Part shown: piece by piece, positions 1 to 64,000 of the stretch
Numbering within the stretch: position 1 is the stretch's first letter
How the letters are laid out: the number at the start of each line of letters is the position of its first letter
Source of the DNA: Calidithermus chliarophilus DSM 9957
Lineage (GTDB): Bacteria > Deinococcota > Deinococci > Deinococcales > Thermaceae
Assembly (NCBI RefSeq): GCF_000430045.1
Contig: NZ_KE387023.1
Span: forward strand, 2,168,167-2,232,166
Length of the DNA: 64,000 bases
Reading direction: 5' to 3'
The notes under the pieces: generated by a model
The model's input: the letters and a program-made list of their open reading frames with translations, nothing else
The model's database searches: none
Told to the model about the DNA's origin: nothing
Program-made: the position numbers and the translations under genes

Positions 1-338
<338 letters not shown>

Positions 339-358
339 ACCCAGTGCTTGCGGGCGGG

Positions 359-438
359 CCCAGCCAGTGGCGCGAAGTGTGGCGCTGGCTGGGCAAGCGC
401 CCTGAGGAGAGGTCTTGCGGGCGCTCTTAGCCGCCCGC
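359..438 (+). other. Two hairpins in the tuf-rpmG spacer
   Basis: The 122-base gap between tuf and rpmG holds two inverted repeats. The first has 9-bp arms at 359-367 and 385-393 (CCCAGCCAG and CTGGCTGGG). The second has 7-bp arms at 417-423 and 432-438 (GCGGGCG and CGCCCGC). Neither is followed by a T run, so they look like RNA structures or processing sites in a read-through transcript rather than strong terminators. A ribosome binding site sits just before the rpmG start. Confidence 0.5.
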
Positions 439-460
439 GGGCCAAAGAAGGTGAGAAAAG

Positions 461-625
461 ATGGCTAGCGATGTGAGGATCAAGCTCTTGCTCGAGTGCA
501 CCGAGTGCAAGCGCCGCAACTACGCGACCGAGAAGAACCGGCGCAACACCACGGGCAAGCTCGAGCTCAAGAAGTTCTGCCCCTGGTGCAACAAGCACCT
601 GCCGCACAAAGAAGTCAAGGTCTGA
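461..625 (+). CDS. rpmG: 50S ribosomal protein L33
   Basis: A 54-residue basic protein with the L33 signature: [19 protein letters not shown], then [15 protein letters not shown]. The paired CxxC motifs (CTEC and CPWC) show the zinc-binding form of L33. It is a component of the large subunit near the E site. The start ATG at 461 follows a purine-rich GGTGAGAAAAG stretch. It sits between tuf and secE as in Thermus, with 17 bases to the next gene, so it is probably co-transcribed with secE-nusG. Confidence 0.96.
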
Positions 626-642
626 GGGTTCGGGAGGTTCTC

Positions 643-864
643 GTGGCAGAACGCACCGGTAACACCCCTCGCCGTCCTCTCCTGACGCGGATCGTCAACT
701 ACTTCCGTGAGGCCCGCGCGGAGCTGGCCCGGGTCACCTGGCCTACCCGCGAGGAGATCATCCAGTCGACCCAGGCCATCCTGCTCTTCGCGTTCTTCGC
801 CATGGTCATCCTGGGCCTCTACGACCTGGTTTTCCGCTTCCTGACGGGGCTGATCAACCGATGA
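643..864 (+). CDS. secE: Preprotein translocase subunit SecE
   Basis: A 73-residue single-span membrane protein of the Sec translocon. An N-terminal amphipathic segment contains [19 protein letters not shown], the conserved cytoplasmic helix that clamps SecY. It is followed by one transmembrane helix ([22 protein letters not shown]). I chose the GTG at 643 because a GGGAGG Shine-Dalgarno lies at 632-637 and the length fits the short, one-helix SecE of most bacteria. The stop overlaps the nusG start (ATGA), which predicts translational coupling. Confidence 0.95.
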
Positions 865-1418
865 GCATCGAATGGTACGCGGTCCACACCTACGTGGGCT
901 ACGAGGACAAAGTCAAGCAGAACCTCGAGAAGCGGGTCAAGGCCCTGAACATGCAGGACAAGATCTTTCAGGTGCTGATCCCGGCGGAAGAGGTGGTGGA
1001 GCACCGCGAGGGCGGCAAGAAGGAGGTCGTTCGCCGCAAGCTCTACCCGGGCTATGTCTACGTACAGGTCGATCTCGGCGACGAGGCGGGGGAGGTCAAC
1101 GAGGCCTACGAGGTGGTGCGCGGCACCCCCGGGGTCACCGGCTTCGTGGGCACCGCCACCCACCCGGTGCCGCTGAGCCCCGACGAGGTGCAGCACCTGC
1201 TCGAGGTCAGCGGGCTCGCCGGGAAGAAGGAAACCCCCAAGCCCCAGGTCTCCTTCAAGGAGGGCGAGGTGGTGCGCGTCATCAGCGGCCCCTTCGCCGA
1301 CTTCACCGGCGTCGTCAGCGAGATCAACTCCGAGCGCAACAAGGTCAAGGTGTTGGTCTCGATCTTCGGGCGCGAGACCCCCGTGGAACTCGACTTCGCC
1401 CAGGTGGTCCGCTCCTGA
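861..1418 (+). CDS. nusG: Transcription termination/antitermination factor NusG
   Basis: A 185-residue NusG. The N-terminal NGN domain begins [19 protein letters not shown] and contains the LYPGYVYVQ core that binds the RNA polymerase clamp. The C-terminal KOW domain carries [19 protein letters not shown] and the end VELDFAQV. NusG affects elongation, pausing and Rho or ribosome coupling. The ATG overlaps the secE stop by four bases. A 121-base spacer separates it from rplK, so L11-L1 may have extra regulation. Confidence 0.97.
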
Positions 1419-1539
1419 GCGAGCGGTGCAGGTTTGGAGTCCAGCGTCGAGGGTGTTTCTTTAAGCCTCGGCCCTAGACAGCGCCCCCAGGGCGCCGGCG
1501 ATAACACCTCGAAGTTCGAGGGAGCCAAAGGAGAAACAA

Positions 1540-1966
1540 ATGAAGAAGGTACAAGCAATGGTCAAGCTCCAGCTTCCGGCTGGAAAAGCAACCCCCGCGC
1601 CGCCCGTGGGCCCCGCCCTGGGCCAGCACGGGGCCAACATCATGGAGTTCGTGAAGGCCTTCAACGCGGCCTCGGCCAACATGGGTGACGCCATCGTGCC
1701 GGTGGAGATCACCATCTACTCCGACCGCTCCTTCACCTTCATTACCAAGACCCCGCCCGCCTCCTACCTCATCCGCAAGGCCGCGGGGATCGAGAAGGGC
1801 AGCCAGAAGCCCGGCCGCGACAAGGCCGGCAAGATCACCTGGGAGCAGTGCCTGGCCATCGCCAAGCAGAAGCTGCCCGACATGAACGCCACCGACCTCG
1901 AGGCCGCCGCCCACCAGATCGCCGGTTCGGCCCGCAGCATGGGGCTGGAAGTCGTGGGGGTGCCCA

Positions 1967-1974
<8 letters not shown>
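1540..1974 (+). CDS. rplK: 50S ribosomal protein L11
   Basis: A 144-residue L11. The N-terminal domain includes [20 protein letters not shown], the proline-rich loop that meets thiostrepton and the factor-binding GTPase centre. The C-terminal RNA-binding domain carries [19 protein letters not shown] and ends in [21 protein letters not shown] strong Shine-Dalgarno precedes the start (AAGGAG at about 1527-1532). The 3' end overlaps the rplA start by eight bases, the usual rplK-rplA coupling. Confidence 0.97.
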
Positions 1975-2656
<682 letters not shown>

Positions 2657-2665
2657 GTTTCTCCA

Positions 2666-2760
2666 GGGTGACTTTGTCAGAAGTCACCCCGACCGAAGGG
2701 AGAATGAGGGCTCCGGCGTGAGTTTGTCAGAACGGCAGGGTGACAAACTCACGCCGGAGC
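2666..2760 (+). promoter_or_regulatory. Stacked hairpins downstream of rplA
   Basis: Two perfect inverted repeats follow the L1 stop. The first has 9-bp arms at 2666-2674 and 2681-2689 with a six-base loop. The second has 20-bp arms at 2710-2729 and 2741-2760 with an 11-base loop. Both share the core GTGA(C/G)TTTGTCAG. The right arm of the second hairpin (CTCACGCCGGAGC at 2748-2760) is nearly repeated at 2789-2801 (CTCACGCCGAAGC), in the left flank of the true terminator. The left arm could therefore pair with either copy, which is the geometry of an attenuator or antiterminator. Confidence 0.55.
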
Positions 2761-2797
2761 TACTTAAAGCGGTTCCCGCGATAAAGCCCTCACGCCG

Positions 2798-2824
2798 AAG
2801 CTCCCCTTTACGGGGAGCTTTTTT
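2798..2824 (+). terminator. Rho-independent terminator of the tuf-rplA operon
   Basis: Perfect 9-bp arms (AAGCTCCCC at 2798-2806, GGGGAGCTT at 2812-2820) with a five-base loop lead into six consecutive T bases from 2819 to 2824. Confidence 0.85.
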
Positions 2825-2894
2825 GATGGGGGAGTTGTTGATAGCCGGACGCCACGTCGAACACGGCGAGTCAAGGTAATTTCCGGGTGATGAA

Positions 2895-2919
2895 GGGGGC
2901 GAGCCACCGGCTCGCCCCC
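2895..2919 (-). terminator. GC-rich hairpin, probable terminator for the leftward pseudokinase operon
   Basis: 11-bp arms at 2895-2905 and 2909-2919 (GGGGGCGAGCC and its complement) with a three-base loop lie 63 bases beyond the stop of the leftward gene ending at 2982. The T run on the leftward strand is weak (TTCATC). Between this hairpin and that stop lies a short heptamer-type tract (2950-2974, three copies of a GGCTATC-like unit). It belongs to the intergenic repeat class described elsewhere in this window. Confidence 0.5.
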
Positions 2920-2981
2920 ACGAGCAGTCTTCAGCTTTCGCCTTCAGGGTTGGCTATCGGCTATTGGCTATCGGCATACCC

Positions 2982-5900
2982 CTAGCGCTCCAGACCGCAC
3001 TGCGCCGGCCTGGGCAGCCCCTCGCGCCAGCCGCACCACTCGAGGTTGTGCGCGTTGCCCCGGAACTGCAGGGTGTCGATGGAGGTCAGCTCGAAGCGGA
3101 AGCGGCCCTGGGCCCCGGTGATGCTGGAATTCCAGGTCCCCTCGGCGACCATGCGGCCCGCCTCGTAGCGCACCGCGCCCGAAAGACTGCCCTCGCAGAA
3201 GCTGCCGCTGATGCGGTTCTCGACGTGCCTTAGCTGCATGGAGCAGTTGTCGCGCGCGGCGAAGTGGGTGGTCCACTCGCCCTGGTAGCCGCAGCCGTCG
3301 GGCAGGGGGCTGCCCTTGCGGGCGCCGCACCAGCGGCCGAGCTCGCCCGCCACGCCGTTGAAGCCCCGGCCGTCGGGGGTGAGGGTCCACTCGAAGCTGC
3401 GGCGGCTGGTGCCGGCGGTGTAGGTGCCGCGCAGGACGCCGGCCTCGAGCACGCCCTCGATGGTCCCCTTAGCCCCGTTTGCCACGTTGCGGTAGCTGCC
3501 CCGCACCCGCTCGCCCTCGCGCTCGAGCTCGATGCTGCCGAAGATGTTGTCGTACCAGGCCTCGCGGACGGGCGCGGGCCGCACCGTGACCTGGAGGCTC
3601 TGCTGGGCCTGGCCGCCCTCGCCCGCGGCCTGAAGCGTGTAGGTGGTGCTGGCCCTGGCGGTGACCACCCGGCTGCCCTGGGCCGGCAGGGGGTCGGGGC
3701 CGAGGGCCGGGATGCGCACGGTCCGGGCGTTGAGCACCTTCCAGCTCAGGGTGAGCTTCTGGCCCTGGGCGAGCTCGAGGGCCGAGGCCTGGAAGCGCTC
3801 GATCACCGGGGCGGGCTTGGCCCCCGCGGCGGGCGGGGCGGCGGCCTGCGGGGCGGCGGGGTTGCCGGCAGAGGGTGGCGGCGGGGCCGGGGGTGCGGCC
3901 ACGGCGGGTTCGACCACCTCGACCCGCACCTTACGCACGGCCTCCTCGCCCGCGGCGTTGCGCGCCCGCAGGGTGAACTCGGTGGTCTGCTCGGGGGCGG
4001 CGAGCTGCTGCGAGCCGCTGGGGCCTACCGTGCCCACGCCGTCGAGCTCGACGGAGGCGGCGTTGGCGGTGCGCCAGAAGAAGGTGAGGGTCGCGCCGTC
4101 GCCCCGGGTCACGCGCAGGGGCTTGATGCTGAAGCCCTCGATGCGCGGGGCGGGAACCCGCACCGTGACCCTGAGGTTGCGCTCGACCCGCTGCTCGCGG
4201 TTGACGGCGACCAGCCGGTAGGTGAGGGTGGCGTCGGGCTTGTCCTGGTAGCTGCCGCTGGCCTTCACGGTGCCGAGGGGCTCGAGCGTGACGCTCTGGG
4301 CCCCGCGCACCTTCCATCGCAGCAGCACCGGCTGGCCCTGGTACAGCTCGCGCGGGGTGGCCTCGAAGGCCTCGATCACCGGCGGGTCGGCCGGGCGTTC
4401 GCGCACGGCCACGGCGAGGCGCTCCTGGCTGTTGCGCCAGCGCCCGTAGGCCACCAGCGTGAGGTCGGCGGGGGCCTGGAAGCCCTTCTCGAGGGCGTAG
4501 CGCTCGCCCTGAGGGTCGAGGCTGATCCCCAGCGGGCGCAGCTCGAGCCGTTTGGCGCCGCTGACCCGGTAGTGCAGCGTGACCGGCTGTCCAGCGTAGG
4601 GCTGGGCGGGCTCGAGGGCGAAGCGGGTGATGCTCGGGGGCCGCGTCCACCACCACCCCAGCAGGCCGAGCAGCACGAGCAGCGCCGGCACGGTCCACGC
4701 CGGCAGCATGCCCCGGTGGTTGAACTGGGCACCCTCGCTGAGCGGCTTGGCCTCGGCGCCCTCGGGCAACTCCAGCGCCTCGGTGCGCACCTGGAAGCTG
4801 TAGGGGCGCACGGCGCCGAAGAGCCGCAGCGGAGCCCGCACCCGCAGCGGGACCTCGACGCTCTGGCCGGGCTCGAGCCGGAACTGCGGGGCCAGCTCGG
4901 GCCGTTCGGGGCGCGGGGCCGCGGGCGGTTTACGGGCGTTGGGGTCGTGGCCGCTGAACTCCTCGAGCTGCTGCTTGTACCACTGCGCCCGCCGCAGGAC
5001 GGGGCCCAGCGTGCGCTCCCACAGGCTGCGCAGGGCGTTTTCCAGCGGGCGCGTCGCCATGCGGAACCAGCGCAGCAGCAGGTTGCGTTGCCGCTCGTTG
5101 AGCTCGAGGGCCGGCGCGTCGCGGTCGTCGAAGCGGTAACCGAGCTGGTGCTGCTCGTCGCCGGCCAGGAGGCCGTAGCGGGCGGGCGCGTTGCCGGTGT
5201 TGACCAGCCGGACCCGGTACACAGCGGTGCGGCGGGCGGTGGCGACGGGGGGCTCGAGGCTCAGCCGGTGCTCGGCGAAGGGCAAGATCCTCCAACAGGC
5301 CGGGGCCGACCCCGCCTCGCGCGGGTTTTCTCGGGAGCGGGCCAGCACCTTGAGGCGGTACTCGCCCGCCCGGGCCTCGGGGCCGCGCGGCACCTGCACG
5401 GCGAGGGGCACGGTGGCCTGCTGCCCGGGGTTGAGCTGGACCTCGGGCCGTTCCAGCAGCCAGGCCTCGGGGACCCCCTCCACCTCCGGCCGGAAGTGGT
5501 CGACCAGGGTGCCCAGGTTGATCAGCTTGACCCGCAGGCGGGCCGGCTCGCCGGGGAGGAGGGTGAGCTCCTCGGCCTCGAGGCTCACCCCGATGCGCTG
5601 GCCGCCCGCCGACGTCGGGGGGTCGAGCCGCAGCCAGAAGGGGGCCAGGTACACCAGGCTGCGCCAGGGCCAGGGGCTGGGCGCCTGGGGCAGCAGTTGC
5701 CGGGGCGGGCCGCCGCCGTAGAGCCAGGTGCCGTTGGTGGAGCCTAAGTCGGTGACGTCGACGCGCTCGCCGTCCCAGTCCACCCGCAGGTGGTGGCGGG
5801 AAACCCGCTCGGACTCGAGCACCACGTCGTTGCCCTCCAACCGCCCGATCCGCAGGCCGCCGCGGCCGAGCTCGATCACGCGCAGGACCTGGCCCTGGGC

Positions 5901-6878
5901 GTCGCACAGGCTCAGGCGGGGGCTCGAGCTCGGGCCTTCGGGAGGGGTGACGCTGGGCGGGGTGACCTCGGCCGCCTCCGGGCTCAGGCGCAGGGTGGGG
6001 CGGGGCTGGGAGGGGACGCTGCGGTCGAGCAGCCCCTGCAGGGCGTCGCGCAGCTCGCCCATGTCGGTGAAGCGGTCGATGGGCTTCTTGGCCAAGGCCC
6101 GCAGGATGACGCGCTCGAGGGCCTCGGGCATCTGCGGCACGATCTGGCGGGGCGGGACCGGCTGGGCGTAGATGTGGCGGATGGCCGCGTCCCGCACGTC
6201 CTTGGCCTCGAAGGGCAGCAGCCCGGTGGCGACCTCGTAGAGCACCACCCCCAGCGCGTAGATGTCGCTGTGGACGGTGGGGGGTAGCCCCTGGAAGCGT
6301 TCGGGGGCCAGGTGGGTAGGGACGCCCTTGAAGTGCTCGAGGTCCTCCAGACCCCCGGGGCTCTCCAGCAACGCCATCCCGAAGTTGCCGACCTTGAGGG
6401 TGTAGTGCTCGAGCAGGCCCGTGCGCCACAGCAGCAGGTTGGCGGGCCGCACGTCGGCGTGGACGATCCCCCGCTTGTGGGCCTCCTCCAGCGCCGCCGC
6501 CGCGTCGCGCACGAGCTCGAGGCCCTGCTGCAGGGGAAGGCGCTCCCCCGCCTTGGCGTAGCGGTGCAGCAGCGTCTGCAGGCTGCCCTCCGGCGGGCGC
6601 TCGCTGGCGATGAACACGAAGTCCCCGCCCTCCCCGCAGTCGTAGGTCTCGACGACGTTGGGGTGCTTGAGCCCCAGCAGGGCCTGCCCGAGCTCCCGCA
6701 GGCGTTGTGCCTGCCGCGCCGTGCGCGGCATCAGCCGCACCAGCGCGGGGCGGCCGAGCTCGGTGTCCAGGGCCGCGAACGCTTTGCCCAGGTGGTCCTC
6801 GCCCAGCAAGTTTTGGAGCATGTACTTGCCGACGCGCTCCCCGACCCGACGGTCTGTTGTATTGCTTCCACTCTCCAC
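2982..6878 (-). CDS. Transmembrane FHA-domain pseudokinase with Ig-like repeats
   Basis: A 1298-residue modular protein. Residues about 15-290 have the Hanks-type Ser/Thr kinase fold: APE at 191-193 and SDIYALG with the helix-F Asp. The catalytic motifs are altered. The VAIK lysine is Arg48 (ALVRLM), HRDxKxxN reads HADVRPAN (Arg144 for Lys), and DFG is Asn-Phe-Gly (165-167). It is likely a pseudokinase. An intact FHA domain (about 335-390: IGR, SRHH, STNGT) binds phosphothreonine in known families. Next come NEW3/CARDB-like beta domains, one membrane helix near 724-744, four Ig-like repeats beginning xITRF/VIEAF/RIEGF/VIERF, and a Cys-rich beta C-terminus. The start is GTG at 6878 with AGGAG upstream. 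It lies 17 bases after the FHA-tail gene, probably in the same operon. A kinase-FHA pair controls type VI secretion in Proteobacteria; a scaffold role here is inference. Confidence 0.85.
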   Translation of the reverse strand: MESGSNTTDRRVGERVGKYMLQNLLGEDHLGKAFAALDTELGRPALVRLMPRTARQAQRLRELGQALLGLKHPNVVETYDCGEGGDFVFIASERPPEGSLQTLLHRYAKAGERLPLQQGLELVRDAAAALEEAHKRGIVHADVRPANLLLWRTGLLEHYTLKVGNFGMALLESPGGLEDLEHFKGVPTHLAPERFQGLPPTVHSDIYALGVVLYEVATGLLPFEAKDVRDAAIRHIYAQPVPPRQIVPQMPEALERVILRALAKKPIDRFTDMGELRDALQGLLDRSVPSQPRPTLRLSPEAAEVTPPSVTPPEGPSSSPRLSLCDAQGQVLRVIELGRGGLRIGRLEGNDVVLESERVSRHHLRVDWDGERVDVTDLGSTNGTWLYGGGPPRQLLPQAPSPWPWRSLVYLAPFWLRLDPPTSAGGQRIGVSLEAEELTLLPGEPARLRVKLINLGTLVDHFRPEVEGVPEAWLLERPEVQLNPGQQATVPLAVQVPRGPEARAGEYRLKVLARSRENPREAGSAPACWRILPFAEHRLSLEPPVATARRTAVYRVRLVNTGNAPARYGLLAGDEQHQLGYRFDDRDAPALELNERQRNLLLRWFRMATRPLENALRSLWERTLGPVLRRAQWYKQQLEEFSGHDPNARKPPAAPRPERPELAPQFRLEPGQSVEVPLRVRAPLRLFGAVRPYSFQVRTEALELPEGAEAKPLSEGAQFNHRGMLPAWTVPALLVLLGLLGWWWTRPPSITRFALEPAQPYAGQPVTLHYRVSGAKRLELRPLGISLDPQGERYALEKGFQAPADLTLVAYGRWRNSQERLAVAVRERPADPPVIEAFEATPRELYQGQPVLLRWKVRGAQSVTLEPLGTVKASGSYQDKPDATLTYRLVAVNREQRVERNLRVTVRVPAPRIEGFSIKPLRVTRGDGATLTFFWRTANAASVELDGVGTVGPSGSQQLAAPEQTTEFTLRARNAAGEEAVRKVRVEVVEPAVAAPPAPPPPSAGNPAAPQAAAPPAAGAKPAPVIERFQASALELAQGQKLTLSWKVLNARTVRIPALGPDPLPAQGSRVVTARASTTYTLQAAGEGGQAQQSLQVTVRPAPVREAWYDNIFGSIELEREGERVRGSYRNVANGAKGTIEGVLEAGVLRGTYTAGTSRRSFEWTLTPDGRGFNGVAGELGRWCGARKGSPLPDGCGYQGEWTTHFAARDNCSMQLRHVENRISGSFCEGSLSGAVRYEAGRMVAEGTWNSSITGAQGRFRFELTSIDTLQFRGNAHNLEWCGWREGLPRPAQCGLER

Positions 6879-6895
6879 GACCGAGCTCCTAGATT

Positions 6896-7795
6896 TCAGA
6901 CCAACTCTAACACGTACCCGGCATGGGCGGGCTTATGGGTTTCGATCAGTTCGGTCAGCAACTCGGGGTCGAGCTCCCTGCCCGGGGGCACCTCGAGCCG
7001 AACCCGGAAGACGAAGGGTTGCTCCGGGAGCTCCTCGATGGATGGGCTGATCCCCGTGCACGTCTCGATCCAGCGGCTGAGCCCGTAGCGGGTGCCCCGC
7101 CACCGCAACAGGTCCATCCCCTCCGCCACCAGCCTGCGCCGCCGCTCCTCGGGCCAGCGTTCATCCAGCTCCAGCCCCAGCCAGCTCCCCAGCCAGTTCA
7201 CCATCGAAGCCGGGGCGGTGCGGGGGTCGAAGTACATGGGCAGGTGGTCCAGGCGCCACTCGAGCGGCTCCCAGATCCCCTCGAAGATCTGCAGGAAGCG
7301 CCCCAGGAAGTCCCCGTCGTGAAAAATGACGGGGAGGTACTGCAGGTAGCGGGACGGGGCCACCGACGGCAGCGGCACGGGATAGGTCGGCCGGGCCGGG
7401 GCCGGGGGGCGCTCCTCCACCGCCACCTCGACTTCGGGGACGGGGGCCAGGCTCACGGGCTGTGCTTCGGGCTCGACCGCGGGGGCGGCGGCGGGGGAGT
7501 AGGTCAGCACGAAGGGGCCGATCTGCACCGGGATGCCGGGGATCAGCGGGAACTCCTGGTGCGCCACCAGCCGCACGCCCCCCACGTAGGTCCCGTTGGT
7601 CGAGCCGAGGTCGATGATCACCGGCCCCTGCGCCGTCAGCCGGAGCTCGGCGTGATGTCGGCTGACGGGAGGGATGGGAAGCACCAGCCCGTTGTCGGGC
7701 ACCCGGCCGATGGTGAGGGAGTCGGCGGTGAGGTCCACCGTCTGGACGGTGGCCCCTTGAAGCTGGACGATGATTTGGCCTCTGGAGGTATCCAT
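6896..7795 (-). CDS. FHA domain fused to a phage tail protein I-like domain
   Basis: A 299-residue two-domain protein. Residues about 5-80 form an FHA domain with every key element: LTIGR, PPVSRHHAEL, DLGSTNGTYVGG. After a Pro/Glu-rich linker, residues about 140-265 match the phage tail protein I family (TIGR02242 type, related to P2 gpI). Landmarks are YLPVIFHDGDFLGRFLQIFE, DPRTAP, NWLGSWLGLELDERW and RGTRYGLSRWIE. Members of that family are baseplate-associated parts of contractile phage tails and extracellular injection systems. Fusing a phosphopeptide reader to a baseplate-type domain suggests phosphorylation-controlled assembly or anchoring. That is inference. No sheath, tube or spike gene is in this window. 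The next gene is the FHA pseudokinase. Confidence 0.87.
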   Translation of the reverse strand: MDTSRGQIIVQLQGATVQTVDLTADSLTIGRVPDNGLVLPIPPVSRHHAELRLTAQGPVIIDLGSTNGTYVGGVRLVAHQEFPLIPGIPVQIGPFVLTYSPAAAPAVEPEAQPVSLAPVPEVEVAVEERPPAPARPTYPVPLPSVAPSRYLQYLPVIFHDGDFLGRFLQIFEGIWEPLEWRLDHLPMYFDPRTAPASMVNWLGSWLGLELDERWPEERRRRLVAEGMDLLRWRGTRYGLSRWIETCTGISPSIEELPEQPFVFRVRLEVPPGRELDPELLTELIETHKPAHAGYVLELV

Positions 7796-7867
7796 CTTCG
7801 CTCGAGCCGCAGTTTACCAACTCTAGAAAAAGTTAGCATTTTATCTTTCGTAATCGGTTCGCAAATA

Positions 7868-8845
7868 CTAAGGCTCGGGCTCCTGCCTCACGTAGGTCTT
7901 GCCATCCCACCGGTAGACGGTCGCCAGGTCGCAAACCAGGTCGTGCACCCCTTGGCTCCTCGAGGCCAGCACGCCGATCCGCTTGCAGGCGCGATTGTCG
8001 TCGAAGGAGAGGCCGCTGGAGAACTGCACCCTCCAGGAAATGCGCCCCCACCTTGCCCAGAAGCTTCCGATAATCTGGTCGTCCGTGCCGTCGCCGTCGA
8101 GGTCGTACCGCAAACTTCGCTCCTCGGCGGCGGTGAGGTCCGAAAGCTCCTCGGACTTCATCTCGGCGAGGGCAAGAAGAGGTTTGAGCTCGCTTTTCTC
8201 CACCAGCACGGCGTTGCCGTCCTCGAGGACGTACCGCTCACGCACGTCGATAGGGTCATCGGTGTTGAACCCTTCGTTACGTACCTCGACCACGACGCTC
8301 CACCGGCCACGGTGCCGCTCGATCTTAGGTTCCTTGTAGGCATAGCCGAAAGGCTTGCTACGGCTGAAGCGTCCGTTCCCCCGGTGCGATACGAAGAAGT
8401 ATTCATCCAGGCAGCAGTTCCCGCCGCACCCCCCGTTCATACGAATTAGCACGTCGCTGTACCCGTCCTCGTCGAAGTCCTTGGGGTAGAGGTCGTAGAA
8501 GCAGATTTCCTCCTTCTCGTCAATAACGACGTAAGCCCGATCCCCCGACCGTGCGACCAGCCGGTAGAACGGCGGGCCGGGCGTCTCGGTGTTGGGGTCT
8601 ACCCGCTCATAGACCAGATCGTCCTTGGGCTTCGTTGGGTTGGGGGTTGTGTCCGGGGGGACTCCGAGGGAGCGCTCTGAAGCCTCGGGCAGTGGGGGAA
8701 CAAGATTTCCTGACGAGGTATAGCTGACCCGATAGAGCCCGAGACCCGCCAGTCCTAACCCGATGACAGCAGCTACAGCCCAAACCCGCTTTGTAAGCCG
8801 CGACTTGCGAGCTTTATCTGGTTTGTCTTTACCCATAAAGGTCAA
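7868..8845 (-). CDS. Membrane-anchored protein with Asp-rich calcium-type loops, function unknown
   Basis: A 325-residue protein with a basic N-terminus and one signal-anchor helix (VWAVAAVIGLGLAGLGLYRV), then an exported domain. It has two Asp-rich loops of the EF-hand/FG-GAP kind (DFDEDGYSD and DLDGDGTDD) and a Cys cluster (GGCGGNCCLDEYF). The start is either TTG at 8845, with GGAAGG at good spacing, or ATG at 8836. GC content is clearly lower than in the FHA genes, and it lies in the same leftward run as the peptidoglycan hydrolase. I do not recognise a family. Position and an anchored exported domain make an orphan immunity protein one possibility. The 269 bases upstream (8846-9114) hold no further gene that I can support. 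Confidence 0.7.
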   Translation of the reverse strand: MTFMGKDKPDKARKSRLTKRVWAVAAVIGLGLAGLGLYRVSYTSSGNLVPPLPEASERSLGVPPDTTPNPTKPKDDLVYERVDPNTETPGPPFYRLVARSGDRAYVVIDEKEEICFYDLYPKDFDEDGYSDVLIRMNGGCGGNCCLDEYFFVSHRGNGRFSRSKPFGYAYKEPKIERHRGRWSVVVEVRNEGFNTDDPIDVRERYVLEDGNAVLVEKSELKPLLALAEMKSEELSDLTAAEERSLRYDLDGDGTDDQIIGSFWARWGRISWRVQFSSGLSFDDNRACKRIGVLASRSQGVHDLVCDLATVYRWDGKTYVRQEPEP

Positions 8846-9114
8846 GCACCCTTCCTATTTGACATTTAAGGTCGCACAACCCTTACCTAACGAAGAGGTA
8901 TTCATGGGCAGCGTGCCTCGAACACGCCATCTTTCCATAAGAGCTGGCACCTTACGGAAGTTCTTCCTACTCGAGTAGGTTCTACTTTAATGGTGTACCC
9001 CTTAGGGGAAGGTAGATCGGGCGGGCCGCCATTGGTCTGTTCCCTTTATTCCCTTTTGCCCTGCTCCTCGCCGTGTCCTTGTTGCGCCGGGCGCTCTTCT
9101 TTTCCGAAATGGGG

Positions 9115-9765
9115 TCAATAATTCACCTTCTCGTATAGCTCTAGGTATGGAACAACCTCGAGCGCCCCCCGATCCGGGGCGAGCATCTCGTCAGGTATCT
9201 CCTGAACCCGGCGGTAGGGGTACTTGGAACTGGGCACGATGGCGCAATACAGGACGTACGGCTTGGGCTTGCTCGAGCCCGCGGGGGTGATGCTCCCCTT
9301 AGCCATCACGTGGAGATCGGTTTTGCGGCTCAAGTAACCAAAGCACCCTGAGTTGAAGTCATCACCCATGTTGGGCGCATTTCGGTACTGTTTTCCAATC
9401 ATCAGTGCTACGAGGTCAATTGCGAGTTGAACATCATAAAATCCTAACCCGTTATCTAGAAATCTTTCCTTGAACTGGATTTGAAAGCCGATGATTCTTC
9501 CATTCTTATCCCAGAGGATGCCAATAATGGTCTCTTGCCCATCACGCCTACGTGAGTACGGATCGATGGGATAAACTACGGTGTAGTCCGCCGTTGTCCC
9601 ACCTATCAGGTCCAGTTTTCCACGGGAGACAAGCTTGCATGAGAATTTCTTGCAAAAGCTCGTGCCTTCAATAGTCGCCTTTGTGCCGTAGATCGGGCCT
9701 TCGGCGCTGACCGACAAACCCAGGCTTAGGAAAAGTATCAAGCCGAGCAATCCCAACCTTCGCAT
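9115..9765 (-). CDS. Secreted protein of unknown function
   Basis: A 216-residue protein with a clear signal peptide (RLGLLGLILFLSLGLSVSAEG, cleavage expected after SVSA). The mature part has four or more cysteines (FCKKFSCK, SGCFGYL, YCAIV), suitable for disulfides, and no family motif that I know. Codon use is lower in GC than in the flanking housekeeping genes. It lies in the leftward series between two other exported orphans and downstream of the peptidoglycan hydrolase. A periplasmic guard function is possible but unproven. Confidence 0.65.
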   Translation of the reverse strand: MRRLGLLGLILFLSLGLSVSAEGPIYGTKATIEGTSFCKKFSCKLVSRGKLDLIGGTTADYTVVYPIDPYSRRRDGQETIIGILWDKNGRIIGFQIQFKERFLDNGLGFYDVQLAIDLVALMIGKQYRNAPNMGDDFNSGCFGYLSRKTDLHVMAKGSITPAGSSKPKPYVLYCAIVPSSKYPYRRVQEIPDEMLAPDRGALEVVPYLELYEKVNY

Positions 9766-9902
9766 TAGCGATCACTACCCCTTACGCAACCAGCCGAGAA
9801 CCTGCTCTTTACCCGAGGTGATCCGCCGCCGTCCAGGCGCCTCCTCGAGCGGGGATCTCTCCGTCTCATTCTTGAGCCGTAAGGGTGTCGCGGGGGCACG
9901 CC

Positions 9903-10697
9903 TCACCGGGCGGGGAACTTCTTGAGCTGTACCCGCTCGGTCCCGATGGGCTTGAAGGTGTTCAGGGGTGGGTGATCCGTTTTATCGACACAGGGCGCGG
10001 TGTAGCTCTTGAGGACCACGGCGTTTTTCTCGAAGGTTAGCACCTTCGAGACCACGCGGGCCGTCCGGATTTTCGGGTAGCTAGGGCACTCTGAGACGAG
10101 CACCTCGGGCAGCTCCGCGTACTTCACTTCAACCAACAAACCGAATAGCTTGCCCGAACCGCGGCTGTAGTTGACGATGTCCGCGTCCAGCCAGAACACC
10201 CCGCCCTCCTGGGTCAGCCTCACGCGCTCGTGCACCCGTAATATCTCGTCCCGGCCGTCCGCGTTGAGGTCCCCCACGTTGGCGATGTAGTGGCCTGCGG
10301 TCGTATAGTGAATGGCGCTAACCCCGACGGTCGCACCTGGCGGCGAGTCAACGAGATCAAAGTTACTGATCAAGATGGCTTTACTATAAGTCGCCTGATA
10401 GGGCGATACCTCATCACCGAAGGAGGGCTTGTCCTGGTTGTACAGCAGGATCTTCTCCTTGACCTTGGGCTGGGTGAAGGACCCTTCGATGTAACCGAGC
10501 AGCCATTCTGATGCCCTGGGGTAGTAGCCATCCCTCCTGAGTATCTCCTCGGCCGCGCGCTGCTCCTTGGAGCCGGACGGGGGCGGTATGAAGGGCCAGC
10601 TCCTGAAGTCGACCTGTGAGAGAATAAAGGGCTTGGTCATGCCCAAAAGGCCTGTTAAGCTGATGACCCAGAGAGCTAAAATTAGGGCTTTTCTCAC
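9903..10697 (-). CDS. Exported partner protein coupled to the peptidoglycan hydrolase (candidate immunity protein)
   Basis: A 264-residue protein with a signal peptide or anchor (KALILALWVISLTGLLGM) and an exported domain. That domain carries one Asp-rich calcium-type loop (VGDLNADGRDEIL) and late cysteines. Its ATG overlaps the stop of the upstream peptidoglycan hydrolase by four bases, so the two are translationally coupled. An exported protein made right after a cell-wall hydrolase is the usual arrangement of a toxin and its periplasmic immunity protein. No sequence family confirms this. GC is low, like the hydrolase C-terminal half. Confidence 0.7.
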   Translation of the reverse strand: MRKALILALWVISLTGLLGMTKPFILSQVDFRSWPFIPPPSGSKEQRAAEEILRRDGYYPRASEWLLGYIEGSFTQPKVKEKILLYNQDKPSFGDEVSPYQATYSKAILISNFDLVDSPPGATVGVSAIHYTTAGHYIANVGDLNADGRDEILRVHERVRLTQEGGVFWLDADIVNYSRGSGKLFGLLVEVKYAELPEVLVSECPSYPKIRTARVVSKVLTFEKNAVVLKSYTAPCVDKTDHPPLNTFKPIGTERVQLKKFPAR

Positions 10698-12943
10698 TGA
10701 CTGGCCTCTCCCTCGCGTTCAAGATCCTCTGGCGAGAAACGAACAAAACCATCCGGCGGGCCGCCCTTGGCCTTGTCCTCCAGTGCTTCGATGGTCTGTA
10801 ACCCTCTCGCGTCCTTTTTACCACTCTTGTTCCAATCAATGACATTATTACTGGCTACTTTTCCGCCACCGATGTAGATTCCGACGTGCCCTCCTTCTTT
10901 TTGTTGACCGTTGCTCTCGGTGTAGAATGACCCTTTAAGCCAGAAGATAATGTCTCCAGGTTGAAGCTTAGAGGCGTCAAACTCATGCCAGTATGGCGAG
11001 GTTCTGAAAGCAAGGCCCGCGTCCTTAGCAGTTTCTCTGCGGTATGGCCTATATAGCTTAGCGTAGTCCGTCTTTTCCAGCACCTCCCTGACCCATTTTA
11101 GGCAGTGATACCCATGCTTCTCGGTGTCATCGCCGCTCAGGCTCTCTAGCGCCGCTTGGAGGATTTCGTGGTTGCCTACAGGCAGGAAGTATTGAAGTAC
11201 GTGGTTGTTGTTGTGAATCTTCCTCACCGCTTCCGACTTCGAGATCGCTCCATCCTTATTGAGGTCCAAGCCCTGGTTTTCGGCATACTTGTCAGGATTT
11301 GCCACCTTTGTATATAGCGCCTCATCGTTGGGAGCGAAGGGGGCGATGATGCTTTTGTAGATTTGCGCGAGGTCAGCCCCTGGCGGAAGTTTGTGGGATT
11401 TGAAGTGCAAGACCACGTAGCGAATCTGCTCCTGAACCGACATGCGCATCAAATTGTCTCGGCTGAGCTTGCTTACCTGCCAGCCATACTTCTGGATGTC
11501 TGCCTTAATTTCCTTGCCTAGAGTGCGAGTAGATGCCCAGGTAGTCAGCCATTCGCGCATTCGCTGGATACTATCAGATGTGAATTGGATCAGCCCTACT
11601 GCACTGCCGCCGCCTAGATTGGGTTGGCTGGGTGAGAAGGAGTTCTTGCTTTCGAACGCTATACAGGCGGCCAGATCGTTGGGATTGACCCCTAGCTCAC
11701 CGGCCGCCCATAGGATGGCCTCGGCCACCTCGGGGGTGAAGGTTTTGGGGATGCCTCTAGCCCCGATGTTTGCTTTCCATGCATCTACTATCCAACTCGA
11801 GGTCACTGAAGCCCGAGGCTGGGGGATACGGTTGGGTGCCCACACAGCCGTAAGTCGGTAGATGGTGTCCTTTCCCTCCTCATCCTTGCCCAGCCACTCC
11901 CCCTCGAGGGTCTTGGGCTTGCCCCCTGGGCTGAAGCTGAGACGCCCATTGCGGAATTGCCGGGTCTGTCCCTGGAACTTCCCCGTGTCGTATTTCGCGG
12001 TGAACTCCACCGTGCCGTCGGCCTCGAGCGTGCCGAAGAAGTGCCCATTCCCGCTGGGGGTGCTGAAGTTGCCCAGCAAGGTGCCGTCGGCCTTTTTGAA
12101 CACTTCGCTGAAGTGGATGGTGACGTTGGCGTTCCCCGCGCTCAGCTTGCCCTCGAAACTGTGGCGCTCGCTCCAAGCCTTGCCGGCGGAGGCTTGTGGG
12201 GGTTGTGGGGCCTGTTGGCCTGGTTGTGGTTGGGGCGGTGGGGAAGGCTGGGGTTGGCGCGGTTGCGGGGCGGGTGGGGCGGTTTCTTCCTTCGGTTGCT
12301 GGGGCTGGGCTTGGGGTTGGGCCTGTGGGGCGGTCGTAGCCGTTCCTGCCGTTTCCTCTCCCTCTTGCCCCTGAGCCCAGCTTGGCAGGCTCCGGAAAGG
12401 CTCCATGGGGGTGAGGGGCTCGAGCCGCAGCCCCTCCAGCACCACGTCGTCGGTTTCCCCGTTCTCCTCGCTGTCCCGTTCGCCCCGCACCCGGCGGAAC
12501 TCGCCGACGGAGAGGGTGTTGTCGGGGTTGTAGCGCCCGTGGAACTTGGCGGAGTTGGCGGTGCCCTCGAGGTGGAAACTGCCGTCTTGGAGCAACTTGC
12601 CCCTGAGCGGCCACTGCCGGGCCGTGCCCTGGCTTTGGGAGGTGCGTACCCAGTACAGGCCCCACAGCGTGCCGTCGGCCAGGCGGTAGAGGGTGAGGAA
12701 GAGTTCGAAGCCGCGGAGGGAGGCTTTGTAGGTGCGGGTCCAGGGTTCGCCGCCTTTCCTGGCCTGCTGGTGCCGGTTCTGCCAGTACGCCACCTCCCGC
12801 TCGGCTCGCCCCGGGTCTGGGGGACGGGCGGGGAGGGGGGCGGGTTCCGGGGCAGCATCGGGAATGGCGGTGGGTTCAGGCTTGATCTGGGCAAAAGGGA
12901 GAGAGTGCGCAGGTTCTTCCTCGAGCCACGACCGTGAAGACAT
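10694..12943 (-). CDS. Two-domain peptidoglycan hydrolase, candidate injected effector
   Basis: About 749 residues from the ATG at 12943. I prefer this start because TATACT lies six bases before it, a leaderless promoter. Residues 10-24 hold an EEEPAHSLPFAQIKPEP motif shared with the lipase at 14443-16017. Two related beta domains (about 52-170 and 245-360) are joined by a Pro/Gln-rich linker. A lysozyme/transglycosylase-like domain follows (Glu431 in AFESK, SAVGLIQF), then an EF-hand (DLNKDGAISKSE) and a C-terminal NlpC/P60- or CHAP-like cysteine peptidase (Cys614 in YHCLKWV, His686 in GGHVGIYIG). There is no signal peptide, so export needs another route, such as an injection device. DNA for the N-terminal 360 residues is high GC and the catalytic half is low GC. 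Confidence 0.82.
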   Translation of the reverse strand: MSSRSWLEEEPAHSLPFAQIKPEPTAIPDAAPEPAPLPARPPDPGRAEREVAYWQNRHQQARKGGEPWTRTYKASLRGFELFLTLYRLADGTLWGLYWVRTSQSQGTARQWPLRGKLLQDGSFHLEGTANSAKFHGRYNPDNTLSVGEFRRVRGERDSEENGETDDVVLEGLRLEPLTPMEPFRSLPSWAQGQEGEETAGTATTAPQAQPQAQPQQPKEETAPPAPQPRQPQPSPPPQPQPGQQAPQPPQASAGKAWSERHSFEGKLSAGNANVTIHFSEVFKKADGTLLGNFSTPSGNGHFFGTLEADGTVEFTAKYDTGKFQGQTRQFRNGRLSFSPGGKPKTLEGEWLGKDEEGKDTIYRLTAVWAPNRIPQPRASVTSSWIVDAWKANIGARGIPKTFTPEVAEAILWAAGELGVNPNDLAACIAFESKNSFSPSQPNLGGGSAVGLIQFTSDSIQRMREWLTTWASTRTLGKEIKADIQKYGWQVSKLSRDNLMRMSVQEQIRYVVLHFKSHKLPPGADLAQIYKSIIAPFAPNDEALYTKVANPDKYAENQGLDLNKDGAISKSEAVRKIHNNNHVLQYFLPVGNHEILQAALESLSGDDTEKHGYHCLKWVREVLEKTDYAKLYRPYRRETAKDAGLAFRTSPYWHEFDASKLQPGDIIFWLKGSFYTESNGQQKEGGHVGIYIGGGKVASNNVIDWNKSGKKDARGLQTIEALEDKAKGGPPDGFVRFSPEDLEREGEASQ

Positions 12944-12949
12944 GGAACC

Positions 12950-12955
12950 AGTATA
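12950..12955 (-). promoter_or_regulatory. -10 box of a probable leaderless promoter for the peptidoglycan hydrolase
   Basis: On the leftward strand TATACT is followed by six bases and then ATG (12943-12941). An upstream -35 is poor (TGGCAA, 17-base spacer). The box lies in the 73-base divergent gap facing the truncated AAA+ gene at 13017. Confidence 0.5.
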
Positions 12956-13016
12956 ATCACATGCCTGGATGTTTGCCAGGAAATAAGGGTTGGGTTTTAT
13001 GTAAGGTGGGTGCTGC

Positions 13017-13469
13017 GTGAACGGGCTACAAGACCAGGGAATTCGACCACTGTCCGGCGGCATAGGGCTAAGGCTACTGGTAGCGCTCATCAAGGCTGAG
13101 GCCAGCCGGCCTTTCGGGGAACGCGACCTCGAGTCCCGGCTCCCCCCCTTGAGCCAAACGCTGGCGGAAGACACCGCCCTGGCCCGCCTTTGCGAGGCGC
13201 TGGGCCTGGGGGCTTTCGAGCGGAACGTCCTTCTGCTGTGCGCGGGGGCCGAGCTGGAGCCCGACTTCCTGCCGGCGTGTGCCCAGGCTTGTGGGCTGGC
13301 GGAGTCGCGCTACCCGAGTTTCGGCCTGGCCTTCGCGCTATTCGGGGATGGCATTGTCCACGCACAGGCGATGACGCCCTCGGCGCCCCTGCGGCACTGG
13401 GGGCTCATCGAGATCCATCTTCATAGCCCACCCGGGCGCACGTCTATTTCGAGTTTGGTATCGTGGTAA
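13017..13469 (+). pseudogene. Truncated 5' fragment of an AAA+ ATPase gene
   Basis: The first 134 codons (to base 13418) correspond to the N-terminal region of the full AAA+ protein at 16118-18100. Shared landmarks are VLLLCAGAELEPD (VLLLCAGLAIEPD in the intact copy) and PSAPLRHWGLIEIH (PSAPLRRWGLIEIH). The start is GTG at 13017 with AAGGTGG seven bases upstream. After 13418 the frame runs into foreign low-GC sequence and stops at 13469, with no Walker motifs. Joined to base 16511 onward it would restore a normal AAA+ gene. The fragment is therefore the displaced 5' end of the ancestral gene, split by the insert at 13419-16510. It is high GC, like the rest of the ancestral gene. Confidence 0.85.
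13377..13418 (+). repeat. Left 42-bp direct repeat bracketing the cargo cassette
   Basis: This stretch encodes PSAPLRHWGLIEIH and matches 16469-16510 at 40 of 42 bases. Sequence to its left is high-GC ancestral AAA+ gene, and sequence to its right is low-GC insert. It marks the left recombination boundary. Confidence 0.85.
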
Positions 13470-13902
13470 TCGGATTCGCCTTGAGCGATGGCCCTTGGAG
13501 TGAAGTCAACAGCAAAAGACCAACCCGGCAAATCGCTGACGGCATAGTGCCGTGCGTACTACCATAGTCTTCCTGCCGGCCGAAGATGACTCTAAAGTTT
13601 CTGGGTACGGATTGCTCCAGAGCCGCGCGAAACTCGGCGAATGCTCGTACTTATCGCTTTTGAAACTGATGAACTGAAAGCAAAATGTTGCACCCCCTTG
13701 CTTGAAGTCTTCTTTGATGAACTCATCCAGAACACTGGGGCATTTAGTCTCTCTAAGTCTGACTTTTGTTTATAGGGTAGTGAGAACTTGATCGTAAAGT
13801 TCTCTAGGAATTTTTCCTACCATCAGGATACCTACCTTCTCTGCCCTGAAAAGACCAGCAAGGCTGATTATTAGAACCCCCAACCATAGCAAGCCCCTCA
13901 TT
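13421..13902 (-). pseudogene. Decayed paralogue of the lipase partner (candidate immunity) gene
   Basis: Reading leftward from ATG at 13902 gives a signal-anchor start (MRGLLWLGVLIISLAGLF) and then GKIPRELYDQVLTTL before a stop (TAA). Beyond it, pieces in other frames continue the alignment with the intact 178-residue-type protein at 13934-14446. LRETKCPSVL matches LKEIRCPEVM. GGATFCFQFIS matches GGDFLCFQLIS. EFRAALEQSVPRNF matches the LQKALDRVLRREF region. DLPGWSFAVDFTPRAIAQ matches NHPGWYLLIDFGPRVLEQ. At least one nonsense change and two frameshifts are needed, so the gene is dead. It ends at a TGA at 13421-13423, two bases inside the cassette boundary. Confidence 0.8.
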
Positions 13903-13933
13903 GAGAACCCCTAAACCTAACCCTTAGGATTGC

Positions 13934-14446
13934 TTATGGATCGTAGCCCAGCGAAAAACTCACGACATCCCCCTCAAGGGTAATGCCCAACCTACTATAG
14001 GATTCTTGCTCGAGTACCCGAGGGCCAAAATCAATAAGCAGATACCATCCAGGATGGTTTACTAGGCGATAACTGCGTCCTATATAGCCGTAGTTTTCAC
14101 GCCACCCGGTTTTGGGCGAAAACTCCCTGCGTAGCACGCGGTCTAGAGCTTTCTGAAGTTCCTGGAGGCGCTGGTACTTGTCCGGCTCACCAGAAATCAG
14201 CTGAAAACATAGAAAATCACCACCGTCCTCTCTGTTGCGCCTCACAGAGCTCTCCATTACCTCTGGGCACCTGATTTCCTTAAGGGTAACGACTTGCTGG
14301 AGGGATGTGATCAGATTATCGTAGAGTTGTTTTGGGCTGAGTGTCCCGTTCATTTTGTTGATGCCCCCTTGCACATAAGCAATGCCGACTGCTGTTAGCA
14401 GTAGGGTTGTTACTATTAGCGCGGGCCTCGTCATGGTCACCTTCAT
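13934..14446 (-). CDS. Membrane-anchored partner of the class 3 lipase (candidate immunity protein)
   Basis: About 170 residues from ATG 14446. A longer ATG at 14470 exists, but 14446 overlaps the lipase stop as ATGA, the coupled arrangement. The N-terminus is one hydrophobic segment (ALIVTTLLLTAVGIAYV), so the rest lies outside the cytoplasm. Two conserved cysteines (IRCPEV, FLCFQL) are also kept in the decayed paralogue next door. I recognise no named family. Coupling to a phospholipase-like enzyme and duplication within the cassette fit an immunity protein, as with Tle-Tli pairs of type VI secretion. That is inference. Confidence 0.75.
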   Translation of the reverse strand: MKVTMTRPALIVTTLLLTAVGIAYVQGGINKMNGTLSPKQLYDNLITSLQQVVTLKEIRCPEVMESSVRRNREDGGDFLCFQLISGEPDKYQRLQELQKALDRVLRREFSPKTGWRENYGYIGRSYRLVNHPGWYLLIDFGPRVLEQESYSRLGITLEGDVVSFSLGYDP

Positions 14447-16017
14447 TGACCTGGATGCCATGAGTACCAAATTTGCTCAATACGCCGTTTGAGATCATCT
14501 TTGATTTCTCTTGATATAGCCATTTGTTCAATGCGGCTTCCTAACTTTAGTGCCTCCTGTAAACTTTTTGCCTGCCTCACCCACGCCTCTACTTGCCGGT
14601 AGGCTTTATCGTACTCCTCTACACTGAGCGCGGCGCTGCCCAGAATGTAGGCTGTCGCCTGCTTAGCGTTGTTCCTGGTTTCGCGAAAGATAACCCCCTC
14701 GCCGAAAAGTTCTCCTATTAGCTCGAGAGGTAAGGTCACGATATCGCCGGCAAAATCGCCAGCGGCCTCCCAACCTGAGATGGCCTTATACCTGCCGCTC
14801 TTTACCCCCTCTTTGAATCGCTCGATGTATTGCCCCGCCATTTGCCGTAGTTGCTCGGCTATGACACGCTCCGGGTCATTGTTCTCAACATCGGTACTGT
14901 ATGTGTTTACGTACTGGACGGGGTTATCCCCGGTTAGCCCTTTGTTGGCAATGGCTTTTTGCTCAGGGGTGAAAGGCTTATCAGGTGAGGACTCGATGGC
15001 TGTTGAGAGGATGGGAGTGAGGTGGGTCTGGCCAGTAAAGGCCGTCATAAGAGCCCCAATGGTTAGCTCATCGGTAAGCTCTGTCCCAACGAGTTTTCGC
15101 CAAACTGCTTTAGCGGCTTCGTCTGCCAAATTATCTAAGAATGGACCAATGTCAAACTCGATGGTTCTAGGACCAAGCTTGACGTAAACAGGAGTCTTGG
15201 TTCGCTGATTTGGAAACTTAAACCGATGTACCTCGCCGGGAGTAAACGCTTGGCCTGCGTGGGGCACGAAGTCTAGATTCATCCGATAGTGATCCGAGGT
15301 GATTTGCTCACCCGGAGACTTGCCTTTGTTATACGCTTCGATCTTTGCCACCATCTCTTTAGGGATTCCCGGGGCCTGAAACGTAGCAACGTGACCTACG
15401 CTTTGCGGCCAAGTACATGCTGTCCACTGGGCCAGTGCTCCGCCTAGCGAGTGTCCGCAAAGCCAAACCTTGCCCTTTTGTTGAGCATAGTCCAGGTGAG
15501 TCCTGATGAGGTCTTTGTTCTCGTGGAATTGCCCATACCCTACGCCTCGAGGGTCAGCATCAGTAAACCAATCCATTTGGCCTTCCAGAACCTTGAACTC
15601 CCCGCCCTGTGTGCCTCGGAAAGCGACGACGGGATAAGGGTATTCGGGTTTACTAGGAAGGAATACTTGTAACTGCATGCCTAAGCGGCCATATGTGGTG
15701 CGCTGTGGCCTATATCCAAATTGCCGAACGACTTCATATTTGGGATTTTCCTGTGCTGAAGGTACGTAATCCTCATAAGCCAGTTTGGCCATTTGCTCCA
15801 GGAGTGCATCGTAAGTTAATTGAGGTGAAGGAATCCTAGCAAAAGGGCTAGGCTTTTCCTCGGCCAAACCTTCGCGATAGTCCGGCTTCATTGTGGGCGA
15901 CTGCTTCTGAGCCGAGATAAGAGGTAGGGAGTACTCGTACTCTTGGCTGTCTTGGTTAGCTACTCCCTTCGCCAAGAATTCCGGATATCTGGAAGCAACC
16001 TCGTAATCAAGCGCCAT
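14443..16017 (-). CDS. Class 3 (alpha/beta hydrolase) lipase, candidate injected effector
   Basis: A 524-residue protein. The lipase core has VVAFRGTQGG (oxyanion region) and the nucleophile elbow GHSLGG (Ser190). Candidate Asp and His follow in DFVPHAGQAF and beyond. The C-terminal 200 residues are helical and lack a known motif. Residues about 50-68 read AEEKPSPFARIPSPQ, close to the EEEPAHSLPFAQIKPEP motif near the start of the peptidoglycan hydrolase. There is no signal peptide. A GGAGGAG Shine-Dalgarno precedes ATG 16017. It is encoded in the low-GC cassette, coupled to the anchored partner downstream and divergent from the AAA+ gene. Substrate is unknown; phospholipids are plausible. 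Confidence 0.85.
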   Translation of the reverse strand: MALDYEVASRYPEFLAKGVANQDSQEYEYSLPLISAQKQSPTMKPDYREGLAEEKPSPFARIPSPQLTYDALLEQMAKLAYEDYVPSAQENPKYEVVRQFGYRPQRTTYGRLGMQLQVFLPSKPEYPYPVVAFRGTQGGEFKVLEGQMDWFTDADPRGVGYGQFHENKDLIRTHLDYAQQKGKVWLCGHSLGGALAQWTACTWPQSVGHVATFQAPGIPKEMVAKIEAYNKGKSPGEQITSDHYRMNLDFVPHAGQAFTPGEVHRFKFPNQRTKTPVYVKLGPRTIEFDIGPFLDNLADEAAKAVWRKLVGTELTDELTIGALMTAFTGQTHLTPILSTAIESSPDKPFTPEQKAIANKGLTGDNPVQYVNTYSTDVENNDPERVIAEQLRQMAGQYIERFKEGVKSGRYKAISGWEAAGDFAGDIVTLPLELIGELFGEGVIFRETRNNAKQATAYILGSAALSVEEYDKAYRQVEAWVRQAKSLQEALKLGSRIEQMAISREIKDDLKRRIEQIWYSWHPGQ

Positions 16018-16117
16018 CCTTACTCCTCCGGTACATGGAACTGCCTCATAGTAAGTATACTCTAAGGAGGGTTCTGGAAACTAAGCAAGAGTTTAGGAAC
16101 CTTACGCCTACGGGAAG
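16018..16117. promoter_or_regulatory. Divergent promoter region between lipase and AAA+ gene
   Basis: One hundred bases separate the two divergent genes. A near-consensus TATACT occurs on the leftward strand around 16056-16061, about 40 bases before the lipase start. GGAAGG lies directly before the GTG chosen for the AAA+ gene. The older, displaced pair (hydrolase and truncated AAA+) has the same divergent geometry with a 73-base gap. Confidence 0.45.
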
Positions 16118-18100
16118 GTGATAAAGCTGGTAAGTAATTCAACTTCTGCTTCCTACATGTGCTTAAAAACGCGTCTTGACCTCATACGTCAGAAGCTATT
16201 ACGCAGGGCCGAGAGGAGTATTGATTACTCGTGGGAGGTCTCACTCTCAGTCCAAGATCCTCTTGATATAGCTGATCGACTTCCGCAATTGGTTAAGCAA
16301 TTCGCCTTGTCTGATTACGAGGCGGAGGTTCTGCTACTGTGCGCAGGGTTGGCAATCGAGCCGGATTTGACTGCCCTTTTAGCAGAGCTGACTGGTCAGC
16401 AATTGCCAACGTTTAGCCTCGCTTCTGCTTATCTCGGAGATCAGGCAGAGGACTATTTGTCCCTATGTCCCTCCGCGCCCCTGCGGCGCTGGGGGCTCAT
16501 CGAGATCCATCCCCGCCCCGACCTCCCGCTCACCGCGCAGCCCATCCGCCTCTCGGAGCCGGTGTTGCACTTCCTGCTCGGGGTGCAGGGCGACAACCCC
16601 GCCGACCTCGACCCCGAGCTCGCGGGGACCTTCGCGCTCTCGGCCGCTCCCGCCCTCGTTCCCTCGCAGCAGGAGCAGGCCGACCGGATCTGCTCGGCGT
16701 GGGAGGGTGGGGCCGTTCCCGTGCAGCTTTTAGGCGACCCCCAGAGCGTGCGGGCGATCGCGGCCAGCGCCTGCTCCCGGCTGGGGTTGCGGGCGTTCGG
16801 GCTTCCGGCGGAGCGGCTGCTCGAGCGCGACCCCGAGGACCTGGCCCGGCGGCTGGGGCGGGAGGCGCGCCTGCGGGGGGCGGCGTGGCTGCTCGAGGCC
16901 GGCTACCGCCCCGAGCCCCCCGCGCAGGCCCGGCTCGGGGAACTGCTCGAGCGGCTGGTGGCGCTTGAGACGCCGGTGCTGCTCTCGGCGCGCGAACGCC
17001 TGGCGCTGCCGGGGGTGCGCTGGACCCTGGAGGTGGACAAACCCACCCCCTCCGAGCAGGCCGCGCTGTGGCGGGAATGGCTCGTGGGGGAGCTCAGCGT
17101 CCCGGAGAACGTTCTGAACGAAGCCCTGGAGCGGGTGGTGGCGCAGTTCGACCTCGAGACCGCCGCCATCGCGGAGGCGGCACAGCAGGCCTTGCTCGAG
17201 CTGCACTACCGCCTGCGGCAGGGGGCGCGGTTGCGGCCTGAAGACCTGCTGGGGGCCCTGTGGGCGGCGGCGCGGGGCCAGAGCCACGGCCGGCTGGACC
17301 GGGTGGCGGCGGTGCGGCGCATGGCGGCGCGGGCGCGGCGGGAGGACCTGGTGCTTCCCGGGGCGGTGCAGGCCACCTTGAGCGAGATCGCGGCCCACGT
17401 GCGCCACCGGCACCTGGTCTACGACCGCCAGGGCTTCCGTAGCGGTGAGCGGGGGCGCGGCGTGGCGGTGCTGTTCAGCGGCCCCAGCGGCACGGGCAAG
17501 ACCACCGCAGCCGAGGCGCTGGCGCGGGAGCTGGACCTGGAGCTCTACCGCGTGGACCTCTCGCTCTTGGTGAGCAAGTACATCGGCGAGACGGAGAAAA
17601 ACCTGCGGGAGGTCTTCGACGCGGCGGAAGACGGGGGAGCGGTGCTGCTGTTCGACGAGGCCGACGCCGTCTTCGGCAAGCGCTCGGACGTGCAGGACAG
17701 CCACGACCGCTACGCCAACCTCGAGGTGAGCTACCTGCTGCAGCGCATGGAGCAGTACCGCGGCCTCGCCATCCTCACCACCAACCTGGAGAGCTCCATT
17801 GACGAGGCCTTCGTGCGCCGCCTGCGCTTCATCGTGCGCTTCGAGCGGCCCAAGCCGCCCGAGCGGGCCGAGATCTGGCGGCGGGTCATCCCGGCCGAGT
17901 TCCACGCGGGCCTGGACTTCGAGCGCCTGAGCCTCCTCGAGCTCACCGGCGGGCACATCGCCAACGTGGCCCTGCACGCGGCCTTCAAGGCGGCCGCCGA
18001 GGGGAGGCCTTTGGGGATGCGCCACCTGCGGGAGGCGGCCAGCGAGGAGATGGCGAAGCTCAAGCGGTTGTGGCCGCGGGAGCTCGAGGACTGGGGCTGA
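16118..18100 (+). CDS. AAA+ ATPase of the contractile injection system type (Afp15/Pvc15-like)
   Basis: A 660-residue ATPase with a single C-terminal AAA+ module: Walker A GPSGTGKTT near 455, YIGETEKNL, Walker B VLLFDEAD near 510, sensor LTTNLESSIDEAF, and arginine finger FVRRLRF. ATPases with this long N-terminal region and CDC48-like module are regular members of extracellular contractile injection system clusters (Afp15, Pvc15). The first 131 codons come from the low-GC cassette and the rest is high GC. The fusion point is the 42-bp repeat encoding PSAPLRRWGLIEIH. The start is uncertain. GTG 16118 has GGAAGG immediately upstream, and ATG 16157 is the alternative. It is divergent from the lipase. 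The N-terminus may recognise the cognate cargo (inference). Confidence 0.85.
   Translation: MIKLVSNSTSASYMCLKTRLDLIRQKLLRRAERSIDYSWEVSLSVQDPLDIADRLPQLVKQFALSDYEAEVLLLCAGLAIEPDLTALLAELTGQQLPTFSLASAYLGDQAEDYLSLCPSAPLRRWGLIEIHPRPDLPLTAQPIRLSEPVLHFLLGVQGDNPADLDPELAGTFALSAAPALVPSQQEQADRICSAWEGGAVPVQLLGDPQSVRAIAASACSRLGLRAFGLPAERLLERDPEDLARRLGREARLRGAAWLLEAGYRPEPPAQARLGELLERLVALETPVLLSARERLALPGVRWTLEVDKPTPSEQAALWREWLVGELSVPENVLNEALERVVAQFDLETAAIAEAAQQALLELHYRLRQGARLRPEDLLGALWAAARGQSHGRLDRVAAVRRMAARARREDLVLPGAVQATLSEIAAHVRHRHLVYDRQGFRSGERGRGVAVLFSGPSGTGKTTAAEALARELDLELYRVDLSLLVSKYIGETEKNLREVFDAAEDGGAVLLFDEADAVFGKRSDVQDSHDRYANLEVSYLLQRMEQYRGLAILTTNLESSIDEAFVRRLRFIVRFERPKPPERAEIWRRVIPAEFHAGLDFERLSLLELTGGHIANVALHAAFKAAAEGRPLGMRHLREAASEEMAKLKRLWPRELEDWG
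16469..16510 (+). repeat. Right 42-bp direct repeat bracketing the cargo cassette
   Basis: It matches 13377-13418 at 40 of 42 bases (differences at the sixth base and in CAC versus CGC). Low-GC coding sequence precedes it and high-GC AAA+ coding sequence follows. It marks the right recombination boundary. Confidence 0.85.
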
Positions 18101-18154
18101 GGTCCGGCTGGGCCCCCTACCCAACTATGGCCCCTTCAGGTCATGATAATTCCA

Positions 18155-18658
18155 ATGAGGCGATCCGATTTCCTAACCCTAACCGCATCCCTGACACTGG
18201 TTCTGGCCGCTTGCTTCCCCGCCCAGGCCCCGGCTCCGGCCCCTCAGCCCCCGCAGCCCGCCCCGGCACCCGCCGCAGAGCCCAAAGCGCTGGGGGAGCC
18301 CAAGGTGGTGGGGCTGCGCCCTTTCGGCCTGCTGGCCGACAACCGCCCCAGCACGGTGGCCGGGCTCGCCACCCTCACCAACTACTCCAACGGGCAGAGC
18401 GTGCTCGAGATCTCCGTCGCCAACCTGCCCCCCGAGACCAGCCACGCCGCCAACCTCCGGCTGGGCACCTGCAGCAACCTCGGGCCAATCGCCGTGGCGC
18501 TGGGGTCGGTCTTCGCGGACGCTCGAGGGGCGGGCAAGAGCAGCACCCGCCTCCCCACGACGCAAATCCCGACCGAGCGGGTGACGGTGGTGGTCTACCA
18601 GCGCGACGTCACCGACCCCAAGGGCGTGGGGGGGGCCATCGCTTGTGGGGAGCTTTAG
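18155..18658 (+). CDS. Lipoprotein with a CHRD-like domain
   Basis: About 167 residues. A lipoprotein signal ends at the lipobox LAAC, followed by a Pro/Ala-rich spacer. The mature domain (SVLEISVANLPPETSHAANLRLGTC, then TRLPTTQI and VVVYQRD) resembles CHRD or superoxide-dismutase-like beta domains of exported proteins; this is a weak match. I start at ATG 18155, giving the compact signal MRRSDFLTLTASL. ATG 18143 adds four residues and cannot be excluded. It begins 54 bases after the AAA+ gene, on the same strand. Confidence 0.75.
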   Translation: MRRSDFLTLTASLTLVLAACFPAQAPAPAPQPPQPAPAPAAEPKALGEPKVVGLRPFGLLADNRPSTVAGLATLTNYSNGQSVLEISVANLPPETSHAANLRLGTCSNLGPIAVALGSVFADARGAGKSSTRLPTTQIPTERVTVVVYQRDVTDPKGVGGAIACGEL

Positions 18659-18660
18659 GG

Positions 18661-18862
18661 GGAGGGACAAGCGGTCAGCCATCAGCGGTCAGCCGTCAGC
18701 GGTCAGCCGTCAGCGGAAGGCCCGTGGCTCGTGGCGTGTGGGAGTATCCCCCCTGGCCCCCCTTGCTAAGGGGGGTAAAGAAGAGGCGTTCAGCTGCGTT
18801 CAGCTATCGGCTATCAGCTATCGGCGTTGGGCGTTCGGCGCTCAACGCGCGACGTCCAGCGA
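18661..18862. repeat. Heptamer mosaic with GC hairpin, between lipoprotein and hrpB
   Basis: The gap is filled by runs of seven-base units: GTCAGCS repeated from about 18674, CGTGGCT-type near 18722, GCTATCR around 18804-18826 and GCGTTCG-type near 18828-18848. The hairpin CCCCCCTT-gct-AAGGGGGG (18757-18775) is embedded. Confidence 0.75.
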
Positions 18863-18864
18863 CG

Positions 18865-21348
18865 TCAGCTACTCTGCGCTCGCTTGGTCTTGCGCGTGGG
18901 CTCGGCGTTCCAGGGGTCTTCGGGCCAGGGGTGCTTGCTGTAGCGGCCCCGCAACTCCTTGCGGACTTCGGGGTAGGTGGTGTTCCAGAAGCTGCGTAGG
19001 TCCTGGGTGACCTGGATGGGGCGCTGGGCGGGGGAGAGCAGGTGGAGCATCACGGGGGTGCGGCCCGCGTTGACTCGAGGGGTGTCGGCGAGGCCGAAGA
19101 GTTCCTGGAGCTTGACCGCCAGGACGGGGGGGCTGCCGTCGGGGGAGTAGGTGAGGCGCACCAGCGAGCCGCTGGGCACCTCGAGCCGCGTGGGGGCCAG
19201 CTCGTCGAGCCGGGCGGGCAGGGGCCAGGGCAGCAGGCCGGTGAGGATGGAGGCCAGGTCGAGCCGGGCGAAGTCCTCGCGGCGCGAGACCCGGCCCAGC
19301 CAGGGGGCCAGCCAGTGCTCGAGGGTTTGCAGCAGGTGCTCGTCCGAGACGTCGGGCCACTCCTCGCCGTTCCAGCGGCGCAGGCTGAGCACGCGGGCCT
19401 GCCACTGGCGCAGGTTTTCGGTCCAGGGCAACAGGCCCAGCCCTTCGGAGCGCACCACCTCTAGCAGGATTTCGGCCCGCCTGCCCTCGGGGATCTCCCG
19501 CAAGGGCTCGCTGCTCAGGGCCACCTCGCCGACGCGGCGCTCGCGGCGGGCGACCAGGGCTCCGGCCCGGTAGTCCCACTCCACCACCTCGAGCTCGCGG
19601 CCGAAGGGCTCGAGGTCTTTGGGGTGTACGGGGGCCGCCAGGAAAATGCGGCCCTCGTCGTTCCCGGCGTCGAGGTGGGCCACGCTGAGCCACGCGGAGC
19701 CTAGCAGGGGGTCGCCCTCCTCCAGCCGCACCCCCCGGCCCGCGGAGAGGCGGTAGCGGTGGGGGTCGCCCTCGCGCTGGCGGGCCAGGCGGTCGGGGTA
19801 GGCCAGGGCCAGCAGCAGCCCGACGGCGTGGGGGTCGGGGGGGGTGTCGTCGGCGGGGACGCCCAGCATCCGCCGCCACTGCTGGCTCAGGCGCTCGACG
19901 CGGGCGAGCAGGGCCGCCTCGGCGCGGTGGGGGCTCGAGGTCCTGCCCCGCCACTGCCGCAGGGCCTCGACCCGCAGGGTCAGGTCGGCCCCGGCGCCCT
20001 GGGGGAGGGGGTCGCGCTCCTCGAGCAGCGCGGCCACGTCGGCGGCGAGGGCCTCGAGGCCCAGGAGTTGCGACTCGAGCAGCAAGTGGGCCAGGCGGGG
20101 GTGGGTGGGCCACTCCAGCATCGCGCGGCCCCGCTCGGTGAGGCGGCCTTCCTCGAGTGCCCCCAGCGCCTCCAGCAGGGCGCGGGCCTGCCGCAGGGCG
20201 CCGGGCGGGGGCGGCGTGACCCAGCCCAGGCCCGGGGCCTCCTGCACGCCCCAACCGGCCAGCTCGAGCAGCAGCGGGGCGAGGTCGGCCTCGAGGATCT
20301 CCGGCTTGCGCTGGGGCTGCAGGGTGGCGTGGGTGGCCTCGCTCCACAGCCGGTAGGCGACGCCCGGCCCCAGCCGCCCGGCGCGCCCGGACCGCTGGTC
20401 GGCGGAGTCCTGGGTGACGCGCACGGTCTCGAGGCGGGTCAGGCCGCTCCTCGAGTCGAAGCGGGGGACCCTGGAGTAGCCCGAGTCCACCACCACCCGC
20501 ACGCCCTCGATGGTCAGGCTGGTCTCGGCGATGGAGGTCGCCAGCACCACCTTGCGCCGCCCCGCGGGGTCGGGGAGCAGGGCCTGCTGCTGGGCCCCGG
20601 GCGAGAGGTCGCCGTAGAGCGGCAGTACCCGCGCCTCGGGGTGGCGCTCCTCCAGCAGGCGCTGGGTGCGGCTGATCTCCGCGACGCCGGGCAGGAAGGC
20701 CAGCACGTCGCCCTCGTGGGCGGCGAGCGCCCTCGAGACCGCCCCCGCCACCGTGCCGGAGAGCGGCCCCTGGGGATCGCGGGGGAGGTAGACGCGCTCG
20801 ACGGGGTACTGCCGCCCCTGCGCCGTGACGACGGGGGCGAGGAGCAGGCGGCTCAGCCCCTCGCCGTCGAGCGTGGCCGACATCAGCAGCACGCGCAGGT
20901 CCTCGCGCAGCGCGGCCTGCACCTCGCGGGTGAGCACCAGGCCCAGGTCGGCCTGTAGCGAGCGCTCGTGGAACTCGTCGAAGATCACCAGCCCCACGCC
21001 CTCGAGGGTGGGGTCGCGCTGCAACTGGCGGGTGAGGATGCCCTCGGTGAGCACCTCGAGGCGCGTCCTGCCGCTCACCCGGCTCTCGAAGCGCACCCGG
21101 TAGCCCACCGTCTGGCCCGGCTCCTCGCCCAGCAGGGAGGCCATGCGCTGGGCCACGCTGCGGGCGGCCAGGCGGCGGGGCTCGAGCATGAGGATCTTCC
21201 GGCCCGCCAGCCAGGGCTCGGCCAGGAGCTCGAGCGGCGCCACCGTGCTCTTGCCCGCGCCGGGAGGGGCCTGCAGCAGGACGGTGGCGTGCCGGGCGAG
21301 GGCCTCGCGGAGGGCCGGGAGGGCCTGGTAGATGGGGAGGTCGGTCAT
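18865..21348 (-). CDS. hrpB: ATP-dependent RNA helicase HrpB (DEAH family)
   Basis: An 827-residue helicase. It has Walker A APPGAGKST, motif Ia LMLEPRRLAARSVAQRM, the DEFH box (IFDEFHERSL) and motif III LMSATLDG. Motif V is ATSIAETSLTIEGV and motif VI is QRSGRAGRLGPG. The long HrpB-specific C-terminal region contains LLPWTENLRQWQARV and LPWPLPARLDELAP. Length and C-terminus match bacterial HrpB, not HrpA. Function in bacteria is poorly defined; RNA remodelling is inferred from the motifs. The start ATG directly follows the stop of the Uma2 gene, so the two are probably co-transcribed. Confidence 0.93.
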   Translation of the reverse strand: MTDLPIYQALPALREALARHATVLLQAPPGAGKSTVAPLELLAEPWLAGRKILMLEPRRLAARSVAQRMASLLGEEPGQTVGYRVRFESRVSGRTRLEVLTEGILTRQLQRDPTLEGVGLVIFDEFHERSLQADLGLVLTREVQAALREDLRVLLMSATLDGEGLSRLLLAPVVTAQGRQYPVERVYLPRDPQGPLSGTVAGAVSRALAAHEGDVLAFLPGVAEISRTQRLLEERHPEARVLPLYGDLSPGAQQQALLPDPAGRRKVVLATSIAETSLTIEGVRVVVDSGYSRVPRFDSRSGLTRLETVRVTQDSADQRSGRAGRLGPGVAYRLWSEATHATLQPQRKPEILEADLAPLLLELAGWGVQEAPGLGWVTPPPPGALRQARALLEALGALEEGRLTERGRAMLEWPTHPRLAHLLLESQLLGLEALAADVAALLEERDPLPQGAGADLTLRVEALRQWRGRTSSPHRAEAALLARVERLSQQWRRMLGVPADDTPPDPHAVGLLLALAYPDRLARQREGDPHRYRLSAGRGVRLEEGDPLLGSAWLSVAHLDAGNDEGRIFLAAPVHPKDLEPFGRELEVVEWDYRAGALVARRERRVGEVALSSEPLREIPEGRRAEILLEVVRSEGLGLLPWTENLRQWQARVLSLRRWNGEEWPDVSDEHLLQTLEHWLAPWLGRVSRREDFARLDLASILTGLLPWPLPARLDELAPTRLEVPSGSLVRLTYSPDGSPPVLAVKLQELFGLADTPRVNAGRTPVMLHLLSPAQRPIQVTQDLRSFWNTTYPEVRKELRGRYSKHPWPEDPWNAEPTRKTKRAQSS

Positions 21349-21924
21349 TCAGGAAAAAGCGCCCTGGTAGATGTCGGCGAAGGTGAGGGTTCCCCCGGGG
21401 CAGGGGAGGGCGATGTCGGCGGCGCCGGTGAGGTCTTGCTGCTGCCAGCGGCCTTCCGTGTCGCGCCAGAAGTGCCGTACGGTCATCGTCTCGGTGTCTA
21501 CGATCAGGTAGGTTTGCAGGCTGGGGATGCTCTGGTAAGCCAGCACCTTTTCGCGCAGGTCCACACTGCGGGTGCTGGGGGAAAGCACCTCGACCAGGAC
21601 GCAAGGCTCGGTTTCGTAGTAGTCGTGGGGCACCGGCCTGCCGCACACCGCCATCACGTCGGGGTAATAGAACGCCTTTTCGAAGTCGGAGGTTTTCGGG
21701 CTGCCGATGAGCAGTTTCATCTCAGCCACGTGCACCCGGCAGGGTCGGCCCTCGGCCATCCGGCGCAGCGCTACGGCGATGTTAAGGGCGATCAGGGAGT
21801 GCCGCTGGCTGGCCCCCGCCATGGCGTACACCTGCCCCCCCACGTACTCGCGCTTGACGGGGCTTTGCGCTTCGGCCTCGAGGTATTCCTCGACCGAAAG
21901 AGGCTTGAGCACCGGCCTGACCAT
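21349..21924 (-). CDS. Uma2-family (DUF820) putative restriction endonuclease-like protein
   Basis: A 191-residue protein of the Uma2 family, which has a PD-(D/E)XK nuclease fold. It has the typical start SVEEYLEAEAQSP, the KREYVGG segment, the YPDVMAV metal-binding Asp, and VEVLSPSTRSVDLREKV with the E-x-L core, then YLIVD. Such genes are common in cyanobacteria and Deinococcota. Their function is unsettled. A TAGACT box lies six bases before the ATG (21936-21931 on the leftward strand), so the mRNA may be leaderless. hrpB follows immediately. Confidence 0.88.
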   Translation of the reverse strand: MVRPVLKPLSVEEYLEAEAQSPVKREYVGGQVYAMAGASQRHSLIALNIAVALRRMAEGRPCRVHVAEMKLLIGSPKTSDFEKAFYYPDVMAVCGRPVPHDYYETEPCVLVEVLSPSTRSVDLREKVLAYQSIPSLQTYLIVDTETMTVRHFWRDTEGRWQQQDLTGAADIALPCPGGTLTFADIYQGAFS

Positions 21925-21954
21925 GGCTTCAGTCTAGCGCAGGGTGGGGAGGGA

Positions 21955-22118
21955 GTAGGGATCAGCGGTCAGCTTGTGGCTCGTGGCTCGTGGTGAAACC
22001 TCTCCCCGCTGGCAGGGAGGGGGTATCCCCCAGCCCCCCTTGCTAAGGGGGGAACAAGGCGTCTTGCGTTTTGCGTCTTGCGTACGACGTACCACCCGCG
22101 TTCAGCGTTCGGCGCTCG
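21955..22118. repeat. Heptamer mosaic with GC hairpins, between Uma2 and gnd
   Basis: It contains GTGGCTC units (about 21976-21993), an imperfect CTCTCCCCGC...GGGAGGGGG hairpin, CCCCCCTT-gct-AAGGGGGG (22034-22052), TTGCGTC/TTGCGTT units (about 22060-22082), a GTACGAC-type unit, and GCGTTCA/GCGTTCG/GCGCTCG/GCATTCA units up to about 22124. Module order resembles the copies at 18661 and 53095. Confidence 0.75.
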
Positions 22119-22122
22119 GCAT

Positions 22123-23574
22123 TCAAACGTTATAACTGCTGCTGCTGGTTTTCCCGCCCCGCCCGGTCCAGTTGGTGTGGAAGAACTGGCCGCGCGGCTT
22201 GTCGGTGCGCTCGTAGGTGTGGGCGCCGAAGTAGTCGCGCTGGGCCTGGACCAAGTTGGTGGAGAGGGTGGCGCTGCGGTAGCCGTCGAAGTAGGCCAGC
22301 GCGCTGCTGAAGGCCGGGGTCCAGACCCCGTGCAGCACGGCGGTCGCCACCACCTGCCGCCAGGCCGCCTGCGAGCTCTTGATGATCCCCGCGAAGTAGT
22401 CGTCGAGCAGCAGGTTTTGCAAGTGGGGGTTCTTGTCGTAGGCCCCCTTGATGTTCTCGAGGAAGCGCGCGCGGATGATGCAGCCCTCGCGCCACATCAG
22501 GGCGATGGAGCCGTAGTCGAGCTCCCAGCCGAACTCCTCCGCGGCCATGCGCATGAGCTGGTAGCCCTGGGCGTAGGAGCAGATTTTGGAGGCGTAGAGC
22601 GCCTGCCGCACCTGCTCGACGAAGGCTTGCCGGTCGCCCTGGAACTCGGCCTTGGGCCCCTCGAAGATCCGGGAGGCGGCCACGCGCTCGTCCTTGAGGG
22701 CGCTCAGCAGCCGGGCGAACACCGCCTCGGCGATGGTGCTGCTGGGGCTGCCGATGTCGAGCGCGGTGACGCTGGTCCACTTGCCGGTGCCCTTCTGCCC
22801 GGCGGCGTCGAGGATCACGTCCACGAGGTCTTTGCCGGTCTGCTCGTCCTTTTTGGTGAGGATGTCGGCGGTGATCTCGATGAGGTAGCTGTCGAGCTCG
22901 CCTTTGTTCCACCGGGCGAAGATCTCGGCGATCTCGGCGTTGGAGAGGCCCAGCACCGAGCGCAGCAGGCTGTAGGCCTCGGCGATCATCTGCATGTCGC
23001 CGTACTCGATGCCGTTGTGCACCATCTTGACGAAGTGGCCTGCCCCGTCCTGCCCCACCCAGTCGCAGCAGGGGGAGCCATCCGCCACCTTGGCGGCGAT
23101 GGCCTGGAAGATGGGCTTGACGTGCTCCCAGGCGGCGGGGTTGCCCCCCGGCATGATCGAGGGGCCGTGCAGGGCGCCCTCCTCCCCGCCCGAGACGCCG
23201 GTACCCACGAAGAGCAGGCCCCGCTCGGCCAGGTAGCGGGCGCGGCGGTTGGTGTCGGCGTAGTGGCTGTTGCCCCCGTCGATGACGATGTCGCCGGGCT
23301 CCAAGAGGGGCAGCAGTTGCTCGATGGTGGCATCCACGGCGCTGCCCGCCTTGATCATCAGCATGACCTTGCGCGGGCGCTCGAGCATCCCCACGAACTC
23401 CTCGAGCGAGTACGCCCCCAGGATGCTCTTCCCCGCGGCGCGGCCCTCGACGAACTCCCTCACCTTCTGGGTGGTGCGGTTGAACGCGGCCACGGTGAAG
23501 CCCTTGGACGCCATGTTGAGGATGAGGTTTTCCCCCATCACCGCCAGACCGATCACGCCGATGTCTGCTCGCAT
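22123..23574 (-). CDS. gnd: 6-phosphogluconate dehydrogenase, decarboxylating
   Basis: A 483-residue enzyme oxidising 6-phosphogluconate to ribulose 5-phosphate, CO2 and NADPH in the cytosol. It has the Rossmann start [20 protein letters not shown], then [17 protein letters not shown], and IDGGNSHY. The signature [21 protein letters not shown] is followed by the substrate loop [21 protein letters not shown] and the dimer tail HTNWTGRGG. The start is ATG 23574, right after the gluconokinase stop with GGGAG as ribosome site. A much longer reading frame upstream is an artefact. Together the two genes convert gluconate to ribulose 5-phosphate. Confidence 0.96.
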
Positions 23575-23576
23575 GT

Positions 23577-25001
23577 TCACTCCCACAGTTTGCTGAAGAG
23601 GGCTTCGAAGCGCCCCCTGGCTTCCCGGTACACAGGAGCCAGCGAAGGATTGGGTTGGAGGGGTGGGTTCGCGGGCGCAGGGATACCCCCCGCCGAACCC
23701 CCCGCTAGCATAGCAGCCCCGACCGCCGAGGCGTCGGCGGCGTCTACGGGAACCACTTCGGCCTGCAGGACGTCGGCCAGGATTTGCATCCACGGCGGCG
23801 AGGCGGTGATGGAGCCGGTGAGCTTGACCCGCTCCAGGCCGGGGCACAGGCTCTCCCAGAGCTGGGCCAGGCAGAAGGCCACGGCCTCGAGGCCCGCCCG
23901 CGCCAGGTGGGCCCGGGTGTGCCGCAAGCGCAAGCCGTGCACGGTGGCGCTGAGGTCGCTGCGCCAGTGCGGGCTGCGCTCGCCGCTGAGGTAGGGCAGC
24001 AGGGTCAGGCCTTCGGCGCCCGGCTCGACGGCTTCGGCGTCGGTGAAGAGGCGGGCGAAGCCGTCGCCGCGGGGGTATTCGCCGTAGAAGCGCGAGCGCA
24101 GCCACTCCAGCAGCAGACCCGCGTTGTTGACGGCCCCGCCCGCCAGCCAGCGCTGCCGGTCGAGGAAGTAGCACCAGGTGCGGGCTCCGGGCTCGAGCCG
24201 GGGCTGGGCCACGACCTGCCGCAGCGCCGCGCTGGTGCCCACGGTGATCACGGCCTCGCCCACGCCGGCCCCGGCCCCCAGGTTAGCCAAGCCGCCGTCG
24301 CTGCTCCCGGCGTAGACGGGCAGGCCCAGGGGGAGCCCCGTGGCTTCGGCCATCGCAGGGGAGAGGTGTCCGAGGCGTTCCGTGGCGTCCAGCACGGGCA
24401 GCAGACGCTCAGGGGGGAGCCCCAGCGCCCCCAGGATCTCCTCGTCCCAGGCGCCGGTGTGCAGGTTCAGCAGCCCCGTGGTCGAGGCCAGGCCCACGTC
24501 GGCGGCCCAGCGCCCCGTGAGGCGGAAGGCCACGTAGTCCTTGATGGCGACGAGGCTCGAGGCCCGCTCGAGCAGCGCGGGATGGGTTCGCCGGAGCCAC
24601 GCCAGTTTGGCGGGGTAGTAGGGCGCTTGCAGCGGGCAGCCGGTGCGCCGGTAGGCCTCGAGGGGCGACAGCGGCAGATCGCCCAGCACGCTTCCCGGGC
24701 GGGTGTCGGCCCAGGTGAGGGCGGGGGCCAGGGGGGTTCCTGCCGCGTCCACGGCCAGCAGGCTGTGCATTGCCCCGCTGAAGGCCAGCCCAACGGGCTT
24801 CGTGTCGCCCAACTGCTCGCGGAGCTCCCGCAGCACGGCGACCGCCGCCGTAATGACCTCGTTCACGTCCTGCTCGGCCTGCCCGGGTTCCCCCTGCAAC
24901 AGCGGGTAGGAGCGGCGGCTTTGGGCCAGCACCCTTCCTTCGCCCAGCGCCACCGCCTTGCAACGGGTGGTGCCCAGGTCCAGCCCGATCCCCACCTCCA
25001 T
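23577..25001 (-). CDS. FGGY-family carbohydrate kinase, probable gluconokinase
   Basis: A 474-residue kinase from ATG 25001. The N-terminus [16 protein letters not shown] is the phosphate-binding ATPase fold start. It has [32 protein letters not shown] (ATP site) and [11 protein letters not shown], and a C-terminal [19 protein letters not shown] block. FGGY members phosphorylate several sugars. Coupling to gnd two bases downstream makes gluconate the best guess for substrate. A TAAGCT box lies seven bases before the ATG, suggesting a leaderless mRNA. The upstream in-frame ATG at 25079 would add 26 residues of non-family sequence and is rejected. Confidence 0.88.
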
Positions 25002-25093
25002 GCCCCGAAGCTTACCCCGACCGTGCCCTAGCTGGCTTTGGGCCGCAGGGGCTGGGGCTATACTCGGGAAACCGTCCATTCCCAGGAGGATGC

Positions 25094-25570
25094 ATGTCTT
25101 CGAAAGCCGATTACACCCCGGAAGAATGGGCCACCCTGGCCCGCGCCCCCTTCATGACCGGCCTCATCATCACCCTGGCCTCACCCAGCGGCATCACCGG
25201 CCTGCTCGGGGAGTCGATGGTGGTCACGCGCTCGATCATCAGCGCCAGCCAGAGCCACAGCACCGACCCCTTGCTGATGAGCCTGATCGAGGACATTAAG
25301 AACACCCGGGGCAAGATCGCCCAGCCCGCCGAGCGCCTCACCGTCGAGAACGCCCGCCCCACCGCCGAGGCCACCCTGCGCCAGGTCTCCGCCATCCTGG
25401 CCCAGAAGGCCACCCCCCAGGAGGCCGCCGCCTTCAAAGAGTGGCTCAGGGACATCGCCCATGACGCCGCCGAGGCCGCCAAGGAGGGCGGTTTCTTCGG
25501 CATCGGCGGGGTGCAGGTCAACGAGGCAGAGAAGGCAGCGCTGGCACGGGTGGCGGAGCTGCTGGCGTGA
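25094..25570 (+). CDS. Conserved hypothetical protein
   Basis: A 158-residue soluble protein, mostly helical, with no signal peptide. It begins SKADYTPEEWATLARAPFMTG and contains a Gly-rich LASPSGITGLLGESMV and KEGGFFGIGGVQVNEAEKAAL near the end. I believe similar proteins occur in other bacteria, but I know no function. A GGAGG site precedes the ATG, and TATACT at 25059-25064 is a likely -10 giving a 20-25 base leader. It is divergent from the gluconokinase. Confidence 0.8.
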   Translation: MSSKADYTPEEWATLARAPFMTGLIITLASPSGITGLLGESMVVTRSIISASQSHSTDPLLMSLIEDIKNTRGKIAQPAERLTVENARPTAEATLRQVSAILAQKATPQEAAAFKEWLRDIAHDAAEAAKEGGFFGIGGVQVNEAEKAALARVAELLA

Positions 25571-25584
25571 GGAGTGGCAGGCGA

Positions 25585-25750
25585 TAGCCAAAACTGGTGG
25601 CTCATGGTTCGTCGAGGGTCGAGGGCTGAGAGCGTCTTGCGTTTTGCGTATTGCGTTCGGCATTCGACGTTAGGCGTTTTGCGTACGACGTACGACGTAC
25701 GACCCGCCCCCGGCGCCCGGCTATCCGCTATCGACCATCGACCTAAAACG
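25585..25750. repeat. Heptamer mosaic between the hypothetical gene and the methyltransferase gene
   Basis: It contains TTGCGTT/TTGCGTA units (about 25634-25652), GCATTCG-type units, three tandem GTACGAC units (about 25684-25704), and CTATCCG/CTATCGA units near 25722-25742. No GC hairpin is present in this copy. The methyltransferase promoter box starts at 25752, just beyond the array. Confidence 0.75.
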
Positions 25751-25763
25751 CTAAAGTAACCCA

Positions 25764-26990
25764 ATGCGACTGACCATCGAAAAACTGGTTCCCGGCGGCA
25801 TGGGACTCGCCCGCACGCCCGACGGGGTGGCACTGGTGCGGGGTGGCTTGCCGGGCGAGGTGGTGGAGGCTGAGCTCGAGCGCCGCAAGAACCACTGGGA
25901 GGGGGAGGTGAGCGAGGTGCTCGAACCCCACCCCCAGCGGGAGGAAGGCCCCTGGCCCCCTTCGGTGGACCTGCCGCTGGCCTACGAGGCACAGCTCCCT
26001 CTCAAGGCCGGCTTCGTGCAGGAGGCGTTGGAGCGCATCGCCAAGCTGGAGGGCGCGCTCGAGCCCATCCAGCCCTCGCCCCGGCCCCTGGGCTACCGGG
26101 CGGCGGCGCAGTACGCGGTGATGCCGGGCGGGGGGCTGGCCTACCGCTACCCGGGGACCCACAACCTGCTGCTGCTCGAGCGCGACCCCCTGCTGGCCCC
26201 GCCCCTGGCGCGGGCTTTCGAGCAGGTCAAGCCGCTGCAACTGGCTTGCCTCGAGGTCGCCCTGCGGGGCAGCCTGCGCGAGGGCAAGGTGCTGCTCGGG
26301 CTCATCGGGGGCGACCCCAAGCGCCTGCAGCCGGTGGCCCGCGACCTGCTGGGCTCGAGCTCGGACGTCGTGGGCGTGACCTGGGCCGAGGACCACCCGG
26401 CGGGGCGCTTCCGCGGGCGGGTGCAGGCTTTGGCGGGGGCGGGGACGCTGCTGGAGGACTTCGGCGGCGTGCTCGCCAGCGTCAGCGTGCAGGGCTTCGC
26501 CCAGGTGAACCCCGAGGCGGCGGGCCTGATGTACCTCGAGGCCGCCCGCATCGCGGGCGAGGGGCAGAAGGCCGTGGAGCTCTACGCGGGAAGCGGGGTG
26601 CTGGGGTTCCACCTGGCGGGGGGCTTCGGGGAAGTGGTGGCGGTGGAGATCAGCAAGGACGCGGTGAAGCGCGGTGAGGCCGACAAGGCCCGGCTGGGGG
26701 TCTCCAACCTGCGCTTCCACCGGGGCGACGCCAGCGAGCTCGCCAAGCTGGGGACCGCCGACCTCGTCGCCGTGGACCCGCCGCGGGCCGGGCTTTCGCC
26801 CCAGACCCTGCAGGCGCTGCTCCAGACCCGCCCCGCCCGCCTGCTCTACGTCTCCTGCGACCCCGCCACCTGGGCGCGGGACGTGGGGCGCCTGGCGCGG
26901 GAGGGCTATGAGCTCGAGTTCGTGCGCCCCTACGACTTCTACCCCTACACGCACCACGTCGAGGTGCTGAGCTTGCTGACCCTGGCCTGA
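25764..26990 (+). CDS. Class I SAM-dependent RNA m5U methyltransferase (RumA/RlmD-type)
   Basis: A 408-residue enzyme of the RNA uracil-C5 methyltransferase family. An N-terminal TRAM domain is followed by a Rossmann methyltransferase core: [22 protein letters not shown] and the catalytic-cysteine motif [14 protein letters not shown], ending in the conserved [11 protein letters not shown] see no four-Cys iron-sulfur cluster of the RumA type in the N-terminal half. The exact target (23S rRNA or tRNA) cannot be assigned. TAAAGT (25752-25757) lies six bases before the ATG, a leaderless layout. Confidence 0.9.
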
Positions 26991-27013
26991 GCGGCTATTC
27001 TTAGCGTTACCTT

Positions 27014-27274
27014 ATGGAAATTGACGCCATTGTGACCCTGCGTTTGGAAGTGCCCGACGACACCGACCTCGACGACCTGGTGCTCGAGATCGACGAGGAA
27101 GGCCGCGTGCAGTTCGTCGCCGGGGGCGAGGTCGTGGCCGACGGCGCCTCCATCACCGATTACAGCCTCGACGACGTGGAAGAGGTCGGTGACGACGAAG
27201 ACGACGACTACGACGAGGAAGACGAGGACGAGGAGGACGAAGACGAAGACGACGAGGACGAAGGGGCGCAGTAA
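27014..27274 (+). CDS. Small protein with a poly-acidic tail
   Basis: 86 residues. The first 50 form a plausible small domain (EIDAIVTLRLEVPDDTDLDDLVLEIDEEGRV). The last 30 are almost only Asp and Glu, with EEVGDDEDDDYDEEDEDEE. It starts 23 bases after the methyltransferase stop, with a TAGCGT box six bases before the ATG. Such tails can mimic nucleic acid or bind basic proteins, but no family tells what this one does. Confidence 0.7.
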   Translation: MEIDAIVTLRLEVPDDTDLDDLVLEIDEEGRVQFVAGGEVVADGASITDYSLDDVEEVGDDEDDDYDEEDEDEEDEDEDDEDEGAQ

Positions 27275-27436
27275 GCCCTGGCCCCAGGGGGTTCGCGCTA
27301 GCCGGACGCAGCGCTCCTCCGCCCGGGCGTAGCCCTCCGGGTTGGCGTTTTGCCGCCGACCGGCCTCGAGCCCGCGGCTTTGTGAGGGGCACAGGCTCTC
27401 GAGGAGCAGTTCGCCGGGAGGGGCCTCGAGGGCCGC

Positions 27437-28249
27437 TTATCCGGATTTATCCCTAAGCTTACCGTTGCCGTTCTCGACCTGCGGCTCGAGCCGCTCCGCC
27501 TTCTTGGGCCTGGCCGCCACGTAGCGGGCCGCCGTCCACACCAGCACCACCGCGAACACCACCCGCAGCCAGAGTTCGGGGAGCTGGTTCGCCACGAGGC
27601 CCCCGGCGAAGGCCCCCACGATGATCCCGACCACCAGGCCCGGCACCACCTCCTGGGCCAGGTTGCCGTGGCGGTAGTGGGTGTACGAGCCCACCAGGGC
27701 CGAGGGGATCATGGCGAGCAGCGAGGTGCCCTGCGCGACGTGCTGCTCGAGGCCCGCCAGCAGCACCAAAATCGGCACGATCACGGTTCCCCCGCCCACG
27801 CCCAGCAGCCCCGAGGCGAAGCCTGCGAAGGCCCCGGCCACCGCCAGGGGGAGGATGCGCACGGCGCCCTCGAGCGGTTCGGCCACGTGGGGGATGTAGG
27901 GCTTGAGGATCAGAATTAGCGCGACCACGATCAAGTACCAGCCGAAAATTCGCTTGAGCCGCCACTCGGAGAGCTTGTTGGCGAAGAGGGCCCCGGCCCG
28001 GGCCGCGATCATCGCGGTGGGGATGATCAGCAGCGAGGCCACCCAGTCCACGGTGCCCTGGGTGGCGTAGGTGATGGCCCCGGTGATCCCGGTGAAGACC
28101 ACCGCGACCAGGCTGGTGGCCGTGGCGCGGTGCTGGCTGAGCTTGAGGAAGCTCACCATCAAGGGCACCGCGATCACCCCCCCGCCCAGCCCCACCAGTC
28201 CCCCGAAAACGCCGGCCAAGGTTCCGATCCAGAGGCTCGAGAGGTTCAC
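27437..28249 (-). CDS. TauE/SafE-family membrane exporter
   Basis: A 270-residue protein with about eight transmembrane helices in two repeats of the TauE/SafE fold. The first repeat starts LAGVFGGLVGLGGGVIAVPLM and the second has GAFAGFASGLLGVGGGTVIVPIL, the paired Gly-rich GxGGG signatures. Family members export sulfite, sulfonates or other small anions. The substrate is not indicated here. The start is GTG 28249, six bases after TATAAC, a likely leaderless promoter. It is divergent from the DUF4331 operon. Confidence 0.9.
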   Translation of the reverse strand: MNLSSLWIGTLAGVFGGLVGLGGGVIAVPLMVSFLKLSQHRATATSLVAVVFTGITGAITYATQGTVDWVASLLIIPTAMIAARAGALFANKLSEWRLKRIFGWYLIVVALILILKPYIPHVAEPLEGAVRILPLAVAGAFAGFASGLLGVGGGTVIVPILVLLAGLEQHVAQGTSLLAMIPSALVGSYTHYRHGNLAQEVVPGLVVGIIVGAFAGGLVANQLPELWLRVVFAVVLVWTAARYVAARPKKAERLEPQVENGNGKLRDKSG

Positions 28250-28402
28250 ACCAGGGTTATACCACGGGATTTTGAATCTAAAACGCCGGCCCTATCTTTA
28301 CGCAGTTCGCCGGGAGATTGGATTTTTACGGGTTTTTCACGCCTGAAGGTCTACAACATTCCTGCAAACCCGGGGAAGGGGATGCGACCTTAGGAGGAGA
28401 TC

Positions 28403-29620
28403 ATGAGAAAGAGCATCAAGGCAATCCTGGTGAGCGCGGCGCTCGGCCTGGCGGCGGTGGGGGCCTTCGTGGCCGCCTCCGACCACGACGACGGGGAGGC
28501 CGACACCAAGGCCAGGGCCCTCAACCTCACCGACCTCTACGTCTTCCGCGAGATCGACCAGAACCCCCGCGCCAAGGCCGACGACCTAATCTTCGTGATG
28601 AACACCAACCCCCGCTCGCTGGCGCGGCAGCAGTACTACTTCAGCACCAACGCCCGCTACGAGTTCCGCCTGACCCGCGTGCTGGGCAAGGACGACCCGG
28701 CGACCGGCCAGACCGACGCCTTCTTCCGCCTCGAGTTCGGCGCCCCCGACAAGAACGGCCAGCAGCCCATCACCCTCACCGCCAGCCGCGCCGGGGTGAC
28801 CCGCACGGTCAAGGCCACCGCCGACGGCAAGCCCATCCTGACCACGCCCCTCACCGCCAGGCCCGTCGTCAACCAGGTGCCCCTCGACCGCGGCGGCGTC
28901 AGCGTGTTCGCCGGGCTGCGCGAGGACCCCTTCTTCTTCGACGTCGAGCAGTTCTTCCGGGTGCGGGCCGGGTTGGCCGGGCTGGGCCCCAGCGTGGGCT
29001 TCCGCAGCCCCGGCTACGACTTCACCGCCGGGTACAACGTCAACTCCATCGTGGTGCGCGCGCCCATGGAGTGGCTCACCGCCGGCTCCATCGCCAAGAC
29101 CTTCGACGTGTGGGCCACCATCTCCATCCCCGACCCGGCCAAGCCCGGCGAGTGGAAGCAGGTCGAGCGCCTGGCCCGTCCCGCCGTCAACGAGGGCCTG
29201 CTGCTGACCAACGACTACCTCAACACCCTCAACGCCGTCGGCCCCGACTTCGAGGCGGCCGTGTTGAAGGGCGACAAGGCCGCGAGCGAGGCGGCGGCCC
29301 CCATCGTCGGCGAGGTCTCCACCGTGCTCAAGCTGCTGGGTAACTCGCCCGAGCGCGTGGGTGCCCTGCTCGGCGCCTTCCTGCCCGACGTCATGCGCAT
29401 CGACACCACCGGGCCTTCGGGCTACGCCAACGACCTCAACAAGCGCGGCAGCCCGGTGCGGGGGCGCATGCTCAAGGACGACGTGATCGACATCACCCTG
29501 CAGGTGCTCTCCAACGGCGCGGTCAAGGGCGACAACGTCTCCTACGACGGCCCCAACGCCGGAGGCAGCAAGCACAAGCCCCTGCTGGGCGAGTTCCCCT
29601 ACCTGGCCGACCCCAACTGA
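28403..29620 (+). CDS. Exported DUF4331 protein
   Basis: A 405-residue protein with a signal peptide (KSIKAILVSAALGLAAVGAFVAASDH). The mature start SDHDDGEADTKARALNLTDLYVFRE is the DUF4331 opening, with Asp/His residues suited to metal binding. The body carries FVMNTNPRSL, ARYEFRLTRV, FRVRAG and PGYDFTAGYNVNSIVV. The function is not established. It heads an operon with a TPR protein and a HupE-like membrane protein. I recall this grouping from other genomes but have not checked it. TAGGAGGAG precedes the ATG. A hairpin terminator follows. Confidence 0.88.
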   Translation: MRKSIKAILVSAALGLAAVGAFVAASDHDDGEADTKARALNLTDLYVFREIDQNPRAKADDLIFVMNTNPRSLARQQYYFSTNARYEFRLTRVLGKDDPATGQTDAFFRLEFGAPDKNGQQPITLTASRAGVTRTVKATADGKPILTTPLTARPVVNQVPLDRGGVSVFAGLREDPFFFDVEQFFRVRAGLAGLGPSVGFRSPGYDFTAGYNVNSIVVRAPMEWLTAGSIAKTFDVWATISIPDPAKPGEWKQVERLARPAVNEGLLLTNDYLNTLNAVGPDFEAAVLKGDKAASEAAAPIVGEVSTVLKLLGNSPERVGALLGAFLPDVMRIDTTGPSGYANDLNKRGSPVRGRMLKDDVIDITLQVLSNGAVKGDNVSYDGPNAGGSKHKPLLGEFPYLADPN

Positions 29621-29630
29621 GCCCGGGGCA

Positions 29631-29670
29631 CGGGGTGAGCGGGGATAACCTGCTCACCCCGGCCGGTTTT
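29631..29670 (+). terminator. Hairpin with T tail after the DUF4331 gene
   Basis: 10-bp arms at 29631-29640 and 29652-29661 (CGGGGTGAGC and complement), then GCCGG and four T. It lies between the first and second gene of the operon, so it may lower expression of the downstream genes rather than end the unit. Confidence 0.65.
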
Positions 29671-29698
29671 CAGCATCCTGAGGCAAAAGGAGAAGCCC

Positions 29699-31186
29699 GT
29701 GACCCTCGCTGACACCCTGCACAGATACCGCATAGCCGGATTCCTCGCCCTGGCGGGCCTGGTCGTGGGGCTGGGCCTGCTGGCTTGGCGGGAGGGACCA
29801 AGGCTGCCCGAGGCGTACCGCTACCGCTTCGGGGGCCTGCTCGAGGCCCGCTCCGAGACCCGCCGCAGCGCCTACCAGGCCGAGATCGCCTTTTACCAGG
29901 AGCGCCTGCGCCGCAACCCCGGCAGCGGCCTGGACCTGGCCGCGTTGGCCGGGGTCTACCTCAAGAAGGGGCGGGTCACGGGCCAGAGTTCGTGGTATCT
30001 GCTGGCGCAGCAGGCCGCCGAGCGCTCGCTCGAGGCCCTGCCCTTCTTCAACACCGGTGCCCTGCTGGTGCTGGCCGAGATCGCCGAGGCCCAGCACGAC
30101 TTCGGCCGCGCTGCACGGATTGCCGGCCAGATCCTGAAGGAGGAGCGCAGCAACCCGGCGGCCCGCGCCCTCCTGGCCTCGGTGTACCTGGCGCAGGGGC
30201 GGCTCGAGCCCGCCGAGCACGTCGCCGAGGAACTCGTAGCCCAAAACCCCACGCCGGGCCACCTGGTCCAGCGGGCCCTGGTGCGGCTGGCCCGGGGCCA
30301 GGACGCCCAGGCCCTCGCCGACTTCCGGCAGGCCGTCGCGCTCGAGGAGCCCGACGACTTCTACGGCGCCGCCCGCACGCGCAGCTTGCTGGGGCGCTAC
30401 CACCTGCGCCACGGGGAGGCGGGGCTGGCCCGGGGCTTGCTGGAGGAAGCCCTGCGCATCGCCCCGAACTACCCGCTGGCCCTGCTCTACCTGGCCGAGC
30501 TCGAGACCCGCCAGGGCCGCTACCGCGCCGCCGAAAAGCTCTACCAGCGGATTCTTCCCCAGGACCGGCAGACCTACCAGCTTTACGACCACGCCGCCTA
30601 CACCGGCCTCGCGCGGCTGGCCCGCCTGCAGGGAAGCCCCAGGGAGGAAGCGGCCTGGGAACGGGCCGAGTCGGTGTTGCGCCGCGAGATCGGGCAGGGG
30701 GCTTTCGGGCACCGGCGCGAGCTGGCGCGGTTGCTGCTCGAGCGGGGCCGCCCCGCCGACCTCCCCGAGGCTTTGCGCCTCGCTCAGGCCGAGCTGAAGG
30801 TGCGGCAGGACAGCGAGACGCTCGAGGTGCTGGCCTGGGCGCTCGAGCGCGGCGGGCGTCTGGAGGAGGCCCAGAGGGTCATCGAGCGGGCGCTTGCCAC
30901 CGGGCGGCGGGAGGCCAGCCTTTACCACCGGGCGGCCCGGATCGCGGGCGCCCTGGGCCAGCAGGAGCGGGCGGAGCGGTATGGCTCGAGCCTGCGGACG
31001 ATAGACCCCGCCTTCGACCCCGTGCGGGCCGGGGTGGACGATCCCCTGTCGGGACAGCCTGCGGCTGTGCACCAGGCGGTGGACGATCCCCTGTCGGGAC
31101 GGTCTGCGGCCGTGCACCAATGGCACGATCCCCTGTCGGGACGGCCTGCGGCTGTACACCAGGCGGGGGCCGGAGGTGTGGAGTGA
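29699..31186 (+). CDS. Membrane-anchored TPR protein with C-terminal peptide repeats
   Basis: 495 residues. One N-terminal membrane anchor (IAGFLALAGLVVGLGLLAW) is followed by about eight tetratricopeptide-like helical repeats (for example NPAARALLASVYLAQGRLEPAEHV and NYPLALLYLAELETRQGRYRAAEKLY). The protein is a scaffold type. The last 45 residues are three copies of DDPLSGxxAAVHQ encoded by a DNA tandem repeat. The GTG start has AAGGAG upstream. The stop overlaps the GTG of the HupE-like gene (GTGA). Confidence 0.88.
   Translation: MTLADTLHRYRIAGFLALAGLVVGLGLLAWREGPRLPEAYRYRFGGLLEARSETRRSAYQAEIAFYQERLRRNPGSGLDLAALAGVYLKKGRVTGQSSWYLLAQQAAERSLEALPFFNTGALLVLAEIAEAQHDFGRAARIAGQILKEERSNPAARALLASVYLAQGRLEPAEHVAEELVAQNPTPGHLVQRALVRLARGQDAQALADFRQAVALEEPDDFYGAARTRSLLGRYHLRHGEAGLARGLLEEALRIAPNYPLALLYLAELETRQGRYRAAEKLYQRILPQDRQTYQLYDHAAYTGLARLARLQGSPREEAAWERAESVLRREIGQGAFGHRRELARLLLERGRPADLPEALRLAQAELKVRQDSETLEVLAWALERGGRLEEAQRVIERALATGRREASLYHRAARIAGALGQQERAERYGSSLRTIDPAFDPVRAGVDDPLSGQPAAVHQAVDDPLSGRSAAVHQWHDPLSGRPAAVHQAGAGGVE
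31036..31165 (+). repeat. Three tandem 42-45 bp repeats at the 3' end of the TPR gene
   Basis: Copies begin near 31036, 31081 and 31123. Spacing is 45 then 42 bases, so the reading frame is kept. Each copy holds GATCCCCTGTCGGGAC (inverted TCCC/GGGA) and a second small dyad AGCC-tgc-GGCT. The unit encodes DPLSG..AAVHQ. It is too short and spacerless for CRISPR. Confidence 0.8.
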
Positions 31187-32268
31187 GGGCTCTGCGCGTG
31201 CTGGCGTTGCTGATCGTGGGCCTGCTGGGCGGGGCCCAGGCCCACTGGGCCGACCTGGCCGCTGCCGAGATCGCGGTGGGGGAGAGCGAGGTGGAGGTGG
31301 TCCTGACCTTTCCGACGGGGTTGGTGGGGGAGATGGACACCGACCGCGACGGGCGGCTGTCGGCGGGCGAGGTCGAGCGCAACCGGGAAGCCCTGACCCG
31401 CTTTTTCGAGCGGAACATCACGCTGGAGTCGGCGGGGGAGCGGGGGCGGCTCGAGGTCGCCCCGGCCCAGGCGGCCCGGCCGCTCACCAACCTGAGCCCC
31501 AACGCCAAAACCCACAGCACCCTGCGCCTGACCTACCGCTGGGGACGGCCCGTCGAAGCCCTGAGGATCGAGTACGGCCTGTTCCTGCCGGGGGTTTCCA
31601 CCTCGAGCTGCGTCGCCACCATCCTCCAGGGCGGCGAGGTGCAGGACGTGGTGTTCCGGCCCGACCACCGGGTTTTCCGGCTGGGAGGCGGGGCTGACGC
31701 GGCCCCGCAGACCTTCCAGAGCTTCCTCAAGCTGGGCCTCGAGCACATCCTCACCGGCTACGACCACCTGCTCTTCGTGCTGTCGTTGCTGATGCTGGGG
31801 GGCGGGCTGGCCTACTTGCTCAAGGTGGTCACGGCGTTCACGGCGGCGCACTCCATCACGCTCTCGCTGGCGGCGCTGGGGCTGGTGAGCCTGCCCCCCA
31901 GGCTCGTCGAGAGCGGCATCGCCCTCACCATCGCCTACGTGGCGGCCGAGAACCTCTTCCGCAAAGACCTCGGCGCCCTGACCCGCACCCGCTGGGCGCT
32001 GACCTTCGCCTTTGGGCTGGTCCACGGGCTGGGCTTCGCGGGGGTGCTCGAGGAGATCGGGCTGCCGCGGCAGAACCTGGCGCTCTCGCTGCTGGGCTTC
32101 AACCTGGGCGTCGAGCTGGGCCAGCTCGCGGTGGTGCTCCCGGCCTTCCTGCTGCTGCAGGCCCTGCGCCGCTGGCCCTGGGAGGTGGGGTTGCGCCGCA
32201 CCGTCTCGGCGGGCGCGGTGGCGGCGGGCCTGGTGTGGTTCGTGCAGCGGGCCTTCCTAGGCGCCTGA
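31183..32268 (+). CDS. HupE/UreJ-family membrane protein
   Basis: A 361-residue protein: signal peptide (VLALLIVGLLGGAQAH), an exported beta-type domain with an EF-hand-like DTDRDGRLSAGEVE, then about six transmembrane helices. The membrane part has the HupE/UreJ_2 hallmark GLEHILTGYDHLLFVLSLL, AFTAAHSITLSLA and GLVHGLGFAGVLEE, with conserved His in several helices. Related proteins are implicated in nickel or cobalt uptake. The start is GTG 31183 with GGAGG upstream, overlapping the TPR stop. The last 12 bases overlap the convergent protease gene. Confidence 0.88.
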   Translation: MRALRVLALLIVGLLGGAQAHWADLAAAEIAVGESEVEVVLTFPTGLVGEMDTDRDGRLSAGEVERNREALTRFFERNITLESAGERGRLEVAPAQAARPLTNLSPNAKTHSTLRLTYRWGRPVEALRIEYGLFLPGVSTSSCVATILQGGEVQDVVFRPDHRVFRLGGGADAAPQTFQSFLKLGLEHILTGYDHLLFVLSLLMLGGGLAYLLKVVTAFTAAHSITLSLAALGLVSLPPRLVESGIALTIAYVAAENLFRKDLGALTRTRWALTFAFGLVHGLGFAGVLEEIGLPRQNLALSLLGFNLGVELGQLAVVLPAFLLLQALRRWPWEVGLRRTVSAGAVAAGLVWFVQRAFLGA

Positions 32269-33378
32269 GCCGCCGGGCCGCACCGTCTGGCCCACCAGCC
32301 GCACCTGCAACGCCCGCAGCAGGTCGGTCTTGCTGAGGATGCCCACCATGCGCCCGCCCTCCATCACCACCAGCCTCGAGAAGTCGCACTCGGCCATGCG
32401 CTTGAGCGCCTCGAGGGCGCTGGCCTCCGGGGCGATGGCCTCGAGCTTCCCCATGCGCTCGGTGACGGGGGCGGCGGGGTCGGCGCCCTGGAGGTCCTCG
32501 AGGCTGATGAGCCCCACCACCCGGCCCTCCTCGACCACCGGGTAGCCCATGTGGCGCTCGAGGAACATCCGCTGCAACAGCTCGCCCACGCTGAGGGTAG
32601 GGGGCACGCTCTGCACCTCCAGGGTCATCAGGTCGCGCACCCGCAAGCCCTCGAGGGCCTGGCTCAGCGAGGCCTGCTCGGTCTCGGTGCTCGCGGCCAT
32701 GTACACGAACAGCGCGATCAGTACCAGGAAGAGGTTGAAGGCGTACAGCCCGAAGATGCCCATGCCGAAGGCGATCAGGCGGCTGACGCCCGCCGCGGTG
32801 CGGGTGGCCTCGAGGTAGGGCTGGCGCAGCGCCAGCAGCGAGCGCAGCACCCGCCCCCCGTCGAGCGGCAGCGCGGGCAGCAGGTTGAACAGGGCCAGGC
32901 TCAGGTTGACGAAGGCCAGGTAGCCCAGCAGGAACTGCCCGGCGACTATGTCGGGCACGAAGCCCCGCAGCACGGCGAAGACGCCCGCCAGGGCCAGACT
33001 GGTCAGCGGCCCCACGACGGCGATCACGGCCTCGGCCCCCCGGGCGCGCGGGATGTCGGCGAGCTGGGCCACCCCGCCCAGCAGCCACAGCGTGATCTCC
33101 CGCGTCTGCACGCCGAAGGCGCGGGCGGCCACAGCGTGCCCGAGCTCGTGGATGAGCACGCTGGCGAAGAGGCCCAGCGCCGCCAGCAGGCCCAGCAGGT
33201 AGGGCATGTAGCCCTGGAGCATCCCGGGCTCGGGGGTTATGCCCAGCAGCCGCAGGTAGGTGGGGAGCTGGAGGCCGATGAGGAAGGCGAAGAGGGGCAA
33301 TACGATCAGAAAGCTGGTGTCCAGGGAAATCGGGATGCCAAGGAGCTTGAAGGGAAGCCGCATGGCGTTTCGGAACAT
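32257..33378 (-). CDS. Site-2-type intramembrane metalloprotease with two CBS domains
   Basis: A 373-residue M50 peptidase. The zinc motif HELGH lies in helix ASVLIHELGHAVAARAFG, and the third ligand is in NLLPALPLDGGRVLRSL. About six membrane helices occupy residues 1-230. The C-terminal 130 residues carry two CBS domains (MTLEVQSVPPTLSVGELL, GRVVGLISLEDL, and SRLVVMEGGRMVGILSKTDLL), which bind adenine nucleotides in known cases. Regulated intramembrane proteolysis is likely; the substrate is unknown. TACACT lies six bases before the ATG, a leaderless layout. Confidence 0.92.
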   Translation of the reverse strand: MFRNAMRLPFKLLGIPISLDTSFLIVLPLFAFLIGLQLPTYLRLLGITPEPGMLQGYMPYLLGLLAALGLFASVLIHELGHAVAARAFGVQTREITLWLLGGVAQLADIPRARGAEAVIAVVGPLTSLALAGVFAVLRGFVPDIVAGQFLLGYLAFVNLSLALFNLLPALPLDGGRVLRSLLALRQPYLEATRTAAGVSRLIAFGMGIFGLYAFNLFLVLIALFVYMAASTETEQASLSQALEGLRVRDLMTLEVQSVPPTLSVGELLQRMFLERHMGYPVVEEGRVVGLISLEDLQGADPAAPVTERMGKLEAIAPEASALEALKRMAECDFSRLVVMEGGRMVGILSKTDLLRALQVRLVGQTVRPGGSGA

Positions 33379-33575
33379 GGCTCGAGTGTAGCGGGGCCCG
33401 GTAGGGGCAAAGGTTACGCAGGGCTCACCCTGCCGCGAGGGGCTGTGTAGAATTTTCCCCGTCTTCCGCTACAATGCGCTCGAGCCACCATGAACGAGCC
33501 CACCTGAACCACCCGGATCCGGCTTTCGGCAACCCCTGAAGGGAGCGGGGGTCCTGGCACATTCGGGAGGTCGGC

Positions 33576-34820
33576 GTGTGGTCTTTGCTGCGTGACGTGC
33601 GCATACGAACCGTCTGGATCGGTGAAACCGTCAACGAGCTCGGCACGGCCCTTTCCTTCTGGGCCTGGGCCTGGATCCTCTACGACCGCTACCCCGAAGC
33701 CCCCTGGGTGGCGGGCGCGGCGATCGCGCTGCGCTCGGCCTTCGGCTTCGCGGGGGACCTGATCTTCGGCCCCTACCTCGACCTCTGGGACCGGCGCCGG
33801 GTGCTCGTCGCCAGCAACGCGCTGCTGGCCGGGCTGACCGCTACGGTGCCTTTCCTGGTCGAGCCGGGCTGGGGCGTGTGGGCGGTGTTGGGGGTGCTGG
33901 GCCTGCAGGCGATGGTCGGGAGCCTCGAGGGGCCGGCCATGAGCGCCCTGCTCGCCGGGATGGCCCCGGCCGGGCAGTACCAGCGCGTCTACGCGCTCTT
34001 CAGCCTGACCCACACCCTGGGCAACCTGCTCGCGCCCGTGCTCGCGGGGGTGCTGATCGCCGCGCTGGGGCCGGTGCGGGTGCTCTGGCTCGACGCCGCG
34101 ACCTTCGCCGTGGCAGCCGGGGCCTACGCGCTCGTGCGGCCCCCGGCCTCGCCGGGTGGCCGGGGGTCTGCGGGGTGGTGGCGGCAGTTCCGGGAGGGGC
34201 TGGGCTTCGTGCTGGGCCGCCGGCACCTGTGGCTGATGTTCCTGGTGGCAAGCCTCACCAACACGCTCGTCGAGGTCTACAACGCGGTGTTGCTGCCCCG
34301 GATCGCCGACCGCCTGCTCGAGGGCCTGCGCGTTCCGGCCTGGCTCTCCGCCGAACCCGGGGCCCTGGTTTCCGGGCTGCTCGACGCCCTGACGGTGGGG
34401 GTGGAACTCGCGGCCACGGTGTGGCTGGGCTCGAGGCTCCTCCCACCCCGCCGGGCTTGGAACGGCTTCGCGCTGGGCTGTGGCGCGGTCCTCCTGGGCA
34501 TCGGGACGGTGAGCGCCGCCCCCGGCCTGGGGCTGGCGGCCCTGGCCGCGATGTTCCAGGGCTTGGGCTTCGCGCACATGGGCGTCCTAGGCAACAGCCT
34601 GGCGGCGGCCCTCACCCCGGACCCCCTGCGGGGGCGGGTAGCCAGCGTGCGCCTGCTGCTGGGCCGGGGGGTGCGCTCGCTCGGCTCGCTCCTGGCGGGG
34701 TGGGCCGTGGGCGCGGCGGGAGTCACCTCGATGGCGGCGCTGGCGTGCGCCGCGGGGTTGGGGTTCGTGGCCTGGGCCTGGGCCCGTGCCGTACGGGATC
34801 CGATGCCGGATTCGGGCTGA
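33576..34820 (+). CDS. MFS transporter
   Basis: A 414-residue protein with about twelve membrane helices. The loop between helices 2 and 3 has DLIFGPYLDLWDRRRVLVAS, the MFS motif A variant (G..D..RR). The C-terminal half repeats the fold (FAHMGVLGNSLAAALTPDPLRGRVASV). It looks like a drug or metabolite exporter of the DHA3/MFS_1 type. Substrate cannot be told. GTG 33576 is preceded by GGGAGG at 33565-33570. The 197-base upstream gap contains no gene. Confidence 0.87.
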   Translation: MWSLLRDVRIRTVWIGETVNELGTALSFWAWAWILYDRYPEAPWVAGAAIALRSAFGFAGDLIFGPYLDLWDRRRVLVASNALLAGLTATVPFLVEPGWGVWAVLGVLGLQAMVGSLEGPAMSALLAGMAPAGQYQRVYALFSLTHTLGNLLAPVLAGVLIAALGPVRVLWLDAATFAVAAGAYALVRPPASPGGRGSAGWWRQFREGLGFVLGRRHLWLMFLVASLTNTLVEVYNAVLLPRIADRLLEGLRVPAWLSAEPGALVSGLLDALTVGVELAATVWLGSRLLPPRRAWNGFALGCGAVLLGIGTVSAAPGLGLAALAAMFQGLGFAHMGVLGNSLAAALTPDPLRGRVASVRLLLGRGVRSLGSLLAGWAVGAAGVTSMAALACAAGLGFVAWAWARAVRDPMPDSG

Positions 34821-34831
34821 CCGAATCCGGC
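34805..34831 (+). terminator. Hairpin overlapping the MFS stop codon
   Basis: Perfect 11-bp arms at 34805-34815 and 34821-34831 (GCCGGATTCGG and complement) with a five-base loop that includes the TGA. There is no T tail, so termination efficiency is uncertain. It sits between convergent genes. Confidence 0.5.
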
Positions 34832-34875
34832 GTGAAAAGCCGACCGTCGGGCCCTGGCGTTCGTGGCAGACGCGG

Positions 34876-35868
34876 TCAGAGCCAGGTCTCGAGCCAGCGC
34901 AGCCAGTTCTCCCCCAGCACCCCGGCCCGGGCCTCGGCAGGCACCAGCTCCCCGATCTTGGCGAGGTCGGCGGGCCGGTCGAGGCCCTGGGGGTTTTCGT
35001 TGAGGCCGAAGCCGCCGTCGAAGTCGGAGCCTATGCCCACCTTGTCCCAGCCGATGAGGCGGGCGGTGTGGTGCAGGTGCTTCCGCACGGTCTCGAGCCC
35101 CACCCGCTCCATGCCCCGGCTCCAGGTGTGGTCGAGGAAGAAGCTGAAGAGCACCGTACCCACCACGCCCCCCCGCTCCCCGATCGCCAGGATCATCGCG
35201 TCGGAGAGGTGGCGGTTGGCGAAGGGCGTGTCGGCGCCGCCCAGGAGGCTGCGGGGGTTGGCGTGGGTGGCGCAGACGGGGCCGCGGAAGACCTCGAGGC
35301 TCTCCCAGAAGGCCTGCTCGTCCATGTGGGCGAAGTCCAGGGCCAGCCCGGCCTCGTCCATGGCCTGCAGCAGCTCGACCCCTAGCTCGGTGAGGCCCCC
35401 GGGTTCGCGGGTGCCGCCGCAGTAGCGGGTGCGGTTCCAGGCCGGCCCGATCATCCGCACGCCCTCGGCCTTCCAGAAGGCCACCTCGCCGGGCTCGCGG
35501 ATGCCCTCCCCGCCCTCGATCAGGACCACCATCCCGGGTACGCGGTCGGCGGGCCAGCGCTCCCGGTGGGCCTGGAGGTCGGCCGCGCCGCGGATGATCC
35601 GCACCAGCCCCGCATCCTCCCAGCGCTGATACACCTCGAGCTGCTCCCGCGCCGCCTCGTGGGCGGCCAGGGGGCCGGTGTATTTCTTGGGGTCTACCCA
35701 CAGCGTGGCGAAGCACAACCCCACGCCGCCCTCGCGCAGGGCGGGGAGCGTCACCACGGGAATATCCTTGTTCGTATCGCGCCGGCGCAGCTCCTCGAGG
35801 GGCAGGGTCAGGTCGCGGCGGAGGTCGAGGGCGTTGTGGGCGAGGTCGAGGTGGGCGTCGACGATCAT
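34876..35868 (-). CDS. Membrane dipeptidase (renal dipeptidase family, M19)
   Basis: A 330-residue zinc peptidase of the amidohydrolase fold. It opens IVDAHLDLAHNAL, with the D-x-H metal ligands slightly modified from DGHND. The bridging Glu lies in VVLIEGGEGI. The later ligands are in LDFAHMDEQAFWE and PVCATHANPRSL, and GIGSDFDGGFG supplies the conserved Asp. Family members cleave dipeptides, including D-amino acid ones. No signal peptide is seen, so a cytosolic enzyme is likely. TATCCT lies seven bases before the ATG. Confidence 0.92.
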   Translation of the reverse strand: MIVDAHLDLAHNALDLRRDLTLPLEELRRRDTNKDIPVVTLPALREGGVGLCFATLWVDPKKYTGPLAAHEAAREQLEVYQRWEDAGLVRIIRGAADLQAHRERWPADRVPGMVVLIEGGEGIREPGEVAFWKAEGVRMIGPAWNRTRYCGGTREPGGLTELGVELLQAMDEAGLALDFAHMDEQAFWESLEVFRGPVCATHANPRSLLGGADTPFANRHLSDAMILAIGERGGVVGTVLFSFFLDHTWSRGMERVGLETVRKHLHHTARLIGWDKVGIGSDFDGGFGLNENPQGLDRPADLAKIGELVPAEARAGVLGENWLRWLETWL

Positions 35869-35876
35869 GGTTTAGA

Positions 35877-36035
35877 GGATAGCCGATGGTCGATAGCTGA
35901 TAGCCGATAGCCAAACGCAAGACGCAAAACGCCAAACGCAAGACGCAAAACGCCTCGGCCCTCGGCCCTAATCCCTCGACGTCGGCGGGGAGGGGTTACT
36001 ACGAGCCTTTGGCTGACGGCTGACCGCTGATCGCT
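35877..36035. repeat. Heptamer mosaic between dipeptidase and GAF/HD-GYP genes
   Basis: It contains GATAGCY units (about 35893-35912), seven-base units AAACGCA/AGACGCA/AAACGCC repeated about six times (35913-35953), CCTCGGC units (35952-35968) and GACGGCT/GACCGCT-type units (about 36013-36030). This is the opposite orientation to the copy at 18661. Confidence 0.8.
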
Positions 36036-36041
36036 TACCGC

Positions 36042-39000
36042 TCACCGCGTCCGCGTCGCCCCTGGCTCCGATACCTCCAGCCGCAGGGCGTCGGGGTGGT
36101 GCTGCACGACGCGGTCGAAGGCGGCGATTACGGCGGGGTCGAACTGGCTGCCGGCTTTGGAGCGGACTTCGGCCAGGGCCTGCTCGATGGTCCAGGCTTC
36201 CTTGTAGGGGCGGGGGGAGATGAGGGCGTCGAAGACGTCGCACGCGGCGAAGATGCGGGCGGCGAGGGGGATGTCGGGGCCCATCAGGCCGGAGGGGTAG
36301 CCGGTGCCGTCCCAGCGCTCGTGGTGGTGCAGGACCACCAGCCGGGCGGTCTCGGGGAGGAAGGGGAGGTTGCGGGTGAAGTGGTAGCCCAGCGTGGTGT
36401 GCGACTGCATGACCTGCCACTGCTCGCTGTCGAGCTCGGTGGGCTTGATGAGGATGCTGTCGGGCACGGCGAGTTTGCCCAGGTCGTGCAGGTAGGCCCC
36501 CCAGCGCAGGTCGCGCAGCTCGGTCGGGCTCAGCCCGAGTTCCTGGCCCATCAGCACGGCGAGGTGGGCTACGCGGTCGGTGTGGCCGGCGGTCTCGAGG
36601 TCGCGGGCCTCGAGCGCCACCCCGATGGCCCGCAGCGCGCCCTCGTAGGCGGCCTCGCGCTCCTCCCGCTCGCGGCGGGCGGCCAGGAGGGCGCTGACCT
36701 GGAGGGCGAAGCTGCTGGCGATCTGCAGCGAGGCCGCGCCGAAGGCGCTCTCGCTGGTGCTGTTCTCGAGGTTGATCAGGGCGTGGGCCTCCCCGCCGCG
36801 CACGATGGGCAGGCACAGGCCGGCCTTGAGGCGTGACAGGTTGCCCAGGTGGCGCAGGAGCTCGGGGACCTCTTCGCACCCGTGCAGGGCGTGCTCCATC
36901 TCCAGCAGCCGTGCAAGGCCGATGATCTGCGGCTCGCCCCGCCCCAGCGGCCCGCCGTACCAGAACTCCAGCGCCTCCCGCTCGACCTCGAGCCCGACCA
37001 CCGAGGGGGTGTAGCCCTGCTGCGCCGCCAGCCGGTAGCGGCCGGAGGGCTCGAGCAGGAAGATGGTCCCGGCCTCGGCCCCGGGCACCAGCTTGACCGC
37101 CGAGTGCAGCAGATCCCGCCAGACGTTCTCGTCCGGGCCCACCGCCAGCGCCTTCACGGTCTGGAGGAGGGTATCGCTCTGCGTGAGCTGCTGCTCGAGG
37201 TGCCGGATGGCCTGGGCCCGCTCGAAGGCGGTGGCGGCCACGCTGGCGATGACCTCCATCAGCCGCACCTCGCGGTCGGTGAAGGTGCCGGGCAGGTCGC
37301 GGGCGCAGTGGATCACCCCCAGGGGCTGGCCGTCGGAGGTCATCAGCGGGGCGGTGATCTGGGTGTGGGGCCTGCTCCAGGCGGAGGCGGGGTCGTAGGT
37401 GCGGGGGTCCTCGAGCACGTTCTCCACCTGGATCAGGCGGCCCGAGTCCAGGCTGGCCCAGCTCAGCCCCCTGCCCCGGGGAACGCTCAGGCGCAGGAAC
37501 TGCTCGAAGAGCCCGATGGCGGAGGTCGCCACCAGCGCGTCCTTCTCGGGGTCGTAGAGCATGATGTCGACGTGGGGCGAGCCGATGAGCCCCGCGATCT
37601 CCTGGTTGAGCACCTGGCTGATGCCCTCGGGGGTGGTGGCGCGCTGCAGCCGCTTGGTGAGGCTTTCGATGACCTCGAACTCGCGCAGGCGGGCCTCGAG
37701 CGCCGCCCGCTCGCGCTTGTTGGCCACCAGGGCCGCGATCTGCAGCGCGTAGTTGCGGGCGGCCCGGACGGACGACTCGTCGAGGGCCTGCTCGTCGCTG
37801 AAGTTGTCGAGGTTGATGAAGCCTTGCACCTCGCCCCCCAGCACCACCGGCAGGCACAGGCTGCAGCAGATCTCGCGCAGGCGCCCCCAGCGGTCGAAGA
37901 GTTCGGCGGCGGCCGGGTCCATGAGCCGTTCCTGGGCCTCGAGGGTGCGCAGCAGGAACTCCCGGGTGACGATGCGGGGCTCGCCGCCGAGCCAGGTCTC
38001 GGGTTGGGGGTACCAGTAGCGGTGGACGGGCCCTTCGACCCGCGCCCCGAGCAATTGGTTGTGGTAGCCCATCTGGGCCACGAGCTTGTAGGCCTCGCCC
38101 TCGCGGACGAAGATACTGCCGCCCTCGGCGCCCGGCACCATCTCGACCGCCCGGCGCAGCAGCTCGCTCCAGGCCTGGTCGCCCGAGCCCACCGCCAGCG
38201 AGGTGACGGTGTGCAGCAGGCCCTGGGTCTCGCGGAGCTGCCGCTCGAGGTGAGCCGCCTTGCGGCAGCGCTCGAGGGCGGTGGCGGCCACGTTGGCGAT
38301 CAGGCCCAGCAGCCGCTCCTCGAAGGGGGTGTAGGGCAGGTCGCGGGCCGCCTGGAGCACGCCGAGGGGCTCCCCCTGGGCGTCGAGCATGGGGGCGGTG
38401 AGCTGGGCGTGGGGCTGGGAGGGGAGGCCCGGGTTGAAGTTGCGCGGGTCGCTGGGGGCGTCGTCCACCCGCAGCACCTGGCCCTGCTCGAGGCTGGCCC
38501 AGCTCAGCCCCAGGCCGCGGGGGACGCGCAGGTGGGCGTAGCGCTCGAACAGCCCCAGCCGGCCCGCGCTCTCCAGCCACTCGCCCTCGGGATGGTGCAG
38601 CAGCACGTGCACGTGCGGGGAGTTCAGGAGGTGCGCGAGCTCCTGCACCAGCAGAGCCACGATCTCCTGCTGGCGCCCGGCCCGGTTGAGGGTCTGGGTC
38701 AGCCCCTCGAGGGTCTCGAACTCGCGCAGGCGGGCCTCGAGCGCCGCCCGCTGGTTCTGCGCCGCGAGCAGGGCGGTGGCCTGGAGGGCGTAAAGCCGGA
38801 TGGCCTCGAGCGACTCGGCGGTGAAGGCGTCCTCGCGCGAGCGGTTGTCGAGGTGGATGTAGGCGGCCACCTCGCTGCCGATGAGCAGCGGCAGGTAGAG
38901 GTTGGCCCGGATGCTCTGCATGCGCTCGTGGCGCAGGGCGTCCTTGGCCGCGCGGGTGTTGGGCTGCTCGAGCGCCGCCGCGACGCGCCGGGCGAGGTCG

Positions 39001-39287
39001 GCCCCGGCGGCAATGCGGGGCTCGCCGCGCCGCCAGGCCTCCTCGTCGCCGTACCAGGCGATGACGCTGGGCTCGCTGAACTCCAGCCCCAGCACCTCGG
39101 CGGGGTAGCCGTGCAGGGCGATCACGCGGTAGCGGTGGTTGCGCCGCACGATGATGGCCCCGCCCTCCGCCCCCGGGACCACCTCCACCGCCGAGCGCAG
39201 GAGGGAGGGCCAGAGTTCTTCCTCCCGGTGCCCGGCCAGCGCTTGCAGGGTTTCCAGAAGAGTGGTGTAAGCGCTGGCAACACTCAT
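36042..39287 (-). CDS. Five-GAF-domain HD-GYP phosphodiesterase
   Basis: 1081 residues from ATG 39287. Five GAF-type domains alternate in two subtypes. Type A starts LL..AVE.VPGAEGG and occurs three times. Type B contains SPHV..L..P, the LSWASL box and a PLGV..ARDLP segment, and occurs twice. The C-terminus is an HD-GYP domain with GHTDRVAHLA, YLHDLGKLAVPD, HHERWDGTGYPSGL and FAACDVFDALISPRPYKEAW. HD-GYP proteins hydrolyse cyclic di-GMP; the GAF array probably senses small ligands. There are no membrane helices. TATACT lies eight bases before the start with GGAG between. It lies divergently beside a nucleotidyltransferase gene. Confidence 0.92.
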   Translation of the reverse strand: MSVASAYTTLLETLQALAGHREEELWPSLLRSAVEVVPGAEGGAIIVRRNHRYRVIALHGYPAEVLGLEFSEPSVIAWYGDEEAWRRGEPRIAAGADLARRVAAALEQPNTRAAKDALRHERMQSIRANLYLPLLIGSEVAAYIHLDNRSREDAFTAESLEAIRLYALQATALLAAQNQRAALEARLREFETLEGLTQTLNRAGRQQEIVALLVQELAHLLNSPHVHVLLHHPEGEWLESAGRLGLFERYAHLRVPRGLGLSWASLEQGQVLRVDDAPSDPRNFNPGLPSQPHAQLTAPMLDAQGEPLGVLQAARDLPYTPFEERLLGLIANVAATALERCRKAAHLERQLRETQGLLHTVTSLAVGSGDQAWSELLRRAVEMVPGAEGGSIFVREGEAYKLVAQMGYHNQLLGARVEGPVHRYWYPQPETWLGGEPRIVTREFLLRTLEAQERLMDPAAAELFDRWGRLREICCSLCLPVVLGGEVQGFINLDNFSDEQALDESSVRAARNYALQIAALVANKRERAALEARLREFEVIESLTKRLQRATTPEGISQVLNQEIAGLIGSPHVDIMLYDPEKDALVATSAIGLFEQFLRLSVPRGRGLSWASLDSGRLIQVENVLEDPRTYDPASAWSRPHTQITAPLMTSDGQPLGVIHCARDLPGTFTDREVRLMEVIASVAATAFERAQAIRHLEQQLTQSDTLLQTVKALAVGPDENVWRDLLHSAVKLVPGAEAGTIFLLEPSGRYRLAAQQGYTPSVVGLEVEREALEFWYGGPLGRGEPQIIGLARLLEMEHALHGCEEVPELLRHLGNLSRLKAGLCLPIVRGGEAHALINLENSTSESAFGAASLQIASSFALQVSALLAARREREEREAAYEGALRAIGVALEARDLETAGHTDRVAHLAVLMGQELGLSPTELRDLRWGAYLHDLGKLAVPDSILIKPTELDSEQWQVMQSHTTLGYHFTRNLPFLPETARLVVLHHHERWDGTGYPSGLMGPDIPLAARIFAACDVFDALISPRPYKEAWTIEQALAEVRSKAGSQFDPAVIAAFDRVVQHHPDALRLEVSEPGATRTR

Positions 39288-39383
39288 CGCTCCGAAGTAT
39301 AAGCCCAGGCTTAGCCCGCACTCACCCAAAGTGCACACTCTCCGCGGGTGGTGAAGGGCTCAGGGTCTGATATTGTGGCTGCC

Positions 39384-40103
39384 GTGGAAGCCATCGTGCT
39401 GGCCGGAGGTCGGCCCGACGACCCGCTGGCCCGGCGTTTCGCCGTGCCCGGCAAGTGTTTCGTGCCCTTCAGGGGCCGCCCGCTGGTCGAGCACGTGCTC
39501 GAGCCCCTGGCCGCTTCGGGCCTCACCACGGTCGTGGTGGGCCCCGACCACCCCCTTCGCCCCGCGCCCCGGCTACGCTTGCCCGACCGGGGCGGCATGC
39601 TGGAAAACCTCGAGGCCGCGCTCGAGGTCGCCCGCTCGGATAAGGTGCTCGTCGCCACCGGCGACATGCCCTTCCTGAGCGCCGAAGCCATCCGCTACGT
39701 GCTGGGGCAGGCCCCCAAGGCCGGGCTGGTCTACTGCGTGGTGCGCAAGGAGGAGATCGAGCGCTCGTTCCCCGGCATGCGGCGCACCTACGCCCGGCTC
39801 AGGGAGGGAAGCTTCACCGGGGGCAACGTCATCCTCCTCGACAAGGCCCTCTTCACCTCGGCCCTGGGGCTCGCCCGCAAGGTGGTGGCCCAGCGCAAGA
39901 ACCCGCTGGCCCTGGCCCAGATGATCGGCTGGGGCGTGCTCCTCAAGCTGCTGCTCGGCCGCCTCACCATCCCCGAGCTCGAGGCCCGCGTCTCGCGCAT
40001 CCTGGGCATGCCCGCCCGCGCCCTGGTCGTGCCCTTCGCCGGCGTCGGCGTGGACATCGACAAGGAGGAAGACCTGGTGTGGCTCGAGCGGAGCGAAGCG
40101 TAG
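39384..40103 (+). CDS. MobA-like NTP transferase
   Basis: A 239-residue nucleotidyltransferase from GTG 39384, with TATTGT seven bases upstream. An earlier in-frame GTG at 39348 adds twelve residues before the family start. The N-terminus EAIVLAGGRPDDPLARRF is the NTP-binding loop. It is followed by KCFVPFRGRPLVEHVL, LVATGDMPFLS (metal-binding Asp) and EGSFTGGNVILLDKALF, and the end is GVDIDKEEDLVWL. Related enzymes make molybdenum cofactor or activate sugars. No neighbour fixes the substrate. The last codons and stop lie inside the first copy of a 54-bp tandem repeat. Confidence 0.87.
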   Translation: MEAIVLAGGRPDDPLARRFAVPGKCFVPFRGRPLVEHVLEPLAASGLTTVVVGPDHPLRPAPRLRLPDRGGMLENLEAALEVARSDKVLVATGDMPFLSAEAIRYVLGQAPKAGLVYCVVRKEEIERSFPGMRRTYARLREGSFTGGNVILLDKALFTSALGLARKVVAQRKNPLALAQMIGWGVLLKLLLGRLTIPELEARVSRILGMPARALVVPFAGVGVDIDKEEDLVWLERSEA

Positions 40104-40310
40104 ACGAGCCGGAACCCAAGCTGTCCGGCAGGGCGGCTCGAGCGGAGCGAAGCGTAGACGAGCCGGAACCCAAGCTGTCCGGCAGGGCGGCTCGAGCGGA
40201 GCGAAGCGTAGACGAGCCGGAACCCAAGCTGTCCGGCAGGGCGGCTCGAGCGGAGCGAAGCGTAGACGAGCCAGTACCTCTGAGGTCTAGTGAGATGGCT
40301 CGAGCGGAGC
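40081..40310 (+). repeat. 54-bp tandem repeat, four copies plus a stub
   Basis: Copies start at 40081, 40135, 40189 and 40243; the first three are identical. The fourth keeps its first 30 bases and then diverges but keeps the 54-base length. A 14-base stub of a fifth begins at 40297. The conserved 30-base half starts GGCTCG and ends CGAGCC, so it can fold into a hairpin. The first copy supplies the final codons and stop of the upstream nucleotidyltransferase. Confidence 0.92.
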
Positions 40311-40381
40311 CCTGACCGCCGACCGGGTTTCTGAACTCTAGCTAGACCGGGGGAGGGGCAGGGTATCCTAGGGGGGACGAC

Positions 40382-40924
40382 ATGCGAACGGTTCGTGAGC
40401 TACGCCTTGCTGGTTTGATCGCTTATCTCGCCGCCCTCATCGCCGGGATCCTGGGTTCCGGCCTGGTCCACCTCGCCCTCGGACGACGGGGCGCCTTCGG
40501 CTGGGACGGCCTGAACTTCTTCGGCTTGCTCGAGGGGATCTCCTTTTTGCTGATCTTCACCATCTCGCTGTGGGTGTTCAAGCGGGCGGTGCGGGTCACC
40601 ACCACCACCCTGCTCTCGGCGGGGCTCTTCGTGCCCACCTCGGCCAAGGCCCTCTCCAGGCCCATCCCCGTGCTCGACGGCCTGGGCACCGACTCGCTCG
40701 AGACCCAGCTCGCCGTCATCCGCGAGGGCGGGGTGCCCATCGGGGTCATCGGGCTCGAGGACTCCCTCGTGCCCTGGGAGGAAGCCCCCGTGGTGGGCAG
40801 CGACATCGCCGCCAACGACCTCTCGGTGATGTTCCGCAAGTACCCGGTGGTAATCGTGGCCGACGGCAACACTATCCACGGGGCCATCCGCCGCGAGGCC
40901 TACTTCAAGTACCTGGGTGCTTAG
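40382..40924 (+). CDS. Membrane protein with a CBS-like cytoplasmic domain
   Basis: 180 residues. Two membrane helices (AGLIAYLAALIAGILGSGLVHLAL and GLLEGISFLLIFTISLWVF) are followed by a soluble segment of about 110 residues. That segment has TSAKALSRPIPVLDGLGTDSLETQLAVIREGGVPIGVIGLED, reminiscent of a single CBS unit. AGGGGGG lies six bases before the ATG. The stop overlaps the convergent ABC-F gene end by four bases. Function unknown. Confidence 0.75.
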   Translation: MRTVRELRLAGLIAYLAALIAGILGSGLVHLALGRRGAFGWDGLNFFGLLEGISFLLIFTISLWVFKRAVRVTTTTLLSAGLFVPTSAKALSRPIPVLDGLGTDSLETQLAVIREGGVPIGVIGLEDSLVPWEEAPVVGSDIAANDLSVMFRKYPVVIVADGNTIHGAIRREAYFKYLGA

Positions 40925-42516
40925 CCCAGCCGGACCACCCGCCCGGCCACCCGCCCGCTCAGGTAGCGGTCGTGGCTGGTGAAGAGCACGGTGCCGCCGA
41001 AGTCTTGCAGCATGCGCTCGAGCCCCTCCACGCTCTGGTAGTCGAGGTGGGTCGTGGGCTCGTCGAGGACGAGGAAGTTGGGGCGCTGGAGGATCAGCCG
41101 CACCAGCGCCACCTTGCGCTGCTGCCCCTCGCTCAGCGCGCCCAGCGGCCGGAAAAAGGCCTCGCCCGAGACTTTGAAGGCGCCCAGCAGCGTGCGGGCC
41201 TGGGGGTGCTGCTCGCGGGGGAAGAGCCGGTGCACCTCGAGCCCGGCGTCGAGCCCGCTGCCCTGCTGCGGCAGGTAGCCCAGCCGCACCCTCGAGCCCC
41301 ACAGGATTTCTCCCTGTTGCACGGGCAGATGCCCCAGCAACAGGCCGATGAGCGTGGACTTGCCGCTGCCGTTTTCTCCGGCCAGGTGCACCTTCTCACC
41401 CCACTCCAGCCGCAGGTCCAGCCCCTCGAACAGCGCCCGCTCGCCCCAGCGGTGGGTGAGGCCCTTCACGTCCAGGCACCAGCCCTGGCGGGGTTCTACG
41501 GGGAGGAAGCGCACCTCGTAGAACTTCTCGATCCAGGGCCTGGCCTCCTCGAGCTCGGCGATGCGCTCGGCCACGCGCTCCTTGGCCTGTACCGCCCGGC
41601 CCTGTAGCTTGGCGGCCTTGGCCCCGATGTAGCCCTTGTCCTTCTTGCCCTCGTAGGGCCGGTACTTGTCGGCCTCGCGGTCGCGGCCCCACTGCTTGTA
41701 GGTGCGCTCGACCTCCCTCAGCTTGGCGATCTCGCGCTCGAGCTTCTCCTTCTTGCGCTCGGCCTCCAGCCGCTCGGCGGCCTTGGTGGCGGCGAAGGTC
41801 GAGTAGTTGCCGCCGTAGAGGCGCAACTGGCCGCGCTCGAGCTCGAGGACGTGGCTCGCCACCTGGTCTAAAAACCAGCGGTCGTGCGAGACCAATACCA
41901 GTGTCTCGGGCGTCTGGCGCAGGGCCCGCACTAAGCGCTCGCCGGCGCGGTCGTCGAGGTAGTTGGTGGGCTCGTCGAGGAGGTAGAGGTCGTAGCGCTG
42001 CACGAAGCCCGAGGCCAGCTTGAGCAGCCGGCGCTCCCCGCCGGAGAAGCCGCCCACGGGCCGGTCCAGGCCGCCGGGGTCGAAGCCGAAGTCCACGGCC
42101 ACCCGCTCGACGGCCTCGAGCCGGGCATACCCCCCGGCCTCGAGGAAGCTCTGGCTCAGGTCGGCGTAGGCCAGCGGGTCGGGCAGCCCGGCGGCCTCCA
42201 TCCGCCGCAGGCGCCGGAACTGCTCGAGCAGCTCCGGCTGCGCGGCCAGCAGGTACTCCCGGGCGCTCAGCTCGCCCTCGGCGCGGTCCTCCTGCTCGAG
42301 CACGAACACGCTGCCGTAGCGGCGCTCGAGGGTGCCGAAGTCGGGCTCGAGGCGGCCCTGGACGAGGCCCAGCAGCGTGCTCTTGCCCGCGCCGTTGTGG
42401 CCGAGCAGGCCCACTTTCTGTCCCTGCGCCAGCTCCCAGCCTGCCCCGGCGATCAGGTAGTCGGGCTGGCCGGGGTGGGCGAAGTGCAGGTTTTCCATCC
42501 GCAGCAATACGCTCAC
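40921..42516 (-). CDS. ABC-F family ATPase
   Basis: About 531 residues from GTG 42516, with AAGGAG six bases upstream. There are two ATP-binding cassettes: Walker A GLLGHNGAGKST with signature FSGGERRLL and Walker B LYLLDEPTNYLD, then Walker A LAGENGSGKST with signature LSEGQQRKV and LVLDEPTTHLD. The linker helices between the cassettes (residues about 230-330) are rich in Lys and Glu. There are no membrane spans, so it is a ribosome-acting translation factor or antibiotic-protection ATPase rather than a transporter. The 81-residue gene lies upstream on the same strand. Confidence 0.93.
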   Translation of the reverse strand: MSVLLRMENLHFAHPGQPDYLIAGAGWELAQGQKVGLLGHNGAGKSTLLGLVQGRLEPDFGTLERRYGSVFVLEQEDRAEGELSAREYLLAAQPELLEQFRRLRRMEAAGLPDPLAYADLSQSFLEAGGYARLEAVERVAVDFGFDPGGLDRPVGGFSGGERRLLKLASGFVQRYDLYLLDEPTNYLDDRAGERLVRALRQTPETLVLVSHDRWFLDQVASHVLELERGQLRLYGGNYSTFAATKAAERLEAERKKEKLEREIAKLREVERTYKQWGRDREADKYRPYEGKKDKGYIGAKAAKLQGRAVQAKERVAERIAELEEARPWIEKFYEVRFLPVEPRQGWCLDVKGLTHRWGERALFEGLDLRLEWGEKVHLAGENGSGKSTLIGLLLGHLPVQQGEILWGSRVRLGYLPQQGSGLDAGLEVHRLFPREQHPQARTLLGAFKVSGEAFFRPLGALSEGQQRKVALVRLILQRPNFLVLDEPTTHLDYQSVEGLERMLQDFGGTVLFTSHDRYLSGRVAGRVVRLG

Positions 42517-42605
42517 GCGGAACTCCTTGTTTTGGGGGCGGGTGGCGTACCGCGGACGGCGGGGGCTTTCAGCGGTCTGCGCCCGCCCCCCGCGATACGC
42601 CCCGC

Positions 42606-42851
42606 TCACGGCCTGCGCCGCACCCGCTCCTTGAGCTTGGCGTGGGCGAAGCGGTCCTGGGTCTTGGGCCCCTTGCCGTGCCCGGGGTCCCACTTGTGCC
42701 CGTGCTTCTGGGGGTGGGCCTCGAGCTTTTTGCCCAGGCCCGGCTCGCCGCGCTCGTCGGGGCGGGGCTCGAGGAGGCTGTGCGCCCCGGGGCGGTTCTG
42801 GCCTTGGTCGTCGGTTTGCGGGAATTCGAAGGGGTTGGGTTGTTTAGACAT
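42606..42851 (-). CDS. Small basic hydrophilic protein
   Basis: 81 residues rich in Lys, Gly, Pro and His (QPNPFEFPQTDDQGQNRPG, then KKLEAHPQKHGHKWDPGHG and AKLKERVRRRP). The ATG at 42851 has GGGAG upstream. Low-complexity composition suggests a disordered, nucleic-acid-friendly protein. It is 89 bases upstream of the ABC-F gene and may share its transcript. The frame stays open to 43055, but that extension has no family support. No recognised family. Confidence 0.6.
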   Translation of the reverse strand: MSKQPNPFEFPQTDDQGQNRPGAHSLLEPRPDERGEPGLGKKLEAHPQKHGHKWDPGHGKGPKTQDRFAHAKLKERVRRRP

Positions 42852-43061
42852 GGGCACTCCCGTGACCCGGCTCGAGCGGCCTTCACAGGCGCTAAACCCG
42901 TGGAGGGCGGCAACGTAATGCTCGAGCTTTCGAAGTTGGAAACCTCCTTTCCCCATGACTTTCGGGGAAGGGGTTTGAGGCTTTGGGGAATTGTTTGGGG
43001 AATCGAATGATCGGGGCTCCAACAATAACGAGCTAGCGCACGGCTCACCTCCCAAGCGAAA

Positions 43062-43081
43062 CGGCAGCCCGAAGGCTGCCG
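43062..43081 (-). terminator. UUCG-loop terminator on the leftward strand
   Basis: 8-bp arms (CGGCAGCC and GGCTGCCG) close a TTCG tetraloop when read leftward, and TTTCGCTT follows. A TATACT box on the same strand at 43155-43150 would start a transcript of about 80-90 bases ending here. That transcript also holds the tiny frame ATG ATC GAC CTG GCC TGA. The 339-base gap 42852-43190 has no other gene that I can support. Confidence 0.6.
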
Positions 43082-43190
43082 ATGCAGGTTTCGGGACGGG
43101 GGGAGAGATCAGGCCAGGTCGATCATAGGAGCCGCCGAAGCGACAAAGCAGTATACACCGGCCCGCTCCTTTGCGCTATAAAGGGGCGGT

Positions 43191-43958
43191 ATGACCTCAC
43201 CCCAACGCCTGCTCGAGCGCCTCGAGGCCATCGGACGCTCGCTGGAAGCCTCCGGCCACGCCCTCGCCCTCATCGGGCTGGGCTCGGTGGGGCTCGAGCG
43301 CGACCGCCTCGACGAGCACTCCGACCTCGACTTCTTCGCCGTCGTCGAGCCGGGCCACAAGGCCCGCTACCTCGACGACCTCTCCTGGCTCAGCGGCGTC
43401 GCGCCGGTGGCTTTCCACTTCCAAAACACCGCCGACGGCTACAAGCTGCTCTACGCCGACGGGGTGTTCTGCGAGTTCGCGGTCTTCGAGCCGCAGGAGC
43501 TCGAGCAGATCCCCTTCGCGGCGGGCCAGGTCGTCTGGAGGCGGGCGGGGGTGGACGCCTCCATCGCGACGCCGGCCAGCCGGGCCGCGGGCAGCGCCCG
43601 GCCGGGGGTGGAGTGGCAACTGGGAGAGGCCCTGACCAACCTCTACGTCGGCCTCAAGCGCTACCGGCGCGGCGAGAAGCTCTCCGCGATGCGCTTCGTA
43701 CAGGGCTTCGCCCTCGACCGGGTGCTCGAGCTCGCCTCGGCGCTCGAGGCCGAGCAGCCCGCCCACCACGACCCCTTCAACAACGAGCGCCGCCTCGAGC
43801 AGCGCTTCCCGCGCTTCTCCGCCCGGCTGAGGGAGTTCGCCCAGGGCTACGACCGCACGCCCGAGTCGGCGCTGGCGCTGCTGGGCTTCCTCGAGCAGCA
43901 CTTCGCGGTCAACGCGGCCATCGCCCGCGAGATCCGGGCACTGGCCGCGCTAGGGTAG
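43191..43958 (+). CDS. Pol-beta superfamily nucleotidyltransferase domain protein
   Basis: 255 residues. The nucleotidyltransferase core is ALIGLGSVGLERDRLDEHSDLDFFAVVE: Gly-Ser, then the SDLDFF metal-binding aspartates. The C-terminal half is helical (QLGEALTNLYVGLKRYRRGEK, then ALDRVLELASALE), as in aminoglycoside-type adenylyltransferases and related enzymes. Substrate unknown. TATAAA (43177-43182) lies eight bases before the ATG. Confidence 0.85.
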   Translation: MTSPQRLLERLEAIGRSLEASGHALALIGLGSVGLERDRLDEHSDLDFFAVVEPGHKARYLDDLSWLSGVAPVAFHFQNTADGYKLLYADGVFCEFAVFEPQELEQIPFAAGQVVWRRAGVDASIATPASRAAGSARPGVEWQLGEALTNLYVGLKRYRRGEKLSAMRFVQGFALDRVLELASALEAEQPAHHDPFNNERRLEQRFPRFSARLREFAQGYDRTPESALALLGFLEQHFAVNAAIAREIRALAALG

Positions 43959-43962
43959 GCCC

Positions 43963-44061
43963 GTGCCCTTCGCGATCGTCCCCTACGAGCCGCGCTTCCT
44001 GCCCGACCTCTACCGCGTCTGCCTGCTCACCGGCGACAGCGTGGCTTACTGCTTCAGCTAA
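43963..44061 (+). pseudogene. Remnant of a GNAT acetyltransferase gene
   Basis: GTG 43963 opens 32 codons whose VPYEPRFLPDLYRVCLLTGDS stretch is the usual N-terminal helix region of a GNAT N-acetyltransferase. It ends at TAA 44059-44061. The acetyl-CoA-binding core is missing. It starts four bases after the nucleotidyltransferase stop and runs straight into antitoxin remnants. Confidence 0.7.
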
Positions 44062-44319
44062 GCCGAGCGAAGCCCTGATCGCCGAGATGCGCGGGGAGGA
44101 GGCGTGATCCTGTTCCTCGACCCCAGACGAGCCCCGAGCCCCACCGCGAGCTGCTCGAGCGGGCCGTCTTCGAGGCGGAGCAATGCGCCATTTCCACGCT
44201 CACCCTGGCCGGGGTGTTCGATGCCCTCCTGGGAGCGCGAAGGGGTTCGGTTTCTAACGTTCGATAAGCAACTGCGGGGCGTAGCCCGCTCGGTCGTGCG
44301 GCGGTACGGGGGCGGCTGA
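44060..44319 (+). pseudogene. Decayed VapBC toxin-antitoxin pair
   Basis: 44060-44107 encodes the antitoxin-like C-terminus KPSEALIAEMRGEEA and stop. A GTG overlapping that stop (GTGA) begins a PIN-domain toxin frame: VILFLDP, with the first catalytic Asp. Two frameshifts then scatter the rest: EPHRELLERAVFEAEQCAISTLTLAG in one frame and EGVRFLTFDKQLRGVA in another. Both genes are dead. The overlap is the normal VapB-VapC arrangement. Confidence 0.75.
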
Positions 44320-44370
44320 AGCGGTTCCGCTCGAGGGTATTGCGCTCGGGCGTCTGCGGCTCAGAATACC

Positions 44371-44428
44371 GGGTTCAAAAAGATGACCATCCGATCCAAA
44401 GACCTCCGGAGGCTATCTTTTTGAACCC
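44371..44428. repeat. 58-bp inverted-repeat element upstream of clpB
   Basis: 14-bp perfect arms at 44371-44384 and 44415-44428 (GGGTTCAAAAAGAT and complement) enclose a 30-base centre holding its own dyad CCTCCGGAGG. Further hairpins follow at 44482-44513 (GTCAGTCCG arms) and 44522-44554 (GTATAACC arms). The gap 44320-44647 holds these dyads and the clpB promoter, with no gene that I can support. Confidence 0.65.
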
Positions 44429-44592
44429 TAGAGCACACCCCTTCCTGACGGTCGGCGAAGTAAGCGTATCCCTTCGGCCCTGTCAGTCCGCCGCCGGACG
44501 GCGCCGGACTGACCGAATCGGGTATAACCTGCTCTAACCTGAAGCTGGTTATACTCATTCCAGCTCACCTCGAATTGTTCCGCTCATCAGAC

Positions 44593-44622
44593 TTGACAGT
44601 ATTACGCTCAAGTATCATGATA
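44593..44622 (+). promoter_or_regulatory. Probable clpB promoter
   Basis: TTGACA at 44593-44598 is followed at 17 bases by a -10-like CATGAT (44616-44621). That box lies inside the perfect palindrome TATCATGATA (44613-44622). The palindrome could be an operator or part of a stress promoter. The clpB start is 25 bases downstream. Confidence 0.5.
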
Positions 44623-44647
44623 AAACTACTGCGGTGGAGGGATCGGC

Positions 44648-47212
44648 ATGAATTTGGAGAAGTGGACCGAACAAGCGCGCCAGGCGGTGGCCCAGAGCCA
44701 GGTGCTGGCCCGGGAGATGAGCCACTCGCAGATCGACGTGCCCCACCTGGCGGCGGTGCTGCTGCGCGACTCGGCGGGGCTGCCGGCGAAGATCGTGGGC
44801 AAGGCCGGGATGAGCCCGGACGTGGCCTACCGCATCGCCCAGACCGAGTTGGGCAAGCTGCCGCGCATCAGCGGGGCCGAGGCGGGGCAGTACCTCTCGG
44901 GGAAGCTCAACGGCATCCTCACGCGGGCCGAGGCCCTGGCGGCCGAGCTCAAGGACAGCTACGTGGCGGTGGACACGCTGCTGTTGGCGCTGGCCGAGAC
45001 CGGCTTCGCGGGGCTCAACGCCGCCTCAGTTAAAGCGGCCATGCTCGAGGCCAGAGGAGGGAGGAAAGTGAACTCAGAACACGCCGAAGGGACCTACAAC
45101 GCCCTCGAACAATACGGCATCGACCTCACCAAGCAGGCCGAGGAGGGCAAGCTCGACCCGGTGATCGGGCGCGACGAGGAGATCCGGCGCGCCATCCAGA
45201 TCCTGCTGCGCCGCACCAAGAACAACCCCGTGCTCATCGGCGACCCCGGGGTGGGCAAGACCGCCATCGCCGAGGGGCTGGCCCAGCGCATCGTCAAGGG
45301 CGACGTGCCGGAGGGGCTCAAGGGCAAGCGCATCGTCAGCTTGCAGATGGGCTCGCTGCTGGCGGGGGCCAAGTACCGCGGCGAGTTCGAGGAGCGGCTC
45401 AAGGCCGTGATCCAGGAGGCGACCCAGAGCGCCGGGGAGATCATCCTGTTCATCGACGAGCTGCACACCATCGTGGGCGCGGGCAAGGCCGAGGGCGCGG
45501 TGGACGCGGGCAACATGCTCAAGCCGGCGCTGGCGCGGGGTGAGCTGCACATGATCGGCGCGACCACCCTCGACGAGTACCGCGAGATCGAGAAGGACGC
45601 CGCCCTCGAGCGCCGCTTCCAGCCGGTGTTCGTGGACGAGCCCAGCCTCGAGGAGACCGTGAGCATCCTGCGCGGCATCAAGGAGAAGTACGAGGTGCAC
45701 CACGGCGTGCGCATCACCGACTCCGCGCTCATCGCCGCCGCGCAGCTCTCGCACCGCTACATCACCGACCGCCGCCTGCCCGACAAGGCCATCGACCTCG
45801 TGGACGAGGCCGCCGCCCGGCTGCGCATGGCGCTGGAGTCGAGCCCCGAGGCCCTCGACTCGCTCGACCGCAAGAAGCTGCAGCTCGAGATCGAGCGCGA
45901 GGCGCTGAAGAAGGAGACCGACCCCGAGTCGCGCATCCGCCTGGGTGACATCGAGCGCGAGATCGCCGAGCTCACGGAGGAGATCGGCAAGCAGCGCGCC
46001 GAGTGGGAGGCCGAGCGCGAGGTGATGAACCGGCTGCGTTCGGCCCAGCAGAAGCTCGACGAGGTGCGCACGCAGATCGAGCAGGCCGAGCGGGCCTACG
46101 ACCTCAACAAGGCCGCCGAGCTGCGCTACGGCGAGCTGCCGCGGCTGGAGGCCGAGGTGCAGCAGCTCTCGCAGCAGATGCAAAGCGCGAAGTTCGCCCG
46201 CCCCGAGGTCTCGGAGGAGGACATCGCCGAGATCGTGGCCCGCTGGACCGGCATCCCGGTCTCCAAGCTGCTCGAGGGTGAGCGCGAGAAGCTGTTGCGG
46301 CTGGAGGACGAGCTGCACCAGCGGGTGGTGGGCCAGGACGAGGCCATCCGCGCGGTGGCCGACGCCATCCGCCGGGCCAGGGCCGGGCTCAGCGACCCCA
46401 AGCGCCCCATCGGCTCTTTTCTGTTCCTGGGACCAACCGGCGTGGGCAAGACCGAGCTCGCCAAGACGCTGGCGGCCACCCTCTTCGACTCCGAGGAGGC
46501 CATGGTGCGCATCGACATGACCGAGTACATGGAGAAGCACTCGGTCTCGAGGCTGGTGGGTGCCCCTCCCGGCTACGTAGGCTACGAGGAAGGCGGGCAG
46601 CTCACCGAGGCCATCCGCCGCCGCCCCTACGCCGTCATCCTCTTTGACGAGGTGGAGAAGGCCCACCCCGACGTGTTCAACATCCTCCTGCAGATCCTCG
46701 ACGACGGGCGCCTCACCGACGGGCAGGGCCGCACCGTGGACTTCCGCAACACCGCCATCATCCTCACCTCCAACATCGGCTCCCCGCTGATCCTCGAGGG
46801 CATCCAGTCGGGCCTGAGCTACGAGGGCATCCGCGAGCGGGTGATGGGCGTGCTGCAGCAGAACTTCCGCCCCGAGTTCCTCAACCGCCTCGACGAGATC
46901 GTGGTCTTCCGGCCGCTCTTGCGCGAGCAGATCGCCCAGATCGTGGAGATCCAGCTCAGGAACCTGCGGGCCCGCCTGGCCGAGAAGCGCATCGGCCTCG
47001 AGCTCTCCCCCGAGGCCATGGCTTTCCTGGCCGAGCGCGGCTACGACCCCGTGTTCGGCGCCCGCCCGCTCAAGCGGGTGATCCAGCGCGAGCTCGAGAC
47101 CCCGCTCTCGCGCAAGATCCTCTCCGGCGAGGTCGGCGACGGGGCCAACCTGTGGGTCGGCGTCGGCCCGCTGGGCCTGACCTTCGAGCCCAAGAAGGCC
47201 GTCCAGGCCTGA
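44648..47212 (+). CDS. clpB: ATP-dependent disaggregase ClpB
   Basis: An 854-residue Hsp100 chaperone that extracts proteins from aggregates with DnaK. It has the N-terminal Clp-N domain (to about 140) and then AAA-1 with Walker [14 protein letters not shown] and [13 protein letters not shown]. The coiled-coil M domain runs about 395-525. AAA-2 has [14 protein letters not shown] and [15 protein letters not shown], and the C-terminus is [21 protein letters not shown] precedes the ATG. GTG codon 141 (45068) has its own strong GGAGGGAGG site, which should give a shorter form lacking the N domain, as known for ClpB elsewhere. A terminator follows. Confidence 0.97.
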
Positions 47213-47227
47213 GCCCGGACCCACCCG

Positions 47228-47253
47228 GACCCCGCCCGCGCGGCGGGGTCTTT
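47228..47253 (+). terminator. Terminator after clpB
   Basis: 9-bp arms at 47228-47236 and 47242-47250 (GACCCCGCC and complement), five-base loop, then TTT. Confidence 0.7.
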
Positions 47254-47327
47254 CCCGTGGTCTTGCTAAGCTTCGCCCGGATGAAGTATGGTGAACCTGG
47301 TCAAAAAAACCTGGCTGTGGAGGTTGT

Positions 47328-48230
47328 ATGAGACGGCTGTGGATCGGCTTTTTCGGCGTGTTGCTGGCGGCGTGTTCCAATGCTCCCCAATCTTCGGAGG
47401 TCGGGGCCCAGGCCCTGCGGCCCGCGGGGAGCCCGGACGTGGCGATCTTCGTGGTCTCGGGGCGGTGCGGGGTGGGCACGTGCAGCGCGCCCGAGCAGAA
47501 CTGGGACTACCTGGGCCCCCAGGGCACCGGGCAGGCCGTCGCCCAGGCCTTCCAGGCGCTGGGCTACAGCACGCAGGTCTACAGCTACTCGGCGCACCTG
47601 CGCAGCCACTACTCCAGCATCTCCCGCAAGACCGAGCCGGGTTTCCTCGAGCTCGAGGCGCAGTTCAAGGCGGTGCTGCAGAACTGGGTCAACGGCTTCT
47701 CCAACCCCACCCGCATCGTCCTGGTGGGCCACTCCCACGGCACCAACTGGACGCACAACCTCACCCGGATCTACAGCGCCGTGCGCTTCGCCTACGTCAT
47801 CGACCTCGACGGCATCTGCTACTTGTGGGAGGACGACAACGCGCCCTACTTCCGCGACTACTACGCCCAAAACGGCAACCCCTGGGGCGTGGACATCTCC
47901 GACAGTTGCGACGCCATCCCCGTCAAGCGCTGGTACGGCACGAGCTACTACAACGCCAAGGACGTGGCCTTCGCCAACACCACCTACAACCTCGAGGTGC
48001 AGAGCAAGCGGGTTTTCCTGCGCCGCGAAGGCCAGCAGAACGGCGACGTCGAGCCCCAGGGCGAGACCAACTTCGCCTACGACTACACCGCCAACCGCCG
48101 CACCAACGGCAGCACCACCGGCATCTACACGTACGTGAGCTCGAGCGAGGGCCATAACCAGGTGGACGAGCCCGGCAGCCAGGCGGTGGCCTGGGTCAAG
48201 AGCCAGATCCAGCGGCTGGGCCTGCCCTGA
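47328..48230 (+). CDS. Lipoprotein with an alpha/beta-hydrolase GHSHG motif
   Basis: 300 residues. Lipoprotein signal with lipobox LLAAC near residue 16. The exported domain has VLVGHSHGTNWTHNL, a nucleophile elbow of the G-x-S-x-G type, after VAIFVVSGRCGVGTC. Likely Asp and His partners are VIDLDGICY and EGHNQVDEPG. It looks like an exported lipase or esterase, but no subfamily is evident. GGAGG precedes the ATG. It is followed by two hairpins shared with the convergent fusion gene. Confidence 0.8.
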   Translation: MRRLWIGFFGVLLAACSNAPQSSEVGAQALRPAGSPDVAIFVVSGRCGVGTCSAPEQNWDYLGPQGTGQAVAQAFQALGYSTQVYSYSAHLRSHYSSISRKTEPGFLELEAQFKAVLQNWVNGFSNPTRIVLVGHSHGTNWTHNLTRIYSAVRFAYVIDLDGICYLWEDDNAPYFRDYYAQNGNPWGVDISDSCDAIPVKRWYGTSYYNAKDVAFANTTYNLEVQSKRVFLRREGQQNGDVEPQGETNFAYDYTANRRTNGSTTGIYTYVSSSEGHNQVDEPGSQAVAWVKSQIQRLGLP

Positions 48231-48270
48231 ACGGTTCCCACGAACAACCGCCGGGATCGGCGGGTGTTTA

Positions 48271-48299
48271 CCCCGCACGGCCGGGGCGACCGTGCGGGG
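48271..48299. terminator. Bidirectional hairpin between convergent genes
   Basis: 10-bp arms at 48271-48280 and 48290-48299 (CCCCGCACGG and complement). A smaller dyad CCGCC/GGCGG precedes it at about 48250-48264, followed by TGTTTA. It serves the lipoprotein gene and, on the other strand, the IclR-synthetase gene. Confidence 0.65.
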
Positions 48300-48313
48300 T
48301 GTTCGGGGGAGCC

Positions 48314-50950
48314 CTACTCCTCGAGGGTGCTCAGGTCGCCGGGGTCGCGCCCGAGCTCCTGGGCCTTGAGCAAGCGGCGCATGATCTTGCCCGAGCGGGT
48401 CTTGGGCAGCTTGTCCAGCACCACCACGGCGGCGGGGGTGGCGATGGGGCCGAGCTGGTGGCGCACGTGCTGGGTGATGTCGGCCTCGAGGCCCTCCCGC
48501 TTCTCCTGCCCGGCCCGCAGCACCACGAAGGCCTTGATGTTCTCGCCCTTGATGGGGTCGGGCACCCCGATCACGGCGGCCTCGGCCACGGCGGGGTGGG
48601 AGACCAGGGCGCTCTCCACGTCGGCGGTGCCGATGCGGTGCCCGGCCACGTTGAGCACGTCGTCGCTGCGGCCCAGCACCGTGAAGTAGCCCTCGGCGTC
48701 GCGGCTGGCGACGTCCCCGGCGGCGTAGAGCTTGCCGGGGAGCTCGAGCCAGTACTGCTCGTAGCGGGCGTGGTTGCCCCAGACGGTACGCATCATGTGA
48801 GGGAAGGGCCGCTTGAGCGCCAGCAGCCCGCCGGCGCCGGGGGGCACCTCCTGGCCCTCCACGTTGACCACCACGGCCTCGACGCCCGGCAGGGCCACCC
48901 CCACCGCGCCCGGCTTGGCCTCGAGCTGCAGCGGGGTGCCCAGCGTGGGGCCGCCGAGCTCGGTCTGCCACCAGTTGTCGGCCACGAAGCCGCGCCGCCC
49001 GCCCTCGGCCAGGTGCTCGTAGGCCCACAGCCAGGCCTCGGGGTTGAGCGGCTCGCCCGCCACCCCGATCAGGCGCAGCGAGGAGAGGTCGTGCTGCTGG
49101 GGCCACTGCGGGCCGTACTTCATGAACATCCGCACCGCGGTGGGCGCGGTGAACATCACGCCCACCCGCTCCTGCTCCACGACCTTCCAGACCGCGCCGG
49201 GGTCGGGGTAGTCGAGCTTGTCCTCGCGCAATACGGTGGTGAGCCCTTCCAGCAGCGGGGCGTAGAGCCCGTAGGCGTGCCCCACGATCCAGGAGAGGTC
49301 GGCGGTGGTCCAGAAGGTCTCGCCGTCCTTGAGGTCGTAGAGGGCGCGCAGGTGGTAGGTGGTGCCCGCCATGAAGCCGCCGTGGGTGTGGACGACCCCC
49401 TTGGGCTTGCCCGTCGAGCCGGAGGTGTAGAGGATGAAGAGGGGGTGCTCGGCCGCGACCGGCTCGGCGGGGGTGTCGGGGCGCTGGCGCTCGAGCAGCT
49501 CCCACAGCTCCAGCGGGTGCCGCTCCCCGCCCCGCGAGTGCCACAGCACCGGGAGGTCTAAGCCCTCGGTGGCGGCCTCCACCAGCGCCGCCAGGGGCAG
49601 GGCCCGCCCCGACTGGTACAGGCGGTCGGCGGCCACCAGCAGCCGGGCCTGGGTGCCTTGCAGGCGCTCGCGCAGGGCGCTGCTGCCCAGCCCGGCGGGG
49701 ATGGCGGCGTGGATGGCGCCGATGCGGGCGCAGGCCAGCAGCGTGAGGGCGGCCTCGAGGCCGCTGGGCAGGTACACCGCCACCCGGTCGCCCGCCCCCA
49801 CCCCCAGCCCTCTGAGCACCCCCGCCAGCCGGGCCACCCGGTCGAGCAGCTCGCGGTAGGTCAGGCGGTGCACCTGGGCGTCGCCGCCGTGGGCGATGAG
49901 GGCGAGTTGGTTGCGCCGCGGGCCCTGGGCGTGGCGGTCGAGGGCGTTGTAGGCGGCGTTGGTCTGGCCGCCGACGAACCAGCCGGCCTCACCCCGCACG
50001 CGGTCGAAGGGGCGGAACCAGTGGAAGCGCTCGGCCCACCCCCGCCAGAAGCCCTCGGGGTCGGCCAGGGAGCGGCGGTACTCCTCGGGGTAGTCCTGGA
50101 GGTTGGCGGCCTGCCGCAGGGGCTCAGGGGCCTCGAGCCGGTCGGCGTTGCGGCGGGAAGGGGGCTCGAGGGCCGGGCTGGGGCGGGCGGAATGGGTCGG
50201 CGTGGGGCTCTCGCCGGGCAGGTGCCCGGAGGCGGCGCGGGCCACCTCGCGCACCGCGTGCACCAGGCGGGTGAAGGCGTAGGGGAAGCGGCGGGAGGGC
50301 ACCACCACGCCGAAAGCCCCGATCACCCGCCCCTCCGGGCCGAACACCGGCGCGGCCACCGCCGAGATGCCCTCGGCAAACTCCTCGAGCTCGACCGCGA
50401 AGCCCATCTGCCGCACCCGGTCGAGCTCGTCCTGCAGCGCCATCGGCTCGGTGAGGGTGTTGGGGGTGTAGGCCCGCAGTTGGTCCGGCGGCGCGGTGTC
50501 GAGGTGGGCCAGCACCGCCTTGCCCAGCGCCAGCGCGTGCAGCGCTTCGGTGCTGTCGCCCTCGAGCCCCGGCGGCTTGGGCTGCCCCTGCCGCCCCCGG
50601 CTCTGCAGGCGCAGCCGGCCCTCGCGGGTCAGGAGGGCGAGGTAGGTGCGCTCGCGGGTGCGCAGGTAGAGCTCCTCGAGCGCGTCGTGCAGGCGCTCGA
50701 GGGCGTTTCCCTCCCCCCGCCCCTGGCCGCTGACGGGGGAGAGGGCGTCCTGGCTGACGCGGTAGGTGGTGCCCACGCGCTCGGCGAAGCCCTCAGCCAC
50801 CAGGCTCGCCAGCAGGGCGTAGGCGGTGGAGAGGCTCTTGCCCAGGAGGCGGGCCACCTGGGCGGCCTCGAGGCCCTCCGGGTGCGCGAGGAGGTAAGCC
50901 AGCACCCGCAGGGCGGCCTGTACGGTGGTGAGCTTGCGGCTTTGGGCCAT
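48314..50950 (-). CDS. Fusion of an IclR-type regulator to an acetyl-CoA synthetase
   Basis: 878 residues in one uninterrupted frame. Residues about 5-70 are an IclR winged helix-turn-helix (AALRVLAYLLAHPEGLEAA, STAYALLASLVAEGFAERV). Residues about 80-245 are the IclR effector domain (GISAVAAPVFGPEGRVIGAFG). After a Pro-rich linker, residues about 285-878 are an AMP-forming acetyl-CoA synthetase. Its landmarks are [29 protein letters not shown], the hinge YFTVLGRSDDVLNV and the acetylation-site motif [12 protein letters not shown]. Both halves look intact. It is divergent from a standard acs. An enzyme joined to a DNA-binding domain could sense acetate or acetyl-adenylate and set transcription directly. 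That is inference. A promoter and a palindrome lie upstream. Confidence 0.9.
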   Translation of the reverse strand: MAQSRKLTTVQAALRVLAYLLAHPEGLEAAQVARLLGKSLSTAYALLASLVAEGFAERVGTTYRVSQDALSPVSGQGRGEGNALERLHDALEELYLRTRERTYLALLTREGRLRLQSRGRQGQPKPPGLEGDSTEALHALALGKAVLAHLDTAPPDQLRAYTPNTLTEPMALQDELDRVRQMGFAVELEEFAEGISAVAAPVFGPEGRVIGAFGVVVPSRRFPYAFTRLVHAVREVARAASGHLPGESPTPTHSARPSPALEPPSRRNADRLEAPEPLRQAANLQDYPEEYRRSLADPEGFWRGWAERFHWFRPFDRVRGEAGWFVGGQTNAAYNALDRHAQGPRRNQLALIAHGGDAQVHRLTYRELLDRVARLAGVLRGLGVGAGDRVAVYLPSGLEAALTLLACARIGAIHAAIPAGLGSSALRERLQGTQARLLVAADRLYQSGRALPLAALVEAATEGLDLPVLWHSRGGERHPLELWELLERQRPDTPAEPVAAEHPLFILYTSGSTGKPKGVVHTHGGFMAGTTYHLRALYDLKDGETFWTTADLSWIVGHAYGLYAPLLEGLTTVLREDKLDYPDPGAVWKVVEQERVGVMFTAPTAVRMFMKYGPQWPQQHDLSSLRLIGVAGEPLNPEAWLWAYEHLAEGGRRGFVADNWWQTELGGPTLGTPLQLEAKPGAVGVALPGVEAVVVNVEGQEVPPGAGGLLALKRPFPHMMRTVWGNHARYEQYWLELPGKLYAAGDVASRDAEGYFTVLGRSDDVLNVAGHRIGTADVESALVSHPAVAEAAVIGVPDPIKGENIKAFVVLRAGQEKREGLEADITQHVRHQLGPIATPAAVVVLDKLPKTRSGKIMRRLLKAQELGRDPGDLSTLEE

Positions 50951-50985
50951 CGGGGAAAACCTTCCTGCGCCTCGAGAAGCGGTTT

Positions 50986-51049
50986 GGGCCCATGATGGGC
51001 CCGCCCAGGGGGGCTGTCAAGAAATCCTCTCATTTGCACATGGCGCAAA
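50986..51049. promoter_or_regulatory. Divergent control region of the IclR-synthetase fusion and acs
   Basis: Leftward: TTGACA (51020-51015), 17-base spacer, CATCAT (50997-50992). A palindrome of 8-bp arms (GGGCCCAT at 50986-50993, ATGGGCCC at 50995-51002) covers the -10, as an autorepression operator would. A second dyad TTTGC...GCAAA (51033-51049) lies between the two promoters. Rightward: TTGACC (51062-51067) with CATACC at 51084-51089 is the likely acs promoter. Confidence 0.55.
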
Positions 51050-51143
51050 ACCCGGGGGTTCTTGACCGGGGAGCGGCCCCGGGCATACCCTGACCCCATC
51101 GCTTCAGGCCCTGCTGCTGTTTCCTGCCTTTGGAGGCCCTGCC

Positions 51144-53090
51144 ATGACCGAAAAATTGGAAGCCGTGCTCAAGGAAGACCGGGTGTTCGAGCCCTCCGAA
51201 TCCTTCCGCCGATCCGCCCGCCTGTCCGACCCCGCCCAGTACGAGGCGCTCTACCGCCAGAGCCTCGACGACCCCGAGGCCTTCTGGGGCCGCGTAGCCT
51301 CCGAGCTGCACTGGTTCGAGCCCTTCGTGCGGGTGCTGGAGTGGCAGGCCCCCGACGCCCGCTGGTTCGTGGGCGGCCGGACCAACCTCGCCTACAACGC
51401 CCTCGACCGCCACCTCGCCACCCGCCGCACCAAGGCCGCCATCGTCTTCGAGGGCGAGCCCGGCGACAGCCAGGTGCTCACCTACCACGACCTCCACCGC
51501 GAGGTCAGCAAGTTCGCCAACGTGCTCAAGGGGCTGGGGGTAAAGGCGGGCGACCGCGTGACCATCTACCTCCCCATGATCCCCGAGGCGGCCGTCGCCA
51601 TGCTGGCCTGCGCCCGCATCGGCGCCATCCACTCGGTGGTCTTCGGCGGCTTCAGCGCCTCGGCCCTGGCCGACCGCATCAAGGACGCCCAAGCCAGCGT
51701 GCTCATCACCGCCGACGGCGGCTGGCGCCGCGGCAGCGTGGTCACGCTCAAGAACAACGCCGACGAGGCCCTGGCCGACGCCCCCAGCATCCAGAGCGTG
51801 GTGGTGGTGCGCCGCACCGGCCAGGACATCTCCATGCAGCCGGGCCGCGACCACTGGTACCACGAGCTGATGCAAAACGCCTCCGACATCTGCCCGGCCG
51901 AGCCCGTGGACGCCGAGCACCCCCTCTTCATCCTCTACACCTCCGGCTCGACGGGCAAACCCAAGGGGGTCATGCACACCACCGGGGGCTACCAGACCTA
52001 CGTCTACCTCACCGCCCAGTACATCTTCGACCTGCAGGACCAGGACACCTACTTCTGCACCGCCGACGTGGGCTGGGTCACCGGCCACTCCTACGTGGTC
52101 TACGGCCCCCTGCTCAACGGGGCCACCACCGTGATGTACGAGGGCGCGCCCAACTGGCCCGACCCAGGCCGCATCTGGCAGATCATCGACAAGTACGGCG
52201 TGAGCATCCTCTACACCGCCCCCACCGCCATCCGCGCGTTCATGAAGGCGGGGGAGCAGTGGCCGCTGAAGTCCCGCCTCGAGAGCCTGCGGCTGCTGGG
52301 CACTGTGGGCGAACCCATCAACCCCGAGGCCTGGGTCTGGTACTACAACGTCATCGGCAAGGGGCGCTGCCCTGTCGTGGACACCTGGTGGCAGACCGAG
52401 ACCGGGGGCATCATGATCACCACGCTGCCCGGCGTACACCCCATGAAGCCCGGCCACGCCGGCAAGCCCTTCTTCGGCGTGGAGCCCGCCATCGTGGACG
52501 CCTCGGGCCAGCCCGTCTCCAACCCCGACGAGGGCGGCCACCTCATCATCCGCCGCCCCTGGCCCTCGATGCTGCGCACGGTGTGGGGCGACCCCCAGCG
52601 CTACTTCAACCAGTACTGGAGCCAATACCCCGGCAACTACTTCACCGGCGACGGCGCGAGGCGCGACGCCGACGGCTACTACCTGATCATGGGCCGCGTG
52701 GACGACGTGCTCAACGTCTCGGGCCACCGCCTGGGCACCATGGAGGTCGAGAGCGCCCTGGTCTCCCACCCCGCCGTGGCCGAGAGCGCCGTGGTGGGCA
52801 AGCCCGACCCCATCAAGGGCGAGAGCATCGTGGCCTTCGTGACCCTCAAGGCCGGCCACGCCGGCTCCGACGCCCTCAAGGGCGAACTCAAGGCCCACGT
52901 CGCCAAGGTGATCGGCGCCATCGCCCGCCCCGACGAGATCCGTTTCACCGACGCCCTCCCCAAGACCCGCTCCGGCAAGATCATGCGCCGCCTGCTGCGC
53001 CAGATCGCCGCGGGCGAGACCGACATCAAGGGGGACACGAGCACGCTCGAGGACCGCGCCGTAGTCGAGAAGCTGAAGGCAGGGGAGTAG
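51144..53090 (+). CDS. acs: Acetate--CoA ligase
   Basis: A 648-residue AMP-forming acetyl-CoA synthetase. It has the N-terminal acs block ([29 protein letters not shown]), [15 protein letters not shown], the adenylate loop [51 protein letters not shown], and [15 protein letters not shown] with the acetylatable lysine. Length and order are standard. It makes acetyl-CoA from acetate, ATP and CoA in the cytosol. GGAGG lies eight bases before the ATG. It shares its upstream region with the IclR-synthetase fusion, which probably controls it (inference). Confidence 0.96.
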
Positions 53091-53094
53091 GGAA

Positions 53095-53275
53095 GAAGAG
53101 CCGTCAGCTATCAGCCGTCAGCCGTCAGCGAAAAGCAGGGCCCGTGGCTCGTAGTGAAAGAAACCCCTCTCCGCGTTCGGGGAGGGGCTATCCCCCCAAC
53201 CCCCCTTGTTAAGGGGGGAAAAGAGAAGGCGTTTGGCATTTAGCTATCAGCTATCGACCATCGACATCTTCCCGC
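53095..53275. repeat. Heptamer mosaic with GC hairpins, between acs and the HD gene
   Basis: It contains GTCAGCC-type units (53101-53129), a CGTGGCTCGTAG segment, the hairpin arms CCCTCTCCGC/CGGGGAGGGG-like near 53166-53187, CCCCCCTT-gtt-AAGGGGGG (53200-53218), GCTATCR units (53241-53255) and ACCATCGAC near 53258. Same module order as 18661 and 21955. Confidence 0.8.
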
Positions 53276-53317
53276 GTTAATCTCTCATTTACCCACCCCC
53301 GGTAATTTTCCAAGGCA

Positions 53318-54031
53318 ATGGTCAGCAAAGGCGGGGAAGGGGCCTTCGGCCTGATTTTGGAACCGTTACCGTGCATGGGCGGTCGGGCGCCTGGCGTGGA
53401 CGGTTTGGGCCACCTGGCGGAGGGGTTGCTCTATCTTGCCGGTGCTGCCGAGCGGCTGGTGCAGCAGGATGCTCACGCCCTGCGGGTGGCCCAGCTCACC
53501 TACCGGCTGGCCGAGCGGCTGGGGCTCCCCGTGCAGCAGCGAGCCCGGCTGGCCCAGGCGGCCCGCTTTCACGACCTGGGCAAGTGGCTCATCGCGCCCG
53601 AGATCCTCGACAAGCCGGGGCCCCTCGAGCCCTGGGAGTACGCCCTCGTCAAGACCCACACCTCCTTGGGGGCGGCCGTCCTCTCCCTGCGGGCCGGCCC
53701 CGACGCCGGGCTCGCCGTCGGCATCGCCCTTACCCACCACGAACGCTGGGACGGGGCGGGCTACCCGCGCGGGATCGGGGGCGAGGAGATCCCCCTCGAG
53801 GGCCGCATCGTCGCGGTGGCCGACGTCTTCGACGCGCTGCTCACCCCGCGCCCCTACAAGCCCGCCTGGACGCCGGGGCGGGCGCTCGAGGAGGTCGGGC
53901 GGCAGGCCGGGCGGCAATTCGACCCGGAGGTGGCGGCGGCGCTGCTGTGCCTGGCCGAGGAGGGGCGGCTCCCGCTGCTCGAGGCCCCCTCCGCCCCGGC
54001 AGAAGCACTCCCCCGCGGGTCCGTGGCGTAA
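53318..54031 (+). CDS. HD-GYP domain protein
   Basis: About 237 residues, essentially a stand-alone HD-GYP domain: HALRVAQLTYRLAERL, FHDLGKWLIAPEILDKPG, LTHHERWDGAGYPRGIGG, VAVADVFDALLTPRPYKPAW. It probably hydrolyses cyclic di-GMP in the cytosol. There is no sensor domain. The C-terminus is Ala/Pro-rich. ATG 53318 has AAGG close by. ATG 53375 would remove a tail of 19 residues and is also possible. The 3' end is 48 bases from the metal transporter gene. Confidence 0.88.
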   Translation: MVSKGGEGAFGLILEPLPCMGGRAPGVDGLGHLAEGLLYLAGAAERLVQQDAHALRVAQLTYRLAERLGLPVQQRARLAQAARFHDLGKWLIAPEILDKPGPLEPWEYALVKTHTSLGAAVLSLRAGPDAGLAVGIALTHHERWDGAGYPRGIGGEEIPLEGRIVAVADVFDALLTPRPYKPAWTPGRALEEVGRQAGRQFDPEVAAALLCLAEEGRLPLLEAPSAPAEALPRGSVA

Positions 54032-54079
54032 CGGCCCTCACTTTCGCCCGCCGCTATTGATAGCGTATTATCAGGTGTT

Positions 54080-54847
54080 ATGGGCGCACTGGCGGTGCAG
54101 ACCTTCGACCTGGGCGTGCGCTTCGGCGACTTTCAGGCGCTGTACGGGGTGAGCCTGGCGATCTCCCCCGGTTCCTTCGTGGCGATCGTGGGCCCCAACG
54201 GGGCGGGGAAGAGCACCCTGCTCAAGGTGCTGCTGGGCCTCGACCCCGGCAACCTGCGCGACGGGGAGGCCCGGCTGACGGGCAGGGCCGAGGTGTTCGG
54301 CCAGGCTCCCAGGGCGCTCCCGCCGGGCTGGGTGGGCTACGTGCCCCAGGTCAAGAGCTTCGACCGCAGCTTCCCGGCGCTGGCGCTCGAGGTCGTCGTC
54401 TCGGGGCTGCGCCGGGCCTGGCCCTTCCGCATCACCCCCCACGAGCGCGAGGTGGCGACGGCGGCGCTCGAGCAGGTCGGGGCCGCCCACCTGGCCGGGC
54501 GGCGGCTGGGGCGGCTGTCGGGCGGGGAGTTGCAGCGGGTCTACCTGGCCCGCAGCCTAGTGCGCCGGCCCAGGCTCCTCATGCTCGACGAGCCGGCCAC
54601 CGGGGTGGACGCGGTGGGCGAGGCCGACCTTTACCGCCACCTCGAGGCCTACCAGCAGCAGAGTGGGGCCACCGTCCTGATGATCACCCACGACTGGGAG
54701 GCGGCCAGCCACCACGCCTCGCACGTGCTGCTGCTCAACCGCACCGTCATCGCCTACGACCTGCCCGCCGTGGCCCTGTGCCACGAGTGCCTGAGCCGGG
54801 CCTTCGGGCACGTGGGCCACGCCCACAGCGCCCCGGTGATCCGCTAG
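54080..54847 (+). CDS. Metal (Mn/Zn-type) ABC transporter ATP-binding protein
   Basis: A 255-residue ATPase. Walker A is GPNGAGKSTLL, the Q loop YVPQVKSFDRSFP is typical of the ZnuC/MntB group, the signature is LSGGELQRVYLARSL and Walker B is LLMLDEPATGVD, with THDW as the switch His. The C-terminal tail carries CHECL and HVGHAHS, Cys/His that may bind metal. TATTAT (54066-54071) lies eight bases before the ATG. It is coupled to the permease gene downstream. No binding-protein gene is adjacent. Confidence 0.9.
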   Translation: MGALAVQTFDLGVRFGDFQALYGVSLAISPGSFVAIVGPNGAGKSTLLKVLLGLDPGNLRDGEARLTGRAEVFGQAPRALPPGWVGYVPQVKSFDRSFPALALEVVVSGLRRAWPFRITPHEREVATAALEQVGAAHLAGRRLGRLSGGELQRVYLARSLVRRPRLLMLDEPATGVDAVGEADLYRHLEAYQQQSGATVLMITHDWEAASHHASHVLLLNRTVIAYDLPAVALCHECLSRAFGHVGHAHSAPVIR

Positions 54848-54855
54848 GAGGAGAC

Positions 54856-55653
54856 GTGCTCGAGGCCCTGCAACTCCCCTTCATGCAACGCGCCCTGGTG
54901 GCGGGGGTCCTGGTCGGGGCCGTCGCGAGCTACCTCGGGGTGTTCATCGTGCAGCGGCGGCTCTCCTTCCTGGGCGACGGGCTGGCCCACGCGGCCTTCG
55001 CCGGGGTGGCGCTGGGCCTGCTGCTGGGCACCCAGCCGCTCTACGTCGCCGTCCCCTTCGCCGTGGCGGTGGCGCTGGCGATCACCTGGGTGCGCGAGCG
55101 CACCAACCTGGGCGAGGACACCACCATCGGGGTGTTCTTCGCGCTGTCGGTGGCGCTGGGCGTGCTGTTCATGTCCATGCGCCAGGGCTATAGCGCCGAC
55201 GCGCTGTCGTACATCTTCGGCTCGATCCTCACCGTCACGGCGGCCGACCTGTGGGCCGTGGCGGCCCTGGCGGCGCTCCTGCTGGCCCTGCTGCCTTTGT
55301 GGAGCCGCTGGGCCTACGCCACCTTCGAGCGCGAGCTCGCCCTGGCCGACCGCCTGCCGGTACTGCGCCAGGACTACGCGCTCTCGGCGCTGGTCGCGGT
55401 GGTCACGGTGATGTCGGTGAAGGTGGTGGGCATCGTGTTGATCGCGGCCTTTTTGGTGATCCCGGCGGCGACCTCGAGGCTGCTGAGCCCCACCTTCGCC
55501 CGCATGACCCTGCTGGCGGTCGCCATCGGGGTGCTGTCCTCGCTGCTGGGCCTGTTTCTCTCCTACTCCCTCGACACCCCCAGCGGTGCTACCATCGTGC
55601 TCACCCAGACCGCGCTGTTCCTGCTGGCCCTGTCGTTGCGTGGCAGAAGTTGA
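54856..55653 (+). CDS. Metal ABC transporter permease (ABC-3 family)
   Basis: A 265-residue membrane protein with about eight helices, from GTG 54856 after AGGAGGAG. It has the ABC-3 family opening FMQRALVAGVLVGAVASYLGVFIVQRRLSFLGDGLAHAAF and the VVGIVLIAAFLVIPAATSRL segment seen in ZnuB/MntC/TroC-type permeases. With the ATPase it should import manganese, zinc or iron. Which one is not visible. Confidence 0.92.
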   Translation: MLEALQLPFMQRALVAGVLVGAVASYLGVFIVQRRLSFLGDGLAHAAFAGVALGLLLGTQPLYVAVPFAVAVALAITWVRERTNLGEDTTIGVFFALSVALGVLFMSMRQGYSADALSYIFGSILTVTAADLWAVAALAALLLALLPLWSRWAYATFERELALADRLPVLRQDYALSALVAVVTVMSVKVVGIVLIAAFLVIPAATSRLLSPTFARMTLLAVAIGVLSSLLGLFLSYSLDTPSGATIVLTQTALFLLALSLRGRS

Positions 55654-55726
55654 GCCTGGCCCTCGGAGGGCTTCAAAGGTAAATCTCCCCATTGTCGGGT
55701 CGGATATACGGGATTAGACTCAGGCC

Positions 55727-56200
55727 ATGTGGGTTTCCACCAAAGCACAGTACGGCCTGCGGGCCCTCGTCGAGATTGGGCTGCGGGCCCCTGCCGCGGT
55801 GCCGCTGAAGGACGTGGCCGAGGCCCAGGGGATCAGCCAGCACTACCTCGAGCAGATCGCCGCCCAGCTCCGCCGCAGCAACTTCATCCGCAGCGTGCGC
55901 GGGGCCAAGGGGGGCTACCGGCTCTCGCGCCCCATGGACAAGATCACCGCGCTGGAGGTGGTGGAGGCGCTGGAGGGCAGCCTGGCCCCCGTGACCTGCC
56001 TCGACGACCCCGAGTCCTGCTGGCAGACCGGGGCCTGCTCGACCGAGAGCCTGTGGAAGAAGGTGGACTTCGCCATGCGCGGCGTGCTGGGCAACACCAC
56101 CCTCAAGGACCTGGTGGAAGAACGCAAGCTCATCGAGGCCCGCAAGCTCGTGCAGCTCGAGCCCGCCGCCTACATCCCCCCGCAGAACCCCGTGGTCTGA
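55727..56200 (+). CDS. Rrf2/IscR-type transcriptional regulator
   Basis: 157 residues. The winged helix is STKAQYGLRALVEIGLRA, LKDVAEAQGISQHYLEQIAAQLRRSNFIRSVRGAKGGYRL. A three-Cys cluster C-x6-C-x5-C (TCLDDPESCWQTGAC) corresponds to the IscR iron-sulfur ligands, so it probably senses cluster status. TAGACT (55715-55720) lies six bases before the ATG. The stop overlaps the cysteine desulfurase ATG by one base (TGATG), tying the regulator to cluster synthesis. Confidence 0.92.
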   Translation: MWVSTKAQYGLRALVEIGLRAPAAVPLKDVAEAQGISQHYLEQIAAQLRRSNFIRSVRGAKGGYRLSRPMDKITALEVVEALEGSLAPVTCLDDPESCWQTGACSTESLWKKVDFAMRGVLGNTTLKDLVEERKLIEARKLVQLEPAAYIPPQNPVV

Positions 56201-57327
56201 TGATCTACCTCGACTACGCCGCCACCACCCCCCTGGACGGCGAGGTGAAGGCCGCGATGGAGCGGGCCTTCGCCGCCTGGGGCAACCCCAGCTCGGTCCA
56301 CGCCTACGGGCGCGCGGCCAAGGCCCTGCTCGAGGAGTCCCACGAGCGCGTGGCCCGCGCCCTCGGCGCCCGCCCCCGCGAGATCGTCTTCACCTCCGGC
56401 GGCACCGAAGCCGACGCCCTGGCGGTCTACGGCGTCGCCCTGGCGAGGGGCCGGGGCCACCTCGTCACCAGCCAGATCGAGCACTCCGCCGTGCTCACCG
56501 CGATGAAGGGCCTCGAGCGCCTGGGCTACGAGGTCAGCTACCTCACCCCCGAGCCCCGCACCGGCATGGTCTACCCTGAACAGGTGGCCGAGGCCCTGCG
56601 CCCCGACACCCTGCTGGTGAGCCTGATGGCCGTCAACAACGAGCTCGGCACCGTCTACCCGCTCCGCGAGGTCGCGGAGGTCTGCAAGGCCCGGGGCGTG
56701 CTCTTCCACACCGACGCGGTGCAGGCCGCGGGAACCTTGCCGCTCGAGGTGAAAGAACTCGGCGCCGACCTGCTCTCGCTGGCCGCGCACAAGTTCTACG
56801 GCCCCAAGGGCGCGGGGGCGCTGTACGTGCGCAAGGGCCTCGAGCTGTTCCCCGTCGCGCCCGGCAAGCAGGAACAGGGCTTGCGCGGCGGCACCGAGAA
56901 CCTGCCCGCCGTCTACGGCCTGGGGCTGGCGCTCGAGCGCGCCGTGGCCCTGCTGCCGCAGGAAACCCCCCGGCTGCTCGCCCTGCGGGAGCGGCTCGAG
57001 GCGGCCCTGCTTGCCCTCCCCGGCGTCGAGCTCAACGGCCACCCCACCGCCCGCAGCCCCAAGCACGTCAACGTCACCGCCCTGGGCGCCGACGGGGAAG
57101 GGCTGCTGCTCAACCTCGACCTGATGGGCGTGGCCGCCTCCTCGGGCTCGGCCTGCGCCTCGGGGAGCCTCGAGCCCTCCCACGTCCTCACCGCCATCGG
57201 GCGCAGCAAGGCCGAGGCCAAGGCTTCGGTGCGCTTCAGCCTGGGCCGCCACACCACCGAAGCCGAGGTAGACGAGGCCGCCCGGGTCTTCGCGCAGGCG
57301 GTGGAGCGCTCGAGGGTCGCGGTTTAG
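56200..57327 (+). CDS. Cysteine desulfurase (NifS/IscS family)
   Basis: A 375-residue PLP enzyme releasing sulfur from cysteine for iron-sulfur clusters and thiolated cofactors. It begins IYLDYAATTPLDGEV and has FTSGGTEADALAVYG, ALMAVNNELGTVYP-like LMAVNNELGTVYP and HTDAVQAAGTLPL. The PLP lysine is in SLAAHKFYGPKG, and the catalytic cysteine loop is SSGSACASGSLEPS. It is translationally coupled to the Rrf2 regulator. A scaffold gene (iscU/sufU) is not in the window. Confidence 0.94.
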   Translation: MIYLDYAATTPLDGEVKAAMERAFAAWGNPSSVHAYGRAAKALLEESHERVARALGARPREIVFTSGGTEADALAVYGVALARGRGHLVTSQIEHSAVLTAMKGLERLGYEVSYLTPEPRTGMVYPEQVAEALRPDTLLVSLMAVNNELGTVYPLREVAEVCKARGVLFHTDAVQAAGTLPLEVKELGADLLSLAAHKFYGPKGAGALYVRKGLELFPVAPGKQEQGLRGGTENLPAVYGLGLALERAVALLPQETPRLLALRERLEAALLALPGVELNGHPTARSPKHVNVTALGADGEGLLLNLDLMGVAASSGSACASGSLEPSHVLTAIGRSKAEAKASVRFSLGRHTTEAEVDEAARVFAQAVERSRVAV

Positions 57328-57334
57328 GGCGGCT

Positions 57335-57443
57335 TGGGCGACGCTGAACGCCGATAGCTGATAGCCGAACGCGCCGGGTCGTACGTCGTACGTCCTACGC
57401 CGTACGCAAAATGCGAAACGCAAAACGCCTCGGCCCGTGGCCC
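57335..57443. repeat. Heptamer mosaic downstream of the cysteine desulfurase gene
   Basis: It contains GATAGCY units (57354-57368), GTACGTC units (57380-57400), then AAATGCG/AAACGCA/AAACGCC units (57408-57430) and CTCGGCC. It stops exactly where the 103-bp element begins. The same type of sequence resumes at 60399 beyond the second element, so the two halves were probably one spacer. Confidence 0.75.
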
Positions 57444-57546
57444 TAGAGCGGTTTGCCTATTGATTGACCGGTTGGAGGTTGCAAACCGCTTCCCCCCGGG
57501 GGTCCTCCGCCACGACGATACGCCATGAATGACGACCACCGCTCTA
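57444..57546 (+). mobile_element. 103-bp MITE-like element, copy 1
   Basis: Terminal inverted repeat TAGAGCGGT...ACCGCTCTA. An internal dyad has AGCGGTTTGC (57447-57456) and GCAAACCGCT (57481-57490). About 97 of 103 bases match the reverse complement of 60296-60398. The TA at both ends could be a target duplication as in IS630/Tc1-type elements. There is no transposase in the window. Together with heptamer repeats it fills the 305-base gap before the lipoprotein gene. Confidence 0.8.
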
Positions 57547-57632
57547 ACGTAACGGTGCGGTGGCTAAATAACCCGCAAGAGGAATTTTTTCTTGATAACA
57601 TCGGGAACGTGAAAGCGCCCACTTTTCTCTTA

Positions 57633-60206
57633 ATGAGATCTTTGGGGAGTTTGCTCCTGCTGCTCCTCGGCCTTTTCACCCTCGCAGCTTGCGGCGGACA
57701 GTCCGGGGGTGGAGTCCCCGGCGGCGTGCTGCGCGTACGCATCACGGGTCTGCCTGCCGGGACGGCGGCAGTGGTCAAGGTGATCGGGACAGACCAGTCC
57801 GAGCGCACCGTCACCAGCGACACCGACCTCAAAGTTCCGGCAGGCGACTACGTCGTCAGGGGACTCGCGGTGGGCAGCGGCGAGAAGGATGCCCCCGCCT
57901 ATAGCCCCGCGGTCACCACCCAGAGTGTGACGGTGGGTTCCGGAGCGGGGGCTTCGGTCAAGGTGGAGTATCAGCCCGTCGTGACCAAAATATCGCCCGA
58001 GACCAGGGTGGCGGACGACGCGGCCTCGGCTACCCTCACCTCGCTGGTCCAGGGCAGCGACGGGCGCACCACGCTCACCTTTTCGGGCGGCAACCCGCAG
58101 ATCACGGCCCTCAAGGCCGGGGAAATTCTCGTGCTCGGCCCGTCGGCGGCGGCCCCGGAGGGGCACTTCGGGCGGGTCGTCTCGAATGACGGCACCACCG
58201 TCGTGACCGAGCCCGCCGCCATGCAGGAGGTGATCCAGCAGGGGGCATTCATCCTTAACCGGACGCTCGTGGTTGACGGCGAGGGCGTGGTGCTCCCCCA
58301 GGGCGTGCGGCCCAGCGAGGTCGGCACCTGCTTGGACGTGAACCGCACCCTGGACGCAGCCGCGGGCACCGGCGGCGTGGCGGCGGGTCTCAAGGTGACG
58401 GTCTCCGGAACCCTCTGCTTGAGCATTAATGTGTCTTTTAACATGACCTACCACCCGATCAAACTGGTGAACGGTAAGTTAGTGCAGCCGCCGCCGGATG
58501 TTTACCTCGACTCTAAGGTCTCCACCAGCAGCCCCGATGGCCGCAAAACCAATCTCAAGGTCTCGGCCTCGGCCTTGGTCGCCACGCCCGCCGGGGAGGC
58601 TCCCTTCGAGTTCCCCGAGATCGCGGTCCCTGTCCTGGAGTACTGGTTCAAGCCGATAGTCGTATGGACGGGAGGGGTACCATGGGAGGTGACTCCGGTC
58701 ATCTCGGTGGACGTCGGTGCGGGCGGCACCGTGACCGCCGGGGTGAAGTTCGGCATGAGCACCGAGGGCAGTGCCGGGGGCGGCTTCTCCTACGACTCGA
58801 ATAGCAACAGCACCAGAACGTGGTCGTCCAGAGAGTTGTCCTTCACCCCCGAGTGGCCGGTATTCAACTCCACTCTGAACCTCAAGGCTTTTATGGAACC
58901 CTCGATCGGGTTCCTCATTTATGGAGCCGCCGGGCCCTTCCTGGGCCTCCAGCCCTACATCCGCTTCAAGACCGACTTCGGCCCGCCCATATCCTGGCAG
59001 CTCTACGGCGGGATCGGGCTCACGACGGGCCTGACCACGGCCTTCAAGGGCGTTCCCCCACTGTCGTTCACCCTCTACAACTACGAGGCGCAAATCCTCA
59101 GCAGCAGCCAAACCCCCGATCCGGGCCAGACCACCGGCAACGCCTCCGGCTTCGACGCGGGCGGGGGCCTGGTGGTGGGGCCGGATGACACCGTTTACGT
59201 CGGCTCGGGGAACTCGGTGCGGGCCTACCCCTACGCCCTCGCGCCCAAGTGGACCTACAACACCAGCAGCAATGTGCTGGGGGTCAGCCGGGGGGATGAC
59301 GGAACCATCTACGCCTGGGATTTCGGCGGTTCACTCTACGCCATCAACCCCGACGGCACGCAGAAGTGGAAGACCGACCCGCTGGGCAACCTCGAGATTC
59401 GCCGGGTGGCGCTTACCGCGAACGGCCTGGTGGTTACAGCGGGCGGCAACACCGTACGTACCTTCTCGGCGGCGAACGGCGCGCCGGGTTGGAGCGACGA
59501 CGTGGGCGAGAGTGTTTATAGCGTCGTGGTGGATAAGAGCGGCAACATCTGGTCGAATGGCAGCTCCTCGGTGCGCAAGCACGCCCCGACCGGCGGGGTG
59601 CTGGCGACGGTGGCTGCCCCGAGTTCTCCCGGCGGGATGGCGATGGCCCCGGACGGCACGATCTATGTGCGGACCATCAGCAATGGGGTCATCCAGGTGT
59701 CTGCGGTGTCGCCCAATGCCACGCTCAAGTGGTCTAAATCGCTGAGCAATACCAATAACGAGCGTGCCGAGGCAGACTCGCTGAGCGAACCTGCCGTGGG
59801 CCCCGACGGGACCATATACATCTGCGGGACCCCGACCGATCCCATGTACACCGGCAGCCTGTTCGCGGTGAGCCCGACCGCCCCCACCGCTTCCTTAGAG
59901 GTTCCCAAGTGGATATACACCCACTTCGAGCGATGCAAGGCCACGCCCGCCGTGGGTGACAACGGGTACGTATACATCGTGACCGACAAATCCCTACGGG
60001 CGATCAATGCCAGCAACGGAGCCTTGGCCTGGCGCGTCGCAGCAGGCAATAACGCTACCGAGTCCTCGCCTGCTTTCTTGACGAACAAATCCGTCGTCGC
60101 GGGGACCAGCAGCGGGCTGATCAGCGTGCACGCCGGCGGTCAACTCGCCACCGGCACCTGGGCCCGCGAAGGCGGGGATGCCAACAGCTCTCGGCGCATG
60201 AAATAA
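57633..60206 (+). CDS. Lipoprotein with a PQQ-like beta-propeller C-terminus
   Basis: About 857 residues from ATG 57633, which gives a lipoprotein signal RSLGSLLLLLLGLFTLAAC with lipobox LAAC. The longer frame from 57525 begins inside the 103-bp element and is not favoured. The N-terminal half has beta domains of no known family. The C-terminal 350 residues are repeats of PDGTIY / PDDTVYVGS and AxNPDGTQKW-like KW turns, as in PQQ-type (YVTN/BamB-like) propellers. It is surface-exposed or periplasmic with unknown role. GC is lower than in neighbours and the gene is flanked by inverted MITE-like elements, so acquisition as a unit is likely. Confidence 0.85.
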   Translation: MRSLGSLLLLLLGLFTLAACGGQSGGGVPGGVLRVRITGLPAGTAAVVKVIGTDQSERTVTSDTDLKVPAGDYVVRGLAVGSGEKDAPAYSPAVTTQSVTVGSGAGASVKVEYQPVVTKISPETRVADDAASATLTSLVQGSDGRTTLTFSGGNPQITALKAGEILVLGPSAAAPEGHFGRVVSNDGTTVVTEPAAMQEVIQQGAFILNRTLVVDGEGVVLPQGVRPSEVGTCLDVNRTLDAAAGTGGVAAGLKVTVSGTLCLSINVSFNMTYHPIKLVNGKLVQPPPDVYLDSKVSTSSPDGRKTNLKVSASALVATPAGEAPFEFPEIAVPVLEYWFKPIVVWTGGVPWEVTPVISVDVGAGGTVTAGVKFGMSTEGSAGGGFSYDSNSNSTRTWSSRELSFTPEWPVFNSTLNLKAFMEPSIGFLIYGAAGPFLGLQPYIRFKTDFGPPISWQLYGGIGLTTGLTTAFKGVPPLSFTLYNYEAQILSSSQTPDPGQTTGNASGFDAGGGLVVGPDDTVYVGSGNSVRAYPYALAPKWTYNTSSNVLGVSRGDDGTIYAWDFGGSLYAINPDGTQKWKTDPLGNLEIRRVALTANGLVVTAGGNTVRTFSAANGAPGWSDDVGESVYSVVVDKSGNIWSNGSSSVRKHAPTGGVLATVAAPSSPGGMAMAPDGTIYVRTISNGVIQVSAVSPNATLKWSKSLSNTNNERAEADSLSEPAVGPDGTIYICGTPTDPMYTGSLFAVSPTAPTASLEVPKWIYTHFERCKATPAVGDNGYVYIVTDKSLRAINASNGALAWRVAAGNNATESSPAFLTNKSVVAGTSSGLISVHAGGQLATGTWAREGGDANSSRRMK

Positions 60207-60295
60207 GTTGGGGTCGCGCTTTGGCCTCGAGCCCCTCCCCGGTCGCCTCTTCACAATTTCCTCCTGCCTGCCCCCCGCCCGGGGCAGGCAGGCTT

Positions 60296-60398
60296 TAGAG
60301 CGGTGGTCGTCATTCATGGCGTATCGTCGTGGCGGAGGACCCCCGGGGAGAAGCACTTTGCAACCTCAAGCCGGTCAATCAATAGGCAAACCGCTCCA
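60296..60398 (-). mobile_element. 103-bp MITE-like element, copy 2 (inverted)
   Basis: The reverse complement of copy 1 with about six mismatches. One end keeps TAGAGCGGT (60296-60304) and the other has changed to ACCGCTCCA. The 292-base gap before the next gene also holds a GC-rich dyad (CCTGCC/GGCAGG) at about 60262-60292, the likely terminator of the lipoprotein gene, and short heptamer-type sequence (60399-60470). Confidence 0.8.
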
Positions 60399-60498
60399 GA
60401 CCCTCGGCCCTCGACGCCGGCAGGGAAAGTTGGTAAGAGGTCAACCACGAGCCACCTACCGCTGACCGGCGCCGCCCTTTCCCGGTATCGTGGAAACC

Positions 60499-60822
60499 GT
60501 GACCAAACGCCGCTACGAAGTCCTCCTCCCCGCCCGGCTCAACGACGGGCGCTCGGTGCTCTTGCAGGAAACGAGCAACCTCCAGCAGTCGCTCCAGGAG
60601 GTCATCGAGCGCTTCGGGGCCATGAGCTACAACCCCAACACCGTGCTCGGCGTCTATCACAAGGGCCGCGAGACCTTCGAGGACGACCTGTACCAGCTTG
60701 TCGTGGACGTGGACGACACGCCCGAGAACCGGCAGTTCTTCCTCGAGTTCAAGCAGAAGCTTAAAGAGCGCTTCCAGCAGCTCGAGATCTACGTCGTGAC
60801 CTATCCGGTGGAGGTGCTATAA
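60499..60822 (+). CDS. Small conserved hypothetical protein
   Basis: About 107 residues, soluble: TKRRYEVLLPARLNDGRSV, QQSLQEVIERFGAMSYNPN, VYHKGRETFEDDLYQLVVDVDD, FKERF-like KERFQQLEIYVVTYPVEVL. It may be an alpha/beta sandwich; no family recognised. GTG 60499 is chosen because TATCGT (60486-60491) lies seven bases upstream. GTG 60490 adds three residues. Confidence 0.75.
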   Translation: MTKRRYEVLLPARLNDGRSVLLQETSNLQQSLQEVIERFGAMSYNPNTVLGVYHKGRETFEDDLYQLVVDVDDTPENRQFFLEFKQKLKERFQQLEIYVVTYPVEVL

Positions 60823-60826
60823 GAAA

Positions 60827-60849
60827 GGCCCCCTCGAGGCGAGGGGGCC
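60827..60849. terminator. Bidirectional terminator between convergent genes
   Basis: 9-bp arms at 60827-60835 and 60841-60849 (GGCCCCCTC and complement). Read leftward it is followed by TTTCTTAT, so it mainly ends the CoA ligase transcript. Confidence 0.75.
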
Positions 60850-60864
60850 GGGCGGGGCGCGGGG

Positions 60865-62538
60865 TCAGCTCGAGACCTTCTCCCGGTCGAGCTGCTCGCG
60901 CAGTTCGCGCTTGAGGATCTTGCCCACCATGCTCTTGGGCAGGCTCTCGCGGAACTCGTAGATGCGCGGGACCTTGTAGGCGGCCAGGTTGGCGCGGCAG
61001 TGGCGGTCGAGCTCCTCCTGGGTCACGACCTGGCCGGGCTTGAGCACCACGTAAGCCGCCACCGTCTCGCCGCGGTAGGCGTCGGCCACGCCGATCACCG
61101 CGGCCTCCTGCACGGCGGGGTGGGCGTAGAGCACCTCCTCGACCTCGCGGGGGTAGACGTTGTAGCCGCCCGCGATGATCATGTCCTTCTTGCGGTCGAC
61201 GATGTAGAAGTAGCCCTCCTCGTCCATGCGGGCGATGTCGCCGGTGAGCAGCCAGTCGATCACGATGGACTTGGCGGTCTCCTCGGGGCGGTTCCAGTAG
61301 CCCAGCATCACGTTGGGGCCCCGGATGGCGAGCTCCCCGATCTCGCCGGGGGGCAATTCCTGGAGGTCGGGGCCGACCACCTTGGCCTCCACGCCGCTCA
61401 TCGGCAGGCCGATACTGCCCACCTTGCGCTTGCCCACCACCGGGTTGCAGTGGGTGCAGGGGGCCGCCTCGGTGAGCCCGTAGCCCTCGACCAGCTTGCC
61501 GCCGGTGAGCTCCTCGAAGCGCCTGGCGACCTCGACGGGCAGCGCCGCCGAGCCCGAGATGCACACCTTCACCGTGCCCACCTTGCGCTTTTCGATGCCG
61601 GGGAAGTTGTTGAAGCCCACGTAGAGGGTGGGCACCCCGGGGAAGTGGGTCACGCCGTGCTTCTCGATGGCCTCCACGCAGGGTTTGACCTCGGGGCGGG
61701 GCAGCAGCACGATCTTGTAGGCCTCAGCGATGCCGTAGTTCATCGCTACGGTCATGCCGTAGACGTGGAAGAAGGGGATGGCCCCCAGCATCACGCCCTT
61801 GCCCTCGAACTCCTTCGCCGGGTACCAGGAGATGGCCTGGTAGGTGTTGGCGACGAGGTTGCGGTGCGAGAGCATGGCCCCCTTGGAGAGCCCGGTGGTG
61901 CCCCCGGTGTACTGCAGCAGCGCCACGTCGTCGGGCTTGGCGAGGTGGGGACGCTCGAGGGGCGGGTGCTCCTTGAGCAGCGCCTTGAAGCTGTGGCGCT
62001 TGGGGTCGGGGGGCAGGTTGACCCAGCGCTTCTCCCGCCGGGCCTTGACGGGGAAGAGGAGGTTCTTGGGGAAGGGCAGGTAGTCCTGGATCCCGGTGGT
62101 GATCACCCGCTTGACCCCGACCTCGCCGGCGATCTCGGCATAGCGCGGCCACAGCAGGTCGAGGATGACCAGCGTCTCGGCGCCTGAGTCGTTGAGCTGG
62201 TGCTTGAGCTCGCGGGGGGTGTACAGCGGGTTGACGTTGACGCAGACGCCCCCCGCCGCCAGCGTGCCGTAGAAGGCGATGACGAACTGCGGGCAGTTGG
62301 GCAGCATGATGGCTACCCGTTCGCCCTCCTTCACGCCCAGCGAGCGCAGGGCCTGCGCGAAGCGCCGCGCCGCGCTCCACAGCCCCTCGTACTTGAGGTG
62401 ATAGCCCATGAACTCCAGGGCTATGTTGCCGGGGTACTTCTGGGCGCTGTGCTCGAGCAGCCGCCACAGCGGGACCTCCGGATAGCTGATTTGCTCCGGT
62501 ACACCGGGATCGTAATGTGCCAGCCAGGGTTTTGCCAT
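60865..62538 (-). CDS. Long-chain-fatty-acid--CoA ligase
   Basis: A 557-residue AMP-forming acyl-CoA synthetase of the FadD type. It has the P-loop LLQYTGGTTGLSKGAMLSH, IPFFHVYGMTVAMNYG, the motif EGYGLTEAAPCTHCNPV, the hinge LLTGDIARMDEEGYFYIVDRKKDMIIAGGYNVYPREVEE (read in parts), and ESLPKSMVGKILKREL at the C-terminus. It activates fatty acids for beta-oxidation or lipid synthesis. GGAGG precedes the ATG. It is monocistronic in the window. Confidence 0.94.
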   Translation of the reverse strand: MAKPWLAHYDPGVPEQISYPEVPLWRLLEHSAQKYPGNIALEFMGYHLKYEGLWSAARRFAQALRSLGVKEGERVAIMLPNCPQFVIAFYGTLAAGGVCVNVNPLYTPRELKHQLNDSGAETLVILDLLWPRYAEIAGEVGVKRVITTGIQDYLPFPKNLLFPVKARREKRWVNLPPDPKRHSFKALLKEHPPLERPHLAKPDDVALLQYTGGTTGLSKGAMLSHRNLVANTYQAISWYPAKEFEGKGVMLGAIPFFHVYGMTVAMNYGIAEAYKIVLLPRPEVKPCVEAIEKHGVTHFPGVPTLYVGFNNFPGIEKRKVGTVKVCISGSAALPVEVARRFEELTGGKLVEGYGLTEAAPCTHCNPVVGKRKVGSIGLPMSGVEAKVVGPDLQELPPGEIGELAIRGPNVMLGYWNRPEETAKSIVIDWLLTGDIARMDEEGYFYIVDRKKDMIIAGGYNVYPREVEEVLYAHPAVQEAAVIGVADAYRGETVAAYVVLKPGQVVTQEELDRHCRANLAAYKVPRIYEFRESLPKSMVGKILKRELREQLDREKVSS

Positions 62539-62713
62539 GCTTGAACCTCCAGGGGCCTTTGCGTGCTGTAACTCAAATCTTAATGGATTTTTATACCGAG
62601 TTCAAGCAGTGAGTCCACCGTCCCGGCGTTACGCTCCCGTTATGTCCGGGAGCGCGAGGACCGAAGGGCTGGACGCTTTCATTATCCTTCCCTCGAGCCC
62701 ATAAACTGTAGTT

Positions 62714-63085
62714 ATGGATGTCCTAGTGCGTTCCCAAGAGGGCGTTCCCGCTCATCCGGTCGAGCGCAGCCAGGATGCTTTCGTCCAGGTCCTCATCGGC
62801 CCCGAAGACGGAACCGTGCACGCGCTGGTGCGCCGCTTCACCCTGTTGCCCGGCGGGCGCATCCCCCGCCACAAGCACCCCACCGTGCAGCACCAGCAGT
62901 ACGTGATCTCCGGCCGGGTGCGCGTGGGCGTAGGCACCGAGGTGCGCGAGCTCAAAGCCGGCGACGCCCTGCTCATCCCCCCGGACACGCCCCACTGGTA
63001 CGAGAACCCCAACGACGAGCCGGTGAGCTTCCTGTGCATCATCCCGCGCACGAGCGGGTATGCCACGTTGTGGCTCGATGATTGA
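62714..63085 (+). CDS. Cupin-domain protein
   Basis: A 123-residue single cupin. The metal-binding motifs are GGRIPRHKHPTVQHQQYVISG (His cluster, motif 1) and GDALLIPPDTPHWYEN (motif 2). Activity is unknown; such small cupins often bind a metal and act as isomerases or dioxygenases. TAAACT (62702-62707) lies six bases before the ATG, a leaderless layout. The 175 bases upstream separate it from the divergent CoA ligase. Confidence 0.9.
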   Translation: MDVLVRSQEGVPAHPVERSQDAFVQVLIGPEDGTVHALVRRFTLLPGGRIPRHKHPTVQHQQYVISGRVRVGVGTEVRELKAGDALLIPPDTPHWYENPNDEPVSFLCIIPRTSGYATLWLDD

Positions 63086-63094
63086 GGGGGGTTT

Positions 63095-63278
63095 GGGAGT
63101 GGTGGTCGGTAGCTGATAGCCGATAGCCAAACGCCAAACGCCAAACGCAAGGCGCCTTGCTCCCCCTTAGCAAGGGGGGCTGGGGGGATAACCCCTCCCC
63201 GCACGCGGGGAGGGGTTTTTCACCACGAGCCTTTCGCTGAAGGCTGACGGCTGAAAGCTGATAGCTTATCGCTTCCTG
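63095..63278. repeat. Heptamer mosaic with GC hairpins after the cupin gene
   Basis: Opposite orientation to 18661, 21955 and 53095: GATAGCY units (63114-63129), AAACGCC/AAACGCA units (63129-63150), CCCCCTT-agc-AAGGGGG (63162-63178), then CCCCTCCCCGC...GCGGGGAGGGG (63192-63215). It ends with GACGGCT/GAAAGCT-type units near 63246-63266. Confidence 0.8.
63192..63220 (+). terminator. Hairpin module acting as terminator
   Basis: 11-bp complementary arms at 63192-63202 and 63205-63215 are followed by TTTTT. This is the same GC hairpin that recurs in the other intergenic mosaics; here it has a perfect T tail on the cupin strand. Confidence 0.75.
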
Positions 63279-63279
63279 C

Positions 63280-63939
63280 TCACGGCTGCTGGAAACGCCA
63301 GCGGATGCCTTCGGGCAGCGTGGTCGAGCTGCTGATGTTGACGATCCACTTGCTCTTGATCACGCGGTACTCGGCCAACACGTAGTTCCAGCCTTGCTTG
63401 GCCTCGAGGTCGAGGTTGAGCGTGACGTCCTGCCAGGGGCCTAGGAAGGTGCGGGGGCAGTCGATGGTGCCCTTCATGGTGGTGTCCTGGTCGAAGTACT
63501 GGAGGTAGGCGTACTTCTGGCCGGGCTCGAGCACCGGCTCCTGGTTGGCGAGGATCACGCTGCCCAGGCTGCTGCCGCTGCCGTCGAGGGGCAGGAGGTC
63601 CAGGCGCGCGTGGCGGATGGTGTCGGGGCTGTGCTCGAAGGAGGTCTTGACGGTGCAGCCGTTGCCCTGGGTGCGCCAGGTGTCGGGCACCAGGCTCTCC
63701 TCGCTGAGGGCGGCGGGGGCAGGCACGGGGAGTGAGTAGGTGAGGTTGCCGCCGGCGTCCACCGGGCTCTCGGCCACCACCACGGCCCCGCTCTGGAAGC
63801 GCAGGGTGCCGCTCGAGGCCGGCCAGCCCACCACGCTGACGCTGCCGCCGGAGGCGCTGGGGCCGCTGGGGCCGCGGCCGCACGCGCCCAGCACGGCCAG
63901 CAAGCCGAGCCCTACCCCGTACACGAAGAATCGGTTCAT
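63280..63939 (-). CDS. Hypothetical lipoprotein
   Basis: About 219 residues from ATG 63939, with GGAGG eight bases upstream. Lipoprotein signal NRFFVYGVGLGLLAVLGACG with lipobox VLGAC. The mature part starts with a Gly/Ser linker, then beta-rich sequence (SGTLRFQSGAVVVAES, ILANQEPVLEPGQKYAYLQYFD) and no known motif. An in-frame ATG at 63954 is less likely. The last 60 bases of the window upstream contain nothing further that I can support. Confidence 0.8.
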   Translation of the reverse strand: MNRFFVYGVGLGLLAVLGACGRGPSGPSASGGSVSVVGWPASSGTLRFQSGAVVVAESPVDAGGNLTYSLPVPAPAALSEESLVPDTWRTQGNGCTVKTSFEHSPDTIRHARLDLLPLDGSGSSLGSVILANQEPVLEPGQKYAYLQYFDQDTTMKGTIDCPRTFLGPWQDVTLNLDLEAKQGWNYVLAEYRVIKSKWIVNISSSTTLPEGIRWRFQQP

Positions 63940-64000
63940 CGAAACAACCTCCAAAAGTCGCGCTCAGGCTAACAGCGATTTTTGCCGTTGTCAACGAGAT

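Follow-up and report, generated by a model that had tools for sequence, protein, structure and literature searches.

Does the open reading frame at 6896-7795 of a 64,000-nucleotide stretch of the Calidithermus chliarophilus DSM 9957 genome (hereafter the window) encode a forkhead-associated (FHA) domain fused to a baseplate-type tail protein, and if so, which contractile device would it belong to and what would the FHA domain do there? A preliminary description, made from the sequence of the window, had proposed such a fusion, framed it by analogy with type VI secretion, and suggested that it puts phospho-control on the device itself.

Results

An FHA domain and a tail domain share one ORF

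The N-terminal domain of the ORF product matched the Pfam FHA profile with an E-value of 2.6e-14 (53.8 bits vs a cut-off of 20.7), and all four FHA core residues (Table 1) were present, as had been proposed. The top PDB matches of this half were GarA, OdhI, and TB39.8, the last of which we take to be FhaA. Judging from its residues, the domain is predicted to bind phosphothreonine. The assignment of the second half to the tail protein I family was also confirmed: residues 151-255 matched TIGR02242 (E 8.9e-30, 103.4 bits vs a curated cut-off of 51.85), and residues 185-290 matched Pfam Tail_P2_I (E 9.1e-15, 55.2 bits vs a cut-off of 20.6). The top PDB match of the tail half by profile was 9gtp_E (E 4.7e-28) from the baseplate of the cytoplasmic contractile injection system (CIS) of Streptomyces coelicolor, and 9gtp was also the top Foldseek match (E 1.5e-9) of an AlphaFold2 model of the fusion. 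In this model (28 sequences, mean pLDDT 81.5), both domains were well predicted and separated by a disordered linker; the relative placement of the FHA and tail domains is unreliable (pTM 0.45).

The type VI framing did not survive. The fusion scored 33.7 bits against TIGR03354 (TagH), below the cut-off of 120.25, and it instead corresponds to the Cis12 wedge subunit of a IId-like CIS. With the Streptomyces CIS12_fam equivalog profile (NF053768), only the tail region of the fusion aligned (8e-21), and its 74.4 bits are below the whole-protein cut-off of 860. We grade the identification of ORF 6896-7795 as a Cis12/Afp12/gpI-type wedge subunit as strong.

The link between the two domains is covalent, because both lie in a single 299-aa ORF, and this arrangement is kept in relatives. 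An assembly artefact can be discounted, since the protein shares 82% identity with its counterpart in Calidithermus roseus and the same architecture was seen again in ~30 loci. Comparison of the C. roseus and window genes gave a dN/dS of 0.145, which indicates purifying selection. A prophage origin of the fusion was rejected, as the phage collection gave partial single-domain matches and no record covering most of the query.

Table 1. Positions of the features discussed (window coordinates, except for the CIS cluster, which is given in contig coordinates).
Feature	Position	Strand	Remarks
FHA-Tail_P2_I fusion, Cis12/gpI-type baseplate wedge subunit	6896..7795	(-)	299 aa, ATG start
FHA domain, aa 28-93	7517..7714	(-)	Pfam match; R31, S45, H48, N67 intact
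Pro/Glu-rich low-confidence linker, ~aa 101-150	7346..7495	(-)	low pLDDT over most of its length
TIGR02242/Tail_P2_I domain, aa 151-290	6926..7345	(-)	profile matches; top PDB match 9gtp
Transmembrane FHA-(pseudo)kinase, 1298 aa	2982..6878	(-)	17 bp downstream of the FHA-tail gene
Kinase-like domain, aa 15-288	6015..6836	(-)	ALVRL, HADVRPAN, NFG; predicted inactive
Second FHA domain, kinase protein aa 343-388	5715..5852	(-)	domain match
Predicted single transmembrane segment, ~aa 723-745	4644..4712	(-)	hydropathy
CIS cluster	same contig, 2106939 to ~2122527		~53-65 kb from the fusion gene

A CIS cluster without a wedge subunit lies on the same contig

The genome was searched for sheath, tube, spike, and LysM-type baseplate genes, as the preliminary description had advised, and all were found in one cluster. 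It encodes gp25, a baseplate J/TIGR02243 protein (482 bits), Pvc16_N, a sheath, two tube proteins, an eCIS_core protein, CIS_tube plus LysM, a VgrG-related spike, and a second eCIS_core protein with a DNA/RNA non-specific endonuclease domain. The window spans contig positions 2168167-2232166, so that ~53 kb separate the fusion gene from the nearer edge of the cluster and ~63 kb separate it from the sheath gene. No Tail_P2_I was found within the cluster (2106939-~2122527). Across the genome, TIGR02242 gave one match, the fusion ORF, which was also the sole Tail_P2_I match over the cut-off; the next ones were weak (E 0.01 and worse). Because the cluster has no Tail_P2_I and the genome has a single confident match, the fusion ORF would most simply be the missing Cis12 of this cluster. 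Two options had been left for the device, namely that it is encoded elsewhere or that the module is standalone. The first proved right, and the second is ruled out by a CIS cluster on the same contig that has no wedge subunit of its own. The contractile genes and the tail profile match of the C-terminal half are thus both in place; the lack of either had been named in advance as grounds for giving up the proposal.

The FHA-tail and kinase genes of C. roseus also lie beside rplA-rplK-nusG, with the baseplate J gene on a different contig. The split between the cluster and the FHA-tail gene therefore probably predates the divergence of the two Calidithermus species. Transposase-like ORFs are found at the end of the main cluster (2123200-2123940 of the same contig) and are possibly linked to its split from the pair.

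A second CIS-like locus (1017503-1037299), of another type, encodes proteins resembling TIGR02243, sheath, and tube proteins, and related TIGR02243 pieces are found in C. roseus. This locus (1.017-1.037 Mb) was rejected as the partner of the fusion, as the best Tail_P2_I match in its vicinity is weak (E 0.01) and the FHA-tails of relatives lie in clusters like the one at 2.107-2.123 Mb. Sheath-like, LysM-like, and baseplate genes were also observed in a prophage or Mu-like region on another contig (C9, 15370-48035).

Within the window, an 826-aa protein that weakly matches NlpC/P60 and phage lysozyme and has a cell-wall-hydrolase-like C-terminal part is encoded upstream of the FHA-tail gene on the same strand (10694-13174, (-)); in C. 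roseus, its gene is not adjacent to the FHA-tail gene. Further away, 14443-16017 (-) encodes a 524-aa lipase/alpha-beta hydrolase-like protein, and small predicted membrane or secreted proteins are encoded between this gene and the FHA-tail gene (7868-10697 and 13934-14470). The lipase-like gene and these small genes form a possible accessory or toxin island.

A membrane FHA-(pseudo)kinase adjoins the fusion gene

The fusion gene pairs with the adjacent gene for a 1298-aa transmembrane FHA-kinase, which the preliminary description had not tied in. This protein is laid out as a kinase-like domain, an FHA domain, Ig-like NEW3/FixG_C, one predicted transmembrane segment, and a long C-terminal part that is again Ig-like. 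This layout is shared by the kinase proteins of relatives, in which a stronger hydrophobic segment lies near residue 676-760. From this layout, the N-terminal part is probably cytosolic and the Ig-like C-terminal part outside the membrane.

In the window kinase, the beta-3 Lys is replaced with Arg and DFG with NFG, and the Asp of HRD is kept (HAD), so that it lacks residues scored as those of an active kinase. Judged by these motifs, it looks catalytically dead. The gene is under purifying selection (dN/dS 0.33, C. roseus vs window). The simple scheme in which the adjacent kinase phosphorylates and the FHA domain reads is thus not accepted as it stands for the window, because two key residues are absent. 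With the beta-3 Lys and the DFG Asp missing, phosphorylation would need another kinase. Nine other kinase matches were found in the window genome, and at least five of these keep the main catalytic residues. Direct control of the device by phosphorylation, as proposed earlier, is plausible.

FHA-bearing tails and their kinase partners occur in two phyla

The search for the FHA plus TIGR02242 architecture and its range, likewise advised beforehand, gave ~30 loci in Deinococcota and Chloroflexota. TIGR02242 was present in 70/400 sampled Chloroflexota genomes and in 6/111 Deinococcota genomes. Other phyla were covered by a pattern scan together with plasmid and phage collections. All 17 FHA-tail loci from the pattern scan of genome contigs belong to Deinococcota and Chloroflexota, and the range may be wider than these two phyla. 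Among the plasmid matches listed, those from Streptomyces and cyanobacteria covered the tail half only. Homologues were found in Chloroflexota, Deinococcales MAGs, and Deinococcus megaplasmids, mostly within CIS clusters. Tail, kinase, spike, and sheath genes lie together in one cluster in several relatives, and five Deinococcus megaplasmids carry a CIS cluster in which the tail gene is followed by a gene for a kinase-like protein of ~1600 aa.

A kinase gene on the same strand, at most 10 kb downstream, was found at 25/27 testable loci with FHA-bearing tails vs 0/38 with FHA-less tails (Fisher p ~5e-16, a value that ignores kinship among the loci). In a tree of the tail domain, the FHA label required four changes, and 28 FHA-bearing tails formed one strongly supported group.

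Several loci depart from the simple pair. One FHA-tail gene is followed by three tandem FHA-kinase genes in the Roseiflexus-type loci L144, L149, and L155. In three Chloroflexota loci, an FHA-containing protein of 1134-1721 aa is encoded between the FHA-tail and the kinase (L139:5085-9668, L141:8236-13401, L163:6297-9701); no kinase domain was detected in these proteins. On the D. grandis plasmid (L218, ~17570-18576), the FHA and tail halves are shifted in frame relative to each other in the deposited sequence, through either a sequencing error or a real change. At L115, L117, and L124, FHA-less tails adjoin separate FHA proteins that have no kinase domain, with NEW3/FixG_C in L115 and L117. 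These FHA-less sister loci hint that control by an FHA protein in trans may be older than the fusion or may have existed alongside it.

Intact and degenerate pockets

The states of the two partners were scored strictly from motifs (kinase Lys/Asp/Asp vs FHA R, S, H, N). The kinases of Roseiflexus, Thermogemmatispora, and related Chloroflexota have the Lys, the HRD Asp, and the DFG Asp, and the FHA domains paired with them have R, S, H, and N. Both the kinase and the FHA pocket are degraded in Chloroflexaceae-type loci and in Deinococcus. The loci from Deinococcales MAGs have lost the FHA Asn in 5/5 cases and the kinase motifs in 3/5. Since the pockets of these three groups are degenerate (S replaced with A, or N lost), phospho-reading is not universal.

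The two states agreed in 26/31 loci (13 with both intact, 13 with neither). Three of the five discordant loci had the kinase residues only, and the two with the FHA residues only were the window and C. roseus, where an intact FHA domain accompanies K to R and DFG to NFG in the kinase. Wherever a testable locus had a fully canonical HRD/DFG kinase, all four canonical FHA residues were kept. Analysis by independent pairs gave no significance for co-degeneration of FHA and kinase, with 3-4 changes on the tail-domain tree. Co-degeneration was therefore not accepted as statistical proof, as the independent events are too few, and is no more than suggestive.

Discussion

The fusion, the membership of its tail subunit in a CIS, and its tight pairing with a membrane (pseudo)kinase were established directly. 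CIS particles of Calidithermus chliarophilus, D. grandis, Roseiflexus, and others are already in the literature, and the published tree grouped thermophilic Deinococcota with Chloroflexota CISs inside subtype IId (PMC12998442). The CIS of the window genome resembles this published subtype-IId cytoplasmic type, our own tree being one of the tail domain only. The published clade includes Calidithermus, Deinococcus, Roseiflexus, and Thermogemmatispora and has the same cluster of sheath, tube, baseplate, and VgrG-type spike genes, but the paper is silent on FHA domains and kinases (PMC12998442). A term search of this clade paper and of other openly licensed CIS papers found no mention of FHA. Combining CIS with FHA or forkhead-associated in the openly licensed literature returned only T6SS and unrelated papers, and kinase terms in the CIS papers checked, where present, concern other matters. 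In public annotation, the tail proteins go under the names 'phage tail protein' or 'FHA domain-containing protein', and their partners under 'FHA domain-containing serine/threonine-protein kinase'. The CIS of these organisms was already known; the FHA-wedge fusion and the paired membrane kinase appear to be new.

The nearest solved structure for the tail half is that of the Streptomyces coelicolor CIS (9gtp), in which the wedge consists of two Cis11 and one Cis12; firing there requires CisA, a single-pass membrane protein (PMC12237407). That paper mentions no FHA domain or kinase, and the matched 9gtp chain covers the tail half of the profile only (PMC12237407). CisA is a different protein and not a kinase, in contrast to the membrane (pseudo)kinase described here. 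Close cisA homologues are absent in Roseiflexus, where the mechanism may differ (PMC12998442). In the thylakoid CIS of Anabaena, an extra domain on Cis12 is the membrane connector that anchors the CIS; the membrane in that case is the thylakoid, and the paper mentions no FHA domain or kinase (PMC8894136). In type VI secretion, a Ser/Thr kinase and an FHA protein (PpkA/Fha, TagH) control a contractile device at the baseplate/membrane stage (PMC10433429), but FHA is a separate protein there and a covalent part of a non-T6SS CIS wedge subunit here. A small FHA protein, FhaA, is also recruited through its FHA domain to the phosphorylated transmembrane pseudokinase MviN in mycobacteria (PMC12599244). 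MviN/FhaA and GarA/OdhI regulate the cell wall or metabolism, and no injection device is involved.

We propose, at about even chances of being right, that the baseplate FHA domain docks onto the membrane (pseudo)kinase and thereby primes or triggers firing of the cytoplasmic CIS. The FHA domain would extend the Cis12-type wedge subunit at its N-terminus via the flexible linker, and if each wedge holds a single Cis12, as it does in Streptomyces, every baseplate would display six projecting FHA domains. Particles would be assembled free in the cytoplasm. An envelope or stress signal reaching the membrane protein would lead to its phosphorylation on Thr. Intact kinases (Roseiflexus, Thermogemmatispora) would phosphorylate themselves, and a pseudokinase (Calidithermus) would depend on another Ser/Thr kinase. 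Binding of the phosphorylated membrane protein by the FHA domains of the baseplate would then dock the syringe on the inner membrane, and docking would prime or trigger firing. The FHA domain and the membrane kinase would thus stand in functionally for CisA of Streptomyces, and the FHA extension would be a counterpart of the Cis12 extension by which the Anabaena CIS is anchored. In a fuller version, which we hold tentatively and as somewhat short of an even chance, FHA capture of the phosphorylated (pseudo)kinase is a phosphorylation-gated, membrane-tethered trigger; kinase signalling would set docking and firing, possibly killing the producer, and a phosphorylation-free tether would be left after joint decay of pocket and kinase. 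In published tomograms of C. chliarophilus, D. aquatilis, and Roseiflexus, the particles of this clade lie in the cytoplasm without attachment (PMC12998442), and any docking would thus need to be transient. It also counts against this mechanism that the FHA-tail/kinase pair of Calidithermus lies outside the main CIS cluster, that the window kinase lacks two catalytic residues, and that the FHA pocket is degenerate in the three groups named above.

A firing tether may not be involved at all. The wedge FHA domain could bind phosphorylated or partner CIS proteins in the particle or the cytosolic FHA part of the kinase, as a checkpoint of assembly or stability that would control how the baseplate is put together, in the manner of Fha/PpkA in type VI secretion. 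Phospho-control in the T6SS does work on baseplate assembly, through TssK and Fha (PMC10433429), and some sister clusters have separate kinase-less FHA proteins next to FHA-less tails. We nevertheless consider such a checkpoint rather unlikely, because the transmembrane segment and the large predicted non-cytosolic part of the conserved partner point to a sensor or an anchor, and because Anabaena employs the same subunit, Cis12, as a membrane anchor (PMC8894136).

Docking could also be independent of phosphorylation, with the FHA domain as a plain interaction module and the pseudokinase bound constitutively or via a conformational signal. This would fit the several clades that keep both proteins with the FHA Ser and Asn replaced and the kinase degenerate, as well as the purifying selection on the Calidithermus pseudokinase (dN/dS ~0.33). 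It is harder to reconcile with the FHA residues, 4/4 of which are kept in Calidithermus and alongside every testable canonical HRD/DFG kinase, and we regard it as distinctly unlikely. A chance or relic fusion, in which the shuffled-in domain has no CIS role and the kinase pairing is hitch-hiking, would agree with the decayed FHA pocket of some lineages and with the position of the window genome's gene outside the main cluster, but is highly improbable given ~30 loci in two phyla, kinase pairing at 25/27 loci vs 0/38 FHA-less ones, 82% identity and a dN/dS of 0.145 between two Calidithermus species, and the fact that the fusion is the sole confident Tail_P2_I available to the CIS cluster.

As to how a cytoplasmic CIS finds a membrane and which signal makes it fire, the FHA-bearing baseplate subunit with its kinase partner offers a concrete candidate for the trigger. 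Docking of the FHA domain onto a phosphorylated membrane (pseudo)kinase is open to experiment, since cultured strains known to make particles are available. If true, it would link Ser/Thr phosphorylation directly to the contractile machine.
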